DNA of 39,901 nt from Fragilaria crotonensis. Its lineage: Eukaryota; Bacillariophyta; Fragilariophyceae; Fragilariales; Fragilariaceae. Shown piece after piece: positions 1 through 39,901 of the stretch. The stretch covers positions 1 through 39,901 of the forward strand of contig JAKSYS010000589.1 in assembly GCA_022925895.1 (NCBI GenBank), given 5' to 3'. A model generated the notes under the pieces. It had not been told where the DNA came from. It saw only the letters and a program-made list of their open reading frames with translations, and did no database searches. The position numbers were made by a program, and so were the translations under genes. The first letter of the stretch is position 1. Each line of letters begins with the position of its first letter.

Positions 1-2505
1 ACCATGCTTCCACAGGTAGTAATGCTAATGCTACCGGTACTGCCAATGGCAGCGGCAGTCATCCTGCTCCTGCCGATCACATTGACGATGCCTTGACCCG
101 TCGTCGCAAACAATTGCAAGAATTGAGAAGACAACAGCAGAAGTCAGATCTTCTCACCAAAGCCCGCAGTCAGCTCAGCAGTAATGCCGCGTCCTTGCCG
201 CCGTCATCTACTGGGTACGGACCTCCATTGCGTTCCAGTTTGAAGCCTCATCAAAACGTCACTCTCAATCCACCGTCATCGGTTGGAAATGGAAATGGAG
301 CATTACCAACACCGACTCCGTCAAAGTCATCGCAAATGCCAATGCCACCACCGTCAATACCTCGGCAGTATGTAGATGATCCTTCAATGAGTTCAATGCC
401 TCCGACTGCACCAGTCCCGCCGATTACCATTCCAACTCATTCCGTCGTTCCTTCTCCGGCATCGCCAGAGATTGTAAGGCGACTCAACTTTGCTCCATCG
501 GCTCCACTGTTGTCTGGGAATGACAAGTCGTCGATCGACACCAACACAGAGGCTTCTTCATCCTTACAACCTCGGACTGAAGTGGCGCCTCCCTTGGTTC
601 CCGAAGCTCGACCTTTGCCTTCGCAAATCTCGCCGACTGTGGACACGAGTGCTGTGCCAAAAGAACGCCTGCCTTCATTTGCCGCTACGACTTCGTCGTC
701 GCCACGCAACAGTCGACCGGTTCGCCCTCCGCCAATCACCCCCTCCTTTGGAGGAGACACATCCATCACAAAAACATCGGCGCATCCTCCTTCAACTACG
801 AATGGAACCATTGAACCAGGACCGCCGGCATCGCGCCAAGCGTTCCTCTCGTCCATGTACGAAGCCGCGGATTCGCCTGCAACTGCCGCCAAACGGAATT
901 CGGAACTCAAACTTATTCGGGAGCTAAAGCAGGTCCATCAAGAAAAGGAAGATGCCTTTCGGCAAGTCGTTCGACTGCGAGAGCAAATTCAAAAACTTCA
1001 AAAACATCATGACTTCGAATCCCAAAAAGAGCGTACGGCTCAAGAACTTCAACATCTCGTGGAGATTGCTGATCGAAATGGCGATCGAGCGGCATTGAAA
1101 TGGGCACGTGAGCAGGCCACCGCAACCAAAACCACGACGAAGGGACTGTTTTCAAAGGTATGTTTATCACGGATGCGTTATGAAATGCCACATCCTTGTT
1201 TGGTCGTATTGAATGCTCAACAGTCTCTTTCACTCTTGCGTTCCAGACTCCATTGAGTGGGCACGGCCGCGCCGATAGTCCCAGTCGGCGGGCCATGACT
1301 GGAGCCATCGGTCCGGGGGTTCGAAAGCGAGTATCAACCCCTCATCCCAAACGCGTCAATAGCGATACAAGTAATGGCGAGGAATCAAAGTTGTTGGCCA
1401 AGGCGACAGAAACAAATCCTGACGAATTCGATTCTGATGTTGCCACATACCATGTGAGAAGGCCATACGTGTTGTCTGGCAATGACGAATTTTGGAACGA
1501 TGTCGGTGAGCTTTCGAACGAAGAATACCAGGCGACTGCCGACGTTGGCAAGCCAGCTTCCTTGGAAATCGCGGCCAAAATCAAAGTTGACGGTAGTATC
1601 TTGCTATTGAGTGGACTCTGCACAGTGCGACACAAAAAGCCACGATCCACAAAGTGGAAAATCTTTGAAGATGTGGATGATATGGACAAACCGCTCGGCT
1701 CAGTCATGTTTATAGATGGACAAGCGAATGAAGGAGAGTACTGGTTAGGTACGTCGTTCTATCGTTCTGGTTGGAATGTTATGTGTTGTAACTGCCGTGC
1801 TGACCCTTCTCTTCCTCAGATGAAATCTACGAGGAAGCCATGTCAACACGAGATACATACTGTTCCTCTTTGCTCGCTACAGCGTCTGCACTCAAGTCGA
1901 CCCTTCAAGCAACGCCCGTGCCATCCAACTTCATGCTTGCCCATTCAGAGATATCGCCGGGCGCTCCAGTGTCATCACCCATGCAGCATGTGTCTCCTAT
2001 GCAGCGTGCCTCTCTTCCTCCGCCTTCTTTTCCAACGCAACAACACAATGCTCAGTTGAAAACTCCTCCAGTTGTTTTAAAGGAAAGCATCGGCGAGACA
2101 GCCCAGCTGCAGTCTCCGGTTGAAGTCGTGCAGCCACAGGATCCCCGAATATTGCCAACACCAGAGCTTAGCAAGGTCAAGGTTGAGAGCATACAAGCCC
2201 TGCCAGTTGAAAGGAAATTAGAAGCAAGTGCGAAAATGGATGAAAAGATGGCTCACCCTCCCGAAGAGGCCGATGCCGCATCCGACATCTTGTCCAACTT
2301 GCTGGGCTTCGTTTTCTTGTGCATCTTCCAAGTGTGTTACTTTTTCCTTATCAAGCTCCCAATCCGTATCACGGTGGCAACTACTGTGGCATCGGTTGTG
2401 GGTGCCATTCTTTCAATTCTGTGGTTGTTCCTTGCTAATGATAATGGGGCCGGAGAATTGGGAGCGAACCTCGGGTATGGGTTCAATCGTCCTGGAATCC
2501 AATAG
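1..2505 (+). CDS. Proline-rich coiled-coil protein with C-terminal membrane segment (5' partial)
   Basis: The reading frame is already open at the first base, so the gene starts outside the window. Three exons are visible: up to 1157, 1247-1748 and 1820-2505. The introns 1158-1246 and 1749-1819 are short, begin GTATGT and GTACGT, and keep the frame when removed. The N-terminal part is low-complexity and rich in Pro, Ser and Thr after a basic Arg/Gln stretch (TRRRKQLQELRRQQQ). A charged heptad-like segment before intron 1 (around 885-1130) should form a coiled coil. The middle exon carries a compact folded-looking region (LSGNDEFWNDVGELSNEEYQ). The last exon ends in two closely spaced hydrophobic stretches (about 2300-2440) followed by a short Gly/Asn-rich tail. 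I do not recognise the family. A tail-anchored or hairpin-anchored scaffold or tether is only a guess. Confidence 0.75.
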
Positions 2506-2945
2506 CATAATGATGCATATTGCGTGCTACACTATAGGATCGATTTAATATAGGAGTTCATAGCAGAAATATGCATGATACCCAAGTTATCCGTCATGCT
2601 TGGAGGTATGTGTATGAGGGCTACACTCTATACTGACGTCCAACTGCGGCGTCCTGCATCAGCATCAGCGATGAACTCGGCAGAAGCGGTTTGCCTACGT
2701 CCGCTGAGGTGTCGCAGGGATTTATACGAATTGACATAAATTTTTTACTGAGTCACATTAAATGAGAACTTCGGCTGGCACAGTACGATAAGTACGTATG
2801 GACTGCAAATGTGACGACTGATCCGCGGATGCGCGATGCTGCGATGCGAAGGACGATGTGCTGGCTCGCAGGACTACATTTGCCACCGGTACTGTACAGG
2901 CGAAGGCGAATTTTCTCATCACACAACATCACAACATCAAAATCC
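2506..2945. other. Intergenic spacer
   Basis: No convincing gene or RNA is seen between the end of the membrane protein gene and the F-box-like gene. The stretch would hold the terminator of the first and the promoter of the second. Confidence 0.4.
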
Positions 2946-4247
2946 ATGACATCTCTATGCTCAATTCCTTCCGACTGTCATGCTTCAATCCTCTCGTTCC
3001 TTGGTCTTGAAAGTGTGATTAGTCTCGGCGCAGCATCTCCTCACATGTCTTTCAGATGTTCAGCCGGAGATCAGTCGTCGACGACGGCGTTTCACCCAAC
3101 AGTTCTGCTATTCGTCGAATAGAGAATACTCGTCAGAGACTGATTTTGCATTCCCAAAGCGCAGTTGAACTTGCATCAGGATTCTCATCCATGTACTCCG
3201 CCGCATGAATTTGCCGAAAAGATTCGTTTGCTTCCCACTGTGAGCGATCGAATTGATTCACTGTACCGAGTTCTTTCAACGACACATCCTTCGTATTCTA
3301 ATGTTGTTCAACTGCGCTCTGCAATTTCCGTGACTAATGGGACTGATAATGATGGCGACGACGGTGACGTTCCAAGTATGGATGATTTGAGGCAACGACA
3401 CAGAGATTTGAATTTCGAGTCGCTATTGCAAGCACATGTCCATAATGTTACACCCCACAAGCTACACGCTTTGATCTTGCGACAAATCATCCGATCCAAT
3501 CCTCTGGTTGTCGACCTTGGTCATTCCTACGACTCCCATGGAGCACTAACAGTCACCTTAACGCGCTACATTGGTGACGTACATTGTGCATTCTATTTAT
3601 TAGGTCATTCAAACTCCGGCATCATTGAAGCAAGTCCAACTGACAACGAGTGGAAGGCTAACCTCATGTCGGAACTGAACAATTCCAGAAACATTGAGAA
3701 GTACTATCGCGCATGGGTATTTCTACATTCCACTCTCCTTCGGGTGGCGCCCTTTTCCTCACAACAGCAGGCATGTCTTGGCATTGCATCCCCTACGCCT
3801 TCAAGGACCGAGATAGCAGTTGCCAATGCGGGTCATGGATCACTCTCATGTCCTCATGCACCGTTCCGTGCCAACGTCACAGATGCCTTTTGGCAACAGC
3901 ATTCAATTGAGGCATGGCTCAGCCGGTTCCCTCCTCTCCGTGTCACGTTTCGTCATTTCGGCCAACTCGGACCAGCATTTCGTGGTCGAGACATGATGGA
4001 ATTGCTGTTGCTGCACCCCGCCACGCTCACTAGCGTCGTTTCTACCTTTGCCGAAACGGACCCACGCGAGTACACCGCTGCTAGCGGAAGTAGCACCGGT
4101 CCGACACTATCCCCAATGCTACGCCATTGGGTCAACGAAGAACACGATTTGATTCAATTCATGGTACGAATGCACGAGCAGTCCAGACGAATACGACCCG
4201 TGACGGTTGTGCCGCCACTCATATCGTTGAGACCAGTTGTTCGCTGA
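2946..4247 (+). CDS. F-box-like protein, reading frame broken twice
   Basis: The first Met before the conserved part gives MTSLCSIPSDCHASILSFLG, followed by LESVISLGAAS. This matches the Pro-x-Asp...I-x-x-FL-G...S pattern of an F-box, the Skp1-binding segment of SCF ubiquitin ligases. The protein continues in another frame (MFSRRSVVDDG..., from about 3053) and then returns to the first frame near 3207 (EFAEKIRLLPTVSDRIDSLY) for the remaining roughly 345 codons to the stop. That C-terminal part has no domain I can name; it includes an acidic loop (about 3340-3380) and ends in a basic tail. No GT-AG intron fits either frame change. Each is explained by one base missing (about 3051) or extra (about 3207), so assembly error or recent decay is likely. 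F-box assignment is moderate; the substrate is unknown. Confidence 0.5.
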
Positions 4248-4418
4248 AAGGCATGAAAGCTCAACAAGAAAGTTGTTCATGACGCGCGGAAGTTTGCCCC
4301 TAACGTTAGTGTGCCAAGTATTAATGTACTACTGGAGATTTATTTAACGTTCGACGAACGGGTGTGTTTATGATAAAGGTGGCGGAACATATGGCGCGGT
4401 TCCATCTCCGATACTGAA

Positions 4419-4466
4419 GCTGTTGACAGGACTATTCCAAAGGCTGTTGACAGGACTGTTCCAAAT
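4419..4466. repeat. 24-bp tandem duplication over the transporter stop codon
   Basis: Two adjacent 24-base copies (4419-4442 and 4443-4466) start GCTGTTGACAGGACT and differ at an inner position and the last base. On the minus strand they encode the last residues of the transporter frame (LEQSCQQ), and the stop codon falls inside the second translated copy. Confidence 0.7.
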
Positions 4467-6378
4467 GTCGGCACCTGTAGATAATGCATAATAAAGTGAC
4501 ACTCTGTGAGAATTCCATCTGCACACGATACACTAAGCGTGATGCAAACGTACCCGATGCAGCTCCTATGCCAAGGCGCTCCTCGATTGCCCGCCGTCGA
4601 TCCTTCGCCTTCTTCGCTTTCCTAAACTTCCGATCCTCCCGTTGCAAGGCTTCTCGTAATTTCGTATCGCCCGTGCGAACATCGTGAGGGTGCCGAACCA
4701 CAAAACTAACACAGTACAGCGATATGCACCCCAAGATCGAAATGTACAATCCTGGAACAAGTCGAGGTAGGAGTGCGTCTTCGTCGTCACCAATCATGGT
4801 ATTTGCCCGATAATAGAGAAAGGTCGCCACCAAGGGCATGGTTCCACCAAAAAGGGTCGATGAGATTATGGCCAATGGCGACTCCGGTAAAGGACAGAGT
4901 TGGGTCTGCCATCCACAATTCGACTTCCCACGCTGCCTTGCAACCTTCTACAAGCGCAAGAACGAACGCAAACTGCAGCTGGCCTAAGCAAGTAACCATA
5001 CCAGCTCTCGCTTTCAAATATACCAAACATGGTTGGACAGGCAATAATGATCCCCGGAATGCCAATTCGCATCAGATCCATCCTGTGCGGGAATTGGTCG
5101 ACATCTTCCCGGCCATGAGCAGAAAGAAAATATAAGCTCCAACAACAACGAAATTAAGCAAATCGGCATCTGCTTCTGACATGAGTCCTCTCAGTTCCGA
5201 CAAATAGACAGGAGTCCACAAAAAGAGGGTATAAAATGAACTCGACAGTGCACACAGACAACCGACCATGCCAGCGAGCTGCCGCCTTCGAAACGGAGAA
5301 CCAAAGAGATCAACAATCGCAGGTTGTGTAGTTTCTTCACGTTCGCGAATCAATTGCTCCGTCTCCTTTTGCTCATTACGCTCCGACCACAATTTTGACT
5401 CCTCCGTGTTGTTCACAATAAAGAAGAGAAGTGGTGCCAATAGGAGTGAAAACCAAAAGGGGATGCGCCATCCCCAGTTATTAACGGCTTCTTCGGAGAG
5501 ACACTTGCGAACAATGGTTGTTACGGCAGAAGCTAACAGGAAGCCACCGACCTGTCGGTATTGTCAAAACGTTAAGTAGCATTCTGATCCGACAACAAAG
5601 GTGTCGACAGCAAAGCAAACTTACCGAACTCGCGTCGCAGACAGATCCACGAAAACCACGCGTTTTCGACGAGCTCTGTTCAATGCTCAAGACATACGAC
5701 CCAGCCAATTGACCTCCAACAGAGAGACCCTGAAGCATGCGCAAAAGGACCAAGCAAATTGGAGCGGCTTTCCCCCACATGTCATAAGTTGGCAGAAGAC
5801 CCATGGCTACGGACGGAACCGTGATTAGGACAATCGACACCACCAAGGCGTTCTTACGTCCAAGCATCCGGTCGCCCATTTCACCAAACATAATGGCACC
5901 AAGAGGTCTAGGACAAACAAGTGAGATTCGGATGTTCACAAAAAACGAGTCGCAGATAGCAGTGACTGTTGAAGGAACCTAAAAAAGGTGCGACTTGTAA
6001 CTCACCTCATGAGAAAGGCTGCAAGATAGACACCAAATGAATTGATTAATTGCAGCTCTCTCGATGCCTTTGGGAAGAAGGCCGAACCGATCTCAGGAGC
6101 TAACAAACCGTAGACGGCAAAATCATACCATTCATAGATATTTCCCCCACACCGCTCAAAAGTCCCCAGATGTTGTCATCTCCGTCATTGTTCTCTGAAT
6201 TTGAATAGAATGATCGCTCTTCCTCCATCATTTGCTTTTCACTTGCAGGCATATCGTCGTCGTCATCATCAGACACTGAGTTGATTCGCAAGGCTTCTGC
6301 CGCGTCTCTGTAAACTGTATCCATTCCCTCAATGGTGGGAGCAACAGCTCCCTGCTGACCTTCATTTGTCGTCGACAT
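4432..6378 (-). CDS. MFS transporter, metabolite:H+ symporter (ProP/MHS-like), frame broken
   Basis: This is a major facilitator with the hallmarks of the metabolite:H+ symporter family (proline/betaine, dicarboxylate or shikimate type), acting in a membrane as a proton-driven solute importer. Exon 1 (6378-6006) has an acidic cytosolic N-terminus and then NIYEWYDFAVYG in TM1. Exon 2 (5907-5625) holds FLMRPLGAIMFGEMGDRMLG, the inter-TM2/3 signature, and LLRMLQGLSVGGQ in TM4. Exon 3 (5551-4432) holds NNWGWRIPFW and the second six helices, then a charged tail. Introns are 5908-6005 and 5552-5624. Four one-base frame changes interrupt it: in the C5 run 6144-6148, near 5098, near 4983 and near 4862. 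Family residues continue on both sides of each, so the protein was recently, or still is, intact. The substrate cannot be told from sequence. Confidence 0.8.
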
Positions 6379-7130
6379 GGCAATGAAGAATGAGCAACGG
6401 CCAACACTCCCCCTATCAACACAATCTGACTGCAGTTGTAGTGTATAGATGTGTGGTATACTACCTGTAGTATATAAATGAGATGCTTCCAGTTAGTGTC
6501 GTCGTATTCTGTAGTTGATCAGTTCAATGTTCAACGGTGACATGCTATTGTGTCATCTTGGGGACTTCGTCCAGGTTCCCTTTTTGGTGGAGTTCAGATT
6601 TCAAACGCTGCGTCTACAGTACTGTAGTACTGAGTACTGTAATCCTCGGTACTAGCAATGAGAACTCGGTAAATAATGGTTAAAAAGACCGTTCCTCGGC
6701 TGTTGGACATGTGGATTCGAGGCAACCGGCCTGACCAATGATCAATGATCACTTCACGGCGTGACAGTACGGGAATTCCTCTCCGCATAGAGGTTGTTGT
6801 CGTAGAAGGAGAACCCGGGAGCCGCTAATCTACCGTTTTTGATATCTTCGCTGAAACCTGGCCAGCGCGGATCGAAGCTGGATTGGCGGGACTCTACCGT
6901 CGACTACGGTACAGTAGTACGCCGCCGCTACACTCCCTGCACTTCAAGCCCGCTCCGTCTGCTACTGCTCGCCTTTACATGAAACGCGGAGTAAATCCTT
7001 GTAATCCAATACTCTACTATGCTATTGCGAACAACAAGAGAGGGAAAGGTCTCAACTTTTTTCTATCGGCTTTAACCCAAATTGCTAAAACAATACAAAC
7101 CACTACTACCGGTGCCCTCTCTCTCTACGA
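6379..7130. other. Intergenic spacer, promoter side of the transporter gene
   Basis: There is no convincing gene. It contains clustered GTACTG/CAGTAC words, such as CAGTACTGTAGTACTGAGTA near 6618. The ORF at 6883-7134 looks like chance. Confidence 0.4.
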
Positions 7131-8471
7131 TTAGATGGCGCTTAGTTTTTCCTGCAAGAGCTGAACGATCTCCACCTTATTGTTCGCCGTGGCAAAATCG
7201 AGAGGCGACTTGCCTTGATCGTCCGTAATGGCAACATTAAGGTCTGGATATGATTGCAGCAAAAATTGCACCATTTGTGTCTGTCCAGATCGCGCCGCAA
7301 AATGAAGCGGTGTCATGCCCTGACGACCGGGGGTATTGATATCAATCTTCAACGTTGTTACCATAAAGTCGAGGAATCGTACATTTCCTCGACGAGCGGC
7401 ATCATGCACCAAAAATAGAGTGGCTTCGGTTGGACAAGCACCGTGTTCGACTAGCATTTGAGCAGCACGCGACAAAATCAACACTGCTGCAGCTCGCGAG
7501 TCGGATCGATACGCGTCCTTGAGAGCGCAACACACTTGATACAACGGAGGGTCAACTTCGTCACCTTGAGGCAGTTGTAAATGTCCACCGCGATCCACAG
7601 TCGCTGCCGCATCGGGATTGGCGCCGTGCTGGAGAAGTATTTCCAACATGTGAAGATACGACTCACTCTCATTGTCCTCCATCAATAGATCAACCGCAAC
7701 AAGGAGCGGCGTCTTTGATAAATGTCGCGCTTCCACAGCCGAAGGCTGTTCTTGGAGTATCATTTGAGCTTGGTCAACATCGTGGTCCAGGAGCGCTTTG
7801 AAAATAGGGGGAATCACTGGAAGAAGCAACTGTTTCAAGTCCGTATCGTCCTCATCGCAGTAATCGTATGGTATGGATCCATGGGAATCTCCGATTGAGG
7901 GGTTTGCCTTTCCTCGTTCCACCAACAACCGAACCACATCGAGTCTCTTTTCGGGTGCCTTGCTAGATTGTATTGCACAATGCAAGGGTGTAGCGCCAGT
8001 AATATTGTTTTTGGCATCCACGTTGGCACCAGCGTCGATTAGAGCCTCGACACACTTTACTGCATTGCATTGCACGGCGGTGACGACATCCAGTGCAGCA
8101 TGTAGCGTACGGGTTGCAAGGGGAGTACAAAGTTAGAGCATTATCAAATGTTGACATGTCGCAAGCCATACAATTCGTCCAATTGAGGTTGATTGTCAAA
8201 ACCAAAACTTGTGACACTGGCTACACGCAGTGCTACACTCCGTCCTCAGCAGTACTACCGGTAGTAGTATTCGCGCAGGAATCATCAATCACGAGTACTT
8301 ACAGTGTCCCCAAAGAGCCGCAATGTGTAGAGCCGATTGACCAGCTCGATTGGTATGCGAAGGACTAACTCCCTCTTCCGATATGAGACGACGTACAAGG
8401 TCGACATCGTTCTTCTGGCACGCGCTCAACAAGCGATCCCATTCTGGCGGATTCTGAGGCGAAGCACTCAT
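7131..8471 (-). CDS. Ankyrin-repeat protein
   Basis: Two exons, 8471-8303 and 8059-7131, encode about 365 residues. The intron 8060-8302 (243 bp) has a GTAAGT donor and a GCAG acceptor. Joining restores a perfect ankyrin unit, QSALHIAALWGHLKCVEAL, which settles the acceptor choice. Further repeats follow: GATPLHCAIQ with RLDVVRLLVE; TPLLVAVDLL with LEILLQHGANPD; FLVHDAARRGNVRFLDFM; GMTPLHFAARSGQTQMVQFL; and GKSPLDFATANNKVEIVQLL, which ends the protein. No other domain or signal peptide is present, so it is probably a soluble protein-binding scaffold. The start MSASPQNPPEWDRLLSACQK was chosen over an upstream Met because the sequence before it is not domain-like. The frame is intact. Confidence 0.85.
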
Positions 8472-8899
8472 GATCAGTCTTTCTCGTCTAGTCTCTAGTC
8501 CTGTTTTCGGATTTCTCGTTCTCTCAATCGCAATCGCAATGGAGTGCTTGATACTCCACAACTAGAAGTACAACACAAGAAACAGAATTAGGTCGAAGTC
8601 GACGGTACGCTGTTGTCGTGGAAGCGGTGTGGTGCTTTGATGTCGTCGATCTCCAAGAAGTTCCTTCAAGATTTTGCAGGCACATGCCAATACTGTACCA
8701 TATGTCTTCAATAGTCCCGTACCAGTACTCCCTACACAGTATATCTTACTCGGTACAGTAGTAGTACACTTGACTTTGTGTAATACTTCTACAGGAAATT
8801 CTACAGGCATACAATAAACTTGTATGTCATACAAGCAACCACGTATAAGCATCACGCATCAGGTATCTTGTTCTGGTATTGCCAGTATCTTTCCGTACA
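8472..8899. other. Intergenic spacer
   Basis: Nothing convincing is found. GTACTG-type words are frequent (8690-8770). The missing N-terminal part of phosphomannomutase was looked for here and not found. Confidence 0.4.
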
Positions 8900-8904
8900 A
8901 CTTC

Positions 8905-9575
8905 AGTCAGAATTCAGAATGGGTTGGTCGCATACAGAAGAATGGTGAACTCCATAAGTTCGCCAGACGATTGCCAAGTTTCTACCGGTAGGTGAAGACA
9001 AGGTCAAGAAGATTGTCAATTGGGTATTGAAATACATTGCGGAACCTCGATCTTCCCATCAAGGTACGCAAAAATTGGGTGTCATGTTTCATTGCCGTCC
9101 GCAATTCACCAGTTTCATGTAGAGCTGACACATGTTTCTACATCGCTTGCTTTTCAGCGAAGGAACATTTGTCGAGTTCAGGAGTGGCATGCTGTTCAAT
9201 ATCTCTCCGATTTTGGGCGCAACTGTTCCAGGGACGAACGCAATGACTACGAAAAGTTTGACTTGGAAAATAACGTGAGAAAGAATATAGTGGAGGCCAT
9301 GAGAAAGAAATTCGGTGATTTGAACTTGACCTACAGCATTGGAGGTCAGATTTCGTTCGATGTTTTCCCTGAAATGCTGGGACAAGACCTACTGTTTGAG
9401 ATATTTGTCTCCGGATGACTTTGACGAGATCCACTTCTTTGGGGACAAGACTTTTGAGGGAGGCAACGATTTTGAGATTTTTTTCCCCATGAAAGGACGA
9501 TTGGACATACCAATCACTTCCCCTGAGCACGACACCAGGGCACAATGTGAAGAGCTTTTCAACTGCCACTTGTAA
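8905..9575 (+). pseudogene. PMM: Phosphomannomutase pseudogene (5'-truncated, many indels)
   Basis: Across shifting frames this reads as the C-terminal two thirds of eukaryotic phosphomannomutase (mannose-6-P to mannose-1-P, for GDP-mannose). Segments in order are [30 protein letters not shown]; an intron-like GTACGC...TTTCAG stretch (9064-9158); [16 protein letters not shown] then [60 protein letters not shown]; and TSPE...[10 protein letters not shown]. At least eight small insertions or deletions of 1-6 bases separate them. The N-terminal catalytic region with the DxDGT motif is absent upstream. Retention of an intron-like stretch argues against a processed copy; a partial segmental duplicate is more likely. 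Identity of the family is firm; the exact left edge is approximate. Confidence 0.8.
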
Positions 9576-9729
9576 CGAGACAGCCCTTTTTTTATGGTGG
9601 ACACGAACCCTTACTCAGAGTGCCGGTTCCCAGTAACAATATTGTAGGGCCACCATTGGATCTATCAGGGCCGGGCCCCCCGCTCATTGTTACAACAGCA
9701 TAGAATGAGTAACCTACACAGTAGGCATA

Positions 9730-10125
9730 ATGCGGCAGATGTTGACGCAGGTCGCATTCGTCGCGACGAACTCACGATGTGTACTTTATTTTAGTTTCTT
9801 AACCTACGTGGTGACACAAGCAACTCGAATCCTGCGAGTTCGGGCGAAGCTGGCGACGATGAGTTTCGACAACCTTCATTGCTATATCATAATTGCTTTT
9901 TCTATTTGTATTATACACTACGTTTACAATGGCAACACAACACAAACAAATATTCGAAGTAGTTTAAATATGGGCGTGGACGACAGAATGCTTTCGAACT
10001 TGAACTCAACCGTGAAAAGAGAACCATTGTCAACAAACGCAAACTCAACTCACTGTACGGGGGGCGACACCTTTGAAGTAGGTGATCCGAATTCCCCAGA
10101 ATCCGGAAGGTTACTTAACGCTTAA
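9730..10125 (+). CDS. Hypothetical small protein with one TM segment
   Basis: This is an ORF of 131 codons starting with ATG. A later Met gives MSFDNLHCYIIIAFSICIIH, a short cytosolic end followed by a strongly hydrophobic signal-anchor-like segment and then an Asn/Ser/Thr-rich tail with several N-glycosylation sequons (NTT, NST, NSTH). That layout resembles the first exon of a type II Golgi/ER membrane protein, but no catalytic domain follows before the stop. It may be a chance ORF or a remnant. There is no recognised family. Confidence 0.3.
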   Translation: MRQMLTQVAFVATNSRCVLYFSFLTYVVTQATRILRVRAKLATMSFDNLHCYIIIAFSICIIHYVYNGNTTQTNIRSSLNMGVDDRMLSNLNSTVKREPLSTNANSTHCTGGDTFEVGDPNSPESGRLLNA

Positions 10126-10222
10126 AGTACAATGTGAGTTACGAGAGTCTGCTGTTGAAGTCAAAGGGTCAGTGTCACACGATACGAGTCACGAACTTGG
10201 GCATCCTGCAAAGTTTGAGAAG

Positions 10223-11215
10223 TTAGTAGACGGAGTACTGGCGCACTAGGTGCTGTGGGTTGTCATACGAAGCCTGCACAGTTAAGAAACGCAACACAGG
10301 TGTGAGTGGAGCTGGGGCAAGAGAAAATCCTTGGAAACAAGTTACCAGAAGATCCATTTCCGCAGCAGTCACGTCATCCTTGCTAATAGAAAGTGCTTCG
10401 AAATAAGGAATCAGGAGATTAACTTCTTCATCGGAAGATTCCCAATCCATGGGATCGTCGATCTCTTCTTCTGTCTCGTCTTCGAAGCATGGAATCAGGA
10501 GATTAACTTCGTCATCGGACGATTCCCAATCCATGGGATCCACGGTTTCTCTGTATTTCCAATACATGGGATCGTCAATTTCCGTGGGCTCCCAATCCAT
10601 GGGAACGGGATCCTCGATTTCCGTGGATTCCCAATCCATGGGAATGGGATCGTCAATTTCCGAGGATTCCCAATCCATGGGAATGGGATCCTCAATGTCC
10701 GTGGATTCCCAATCCATTGGAATGGGATCCTCAATCTCCGTCGATTCCCAATCCATGGGAATGGGATGGTCAATTTCCGTGGATTCCAAATCCATGGGAA
10801 TGGAATCCTCAATGACTGGGACAAGGGGGGTCACGGGTGTGGCGGGCCAACGTGGACTAGCACGTAAAATAGATCTGGGATTTTTGGCATAATTGTTCGG
10901 AGTGTTCGTGGGAAGCCATGGGAATCCAAACTGGTTCAAGTTCGAGGGGGGTGGCGGAGCATGAGCGTTGCGGGGTGCACTGGCATAGTTCGTCGGCGTG
11001 TTCAATGGGAAGCCAAACTGGTTCAAGTTCAAGGGGGGTGACGGAGCACGAGGGTTGCAACGTGAAGTCGCATAGTTGGTCGGAGTGTTCCAATTGAAGT
11101 TCGAGGGGGGTGGTGGAGCATGAGCTTCCGAAGGCGCACTCGCATGCTTTGGGAAGCCGAACCAATTGAAGTTCGAGGGGGGTGGAGCATTGGGGGGATC
11201 GGTAGGGGCGCACAT
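10223..11215 (-). CDS. Low-complexity repeat protein (PPPSN / PMDWES repeats)
   Basis: The uninterrupted frame of about 330 codons begins MCAPTDPPNAPPPSNFNWFG. The first third has four degenerate copies of a proline-rich unit (APPPPSNFNW... with GFP and TPTNYA). The rest is an acidic array built on DPIPMDWEST with EIE spacers, about nine copies, ending in variants that add NLLIP. The acidic part is encoded by a 39-bp minisatellite. No domain or signal peptide is seen. The regular Trp and acidic pattern suggests a linear-motif array, but function is unknown. The open frame could extend upstream to 11389, but that stretch reads as untranslated leader (ITITKNITININN). A transcript would be needed to show it is expressed. 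Confidence 0.5.
   Translation of the reverse strand: MCAPTDPPNAPPPSNFNWFGFPKHASAPSEAHAPPPPSNFNWNTPTNYATSRCNPRAPSPPLNLNQFGFPLNTPTNYASAPRNAHAPPPPSNLNQFGFPWLPTNTPNNYAKNPRSILRASPRWPATPVTPLVPVIEDSIPMDLESTEIDHPIPMDWESTEIEDPIPMDWESTDIEDPIPMDWESSEIDDPIPMDWESTEIEDPVPMDWEPTEIDDPMYWKYRETVDPMDWESSDDEVNLLIPCFEDETEEEIDDPMDWESSDEEVNLLIPYFEALSISKDDVTAAEMDLLVTCFQGFSLAPAPLTPVLRFLTVQASYDNPQHLVRQYSVY
10585..10812. repeat. 39-bp coding minisatellite
   Basis: The word CCCAATCCAT or a close variant recurs at 10591, 10630, 10669, 10708, 10747 and 10786, an exact 39-base period. More diverged units extend left to about 10435. The unit length is a multiple of three, so copy number changes keep the minus-strand frame. 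Confidence 0.85.
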
Positions 11216-11978
11216 GGTGTTTAAGAGGTTGTTGATGTTGATAGTGATGTTTTTTGTAATTGTGATGGTGTTAACGTGGTCAGTCGGTCTTTGTTCACGC
11301 TGTCCTCGCTTTTCTACAGCCCCTTGTACATGGGTCCACCGTATTGAATGTCCGTTCAGTTTTGTCGATGAGACATCCACTTTTTTCACGGCACTTCCTA
11401 CAAAGGTTCATCGTATATAATGTCCGTTCAGATTTCCTTGTAACACCCTTGTCCGTTCAGTTTTTGTCCTCACCACGCCTGTCTGTTCACTTTCTGTCAG
11501 TCGGTCCACCCCCATAGTTCGGAGATACGGTTCGGCTATCCTATGACGTATGCAGGTGTGTCCATTCTGTCTGCTCATTATGTAAATACCTGTGGGTTAC
11601 TTATAATGAATATTAGAGACTTAAAGCACTAAGTGTCTTGGATTCAACAGTCATTGGGTTAATACTATATGGCGTATGGCAGTACCGGTTTGATGCCATG
11701 TACCTGTACCCTGGTACTACCGTAGTGAGCTGAAGCAGACGAGGTCGTTCGTCAACTAATTACTGTACCGGTACTCGGTATATCTTGTATGCTTGTATCG
11801 AATGAGACAGACATTACTGCCGCCAGAGGTTGTTGATTGGTATTGTACCATTCAACGTCTTCCTGTTCCTCAATCCAAGGCCAAAGTTGTTTGGTGTCTA
11901 CTGGAGACTGGCGTTGACTTTATCATCAGCTAACTCAAACAATCCATCAGTCAAAATCAGTCAAAAAGTCCAAGAACC
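11216..11978. other. Intergenic region upstream of GluRS
   Basis: There is no convincing gene. It contains repeated TGTCCGTTCAG-type words (11351-11480) and a TACCGGTA palindrome at 11766-11773, about 200 bases before the GluRS start. Confidence 0.4.
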
Positions 11979-14807
11979 ATGTCCGAGCCCATCAATCTCG
12001 AAACCCTCGCCTCGGAAATTGCAGCCTTGGCTGAAAAGGTCAAGACTTTGAAGACCGAAGGATCCGATGCCGATGCAATCAAAGCGTGTGTCGATGCGCT
12101 TCTGGCTGCAAAGCAAACCTATGCAGATAACAATGGAGGAATCGGAGTAGATGGTTTGCCCTATGAACCACCCCTCACCAAGGCACAGAAGAAAGCAAAG
12201 GCCAAGGCTGAGAAGGAAGCTGCCGCCAAGGCAGGTGCCGATGCTGCACAAGCAAAGGTAAGTTATTGCTATATTATTGTATAATGTGATGTTTAGGTAT
12301 GATAATCCCAAAAAAGGCAGGATGCATGCTTTCATCAGTCATCTCAACAAACATTTCCCGCGTGCTTGCCAACATTTCTACATTACATTCAACAACAGGC
12401 GGATGCGACTACAAGTGCAGAAGACTCTAAAAATGCACAAAAGAAGCTTGAAAAGAAGGCGGCCAAGGCTGCAGCCAAGGTTGCTCACAAATCAGGAGAA
12501 GCCCCGCCATCATCGGCAACTGCAAAGTCCGCAGCCCCAGCTGCTCCTGTTGCTGCAGCAGCAGTACCTGCATCAGCCAAACCAACCCCTGCGGCCCCGG
12601 TGGGCAAGCCCGCACCAGCCGTCTCGCACAAAAAGCTTGCTGCTGGTCGTCAGACCCCCAAAGTTCAACCCAACCAGATTGTCATGAATCCCAATTCGCC
12701 ACTCAAGGAGCGCCCTGTCGTTGCACTGACCGCCGCCATTATTTCCAATACGATTCTTGACTATACTATTGTCTCTGATCATCACAGTCGTCATGCAGCG
12801 TTGGGATTACCTGATGGTAGTGTCGTCGTTGGTGACTTTGCCATGGCGCGATACATTGGCAGCTCGGATGATCCATCTCAAATGGCCCAAATTAATACAT
12901 GGATGGACTACGCTCAGTCCTCGATGAAACTTCCCGACGAACAAGTGATTCTGGGTGTGGCCATGACCTTGGAACATGCCTTGGCACAACGCACATACCT
13001 TGTAGGAGAATCGCTAACCATGGCAGATTTGGCAGTCTTTGCTGCTCTTGGCTTTCCTGCCGAAGTTGCCACAAAGGATGCTGTCCTCAAGGCAATTCCA
13101 GAACAGGCCAAGGCTGCCAAACGCTGGATCCGAATGGTGGCAGATTCACCAGCCGTCATGGAAGCGACACAGCTTGCGACGGCCCAAGAAGAATCCATCT
13201 TTGATGATTCACCTCTTGATCCGCTTGCGTCAGGCATGAATCTATTGGAGGGTGGGATTGCGGGTAGAGTCGTTACTCGCTTTCCACCAGAACCCTCGGG
13301 ATATCTTCATATTGGACATGCCAAAGCTGTCTTGCTCAATGATTACTATGCTCGGCGCTATCGTGGTCGTTTGATTGTGCGATTCGATGATACGAATCCA
13401 TCGAAAGAAAAAGAGGAATATCAAGCAAGCATTGTCGAAGATCTTGCCAAATTGGGTGTGAAGCCAGACTTGATCACATTCACATCAGACTACTTCGAAA
13501 CCATTACAAAGTACGCAGAATATCTCATTCTCAACGGACTTGCCTACATGGATGACACTCCTCAGGAACAAATGAAGGAGGAACGCATGGAACGCAAGAA
13601 TAGCAAGCATCGCGACCAAACTCCTGAGGAAGCCCTAAATTTCTTCAAGCAAATGTGCAGCGGAAGTGTCGAGGGTGGTGCATGGTGCTTGCGTGCCAAG
13701 ATTGATATGCTTAGCGACAATGGAACCATGCGTGATCCCGTCCTCTTTCGGCAGAACTTGACCCCACATCATCGTTCCGGAACCCATTTCAAGGCGTACC
13801 CTACGTACGATTTGGCGTGTCCGATTGTCGATTCGATTGAAGGTGTGACGCATGCCCTCCGAACGACGGAATACAACGATCGCGATGCTCAGTACCAATG
13901 GATCCAAAAGGCATTGAATCTTCGTCGTGTTCGCATCCATGCCTTTTCGCGTGTCAATTTCAATTACACCGTCATGTCCAAACGCAAATTGACGTGGTTT
14001 GTGGATGTTGGTCATGTTACTGGATGGGACGACCCACGCTTCCCCACTGTTCGTGGTGTTGTGCGACGTGGAATTCATATTGATGCACTCCGTTCGTTCA
14101 TGTACAGTCAGGGAGCGTCTCGTAACATTGTCAATATGGACTGGAGTTCGTTCTGGGCACTCAATAAGAAGGAGATTGACAAGACTGCCAAGCGGTTCAT
14201 GGCGATTGACAAGACTGAGCACGTCAGTCTCAAAATTACAAATGCACCCACTGCGGAATCACTTTCCTATTTAACGACTGACCTCCATCCCAAGGACCCG
14301 TCCTTGGGACAGCGTCTTGTTCGAATCAGTCCCGACGTGCTTCTTGAGACGGTGGACACGGAAGGTATGGTTGTGGGTGAAATGTTTGTCTTGGTCCGTT
14401 GGGGTGTCATGAAGTTGCTCAAGGTGGACGGTGGTTTGGAGGCAGAGTACGTTCCAGATGGCGACTTTAAGACTGCCAAACGAAAGTTGAGCTGGATTGC
14501 TGCTGTGGATGCCAACACCCCATGTGTACTGACTGAATTTGATAATCTGGTGACAAAGGAAAAGTTGGAGGAGGACGAGGACTTTAAGGAGTTTCTGAAC
14601 CCGTGCACTTTGGCGACCACGGATGTCATTGGCGACGCTGGTCTGAAGATGTTGCAAAAGAATGAAATAATCCAATTGGAGAGACGAGGGTACTACAGAG
14701 TCGATCGACCGTACATGGGACGCGACAAGCCGTTGATTTTGTTCATGGTTCCTGACGGTAAAGTGAAGGCCATGGGAGGACTTGCTGGGAAGTTGGCTCA
14801 TCGCTAG
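11979..14807 (+). CDS. Glutamyl-tRNA synthetase, cytosolic eukaryotic type
   Basis: This class I enzyme charges tRNA-Glu with glutamate. Exon 1 (11979-12257) encodes an N-terminal helical WHEP-type RNA-binding segment (LASEIAALAEKVKTLKTEG) and a Lys/Ala-rich linker. Intron 12258-12398 has GTAAGT and ACAG ends and phase 0. Exon 2 (12399-14807) gives a GST-C-like fold (QRTYLVGESLTMADLAVFAA). The catalytic domain follows, with the HIGH motif in GYLHIGHAK, RFDDTNP, and the KMSKS counterpart MSKRKLTWFVDVGHV, then the family sequence GWDDPRFPTVRGVVRRGI. The beta-barrel anticodon domain ends the protein. The total is about 895 residues with no frame damage. The LTWFV and WDDPRFPT context marks GluRS rather than GlnRS. 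There is no plastid leader, so it is cytosolic. Confidence 0.95.
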
Positions 14808-14912
14808 AAATGTGGCTTATAAAGTGGGATGTTACGACAGTACATACTATAAATCACAGTCCTAGTACACACGACGCTGAATTCACAAACATGAATGTCG
14901 CATACGTCGTAG

Positions 14913-15803
14913 TCATTCATCTTGTATGGCAACCCCCATCATGGCCTCCTGGTCCACAATGTACGTCAGTGTATTCTGTTCACCAAGTGAATCGGGACGG
15001 ACTCTGGCACACGGAAATGGCGCTGGCTCGGACAGGATGACATTGTATCTCATCCCGGATTCCGATGTCGTTGGAAGCAGTCCTGTTGTTGTTTCGAAAA
15101 CACGTTGCAGGATTGGTGCCTTTGAGTCACCAGCTCCACAGAAAATGACATGACGGGTATAATTATTCAACAAGGGGTACGTCATTGTGATTCGTCGCGG
15201 TGGTGGTTTGGGTGAGTCGTCAATGGATGCGATCCACTTGTTCGTTTCATCCAACAGCTCATGGTTTGGAAAGAGAGAACACGTGTGTCCATCTGGACCA
15301 AATCCAAGGACCGCCAAATCAAGTTGTCCTCCTGATTTAAAAAGGACCTGTCGGACTATGCTTTCGTATTCGATGGCGATGGACGCTGAATTCTCCAATA
15401 CTGATTCGTTGATGCCGTAGATTTGAGATTCAGGGACTGGAATACTAGAAAAGAGTACTCGTTTTAAAGCCCCCATGTTCGACTCTGGATCATCCAAGGG
15501 AACACACCGTTCATCCGCTAGAATCACATGCCATTTGTCGAATTGTGGTTCAGTTTGCTCTCTTGGTACAGGTGAAGGTTCTGATACTGTTGCACCGGTA
15601 TCGCTCTCTGTACTAACGGCTTGCGACCCGAAGGCTTCCTTCATGTTCCTCAAGAATCCAGGAAGAGAACCGCCACTGAGAGCAATGGTAAAGACACCGC
15701 GCGCCTCAATGGCTTCAATGGCAACCTTGGCTATCTCTGCGTTCAAGCATGATGGTAACACCGTTGTGTTGGGACTCACAATCAAGGATGCATGGAACAC
15801 CAT
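14913..15803 (-). CDS. 6-phosphogluconolactonase
   Basis: It hydrolyses 6-phosphogluconolactone to 6-phosphogluconate, the second step of the oxidative pentose phosphate pathway. About 296 residues from MVFHASLIVSPNTTV. Family signatures are ALSGGSLP near the N-terminus, WHVILADERCVPLDDPESN in the middle, and LDLAVLGFGPDGHTCSLFP, the active-site block with the conserved GPDGHTxSLFP. PRRITMTYPLLN and VIFCGAGDSKAP follow. The open frame extends upstream to 15977, but that part (rich in His, Thr, Asn) is not conserved-looking and has no signal peptide, so the shorter start is preferred. The gene is a single exon and is convergent with GluRS (105-bp gap). There is no plastid leader, so it is probably cytosolic. 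Confidence 0.92.
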   Translation of the reverse strand: MVFHASLIVSPNTTVLPSCLNAEIAKVAIEAIEARGVFTIALSGGSLPGFLRNMKEAFGSQAVSTESDTGATVSEPSPVPREQTEPQFDKWHVILADERCVPLDDPESNMGALKRVLFSSIPVPESQIYGINESVLENSASIAIEYESIVRQVLFKSGGQLDLAVLGFGPDGHTCSLFPNHELLDETNKWIASIDDSPKPPPRRITMTYPLLNNYTRHVIFCGAGDSKAPILQRVFETTTGLLPTTSESGMRYNVILSEPAPFPCARVRPDSLGEQNTLTYIVDQEAMMGVAIQDE

Positions 15804-16139
15804 TTGTCGATGCTGTTGTGGAGTACTCGAGTTTGTTACGTGGGACAATAGGATCTTGTTTTTGTGTGTGCACGTTGCATGCACGATGTGTTGGACGTGA
15901 ATGCCTTCGAGCTCCGAGTTATTGTATCTATACGCGACCAACCTCCAACCAGTATCTGAAATGGAGACAAAATTCATATACTTTTTGTACTGGAGTTCAA
16001 GTCCTCCTACTCAAGGAGTGGTACATAAAGACTGTACAACTCGGAGTAGCTACCGTAGTTGGTCTACCGGTAGCTGTAGTAGCAGTCGCACCTACGCACC
16101 CTTCTGTGAGATACTGTCGTATTCTTGAGATTCACTGAG

Positions 16140-16181
<42 letters not shown>

Positions 16182-16255
16182 CTATCAGGACGGGTGCGGT
16201 TGCAAAAGTTCTATCTGTCAACACAGGCATTGGCAAAAAGACTCTCAACTACCGG
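15804..16255. promoter_or_regulatory. Divergent promoter region of 6PGL and DUF2358-like genes
   Basis: About 450 bases separate two head-to-head genes, so both promoters must lie here. It contains a TACCGGTA palindrome (16065-16072) and a CAA microsatellite. No TATA box or initiator can be assigned with confidence. Confidence 0.4.
16140..16182. repeat. (CAA)n microsatellite
   Basis: An uninterrupted run of about 14 CAA units lies in the leader region of the plastid-protein gene. Confidence 0.97.
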
Positions 16256-17071
16256 TTGATCCAGTGTGTCTCTATCATGTATTGCTACAAATGCTATATT
16301 TATAATTGTATCACCATCTGCTGTGTGTTGATGCTGCCGCATTCATCGACTGGCTTTGCTCCTGCCATCCCCGTAAGGGTGCATCGTGGACATTGTTATG
16401 ACACCCATCGCGGTCGCTGCCTTTTGCCAAGGTTGGATCTTACAAACGAAGAAAGGAATGAGGATCAAAATGTTTCTGAGGTTGTCACTGATATCGATGA
16501 TGTTGGCGTCCAAAAAGATATGAATCTTTTCACCCGAGCGTCTTGGTACGGCGTGGAGGCATTTGGAAAACTATTTGGCAAGGCGAGTCAATCTCAACAA
16601 GGGAATGACATACCTTCCTCGGCGACATTGGATTTGACAGTACCACCATTATCATTGCAAGAGACGCTTGACCGTATTCGATTAGACACGGACCGAAGTT
16701 ATTTCCTTTCTGGACAAGTGGATACATTTATATACGATGAGGATTGTCTCTTTGCCGATCCCTTTGTTTCATTTCGAGGTCGAGATCGTTTCGTGGACAA
16801 TTTACAAAATTTGGGAAGTTTCATTACCAAATACAGTGCCAAGTTGTTGGAGTATTCTTCTTCCGACGGTAATTCGCAAGTCAACACGAAGCTCATGGTG
16901 AAACTGGAACTGAATCTACCATGGAAACCAGTATTGGCGTGGCCATGGGGAGTCACGTACATTATTGACACCGATACGTTTCTTGTGACGAAGCATATTG
17001 AATCTTGGGATATAGATCCATTCGAGGGCGTCAAGCAAATATTTCGCAAACCACGGACTCAGGTCAAATGA
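16256..17071 (+). CDS. Plastid-targeted DUF2358 / NTF2-like protein
   Basis: A single-exon frame of 271 codons from the first Met. The N-terminus is a hydrophobic signal peptide (YNCITICCVLMLP) followed by STGFAPAIP, which matches the FAP-type cleavage signature of bipartite leaders in algae with secondary red plastids. A basic, hydroxylated transit stretch (RVHRGHCYDTHRGR) comes next. The mature part has LQETLDRIRLDTDRSYFLSG, IYDEDCLFADPFVSFRGRDR and SWDIDPFEGVKQIF, the pattern of the DUF2358/SnoaL-like family found in plants and algae, an NTF2-like cone fold whose biochemical role is not established. Two Met codons are possible (16256 and 16277); both keep the signal peptide. The frame is intact. 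Confidence 0.85.
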   Translation: MIQCVSIMYCYKCYIYNCITICCVLMLPHSSTGFAPAIPVRVHRGHCYDTHRGRCLLPRLDLTNEERNEDQNVSEVVTDIDDVGVQKDMNLFTRASWYGVEAFGKLFGKASQSQQGNDIPSSATLDLTVPPLSLQETLDRIRLDTDRSYFLSGQVDTFIYDEDCLFADPFVSFRGRDRFVDNLQNLGSFITKYSAKLLEYSSSDGNSQVNTKLMVKLELNLPWKPVLAWPWGVTYIIDTDTFLVTKHIESWDIDPFEGVKQIFRKPRTQVK

Positions 17072-17257
17072 GGTGACCATACGACCATGTGAGTATGGAA
17101 CGGTTGATAACTGGTATCGCACTCCGAGTTTACGGCAAGATTCAGAATTAAAAGATCCAGAGCAAACGGCAGGAATCTATCATTTTACTCTAGTGGATGA
17201 TACCCGTAGTAGATGGGTGTGGGCAAGGTGCGTATCGAAGATCAATCAGGATAAATG

Positions 17258-18315
17258 CTAAGGAATCGCCTTTCCAAATACTTCACCAAAAATCATTTCA
17301 TCTCGATCGTAACGAGGAGTGGCTGCCCTAGTTCCTGGTCGGCCGTGATCCATACCAACATCATCATGGGAAGAAGACTCTGTAGGTCGTTGATATGCAT
17401 TTCCTGTCGCAATAATGAGTGGGATCGAGTATCGTCGGGGAATATTCAACGCAGTTCGAATGCCACCTCCATGAATACCCTCCATAGGACAAGTTGCTAT
17501 TCCGCGAGCGGAACAGCCCAGCATGTATGCCATTGCCACCAACATTGTGTTCTTCGACGCCCACGTCTCTGCTGACGAAAGAGTAGGAACAACAATCCAA
17601 CGTCCAATTAGGACGTTCGCCACTGAGACTCCGAGTCTGACGAAAAAGGAAATGGGCACGGCCATCAGTCTGGGCAAGAGCGGATATCCAGAGGAGAATA
17701 AAGCCAAGATATACTTGAGCTTCAACATGGCCCAACGTTTTTCTTTCCAGGCAGGATTCTTTGTCTCCAACAAACGCTGATAGGCACCAAAGTTTTTGCC
17801 CGTTTCCTTGTCGGCCAAAAACACAATGGTACAGTCAGAATCACGGACGCGATACGCATTCTTTCCAGAACAATGTCGTGCCACGGCTAACTTTGTGTCG
17901 GGAGACGAAACTACCACCATTTTGTATGGTTGTGCATTGAATCCCGACGGCGCTCGTCGAGCGATATCCAAAGCTTGATTGCCATGTTTACCACAGTTTG
18001 ATTGGAAGGACTTGCTTCAGTCGTTGAATTGAGAATTCCATCGTACCGTTGGAAGCGAGTACATGCGTATCGTTGCTCAAGAGCCGTATCTATTGCGAAT
18101 TGTATCGATGATGACTTGTCAATATGATTGGCATCATTGAGAGCCGCCGCTGCGAGTGCTGTTGATGTCGTTGATGACGGCTGGATGAATCGTTTGTTGC
18201 TAGAGCGAAGTGACGGAAAATTGTACCCATGAACCAGATCTGACACTGTTGGCCCTGCACATAATGTCCACAGCAATACCGTTGTGTATATCGAAGATAG
18301 ATTGGTTAATCTCAT
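17258..18315 (-). CDS. Nitroreductase-family protein with signal peptide, one frame break
   Basis: An FMN-dependent nitroreductase-like oxidoreductase. The leader from 18315, MRLTNLSSIYTTVLLWTLCA, looks like a signal peptide; a Ser/Thr-rich stretch after it could be part of an organelle leader. The domain then runs from QRYACTRFQR (the usual RRSxRxF start) to ALDIARRAPSGFNAQPYKMV, the FMN-binding block. NTMLVAMAYMLGCSARGIAT, PMEGIHGGGIRTALNIP and PLIIATGNAYQ follow in the order of family members. A 50-residue hydrophobic insertion (LFSSGYPLLPRLMAVPISFF) lies mid-domain. The two parts are in different frames, with a one-base change near 17975-17995 that no intron explains. The natural substrate is unknown. 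Confidence 0.75.
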
Positions 18316-18655
18316 GCTGTTGATGTTGCGTTGTTGTTGTCTCATGCTGTGGTCGCCAGTTGTCACTTGTCACGTCTTGGATTTTTTCGAGCTTGAAATC
18401 TACGACAGTATTGCAGTACAGTACGACCAATGCCATACCGAAGAGGCGACCCGCACGTCCATGTACCCGTGCAAATGCTGGAGTACTCGTGCTACAGTAT
18501 TGCTGTTCTACCGAACTGAAGCACACGCCGGTCGATTTATAAAATGTTGAAGAAGCCGCAGTCTATCGGACTTTGATAACGCTACTATAGACCAGAGCGA
18601 CCTCATAACCACCCCATCTAACCCTTAAACCATCGACTTCAAGTCCCAGTCTCCT
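18316..18655. other. Spacer between nitroreductase-like and PDI genes
   Basis: No gene is seen. It holds the upstream region of the nitroreductase-like gene and the 3' end of the PDI gene. Confidence 0.35.
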
Positions 18656-20141
18656 CTATTTCTCTTTCTTTGTTTCTGCTTCTGGTTCATCCTCCTCTTC
18701 CTCAAAAGTTTCAGGTTCTGTTTCAAATTCATCTTGTTCGCTTCTGTAGGGCGGACGTAATTCTTCCGCCGGAGGCACGATGAGAATAGTGATGACCGCC
18801 ACCAGGGCAATCAGAGCTACCAAACTGTAGGGAAGATGAGTGAAGAACATGAGTTGGACCTTGTCGGCCAGTCCCCTCCACCCGCGATTGGTGTTGGGGT
18901 CCCTCCTGGGGATTAACCCATTGTCGATGGCTTCGAGCAGGGACTTGACATTTTGAGAATACGTCTCGTGTTGGTAATAGGATTTGGTGGGTACATTCAA
19001 GACAAAGATTTGTGGGAGTGTATGAATCGAAAATTGTTGAAGGAACTTTTGCCACAATTGACCGTCCATGTAGCCAAAGTAATACTGTGATGTAATGGCC
19101 TTGGGGCCATTCGTAGCATACTCCGCAAGTTGAGCTTCCATTGCTTTGACTTGCTCTTTATCACTACCGTCAACGCATCCAATAACAAGTGATTTTCCGA
19201 GCTTCCCAATCTTGAAAAAGTTGTTGGGTCCCATCTCTGTCACCAACTTGAGGTTGTTCTCCGTCATAAATTCAATAAACTTGAACGATGTGAGTTCCTT
19301 CATGTCCCAGAATACTGGAGCAACACCTGGTTCGATCTTTGCCACGAAGGAGTCTGGAAGGCTCACAATGCCCGGAATCAACGGTGCGGAATCGGTGTCG
19401 GCAGCTGGTTTGAGGAGCACAAAATTGGCCAGCGCTTGCTGCTTTCGAGCAACTTGTGTAAAGACCTGGGCCAAGAGCGTCGACTGCAATTCCTCCTGAA
19501 CGTTACCACCAGTCAGAGACTTGTCATACAGGAGGAAGGCAACACCTGGTTCGTTATCAGATGCAATCTTGAGAGCTGCTTCGTAATTTTCCACGACCTG
19601 TACCGCAGGAAGGCTCATTTTCCTAGCAAAGCCGATTATTTTTTCCTTGGTGCGACCACCGGGATAGTCAAAAAACTTGCCGTCTCTATAGAATTTGATT
19701 GTAGGATAGGACTTGACGTTGTATTCAGCACATAACGGCTTTTGAGTGGTGCAATCGACAGTTCCAATGGCCATTTTCCCCTTGACCAATGGGGCGACCT
19801 CCTCCAAGATGGGTGCAAGTTTTTTACAATGTCCGCACCTGTGTGACATTCACATTGTGTTGTTGTTATCGAGTTTGCAAGAAGTCAACATTTGTCAGAA
19901 AACAAATACTGTAGTGGTACAATCGAACCATTGCGTGCTCCACCAGAGCATTCTCATCACATTTGCACACGTACCAAGGAGCAAAAAACTTGATGAGAAA
20001 CAATCCGTTTGCTGGATCTTCCAACATTGTCGAAAAGTTCTGAGTTGTCATGACCATGACACTGTCATGGGGAGTTCCATATGACACCACTGCGGGAGCC
20101 AGAAGCAACAACAAGAGAGTGGATGTTAATCTGTTCAACAT
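18656..20141 (-). CDS. Transmembrane protein disulfide isomerase (TMX3-like)
   Basis: An ER thiol oxidoreductase of about 449 residues. Exon 1 (20141-19975) encodes a signal peptide (LTSTLLLLLLAPAVVS) and the start of the thioredoxin fold ending FLIKFFAPW. Intron 19839-19974 (136 bp, GTACGT...ACAG, phase 2) splits the active site. Exon 2 (19838-18656) begins by completing W-CGHCKK, the redox motif, and continues with cis-Pro in VKSYPTIKFYRDG. Two thioredoxin-like domains without CxxC follow. A single TM segment (SLVALIALVAVITILIV) precedes an acidic tail ending KKEK, a KKXX-type ER retrieval signal. One active domain, b-type domains, TM and dilysine end match TMX3 rather than soluble PDI. The frame is intact. 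It is head to head with CDC27. Confidence 0.92.
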
Positions 20142-20726
20142 GGTCGACTTTTTGGTATCTTTGCAGCTGTCATTGAAGAAACTACTGTCCACTGTCGTAC
20201 TCTACCGTAGCTTCCTTTGCCAATGACGGTTAGGGTTCAGGCTACGAATTCTTGGAATTTGCAGGTTGGTCATCGTATCTGTCGATTGTCAATGGTGTAC
20301 GGTCGATCGATACAAGAAAACGCCAATGCTGCGTTTTCCTTTTCGCGTTCAACTGTAAACAGTACATGTACTCCAGTACTGTCCTCATTCCTTTTTTGAT
20401 ATTCGAGCATACCGATACCCTCAATTCCTCACAACAAAACAACCGCAACATCAAGGAACTAAACGACGGCTTGTACTCAATTACTTTCTACCGGTGGTGT
20501 GTTTTATTCATTTCTGATTCCAGAGGACAAGCAACGCTGTATAACGCGCATCATACTGGAGAACGCGAGTTCGTCGGTAGTTCTGTTTTGCAACTGACCT
20601 AAGTCAAGACACAAGCTGTCCAAGCACAACTTGTAACTTTGTTGGCAAAGAACTATACTCGGAGTACCCACTTCCTCTGAGTACTGAACAGAAGCATTGT
20701 TGAGTATCCAGGCTCCGACTGCAACA
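20142..20726. promoter_or_regulatory. Divergent promoter region of PDI and CDC27 genes
   Basis: About 585 bases lie between two head-to-head genes. GTACTG words are frequent (20361-20385, 20640-20690). No defined element can be named. Confidence 0.35.
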
Positions 20727-23202
20727 ATGACTGGTTTAGGCAATGACGTTGGCAGACTTGGGACAACTGCAAACGGTGATGGCAGCAGGAACAGGAACAC
20801 CATGTCAGGAGGCTTGGACAGTGGCAACTATCGCCACACCCTTGCTGGAAATAGGCCTAACAGTCCTCACTTGATGGCCCAATCCGAACAGAAATCATTG
20901 GTTGAAACCTATACATCGTGCATTCAGCAATATTTGGCTGTTCATCTGTTGGATAACGCGACATTTTACGCCGAACGTCTCGCGGCAACCTCACCAACCA
21001 ACGATTCACTGTACCTACTGGCCCTTTGTTATTATCGACAGAATCAACCGCAGCGAACTAAGTTTGTTCTTCAACAGCATCAGAGTAAATGCGATGATTC
21101 GCCAGACTTGCTGTACTTGTTGGCCACGGCGTGCCATGATTTGGAAGACTATTCGACAGGAGAAGAGGCACTGCTCAGACGGGTTCGCAGGGATTTTAGA
21201 AAGACAGATTGCGCTGATATCAATCAATACATTCTAACGACAAGCGTGAGTACTTCTGAAGAAATAACTCTGTTATGCTACCCGAGTACATCTGTCGCCT
21301 TCTGGCATTCGCATACCCTTCAACTAACCAATCCGTTTGATTTTTCTGACATTTATACAGCCATGTCCCATTCCAAACGGTGCCGCCGGACTCCACTTGC
21401 TTGCTAAAATTTGTGCCAAGTCAAATCGTAAACAGCGGGCGATTCAATACTACAAAATGAGCCTCGAATTGGACCCACTTCTTTGGAAATCGTTTGAGGA
21501 ACTCTGCAATCTGGGTGTCGACGATGTAGACCCTACATCTGTTTTTGGGGTAGACCTTATTGAGCACAAGCAAGTCAATCCGATGCTACCAACTATGCCA
21601 GTCAATAACAATACCATGAATGCATCGACAGCGACCGCCAGTTTTCTCACACCGAGTTTGAGTCATTTCAATGGTCGAGAGCCCAACAGCCAGGAGGCAT
21701 CCTACAACCAAGCCTACCAGCTGCAACCCTGCATCCTCCTCCTTACAACGAGCCACGTTGTTTGGATCGGTTAGTCGCACCACCGGCGGAGACACAGGAG
21801 GAGGAGGAGGACTATTTGGAACTCCTAATCTCACTCCAATTCCCAACGAACAATCGTTCGCCGTTGCTCCACAGACAAGCCGTGCACTGCAGCGTGCGCG
21901 AAAGGTGGCATTTCGAGACTACTACGAACCATCACCCGAGGCAAGAAGCGCATCCCACACCAAACCTCGATCGCTGTTTTGGGGTGGAATTTCCACGTCC
22001 GAGGCGACGCCATCGGCCCATAAGAACCTGTTCTTCTCCGATCCCAAGAGCAGTATCAAAAGAAAGTGACCGACACAAGTTTTAGCCTAAAGCAACAAGC
22101 AACGATTCCATCTCAACCAGCCCCATCGATAACGCCAAATTTACCGGCGTCTCGGGATCCTCTCGCACCTGCATTACCTTCTGATGGTGATGGTGTTCAC
22201 ACGATTCTTGAATTGTTGTGCTTAATGGGAATGGCACAACTACATTTGGGACAGTTCCGTTCAAAGAAAGCGATTGAACTGTATCAAAGACTTCCAGATG
22301 AGCACTATCATACAGGTTGGGTTCTTCACCAAGTTGGGAGGGCTTACTTTGCAATGGCAGATTATCAGAACGCTATTCGAGTCTTGCAAGTCATGGAGCA
22401 GGTGGAACCTCACCGAATGGCTGGACTCGAAGTTCTATCTACTGCTCTCTGGCAAACTAAGCGAGAAGTTGAACTGAGTCACTTAGCTCAACGTGTGACT
22501 GATTTTGATCGGCTCTCGGCGGAAGTCTGGTGTGTTGTTGGGAACTGCTTTTCGTTGCAAAAGGAGCACGAGACAGCACTCACCTTTTTCCGACGATCGG
22601 TGCAACTTGATCCTTCGTTCACTTACTCCCATACCTTGTCGGGTCACGATTATTTTGCTTGTGAAGACTTTGACAAGGCTGTTGCTTGCTACAGAGATGC
22701 GATACGTGCCGACGAACGCCACTACAACGCTTGGTATGGACTAGGGGCTGTGTATTATCGTCAGGAGAAATTTGATCTCGCCGAATACCACTTTCGACGC
22801 GCCTGCAACATCAACCCCCAATCCTCGGTTCTGATTTGTCACTTGGGCATGTCCCAAAATGCCAATGGCAAGCCCTACGAAGCACTTGATACGCTCCAGG
22901 CAGCATTCCGTTTGGATCCTCACAACCCTCAAGCCCATTATCAACGCGCATTGGTGTATCAAACATTGGATCGAAACGAAGAAGCCCTGGTGGAGCTGGA
23001 GCGAGTGAGAGATGCTGCACCGCGGGAGGCGCAGATCCATTTTAGCATGGGGCGTCTGTACAAGCGCATGGGGCGAACGGAGAAGGCGATGCGGTGCTTC
23101 CTTGATGCGCTTGATTTGGATCCCAAGGATACGAATCTCATCAAGGCAGCCATGGAAAAGATGGATGAGCCTGATGTAGAGGAGGAGGTATCTGCGTTTT
23201 AA
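20727..23202 (+). CDS. CDC27: CDC27/APC3-like TPR subunit of the anaphase-promoting complex
   Basis: A scaffold TPR subunit of the APC/C ubiquitin ligase that binds the C-box/IR tails of coactivators. Exon 1 (20727-21245) ends with N-terminal TPRs (AVHLLDNATFYAERLAA, SLYLLALCYYRQNQPQRTKF). Intron 21246-21360 (GTGAGT...ACAG) is phase 0. Then GAAGLHLLAKICAKSNRKQR and LLWKSFEELCNLG, both diagnostic of CDC27. A disordered linker with LFGSVSRTTGG follows, and from 22066 the long C-terminal TPR array (AEVWCVVGNCFSLQKEHETA, AWYGLGAVYYRQEKFDLAEY, DPKDTNLIKAAMEKMDEP). The frame changes at least once between 21680 and 21760 and again at the A-rich stretch 22057-22065, both in the linker, with no usable splice sites. 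The start was set at the first ATG in frame. Confidence 0.88.
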
Positions 23203-23514
23203 GTTGGCATATTCTAAGGGACGTTGCATGCTCATTGATTCGGATCGGTGCTGGTATTCGGCTTCGTTGTTTGGACATATTCTTCTTGCTGAAGTCACGA
23301 GGGGCATGATGCAATGACTGCGCGAGTCAGCTGTTCATCCTTGTATGTACGACGATGCCTTTTCCATCCTCCGGCAAGCGATAGGTGCTCCAAGCGCATT
23401 AGGAACCCTGAACACTACCAGAGCGGGGGTAATGATGTAGGAATCAAGAACGTGTACTATTTGTAATTTGTACTAGTTTCAACAAGTGAAATTGGGCGCC
23501 ACTGAGTCACCTCA
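23203..23514. other. Convergent intergenic spacer
   Basis: Between the 3' ends of the CDC27 and EGF-like genes. Nothing distinct is seen. Confidence 0.35.
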
Positions 23515-24183
23515 CTAGATTATTTCAGGAGCGCCTCCGTAATCCGTAGATTCAGACAGCTTGATGTCCTCCATGACATCATCACTCTCGACGACATCAC
23601 CTTGTCCAGTCGTAGTATTTGCCATTGCCATCGAATCCTTAAGAACAGATCCATCGGCATCCAGAGACAATTCCGAAGACGGAATATTGTGTTTGTTGAC
23701 TGATGTAGAACGAGTCCTCTTCCGGTAAATCATGTATCCAATGCCTCCAAGGAAAGCAAAGACAACAATGACAATCACTGCGGTAACACCTCCTGATATC
23801 CCACCGCTTTGTGTCCCTTTACTTGGCAATGATTGGGATTGACCACTTGTGGGCCAGTTATCAGGTTTCGTTCCCTCGACAAATTGGCAGTGGTCTCCTT
23901 CGTATCCAGTTGGGCAGTCACATCCCAAATGTGCGGAATCAGCAGAGACCTGCACTTTGCATGTTCCTTCATTGGTGCAAAAAGAAATCATTGATACTTC
24001 TTGATTAAAGGTGCAATACGATGTAGCCTCATGTTCGCAATACAATCCAGCGTACGCAGTATTTAAGTTTCCTTCGTCACAATCACAGTAATAAGCTCCC
24101 TCGTCATTAGGATCTTCCGCACACATGGACCCATTTTCACAACGATGTCCATCGGGACAGTTTTCGCTCGATGTTGCTGACAT
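23515..24183 (-). CDS. EGF-like type I membrane protein
   Basis: About 222 residues starting MSATSSENCPDGHRCENGSM (a Met four codons upstream is also possible). The extracellular part has two EGF-like cysteine modules: CENGSMC...YYCDCDEG...YCEHE, and CTNEGTCKV...LGCDCPTGYEGDHC, the classic CxCxxGYxGxxC ending. A Ser/Gly/Thr stalk leads to a TM helix (VTAVIVIVVFAFLGGIGYMI) with a YRKRTR stop-transfer and an acidic cytosolic tail. No signal peptide is seen at this start, so an upstream leader exon may be missing. EGF-TM proteins of this size are common in diatoms with unknown ligands. The frame is intact. Confidence 0.75.
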   Translation of the reverse strand: MSATSSENCPDGHRCENGSMCAEDPNDEGAYYCDCDEGNLNTAYAGLYCEHEATSYCTFNQEVSMISFCTNEGTCKVQVSADSAHLGCDCPTGYEGDHCQFVEGTKPDNWPTSGQSQSLPSKGTQSGGISGGVTAVIVIVVFAFLGGIGYMIYRKRTRSTSVNKHNIPSSELSLDADGSVLKDSMAMANTTTGQGDVVESDDVMEDIKLSESTDYGGAPEII

Positions 24184-24793
24184 GTTTGTATTCACTCGTA
24201 ACTGATTGTTGTAGAGAGATTGCAGATTTCAGTAATGGTACCTGGTACTGGCGTTTACGTCAACTGGTGCTTCTTCAGCTTGCGTCTGCTGCTTCCGATT
24301 CTCAGAATGTTGCCTAGGAGTACCGGTGCAATTCTATCTTGTATCAAACTCGTCGCAACTCGAGAACCAGGCTGAATACTGTAGGAGCAGTCTTTATCAA
24401 CTGATGTAAGAGTATGGAGTTGGAGTACAGAAGTCGAGGTAGAAGCTATTGTAGCTAGTAGTAGATGTCGGAGAGAACTTAACGAATCCTCTTGTTGATT
24501 GTCTGGGTCAATGCACAGTTTACAATGCAGACTGCGGATGCACGATTACTTTGCACATCGTTCAAGTCTACTCCGACTGCCGTAGTCGACCAGTACTCGA
24601 GCACTGGTGGACTCCCTCGAATCGAGTTCTGTAGGACAGCGGAGCTTGTGTTGCACGGACGCCGCACGCCTTGCGCGGAAAGGCATTTTGAATTTTGAAT
24701 CCCAACATCCCGCCCTTCGCGCTGGCTGGATTGTGATCCACCCAATAAATGGTCCCCACGGCGCCCCTGCTGCCAGCCTCGCCTACTGCAAAC

Positions 24794-25492
24794 CAGGCTT
24801 TGGAAAAATAATACTGCATACTGGTATCGACCTCCAATGTCGCACCAGTACGTATACTTCTACTGCAGTGGAGCTGCAGTACGTACTTCAGTATATCTAA
24901 GAGCTGCAGTATATACTGCAGTATCTTCCCACCGATGCTGCAAATACTGATACTGCAAGGGGAGCTGCAGTATTTACTGGTACTGCACAACAGTAACAGT
25001 AGCACAGTAGCGACTATTGGTACGACGCTAGCTGTATTGGCGAAGTCGCAAAATGCCAAATTGCAAAGTGCAAGTAGAATTAGTATTGTACTACTGTGTA
25101 CTGTAGTGGGACGAAGAAATTGTACAGATTTATGGATAAGAATGCAACTTAAACCGACACAAATAGTTACAAATTGACGTGATTGATAATTCTTGTGCAA
25201 GAAATAGTTACAAATTGACGTGATTGATAATTCTTGTGCAAGTCAGTTCTCGCACGATATTCCCAGTATTTCAAAATACTGCAAATACTGCAGTATCGTT
25301 TTCAGAGCTGGAGTATGGTTTTTTGTGGAGCTGCAGTATGGTTCTACTGCTCTGGAGCTGCAGTATATTTTTTTACTTACTGCGCGAGAGCTGCAGTACG
25401 TATTACTTACTGCCATGGAGCACAAGTATACTGGTATGGTATACTGCAGTATCCAGTATACTTATGTACCAGTATATTTTTTCCAAAGCCTG
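24794..25492. repeat. Foldback-like segment with inverted ends and six GAGCTGCAGTA motifs
   Basis: A 15-base core CAGGCTTTGGAAAAA (24794-24808) recurs inverted at 25478-25492, with partial similarity continuing inward to TACTGGTA. Inside, GAGCTGCAGTA occurs at 24871, 24901, 24962, 25328, 25355 and 25388. It may be a degraded non-autonomous element; no target duplication was identified. Confidence 0.5.
25161..25242. repeat. Perfect 41-bp tandem duplication
   Basis: Copies 25161-25201 and 25202-25242 are identical, beginning AAATAGTTACAAATTGACGT. Confidence 0.97.
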
Positions 25493-25677
25493 CTGCAAAC
25501 GGACCAATTGTCTGTTCGTCTTCCGTCGTGTGCTAGGCATATGGTTTCGTGGACGACCGTTCCTGTTCATCAGTGCTTGCACCTTTCTCAACTTTGGCTC
25601 GGAGGACAATTCCATGATTCACTTGCATTGGAAATTGGATACAGTTCAGTCGTACGTACTCAGTCGGGGTCTGGGAC

Positions 25678-25887
25678 ACGGCGGGATGCGTAGCCTTTCC
25701 CGCCTCAGTGGCGGTCGACTACCTAACGGGGTTTGTAGGAGTAGGATGAGGTACCGCCACAGTGTCCAGTACAATAATAGTGCAATAGTATGGAATGGTG
25801 TTGGTGGCATCTTTACTAAGAATTACCACGCCATCCATCCTGTAGGACGGTAGCACTAGTAGTATAGTGCCTATCGTACTCGTTCGG
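25678..25887 (-). repeat. Terminal split repeat B2
   Basis: This 210-base stretch is identical to B1 at 26165-26374 with a constant offset of 487. It forms the 3' end of the element. Confidence 0.95.
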
Positions 25888-25901
25888 AGGGGGCGGGCGG
25901 G

Positions 25902-26168
25902 TAAATTAAGCTGTAGTAACTTGTGCAGCTACTAGTCCTTCACTCTTCGCACTCCGTGGGCAACCTGTCTCGTAGCAGGTTCCTCGATCGCCGTGCGAGA
26001 GGTTTCTTGTTGCCGCAACTTGGTTACAACTAACAATGAGGATTCGTCGCCAGGTCTCGTTTCAAGTGCCGAATTTGGTGTCTACTTCCCGTGACGCGCC
26101 GAATCTGATTCTGACGCATCGTGGTGTGTGTGGCATCCCCGACCGTCCGTCTTCCCTGCCACTGACGG
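25902..26168 (-). repeat. Split repeat A2
   Basis: 267 bases matching A1 (31820-32088). Differences are a 2-base indel near the start, one C/T substitution, and indels in a T run, a TG run and a C run. Confidence 0.95.
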
Positions 26169-26374
26169 CGGGATGCGTAGCCTTTCCCGCCTCAGTGGCG
26201 GTCGACTACCTAACGGGGTTTGTAGGAGTAGGATGAGGTACCGCCACAGTGTCCAGTACAATAATAGTGCAATAGTATGGAATGGTGTTGGTGGCATCTT
26301 TACTAAGAATTACCACGCCATCCATCCTGTAGGACGGTAGCACTAGTAGTATAGTGCCTATCGTACTCGTTCGG
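26165..26374 (-). repeat. Internal split repeat B1
   Basis: An exact copy of B2. It overlaps the end of A2 by the shared ACGG, and lies just after the recombinase stop on the element strand. Confidence 0.95.
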
Positions 26375-26434
26375 CCCAAAGGGGGCCAAAGGCTGGAGTT
26401 GGGAGGGTGCCGAAGGCAGGGTGGGAGTCGGCGG

Positions 26435-27600
26435 TTATGGTGGTGTGAGGCGGAAGGCGCCTCCACGGAGCATGGCCGCAGAAAGACCATTCATAACCGG
26501 CTGGGCTTGCACATGCAAGTAGCGGTACATCTCGTCGGACCGCCACCGACCCACCATGCGGATGCGGTCGGAGTCGACGCCAGCACAAAGGAGGGCCATG
26601 GCACCGCCGGCGCGGGTGGAACGCACCGTGACGTCGGCGACCGCGTATGCAGGGTCCGGATGGACCAGTAGAGCAGTGCGAATGCGAGTAGTGATGTCCG
26701 ACGGTAAGATGTGCCGGAATGGGCTGTCCGGGTGAACGCGCACAGCATTGAGGGGCGTATCCGGAGTGGCTCCGCTGCGGCGCAAGGTGGCGACGCGAGC
26801 GGCCAAGCAATGTACGGGGCAAAGGAAGGTGACCAGAGCGGCCGTGGCCAATAGTTTCGTTGCGAACGCCATTCTTCTGGGTCGTGAAAGTCAACGTGGC
26901 AAAGGTGGCCGCGGAGAGGTCGTCGTCGGGGCAAGTGACAGTATCAAGTGCCCGCGAGCCAACCCACAACGTGACGTCGCGAAGCCGAAAGAGGGGGCCT
27001 GCGCCGGAAACAGGGGAGTGCCCAGATACTCACCCGGTCGAAGCAGGAAGTAGAACCCGACGACCAAGCATTCTGCCACGGCGATCGCAAGGGCGGAGGG
27101 CGTTTGGTGAGCGAGCGCCCATACTTGCGCCACCACGGAGACCGGGGAGGGTTTGACGCGACTCGGAGGGACATCTTCGCGTCCCCACGCACGATACAGG
27201 GCCGTGAGGCGAATGTCCACATCGCCATGGTGGTTCAGGCGAGGGTCAGAGGCCCCCAGCCGGGCGTACGCCTGACCCACCGCTCGTACGGCGTCCTCCA
27301 CCGTCCGAGAGCGGACAGGTTGACGGCCGGGAGCAATGGAGCCGGTACGGTACCGTTGGGCAAAGAGTTGGAGCAATGGGACGGGATCGGTGTTGCCGAG
27401 ATGTCGGGGGTCCACGTGTAGGGAGGCGCAGAAGGTTTCCCATAGGCGCCAACTGGTGTCGGCCGAGGCCGCGCGTTGCCGAGAAACCCGTCCGGCGGAC
27501 GTTTCCTGAAGAGCGCACCAGTCAAGGAGGCATTGGTGTCGGGTCGCAGCCGGCGCAGCACCCAAGAACGCACCTGTGGATAATGCGCTTGAAAGTGAGT
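26435..27600 (-). pseudogene. Tyrosine recombinase of the retrotransposon (frame broken)
   Basis: The phage-integrase-type recombinase that would insert the circular cDNA. The N-terminal core-binding part includes SWRLWETFCASLHVDP and the RTVEDAVRAVGQAYARLG region. The catalytic part begins with GFYFLLRPGEYLG (first Arg box). It ends with VRSTRAGGAMALLCAG (second Arg region), IRMVGRWRSDEMYRYLH (W/H-R box and catalytic Tyr) and a short tail. Frame changes near 27540, 26950 and 26850 separate the pieces; the intermediate frame still reads family-like (TFATLTFTTQKNGVR, LCPVHCLAARVATLR). It lies directly downstream of RNase H on the same strand. The position of its start is uncertain. Confidence 0.82.
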
Positions 27601-29590
27601 CACGAGTTGTGCATCAGATAACTCCCAGAGACGGCTGGCATCGTCGGCCATGGCATTCACCGGGCCAGGAATATAATGGTGACGGGCCAATAGCGATGAT
27701 GCCGTTGGTGTACGGCATTGTACTGGAGAAGATATGCGCGGGCAGCGAGCGACGTTGCTGACCCTTTCGTGGACCACGCGACCGCTGCGCGGTTATCGCT
27801 CGCAATCCATATCGTGTGTTCGCGCACGTCGTGGCAATGCACAAGGACATCTTTGTGGGCAATTATGCCTGTCAACTCCAAATCGGATATAGACAAAGAG
27901 CCCTCGCGGTTGTCCGAAGTGACCAGTGCTTCCGCAACATGTGGCGCGAAGCGTTGGCGCCACACGATTGGCGGTTGGTCGCCCTCACTGGATAACCACA
28001 CACCCCCCATGCCAGTTTGACAGGCATCGCAGGCACCGACATAGGACGGTGCGGTGGGAACAAGTTCCTGCAGCCGCGTGGGACGCTCGGCCAAGGAATC
28101 AACGAGTGCAGTGAAGTCGGCGGCGGCATCATACACTTGCCGATTCAAACGCACCCGCCGTTTGTCTCCGCGACTAAGGGCCTCCTGGAGCACGGAGAAG
28201 AGCCCTCGTGTGCCCGGGAGGGCCGGAGACATGGACCGTAGCTCTCCTAGTAGCTGGTGCCACTTGGCAACGGCTAGGCGTTTGCGTGGTGGCTGGAGCC
28301 AGCCGAGGACAGTGCGTAGACGTTCGAGGCGATGCGGTGGCAGATTCAAGGTCATGGTTTGGGAGTCGATGTCCCACCCCAGGATGCGCTTTTGTGTCAT
28401 CCAATAGGCGTCGCCTTTCAAGAATTTCTTGACCGATGCAGGCTCTTTGCGATGGGGCGGGTCGCCCTCGTCCAACGGACGAAAAACGCGATCAATGGAG
28501 TGTAAGGCGGCCCTCAACACTCGTCGTTGCTGGTGCTTCGTCTGTGCCAGCAACAGAAAGTCGTCGACGTATACGTCGACCGCGGCGACGGGCTTGCTTG
28601 GCCGCGATGTTCCTGCTGCGGCACGAGACGTGTTCGCAGGGGGACGGTCACGTGAAAACCGGCTGGAGGTGTGGCGGCCACTGCCTCCAGCCGGTGTGAA
28701 TCCCACAGGCACCGATCCCTGTTCGAAGCATCTGATTGGCCACGTCACATGCTGTTTCGGTAAGTATCGTGAAGTATGGCGGCGATTCCACCCAGCCCAT
28801 CGGGAGGGCCAGCGGAAAGGCTATAATTGGTTCGTGTCCAGGGATACAAGGTAACACGACGCCTAATTTTGGGATGTCCTCTATTCTCACCCAGACTCGA
28901 TAGAACCCGTCTGCAATGTCAATCTTTGCCATGTATACAGGTCCATGCCTTGGATCTGCGTGGACCAGGGTGCTGCAAACCCTCTGAAGTGCTCGCCCAA
29001 ATTGCATGGCTTCCCGTGGCGCTAGCTGGAGCGTCTCCTCGTTAAGCTTGGAAAAAGTATAGTCCACAATAAGCCGTGGGCGTCGATCTCGTTGCGGACG
29101 ACGCCCAGAGGCGACACCCGTAAGTGCAGCTGGCGCACGGCCCGGTAGGGCATTACGATCCAATATCCTTGGGCACAAAGTCCAGCATCTCCTCACAGAC
29201 GAATTGTCGCTCGCCGGCGGACGAGCGGTGGGCACCGCGCGTCACCGCTCCGTCGCGGCGTTCAATCGGCCACGCTGGTGTGTGTACGGGCACCGTTGCG
29301 CCCCGCTTCTTCAGATGAGTCAATAGACGGGCTGCGCGGTGGGATAGTTGGCCCACCGTTGGGGTGATGTCGGACTTCCCGCGTGCCAACGCGACGGTAC
29401 GGACCCACCCATGTGTTGCGAAAAGCTTTTCGGTTACCACTGCTAACTTACCAAGTGCGGCTTCGGCTTCCGAGATCTGGTCTGCTCTTCGCTTACGGGT
29501 GGCGCCGTCGCCTACCCCCACCTCCGTCCCCAAGTCATTCAGTCGCGCCGTCGTCGCTGCCCACGGTGGTGCTGCAAGTAGCCAGGGCAC
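27600..29590 (-). pseudogene. Reverse transcriptase-RNase H of the retrotransposon (frame broken)
   Basis: The N-terminal region has ERQFVCEEMLDFVPKDI, then RPRLIVDYTFSKLNEETLQL (RT motif 1), VYMAKIDIADGFYRV (motif A with catalytic Asp), LALPMGWVESPPYF (motif B) and VYVDDFLLLAQ (motif C, YVDD). Thumb and connection follow (TQKRILGWDIDSQTMTLNLP). RNase H supplies the acidic triad in SYVGACDACQTGMGG, ISDLELTGI and WIASDNRAAVAW. The segment HYIPGPVNAMADDASRLW ends the domain in the next frame. Frame changes fall near 29165, 28710 and 27680. The MADDASRLW end and the absence of protease or integrase fit DIRS-like elements. Confidence 0.88.
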
Positions 29591-29888
29591 ACTCGTCGTG
29601 TCACCCTGGCCGTCCCGTCAGGTGGCGGGTGCTTGGAGGCGCTCACGAACATAAGCAAGGAGGCGACTTCGCTCTCCCGCCGAGGCGAATGGCGTGTGAG
29701 TCGCTCGCCTGCCGCAGTTAGGGAAACATCCGCCTTTCGTCCACCATGCCACGCAGAACTCTTGACCAGCATCATTTGATGGGGGGCGGTGCTCACGTAA
29801 GATATTGCGTGTGCCCCCTGCGCGTAGCGGGATGTTGGCGATTCAGCGTCACCCGCTGGATTCTCGACGCGGGTGACGCTGGTTCTCG

Positions 29889-31787
29889 TCACTGTCGGTG
29901 TCTCGCCTGAGGGTGTGCTAAGCGACGACACCCCTGCGTGTCGATGCGTACGTTATGGTGGTGGAACCACTCTCCGCCGGCACTACTGCCAGTCATAGAC
30001 CGCTGTGGCGGTACGGGGTCGAGATACGCTTCCGGGATGTCGACCCAATTTGTTGAGTTATGGAAAGTGCCACGCTTTAGCTCCTGCAGCATTACGGTGA
30101 AGTTCGGCACTTCCACACCGATGACTCCATCGGCAATGTTATGAGCTACCATCTGCATGTACTCGTGCGTGCAAACTTGCACGGCACGTACGATGCGCGC
30201 ATGATAGGTAGGTGCGACTGATGGGTGCCTGCTTGCAAGGGCGTGGTATCGCTCCGTGACGAACGGGGCCGCATTCTGGAACCCCGCGACCATCGACCAC
30301 ATTGCCTCAACGAACGGGTGAGTAGCCCCCACTCCTTGAAAGAGACACTGGCACAGTACTGCATACCTCGTCAAGGTAATCCCCACTTCCAGAATATCTC
30401 GCGGGAACTTAATGCCCCTTTCGCGTAGGGTGCGGTAGTCAGATAAACTGGCGTTCTGCTCGCCTTGCGCCAATTGGTTTCAACGCTCGCATCTGCTAAG
30501 GCCAGATAATGGTGGGCGCTGCCAGAGTAGGCAACCAAGAACGGTTGGCATCCCGAGGAAAGGTCGTCTACCCATGTCCCACAAACTGGAAACCGACAAC
30601 CATTTGCTTCAGGAGGGTGGTGATGATTGGTGCATACAACTCTGACGACAGACCTCGAGACATACACACCTTTTGTAATTCCTGGGTGAGCACAGTGTGC
30701 TGCTCGCTCTTGTGGCAATTTGCAAGGCGGGTCCACACTGGCGCTACGCTCTCAGGGGTTGCCACATTGCAATAGCGGAGAAGCGTCGTATACGTCTCGT
30801 TGTAGGCGTCGGCGATGGTCTTGACTTCGCGTTCGGCACGCCCGCCGTCGCCACCTCGCCCTAGTGTGTCACCCCCCCTGGCCATCCCCAGGGTACGTAG
30901 AAGTACAGCGGCGGCATCTCCTCCACCCGGTCCTTGGGGCGCTGCTAATGCTGGGAGATCCGCCTGTACCTTCATGTTGACGTAGCGGTACGCTTCTCGT
31001 GGTAGGTGGAGTGGTGGAAACGTGAGTACACTGGGTACAGCGTTAAGTGGACCCCACCTCCACGTGCCGTGCACGCTGCACGCAACCACGCGATTACGTC
31101 CTGACAGGCCTCCGTTTCGTGTTGTGCTTGTATTGCACTCACGATGTCCTGATATGCTTGTTTGGGCCGCACCCTATTCCGATGAATCAGAAGGGCGGCG
31201 TAGCGACCCGGGAGGAGCTGAATGTGCCTTGTGCGGATGACTTCTGTTTCCGGATCTTGTTCGGTGTAGGGTCCCAGAACTTGCTGTGCCTCCTCCCACG
31301 TGGGTAGGAGCGTAGTCATCGCAGCCACAGTGGGAACCCGTACAGCTGTCCCTACTAGATGGAAGGCGGAACCTTGACTTCGACAGTTGGGTACTGGTGA
31401 GGTAAGATGTCCCCAACGAAGCCCAGTACATGATCATGAAGTCCCGTGGGCTCGTCACCGGGCGCATCCACATACCGGAGCATGCGGTGCACGATGACCA
31501 CCTCTAGCCCATCATCCCGCCCCGTAAAGTGCGAGGAATGCCATGGGTTGACGGTCACTGAGTGCAATGGTTTGATCTTTAAGGGCCGCCGGTGTTGGCA
31601 CCGCCCTCCAGGGTCAGTGAAGCGATACCCCGCCAGGTAAGCTGCGGTACGTGCTTCCGGCGGGTTGTTGGTTGCATCACTATACAACTCACGATACGTA
31701 CGAGGGGCTACACCTTCCCGCGCGGCAGGTAGGTCCCCGGCCCTAGAGGGGTCCGGCGATGGCGTGCGGATCTACCAGTTGGGCCAT
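29889..31787 (-). pseudogene. Gag-like first ORF of the retrotransposon (frame broken)
   Basis: The likely start is the Met at 31787 (MAQLVDPHAIAG), just inside A1. Family-like text then continues through several frames: ELYSDATNNPPEARTAAYLA, GLHDHVLGFVGDILPHQYP, TTLLPTWEEAQQVLGPYTEQ, TIADAYNETYTTLLRYCNVA, GVEVPNFTVMLQELKRGTFH. Frame changes occur near 31755, 31375, 31010, 30590 and 30470. No zinc knuckle was seen. Identification rests on position upstream of RT and similar length and composition to first ORFs of DIRS-like elements, not on a domain. Confidence 0.55.
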
Positions 31788-31819
31788 GGTGCGGTGTCGC
31801 CTCTGTGCTCAACTGAGTC

Positions 31820-32088
31820 TAAATTAAGCTGTAAACTTGTGCAGCTACTAGTCCTTCACTCTTCGCACTCCGTGGGCAACCTGTCTCGTAGCAGGTTCCT
31901 CGATCGCCGTGCGAGAGGTTTCTTGTTGCCGCAACTTGGTTACAACTAACAATGAGGATTCGTCGCTAGGTCTCGTTTCAAGTGCCGAATTTTGGTGTCT
32001 ACTTCCCGTGACGCGCCGAATCTGATTCTGACGCATCGTGGTGTGCGTGTGGCATCCCCCGACCGTCCGTCTTCCCTGCCACTGACGG
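31820..32088 (-). repeat. Terminal split repeat A1
   Basis: The 269-base 5' end of the element, nearly identical to A2. It ends outward in ACGG like the A2/B1 junction. Confidence 0.95.
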
Positions 32089-32565
32089 TTATCGAATCTC
32101 GAGAGAGGTGCTGTTCACACACCTTCCGACACCAACTATCGGTAAACTGCCACCAGCGACCAGCGACCACCCAGGTCCGAACTGCAAAAAGCACCATCAC
32201 GCACAGACCAGGTACAAAGTCGCATCGAGTGCAACGGAGGAACAACCTCAAAGGCATCATGCTCATGTTTTCAGTCCCAGCATCATTGCCTCTCGTTTAT
32301 TGTATGGTCTACAGCTAGTCCGTATACAGTGCTGTACAGTGAAGCAAAACCACAAATTCGACAATCGCAGTCAACCTTTCGTCGATTGGATCAAGCTTCT
32401 TCCGCATCTGTGCAACACAAAGGCATTCAAAACACTGGACTTGCCGTCATTTTTTCAAGATGATGGTCGATCGCGGCCACCGAGAGCCACAGAAATGATA
32501 CAAATATCACGATTCCAGCCCCAGCAACCGACAAAGCCTCGAGAGCAACAAATGATGGAGTAGCA
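32089..32565. other. Flank right of the retrotransposon
   Basis: Short chance ORFs only. It may be part of the same disrupted low-complexity gene that becomes visible from 32566. Confidence 0.3.
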
Positions 32566-32946
32566 ACGCAGCCTCCAACAAACCACCTCGAAAGAAGAAG
32601 TCACGGGCTCCAACGTCTAGTCCGATTTCGCCCTGTAGATGACGATACTGTTGGCGATGATGCCGCACCCGACACTGCCACGAAAGCAAAAAGTGATGAG
32701 GTCATCACGCAGCCTCCAACAGCCACCTCGAAAGAAGTCGCGGGCACCAACGCCTAGTCCGACTTCGCCCCCTAGATGACGATACTCTTGGCGATGATGC
32801 CGCACCCGACGCTGCCCAAACAAACAACTGATGAAGTCACGCAGCCCAAGTCGAAAGAAGTCGCGGGCTCCAACTCCCAGTCCCTCTGCGCCCCCTATAG
32901 ATGACGATACTCTTGGCGATGATGCTGCAACAATCGAGACAGATGC
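32566..32946. repeat. Three tandem repeats of about 110-140 bp
   Basis: Units start ACGCAGCC at 32566, 32707 and 32839 and each contains TAGATGACGATACT followed by TTGGCGATGATG. In one frame or another they encode KKSRAPTPSP and IDDDTLGDDAA. Lengths differ by non-multiples of three. Confidence 0.8.
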
Positions 32947-33226
32947 ACCTGCAGTAGATATAAAGCCACCAGTTCCTCTTCTTGTTCCTACCCCCTTCCT
33001 GTGCAACCTGTTCCTCCTACAACGGCACCGACATCACATAAGCCTACGATCTCTCAGTATCTATCCCATCCAATACTCCAACGTACCCAAGGATTACAAC
33101 AGTGCAACCTCGCCGGTTTATGTTCCAATCGACGACGATCCTATTGTTACTCAAGATAAAGAGGTTGAAGAAGATAAGGAGGAAGTTGAGCTTGATATGT
33201 TCAAACCGAAGCAAGACTGCTGGTAG
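32831..33226 (+). CDS. Low-complexity Ser/Pro and acidic protein, probable gene remnant
   Basis: The open frame begins MKSRSPSRKKSRAPTPSPSA, then IDDDTLGDDAATIETD, and ends KEVEEDKEEVELDMFKPKQD. The first part is the last unit of the tandem repeat. The upstream units carry the same peptide but in different frames, so the original gene was longer. After the stop the same frame continues with a hydrophobic, TM-like stretch (WILLALCGMIFTAYQMSENP), which suggests a nonsense or frame break rather than a true end. The family is not recognised. Position next to a retrotransposon and repeat structure suggest a decayed or mobile-element-related gene. Confidence 0.35.
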   Translation: MKSRSPSRKKSRAPTPSPSAPPIDDDTLGDDAATIETDAPAVDIKPPVPLLVPTPFLCNLFLLQRHRHHISLRSLSIYPIQYSNVPKDYNSATSPVYVPIDDDPIVTQDKEVEEDKEEVELDMFKPKQDCW

Positions 33227-33230
33227 CATT

Positions 33231-35378
33231 GGATTTTGCTGGCCCTCTGTGGAATGATATTTACGGCTTATCAAATGTCTGAAAATCCGGACGGCATCTA
33301 TGCTAGTGTGTCGTTTGGCAATTACCATCATTGGATGCGCATTTAAATTGATCTTGATGCCGTGCCGCAATTTCTTGGGGTATCGATATCATGCGGGACA
33401 CATTCCTGTCAGTACCATGGAATACAGAGAACCATATCGAGGGGGCAATAGTGCCATGGAACTGACGTAGACGTTTGAACTATGGAAACAAAGCGTTCGG
33501 TGACATTTTCAATTTGCTCTGTATCTGGTAGATCATTGTCTGACCATTTGTGAGCAGCCGTCATTCATACCCATCCGCTGATGGCACAGGACCACCCTTG
33601 CAACAGTCCCGTAATATCAATCACATAGCACTATCACAACGTACGTTCAGTGCACAGCACCTGGCTCCTCCAATAAACTAGAGATGAGTCTCATGCTTTG
33701 ACCTTGTCGCATTGCATGTTCTCACGCAGAGGCGTCGTCGGTGCGTACTGATTATAGATTGATTTTCCCGCGGTTATGGAAATGAGTGCTGAATTTTCCC
33801 GAATCGCCATTATGTGGTGCAATAATCTAGCCCTAGCTAGATTCAACCTGATCAGCTGCGTGCCGATTGACAAGATCACCGTTCAGTCGATCGATGCCGA
33901 TGCGAATAACCTAGCCCTACTAGATTCAACCTGATCGATCCCTGCCGAGTGACGATCACCGATAAGTCGATCGGTTCCCATGCGCTCATCTGCCGGCGCC
34001 TCGAGCTCACCAACTTAACTTATTGAAGGGATGAAGTCACTCACCAAAACTACCTAGAACGGTATTGTACGCCAGTATTTGCGGTATTTTGTAATTTGTA
34101 GTAGTGCAATGACTTGTACACGCAGGGAGTGACTCTGAAAAAGTAGACTGCATCATCACTGTCTCTTCAACCACGGAATACTACCAACGTACGTCAAACA
34201 TATTTGGGATACGACCCATGTTTCCCACCGTTGTAACCAAGCCAAACAATAGCTTTACTAACCTGTATTTCAGAAGAATATGACCACTTCTCCTTCCATA
34301 GTAGCAAGTGAAGGGAACCCAGCCTATGCACCGTAGTAGCTACATCAACGAACCGTTTCTGATCGTGCCCATTTGAACATGGTACTTCAAAATACAGAAG
34401 ACATACATATCCAAGCTATTCACATATCATCAAAAGGACTAGCTAGCAACACAAAAATCACCAATCACTAGCAGGATTTTGGAATCGAAGGCAAAACCAT
34501 TGGTCAAGCTTTCTCAGGTTGCCGTCATTGCTAGACATGATCCTCAAACTCAATGATCCAAACCAATAGTTTCATTAGTTTGGCTGAATCATTAAACACC
34601 GGGTTGTCTATCCAAGGCAGCATCATGTTGCATCAAGCAAACCTACAACCTGAACTTCACCAGATGTCAACTTTCCAGTGAGTTTGTTCTAAAGCCACAC
34701 AAACTATGCACCAGTCACCGCCAGCACTAGATACTCACCCTTGTTGTGAATTAGGGTATCAGTATGGAACTGACCTCCTGGCAATTGCCATCATAAACTT
34801 GTTTCAAACATCATTTTTGACCAATGATGGAAACAAATCCAAAGTGTGCACACAGAATGTATAGAACAGCACTTTGACGTCTGATTGATACTTAAACAAG
34901 GCGTGATGCAAAAATATCATCTTAAGATGCAATCATCAGAAGGTGCAATATGGTAACTAAATTTACACATGTTAAGTGTTACCGGATAATGGGGTGTGTC
35001 TTTCCTGTTGTTACAATGTACATGGTTGAGTAAACAAATATGTTAACGCAAAAATATATTGTTACTTTGAACCATATTAGTGACATATTCATTTGTATAA
35101 TAAACATTTATGTTAAGTTCTTTTGCTTCTTGCTACGTTCTTATAATGTCAATTCACCATCTTTGTTAAGTGCATCCGTTGGAAAATGACCATATTTGTT
35201 GTCGTTTATGTTGCTTAGTAGATATATATGCCGTTGACTATGTTTCTTTGTAACTATATATGTTACTCCTAAATTCAATTGTACAAATCACAATTGTTGA
35301 TTAAATCCACCTATATTGTTTCATTACGAGTTGCTGATGTTGTTGTCACTTCTAACGAGAAGGCACCCGATGCAACGT
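33231..35378. other. Gene-free stretch of about 2.1 kb
   Basis: No ORF above chance, no family-like text and no RNA gene was recognised. It contains an imperfect direct repeat (33821-33980), and from about 34850 it becomes AT-rich. Stop codons are dense in all frames from 33900 to 35270. Confidence 0.5.
33821..33980. repeat. Imperfect direct repeat of about 80 bp
   Basis: Two copies start AATAATCTAGCCCTAG and AATAACCTAGCCCTAC and both contain TAGATTCAACCTGATC, GATCACCG and TCGATCG. They differ by substitutions and small indels. Confidence 0.75.
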
Positions 35379-36937
35379 CTAGTCATCATCTGAGTCCCAG
35401 TCCGCCTCGACAGGCACCATTGCTTCCGCTCTCTCCAACGTATTATTGGGCGCTGCACCACCTGCATCTAGCTCGTCATCCTGATTATCACCAGCATTCT
35501 TCTTTCCAGCGCTTGCCCTGCAGAAACGCATCAACTCCTTTTCCATTTGCTCGGCTTCCGGACACGCCCTGTCCTCTTCAACCACCTTGCGCAATGCATT
35601 GAACTGGCTAATTCCGTCTCGACTCCACCCACTGTACTTGCATTGTCCCGCTTTTTTTTGAGTATACTTTCCCGCCATTCTTCTTGCTTTCTTTTGTATT
35701 CCCTGCCCGCTGCCTGTTTCTGCTTCTGTTGTTGTGCTGTTGTTTTCTGTTCTTGGTCCAGTGCCTCCTGCCTCCTCCTCCGCTACGACTTTCCACTTCT
35801 CCAAGTAATTGTCGATTAGCAACAAACCGAAGGCTTCGTCGCTCACACTCACAATTTTTGATCCATTGCTCTCTCGCGCCGCCGAAATGAGCTGTGTTGT
35901 TTTTGCATTTCTCAAGACGTTCGCACCACAAACACATTCCAAGAAGTTGTTGAAGAACCAGAAGAACGCCCTTTTCCCTTTCTGACGTAGATCTCCTGAG
36001 CTTGCAGAATTCCTCGAATGTGAAGAATTCTTCACCGCGCTTTTTGAAGTCTTTGATTGCATCCCTTGCAATTTGGGAGCCGGACTGTTCGCAAGTACTT
36101 CGTTTTTGGTTCAACGCCTTAGTGAAACATTTTTCGTATGTCAATTGAAACACGTACGGATTCTTGGGCCTCTCCACCTCTCGCACCTTTTGAAAAGCCT
36201 TGGTGAATGATGCTTGACTGGTTACAAACTTGATCCTACGGAACAAGTTGTTTTGACAAATATCGTAATCCGCTGCGCCACATTCTTCTCCACTGTCGGA
36301 ACTTCCAACTCTGCATTAAACTGCAACTCCCGCGGCCTGTAATCATTTGTTGCCCTGCTTGGGGCTTTGACGCCTTTAGTTCCGTCCTCGTCCTCGCTCG
36401 GAGGATCAGCCGCACCTTCCTGGGCACGGCGGCTCGACTCCCACGATTCTGTTGAGAATCCTCGTCATCGCCCGATGATTCGTTGTCATCTGGTGAGTCA
36501 TGAATAGCATCGGGGTTCGAGGAACTTTCTTCCCCCGCCTCGGTATCATCATCCCTGTCGCCATCAGTAGATTTGTAGGACGAGTCATCATCTGAGTCCT
36601 TTCGTTCAGAACCCGGGTTGTTGCGTGGTGGGCGGAGCCCTTTTGCTTTTGCCCTGTTTGTTTTCTTCCTCTTTGCCTTGCCGCCCGAACCAACAACACG
36701 CTTTTTCCCGGTTTCTCCAGCTCAACTGTCTCCACAGGATCCGTTTGCTGTACTGTCTCCTAGTTTTGCACGTTTTGCCGCCTTCCTTTTCTCCTCTTTC
36801 AGTTTCCTCTTTGTCCGCGCCGTTGGTGTTTCGGGTTCACCGTTCCTGTCTAGACGAACGCGTCCGCCTTGTCCTTGTTTGCTCCGAGTGCGCGTTGCTG
36901 GTGAGGATTCCAGAATGTTTGTCACCACTGGAGGCAT
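35379..36937 (-). CDS. Unrecognised basic/acidic protein, frame broken
   Basis: The start MPPVVTNILESSPATRTRSK leads into a strongly basic, nuclear-localisation-like stretch (TARTKRKLKEEKRKAAKRAK). An in-frame TGA (about 36722) is followed in the same frame by GKAKRKKTNRAKAKG and an acidic Ser/Asp region. Frame changes near 36410, 36255 and 35970 connect this to RPRELQFNAELEVPTVEKN, then FVTSQASFTKAFQKVREVER, NALRKVVEEDRACPEAEQME and an acidic end (EADWDSDDD). Reassembled in order, this is about 515 residues: basic N-terminus, disordered acidic middle, and a C-terminal globular region with a Gln/Lys-rich helix (IQKKARRMAGKYTQKK). I do not recognise the family. It faces away from the large plus-strand gene across a 970-bp AT-rich gap, which suggests a shared promoter region or a common mobile unit. 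Confidence 0.55.
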
Positions 36938-37908
36938 GACGGCTGCAATGGACAAGTACAAAAGCAAGCAATGGGTTAGAAACAAGTCTGACTGGTACGT
37001 TTCAATTCGCAGCAAGTGTGAGTTCAATAACAAGATTGCAATTTTTAGTCATGTACTCTTTTTTTTAATCAGAGAACAGTTTTGGAAGCGTGCACTTGTT
37101 GTCCTGTTTGTTCATCATGTAACTGTACATGATTTGAACATAAATTTATTATGTTCAATTTTAACAATAATTTAACATGTGCATGTCATTTATGTTGTTT
37201 GAATGTACTTGCGTGTTCACTACATAACGTCGTAAATGTACAGTTTCATCTACTTGGATGGATATGTGATGTTTTGAATATATACGACATGTGTGTAGTG
37301 CAGTCTTGTTTTTGCATGGGCGGCCTCGCCAATCATGTATCGTCAGTACCGGCAAATGTCGTACGCAGCAGTGGTACTATTAGTTCGTGTATATATGTTT
37401 ATTAGTACGGTGTATACAAATATATTTATTAACATATCTTTGAATATGTGTGTCGCGTTGAATACATAGGTGGATTATGAATCTTATGACAGTTTGAGAC
37501 ACGAATCATAAAAATTCGACTACTGTCGATACGTATGCTGCAGTACAACGGCCATGTAGCAGTATGCAGTCCAGTCATGGGAAACTAATAAATCATACAT
37601 ACATGTAAATAAGCATTTTTCTGACTATTAAACTTGATTAAGTACAAAATACTTATGCGATGTGTATGTCATTTTATTATACATATACACGCATAATTAA
37701 TTAACATTGCTACGAATTAAATCTATGTATTAAAACCATGTATATATGGCTGTACTCGTGCAATTACTCTAAGTAAATACACCTCATTTAAAGGTCTTGC
37801 TTGGAGTTCCCATGTGTGAAGTTTTTTTGCATAGCACGGTGTATCTTGTTTTGCCTGTTTTCTGCGCGCACTGACACCAAAATCACAATCTGGTGTCAGA
37901 GTACTTCT
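36938..37908. promoter_or_regulatory. AT-rich divergent spacer
   Basis: The 970 bases between two divergent unrecognised genes are markedly AT-rich from about 37030 to 37800, with repeated TTTATTA and ATACATA words and no family-like ORF. Promoters of both genes should be here. Confidence 0.4.
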
Positions 37909-39901
37909 ATGAGTACTTCGTTCATTGATTGTGTTTCGCAACATAACGTCGCCGTCGGATCGTTCTCGCCTTTGAGACAAATTGACAGTCCGCGCCAGGA
38001 GCGCGTTGATTGCTTTGTCAAAAGGACACGGAACTGGCATTGTGCGGCTCACTACCTGCCAGGAAGCAGAGAGCCCGATGTCGCCAAATCGACGCGACGT
38101 TGGTTGCGTTGGCGTGGATGTTGTTGTGGAGAACCGGATGACGGTTGTGGCGGAGAGGAAGGTTGTGGGAGTGGGGTTGGCGAAGACAAAAAGCTCGCAA
38201 AGAAGAGGAAAAACGCAAAGAAGAAGGCTGCGGAGACCGGGAATAGGACTTCCCCAACTATGGCGTGTGTCAGGAACCTGGGAACTCGCCACGTGTTCGG
38301 AGCGGACAGTGGGAAATTCCTTCCTACTGGGCGCGACGAGAGGCAGAATCGCCCAACTCATCAGCGCATTATGACGCTGTTGTCCATGGCCGTTGTTCCG
38401 GAGGAGAGGATTGCATTCAGGCGGAGATTTGTGAAGGCCATGCGGGGTGGTGATGCGGAGTGCCGCGAATTGTTGTGTTTACTCCCGTGAGCGTCATTGC
38501 AAAGGCTTTCGGATGCAAGCCGTTCAAATTGCGCCGCTGCCGACATGTTCCCGGAGTCGGACTCCAGTCGGAGTTCCTCAACGAGTTCTACGTGATGGAC
38601 GTGATACTCAATTGGGCTCCTTCACCGGCCGTTTTGACTGGCGGTGGGAAGGGGGGGAGGAGTGGTGGCGGCCGTCGTTCGCATCGCGATGACTGCGGTG
38701 CAGTCCGTCATGCCCTGTCACGCAAGCCGGAAGACATCGGCCCTGGGATGGATCATTTCTACCGGGCTGCAATTCTGTTCCTACCTCAGTGTGGGGTGTT
38801 CTATTGTCACCGTGACCGTCACGTTGGGGATGCTGGCGTACCCGGCACGCTGAGAGCGTATGATATGAGCTGGCTCCGCTTGCAGAGGACGGAGGGAACA
38901 GAACACGACTTTCCGTTGTATGCCTTTGGTGGTGACAGCTTTGTGAGGCGGTTCTATTCGGATCGCGGTCTACGCGACAACCGCCGTGTTTCTGCGTGGA
39001 GGATCTCCACGGGGTACCTACCCAGTTCCCTACAGAATCGGGTGGTGTACAGGGCCGTACACAATAGTGATGCTGAATTACCTGCGTTACCACCAGATTT
39101 CATTGCTGGCGTTGACCTGCGGACTGTCCCTGCTGACTACCGTGCTCATGAATTCCGCAACAAACTCAGAAATTCTAGTAGTGCAAAGTTTGATTGCCGG
39201 CATTACGTTGACGGCAGCCACCACTACAATCTGCAGGAGTCTTGCTGGATCATCGATCCGGAAGAAACTCACTTCGTTGATGTTCACGTTCTCGTCGATG
39301 GAATTCCAAACCGTGAGTCTGTCGTAGCCATCCGGAACGTAACGAAGATCAGTGCGTGCGGTGACCACCTTGAGTTGCTGGAGCGGTTGACGTTGCGATG
39401 TCGTCAGATCCGAGTGTCGGGGGCGAAGGGCACTGCCAGGGCGAAGTCGTCCGATGTCGGTTCAATGTTTGCACTGGGCACCAGAATCGAGAAAAAAGAG
39501 TCCCCGACGGGCGTTGCTGTTCACAGCAAGATTCCGTACGCTGCCAATGGATGTGTTTCGGATAGTGTCCTCCGGGGTCTTGTGGTTGACTTGGCAACCC
39601 TTGGGATTCGCTGTTTCCCTGTGGTCTACTCTGTGGTAAGGGACACCGAGGAGAACTCGGGACTGAGTCCGGTGCCACCGATGGATGGCGTTGCCCTTCC
39701 GACGGGTGGGTCGGGCGGGCGGGGTGGGTCGGATTGCGACGATGAGAATTGTGTTGACGATGATGACGATGACGAAAGAGACGGTGGCGATTGCCTTCGC
39801 AAGGAACTTCGGAGGAAAATGGAAGCGCAAGAGCGTAGACAACAGGTCGGATACACCGTCGACATGAGCATAAACCTGGGCAACTCGCACTACGACGTGA
39901 A
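37909..39901 (+). CDS. Large unrecognised protein, runs off the window
   Basis: It begins MSTSFIDCVSQHNVAVGSFS in one frame and continues with a Gly/Cys-rich and then Lys-rich stretch (DKKLAKKRKNAKKKAAE) to MTLLSMAVVPEERIAFRRRF. Near 38455 the text passes to another frame, which stays open from 38454 to the window end (482 codons) and reads GVPRIVVFTPVSVIAKAFGC, LNEFYVMDVILNWAPSPAVL, FYCHRDRHVGDAGVP, LYAFGGDSFVRRFYSDRGLR, YVDGSHHYNLQESCWIIDPE, LVVDLATLGIRCFPVVYSVV, an Asp-rich linker, and finally VDMSINLGNSHYDV. The long open frame with even composition is clearly coding. The last residues contain an H-x-D pair like the metal-binding start of 2-oxoglutarate oxygenases, but that is only suggestive. 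No intron fits the frame change. Confidence 0.65.

What the first reader, a model, noticed from the sequence alone, without database searches (positions are those of the whole stretch)
25678..32088. Complete-length split-direct-repeat tyrosine recombinase retrotransposon
The element has A1-internal-B1-A2-B2 ends with B1 and B2 identical over 210 bases and A1/A2 about 98% identical, and contains RT (YVDD), RNase H (D-E-D) and a tyrosine recombinase (R, GRWRS, Y). The near-identity of the repeats means recent insertion. PAT/Ngaro-type elements are much less described than Gypsy/Copia elements in algae with secondary plastids, so this could define a lineage.
Basis: partly seen in the sequence, partly recalled or inferred. 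Interest (0 to 1): 0.75.

Follow-up and report, generated by a model that had tools for sequence, protein, structure and literature searches.

The report
Diatom Ngaro-like retrotransposon with stop-codon readthrough
This is a real, recently active jumping element of the little-studied tyrosine-recombinase kind in a diatom genome, and it and its relatives carry a virus-like 'leaky stop' signal (UGA-C plus a conserved RNA hairpin) that probably lets ribosomes read through from the particle-protein gene into the reverse-transcriptase gene.

Summary
Observation confirmed, on the minus strand: A1 (32088-31834), ORFs, B1 (26374-26165), A2 (26168-25918), B2 (25887-25678); B1=B2 over 210 nt, A1/A2 about 98%. 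The host is a diatom (silicon transporters). The genome holds an independent, nearly identical insertion and many diverged relatives; 12 of 12 further copies that I delimited have the same A1-ORFs-B1A2B2 ends. No methyltransferase was found, so by structure it is Ngaro-like, not PAT or DIRS1. Ngaro elements are published for brown algae and Cafeteria, so the type is not new. The window copy's broken frames look largely like assembly indels.

In the window's clade a hairpin starts at the 8th nt after the UGA (34 of 34 distinct junctions carrying the motif); its arms co-vary and beat a synonymous-codon null. This matches the viral 'type II' readthrough signal (UGA-CGG + stem-loop). A deep second clade keeps UGA-C without that hairpin. 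I found no report of this for tyrosine-recombinase retrotransposons; fission-yeast Gypsy elements use UGA-CU. Readthrough is predicted, not measured.

The parts
31834..32088 (-). A1, outer left repeat of the element (element 5' end at 32088)
29621..31771 (-). ORF1, gag-like region (frames interrupted by small indels in this copy); conserved C-x8-C-x3-C-x5-H knuckle near its end, beginning at 29755
   Evidence: open over 716-756 codons in L004, L012, L013, L016-L019
29618..29620 (-). in-frame UGA between ORF1 and ORF2, followed by CGG
29581..29610 (-). RNA hairpin GCCAGG...CCTGGC starting at the 8th nt after the UGA; predicted readthrough stimulator
27235..29617 (-). ORF2, reverse transcriptase + RNase H, same frame as ORF1 in intact relatives; interrupted in this copy
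26435..27613 (-). ORF3, tyrosine recombinase, -1 frame relative to ORF2 in intact relatives and overlapping ORF2's end
26165..26374 (-). B1 repeat
25918..26168 (-). A2 repeat (shares 4 nt with B1's end)
25678..25887 (-). B2, outer right repeat

Best explanation
A Ngaro-like tyrosine-recombinase retrotransposon of a diatom. One RNA is translated from ORF1 (gag-like). Most ribosomes stop at a UGA; a fraction read it as sense, because the stop is UGA-C and a stable hairpin begins 8 nt downstream, and so make a Gag-RT/RNase H fusion. RT copies the RNA, the split repeats let a closed circle be made with one A-B junction, and the recombinase inserts the circle at a short matching core (about CC/GG). 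Shown: repeat architecture, ORF order and frames, conserved UGA-C, conserved and co-varying hairpin, purifying selection after the UGA, independent near-identical insertions. Inferred: readthrough itself, recombinase activity, circular intermediate (from recalled knowledge of the family), how ORF3 is translated.
For: Architecture A1-ORFs-B1A2B2 in the window and 12 of 12 delimited copies. No methyltransferase in the ten ORFs scanned; no PF05869 match in the genome. UGA: of 52 fetched loci and the window, 42 junctions were located by an in-frame stop near a protein anchor, 41 of them UGA-C; 4 more (L039, L050, L058, L059) by a pattern that itself asks for UGA-C; 4 more by eye, all UGA-C; the exception is UGA-U (L053). 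39 distinct junctions: 38 UGAC, of which 25 UGACGG. Hairpin 7 nt after the UGA in 34 of 34 distinct junctions with the GCCAGG motif; all 34 also have CCTGGC; arm-swap test: own arms -9.95 vs others' -5.25 kcal/mol, 0 of 20,000 permutations as good. Synonymous-codon null: mean z -2.37, 24 of 34 in the lowest 15 of 300; four downstream control windows (n 23-34) mean z -0.41 to +0.95. Pattern TGACGG-N4-GCCAGG-N14..40-CCTGGC: 34 genome matches, each on a contig with an RT match; reversed control 0. ORF2 codons 26-110: mean pN/pS 0.40, pN<pS in 15 of 15 pairs, while the first Met lies 119-162 codons past the UGA in 7 of 20 copies with ORF2 open over 700 codons. Published type II definition: UGA followed by CGG or CUA plus stem-loop about 8 nt 3' (PMC3542737, passages).
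Against: No expression or protein data. The window's own hairpin is not significant under the synonymous null (L001, same sequence: 48 of 300); 10 of 34 junctions miss the lowest 15 of 300; the case rests on the family. Its arms also encode conserved residues (Q-G, P-W-L). Clade 2 (L018-L020, L042, L062) has UGA-C but no such hairpin in the predicted folds of 95 nt (z -1.2 to +0.6). L037, L048 and L054 lack the GCCAGG motif. In 13 of those 20 copies an earlier Met exists (codon 5 to 88), so re-initiation is not excluded for them; only two pairs in the pN/pS test have both first Mets beyond codon 110 (L030-L043 0.34, L016-L024 0.58). The recombinase is identified by motif: PF00589 only at E 0.017-0.04 in 2 of 15, PHROG 216 integrase at best E 0.0018 in 2 of 15, NCBIfam 0 of 15, comparison with XerD/XerC/FimB/FimE not significant (E 0.83), although the catalytic motifs align there. 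No useful PDB sequence match.
Confidence: 0.82

Rival explanations
1. ORF2 is made without readthrough: by a separate promoter, splicing, or re-initiation after the UGA.
For: Precedent: in the fungal element Tca2 a gag UGA with a possible downstream pseudoknot did not direct readthrough in yeast reporters (PMC2194720, abstract and background). Some copies have a Met soon after the UGA (index 5-10 in L013, L019, L028, L042, L055).
Against: In 7 of 20 copies with ORF2 open over 700 codons the first Met is 119-162 codons in (L012, L016, L024, L034, L035, L038, L040), and codons 26-110 are under purifying selection, also in the two pairs whose first Mets both lie beyond codon 110 (pN/pS 0.34 and 0.58). 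The frame is kept across the stop; the stop is UGA in 50 of 50 read junctions and UGA-C in 49.
Confidence: 0.1
2. The hairpin is a by-product of the protein sequence (GQGD...PWLL), not an RNA signal.
For: Outer arms encode conserved residues; 10 of 34 junctions are not in the lowest 15 of 300 synonymous randomisations.
Against: Arm-swap test 0 of 20,000, own arm the best of 34 in 12 elements and among the best six in 25; synonymous null mean z -2.37 vs about 0 in control windows; synonymous divergence is lower in codons 1-25 than in 26-110 in 15 of 15 pairs (pairs share loci).
Confidence: 0.06
3. UGA is read as selenocysteine or is a reassigned sense codon.
For: UGA is the only stop seen at this place.
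Against: In intact copies ORF1 runs 716-756 codons and ORF2 735-1068 codons without another stop of any kind, so UGA is not a routine sense codon here; context and hairpin fit readthrough. No SECIS search was made.
Confidence: 0.03
4. The element is PAT-like, VIPER-like or a new class rather than Ngaro-like.
For: PAT, Ngaro and VIPER share split direct repeats (PMC6681497, passages); no reference phylogeny could be run here.
Against: PAT belongs to the MT-bearing DIRS group (PMC4157794, passages) and no MT was found; VIPER tables list Gag, YR, RT/RH in that order (PMC6681497; that this is the genomic order is recalled), here the order is Gag-RT/RH-YR.
Confidence: 0.15

Closest known systems
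Ngaro retrotransposons of Cafeteria burkhardae (PMC8547959, passages) and Ectocarpus (PMC12477816, passages)
   Same: Cafeteria: A1-[ORFs]-B1A2B2 repeats; Gag-like, RT/RNase H and tyrosine recombinase ORFs; about 6 kb, GC-rich (here GC 0.57-0.62 against 0.45-0.49 nearby). Both hosts are stramenopiles.
   Different: The passages read describe no gag-pol UGA readthrough signal; ORF1-ORF2 frames of those elements were not examined here. In the window's clade the HxxR histidine is Arg (RSTR or RCTR in 22 of the 25 sequences with the motif, window included; HSLR in 3).
Type II viral readthrough signal (alphaviruses, tobra-, furo-, pomo-, pecluviruses, coltivirus; PMC3542737, passages)
   Same: UGA-CGG (25 of 39 distinct junctions) or UGA-CUA (1 of 39); extended stem-loop starting about 8 nt 3' of the stop.
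   Different: Here in a DNA-integrated tyrosine-recombinase retrotransposon at the gag/pol border; 13 of 39 have other triplets after the UGA.
Fission-yeast Ty3/Gypsy elements Tj1, Tosmo1-3, Tcry1 (PMC10085805, passages)
   Same: Gag and Pol in one frame separated by UGA followed by C (UGA-CT).
   Different: LTR elements with integrase; the passages read mention no downstream stem-loop.
Gammaretrovirus gag-pol readthrough (type III; PMC3542737, passages)
   Same: In-frame stop between gag and pol with a 3' RNA structure.
   Different: UAG-G with a compact pseudoknot.

Membership tests
Ngaro-like retrotransposon | Split direct repeats A1-ORFs-B1A2B2, internal repeats downstream of YR | tested here: met
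   window and 12 of 12 delimited copies
Ngaro-like retrotransposon | RT and RNase H in one ORF | tested here: met
   RVT_1 in 10 of 12 ORF2 members, best E 2.4e-6, below Pfam's cut-off in the members whose scores were shown; RNase H by motif only
Ngaro-like retrotransposon | Tyrosine recombinase ORF | tested here: inconclusive
   Motifs LLRPGEY, RSTR/HSLR, GRW, Y conserved in order; family matches weak
Ngaro-like retrotransposon | No DNA N-6-adenine methyltransferase | tested here: met
   none in ten ORFs; no PF05869 match in the genome
Ngaro-like retrotransposon | RT/YR phylogeny inside Ngaro | not testable with these tools
   no named references; no relatives found in viral contigs or genome contigs
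PAT-like retrotransposon | Methyltransferase domain | tested here: not met
DIRS1-like retrotransposon | Inverted terminal repeats with internal complementary region | tested here: not met
   0 inverted repeats of 25 nt or more
VIPER-like retrotransposon | YR encoded before RT/RH (order as listed in PMC6681497; genomic order recalled) | tested here: not met
   order is Gag-RT/RH-YR
LTR retrotransposon (Gypsy/Copia) | LTRs and DDE integrase | tested here: not met
   split repeats instead of LTRs; no integrase-core match in ten ORFs
Type II stop-codon readthrough signal | UGA followed by CGG or CUA | tested here: met
   window UGA-CGG; 25 CGG and 1 CUA of 39 distinct junctions
Type II stop-codon readthrough signal | Stem-loop starting about 8 nt 3' of the stop | tested here: met
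   34 of the 39 distinct junctions, spacing constant; not in the 5 clade 2 junctions
Type II stop-codon readthrough signal | Measured readthrough | not testable with these tools
   needs a reporter or proteomics

The most novel reading that the evidence does not exclude
A whole radiation of diatom tyrosine-recombinase retrotransposons, in two very deep clades, uses graded translation: UGA-C readthrough sets the Gag: Gag-RT ratio, and a further, non-canonical -1 step reaches the recombinase, whose ORF has its first Met only at codon 100 or later in 12 of 17 copies with a separate -1 ORF3 and no X_XXY_YYZ site in 25 of 26 copies. Type II readthrough would then be a shared device of RNA viruses and this retrotransposon order, acquired independently or by exchange.
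Probability: 0.35. Interest if true: 0.78.

Novelty: new variant of a known kind. Interest (0 to 1): 0.6.

Why it matters
I found no description of how tyrosine-recombinase retrotransposons set the ratio of Gag to enzyme in the listings and passages that I saw. Here the candidate signal is explicit, strongly conserved and directly testable with a short reporter. One genome offers 34 distinct versions of it, a natural set for learning which parts of a type II signal matter, and the near-identical independent insertion shows recent activity of such elements in a diatom.

Tried and rejected
Phylogeny against DIRS/PAT/Ngaro/VIPER: no named references; pattern-based scans of viral contigs and genome contigs with the ORF2 alignment found no relatives. 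An internal tree of 23 ORF2 sequences (of 46 junction sequences; the others had fewer than 500 open codons) shows two clades but does not place them among known groups. Slippery heptamer for ORF3: within 330 nt from the RNase H end none in 25 of 26 copies; L018 has two. AlphaFold of a 151-aa window fragment of the recombinase: mean pLDDT 38, not used. PDB sequence searches: nothing of use. Empty site: the C526 flanks joined; C775 carries the right flank without the element but not the left one, C455 the left one but not the right; both carry the GG at the break. So a core is supported; a clean empty allele was not found. Rfam at the junction: no match. C773 as a second insertion: rejected, it shares the window's flanks. 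Clade 2 hairpin: not found. Counting: the nearest in-frame stop was TAG or TAA in L039, L054, L058, L059, L061 (out-of-frame copies) and none in L036 and L050; L039, L050, L058, L059 were then placed by a pattern that asks for UGA-C, L054 and L061 by eye, as were L037 and L048. Identical 70-nt junctions were merged (46 to 39). The 34-junction set was defined by GCCAGG near the stop, so only the constant spacing, the 3' arm and the pairing are results. Three loci have no located junction: L036 (cut by my own fetch; a junction is seen at C137:11528), L041, L047. The loci were chosen from the best RT matches, not at random. Of the papers in the listings most were not opened.
Full report
1. Observation. 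The reported feature is real and its coordinates are exact. It lies on the minus strand: A1 32088-31834, coding region, B1 26374-26165, A2 26168-25918, B2 25887-25678. B1 and B2 are identical over 210 nt; A1 and A2 are about 98% identical. RT, RNase H and recombinase motifs are present but in three frames; this copy is frame-broken. Compared with two other copies it shows few substitutions and many short gaps (7 and 6 mismatches, 23 and 27 gap openings in about 6440 nt). The shared host flanks are gap-rich too (58 gap openings against 13 mismatches over the whole 8512-nt alignment with C773), which looks like assembly error.

2. Host and copies. The window is contig C546 of a 62.1-Mb genome in 881 contigs. 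Silicon-transporter matches are strong (19 to PF03842, 18 over the cut-off, best E 4e-193; matches come exon by exon); that this family marks diatoms is recalled. There are also many light-harvesting protein matches; one of these proteins, compared with the PDB, matched fucoxanthin proteins among others. I take the host to be a diatom. The A and B repeats recur on C773, C526 and, truncated at a contig end, C201. C773 shares the window's flanks, so it is an allele or duplicate. C526 has different flanks, and its copy differs from the C773 copy by 1 mismatch and 17 gap openings in 6449 aligned nt: an independent and recent insertion. A search with the window's RT gave 101 matching stretches in the genome, from near-identical down to 32-42% identity; several stretches can belong to one copy.

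3. Architecture of the family. I delimited repeats in 12 further copies (L001, L002, L004, L012-L020); all 12 show A1-ORFs-B1-A2-B2, in L004 with an interrupted B2. In the window's clade A1 begins with CCGTCAG or a near variant and B2 ends with GCATCCCGC or a near variant, and the internal B1-A2 junction joins them, as expected if a circle with one A-B junction is the inserting form. The flanks of the C526 insertion meet other sequence elsewhere in the genome at the same GG. ORF1 is gag-like and ends in a cysteine/histidine knuckle. ORF2 carries RT and RNase H: RVT_1 in 10 of 12 members, best E 2.4e-6. ORF3 is the recombinase; in 17 of 20 copies with ORF2 open over 600 codons a long ORF in the -1 frame overlaps ORF2 by 349-796 nt, with the GRW motif in 14 of the 17; L012 is fused in frame. 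The recombinase call rests on motifs in the right order and on position. Database support is weak and a fragment fold failed. No methyltransferase was found in ten ORFs or in the genome.

4. The gag-pol border. In intact copies ORF1 and ORF2 are in one frame with a single stop between them. I examined 52 fetched loci and the window. By an in-frame stop near a protein anchor, 42 junctions were located, 41 of them UGA-C. Four out-of-frame copies (L039, L050, L058, L059) were placed by a pattern that itself asks for UGA-C, and four (L037, L048, L054, L061) by eye; L054 is decayed and L061 has a one-base slip. Three were not located (L036, L041, L047). In all, 50 read junctions: UGA in 50, UGA-C in 49; L053 has UGA-U. 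Of 39 distinct junctions (the four read by eye not counted) 25 are UGA-CGG, 4 UGA-CGA, 3 UGA-CUG, 2 UGA-CAG, 2 UGA-CGC, and one each UGA-CUA, UGA-CUC and UGA-UGG.

5. The hairpin. In 34 of the 39 distinct junctions GCCAGG lies near the stop; in all 34 it begins exactly 7 nt after the stop and is followed by CCTGGC after 15-42 nt. Between elements the inner part changes in sequence and length but stays paired. Exchanging 3' arms between elements weakens pairing from -9.95 to -5.25 kcal/mol on average, and none of 20,000 permutations reached the observed sum. Against a null that keeps the protein and draws synonymous codons, mean z is -2.37 and 24 of 34 fall in the lowest 15 of 300; four downstream control windows (29, 34, 32 and 23 usable sequences) give means of +0.95, -0.34, -0.06 and -0.41. 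The window's own hairpin alone is not significant by that test (identical L001: 48 of 300), though it is against dinucleotide shuffles of 50 nt (z -4.0; z -0.8 over 95 nt). Synonymous divergence is lower over codons 1-25 than over 26-110 in 15 of 15 pairs, the pairs sharing loci. A pattern for stop, spacer and arms has 34 matches in the genome, each on a contig with an RT match; the reversed control has none.

6. Is sequence after the UGA translated? Codons 26-110 of ORF2 have mean pN/pS 0.40 (0.33-0.73), with pN below pS in 15 of 15 pairs. In 7 of 20 copies with ORF2 open over 700 codons the first Met is 119-162 codons after the UGA; in the other 13 it is at 5-88. In the two pairs whose first Mets both lie beyond codon 110 the ratio is 0.34 (L030-L043) and 0.58 (L016-L024). 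This favours readthrough over re-initiation without excluding it everywhere. Intact copies have no other in-frame stop over 716-756 codons of ORF1 and 735-1068 of ORF2, so UGA is not a routine sense codon.

7. Comparison with what is known. The viral type II readthrough signal is defined as UGA followed by CGG or CUA, mostly with a 3' structure, often an extended stem-loop beginning about 8 nt 3' (PMC3542737, passages). The diatom junctions fit this closely. Gag-pol readthrough in retroelements is known for gammaretroviruses (UAG) and proposed for fission-yeast Gypsy elements with UGA-CT (PMC10085805, passages). Tca2 warns that a UGA with a structure need not work alone (PMC2194720, abstract and background). 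For tyrosine-recombinase retrotransposons I found no report: 'ngaro' with 'readthrough' in 0 papers, and nothing on point in the listings, most of whose papers I did not open. The library lacks most subscription papers; I did not see the original Ngaro descriptions. Fungal Ngaro elements are described with the YR ORF in the same frame as RT-RH or frameshifted (PMC3783388, passages), which agrees with ORF3 here.

8. Membership. By structure it is Ngaro-like: split direct repeats, Gag-RT/RH-YR order, no methyltransferase found. It does not meet the defining features of PAT, DIRS1, VIPER order or LTR elements. Phylogenetic placement was not testable. Ngaro elements are published for Ectocarpus (15 families, PMC12477816, passages) and Cafeteria (PMC8547959, passages), so a stramenopile Ngaro is not new in itself. 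Within this genome a second clade (L018, L019, L020, L042 in the tree; L062 by similarity) is separated by very long branches; it keeps UGA-C, has HSLR in the 3 sequences with the motif where the others have RSTR or RCTR (22 of 25, window included), and lacks the hairpin.

9. Open points. How ORF3 is reached is unknown: no X_XXY_YYZ heptamer in 25 of 26 copies, and its first Met is at codon 100 or later in 12 of 17 copies, after the conserved N-terminal part of the recombinase has begun. Readthrough, Gag function and recombinase activity are predictions.

Noticed in passing
window 32259-33500 (+); L001 6678-8036: A host reading frame with imperfect ~137-nt repeats (PPTKPPRKKSRAP...DDDTLGDDAA) and, by eye, a signal-peptide-like start lies about 170 nt right of the element's A1 end; open over 453 codons in the C773 allele, broken in the window. 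The element sits just upstream of it.
   Followed up: partly
L012 (C317), L040 (C20): ORF2 and ORF3 are fused in one frame in L012 (1068 codons), and L040 has a 947-codon ORF2 without a separate ORF3, whereas 17 of 20 copies have a separate -1 ORF3.
   Followed up: no
L018, L019, L020, L042, L060, L062: A second, very divergent clade of split-repeat elements with UGA-C at the gag-pol border, an HSLR box and a different CCCH knuckle, without the hairpin.
   Followed up: partly
L037, L048: Two related loci keep UGA-C but lack GCCAGG; by eye another hairpin (CCGGGTGC...GCACC..CCCGG) may replace it. Not tested.
   Followed up: no
window 25161-25242: Perfect 41-bp tandem duplication, about 435 nt left of the element.
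   Followed up: no
window 10566-11185: ORF on the minus strand with 39-nt repeats (IPMDWESTEIEDP units) and 72-87-nt repeats.
   Followed up: no
C546 vs C773: Two versions of the same locus differ mostly by short gaps, including in the host flanks: an indel-rich assembly, so frame breaks in this genome should be judged with care.
   Followed up: partly
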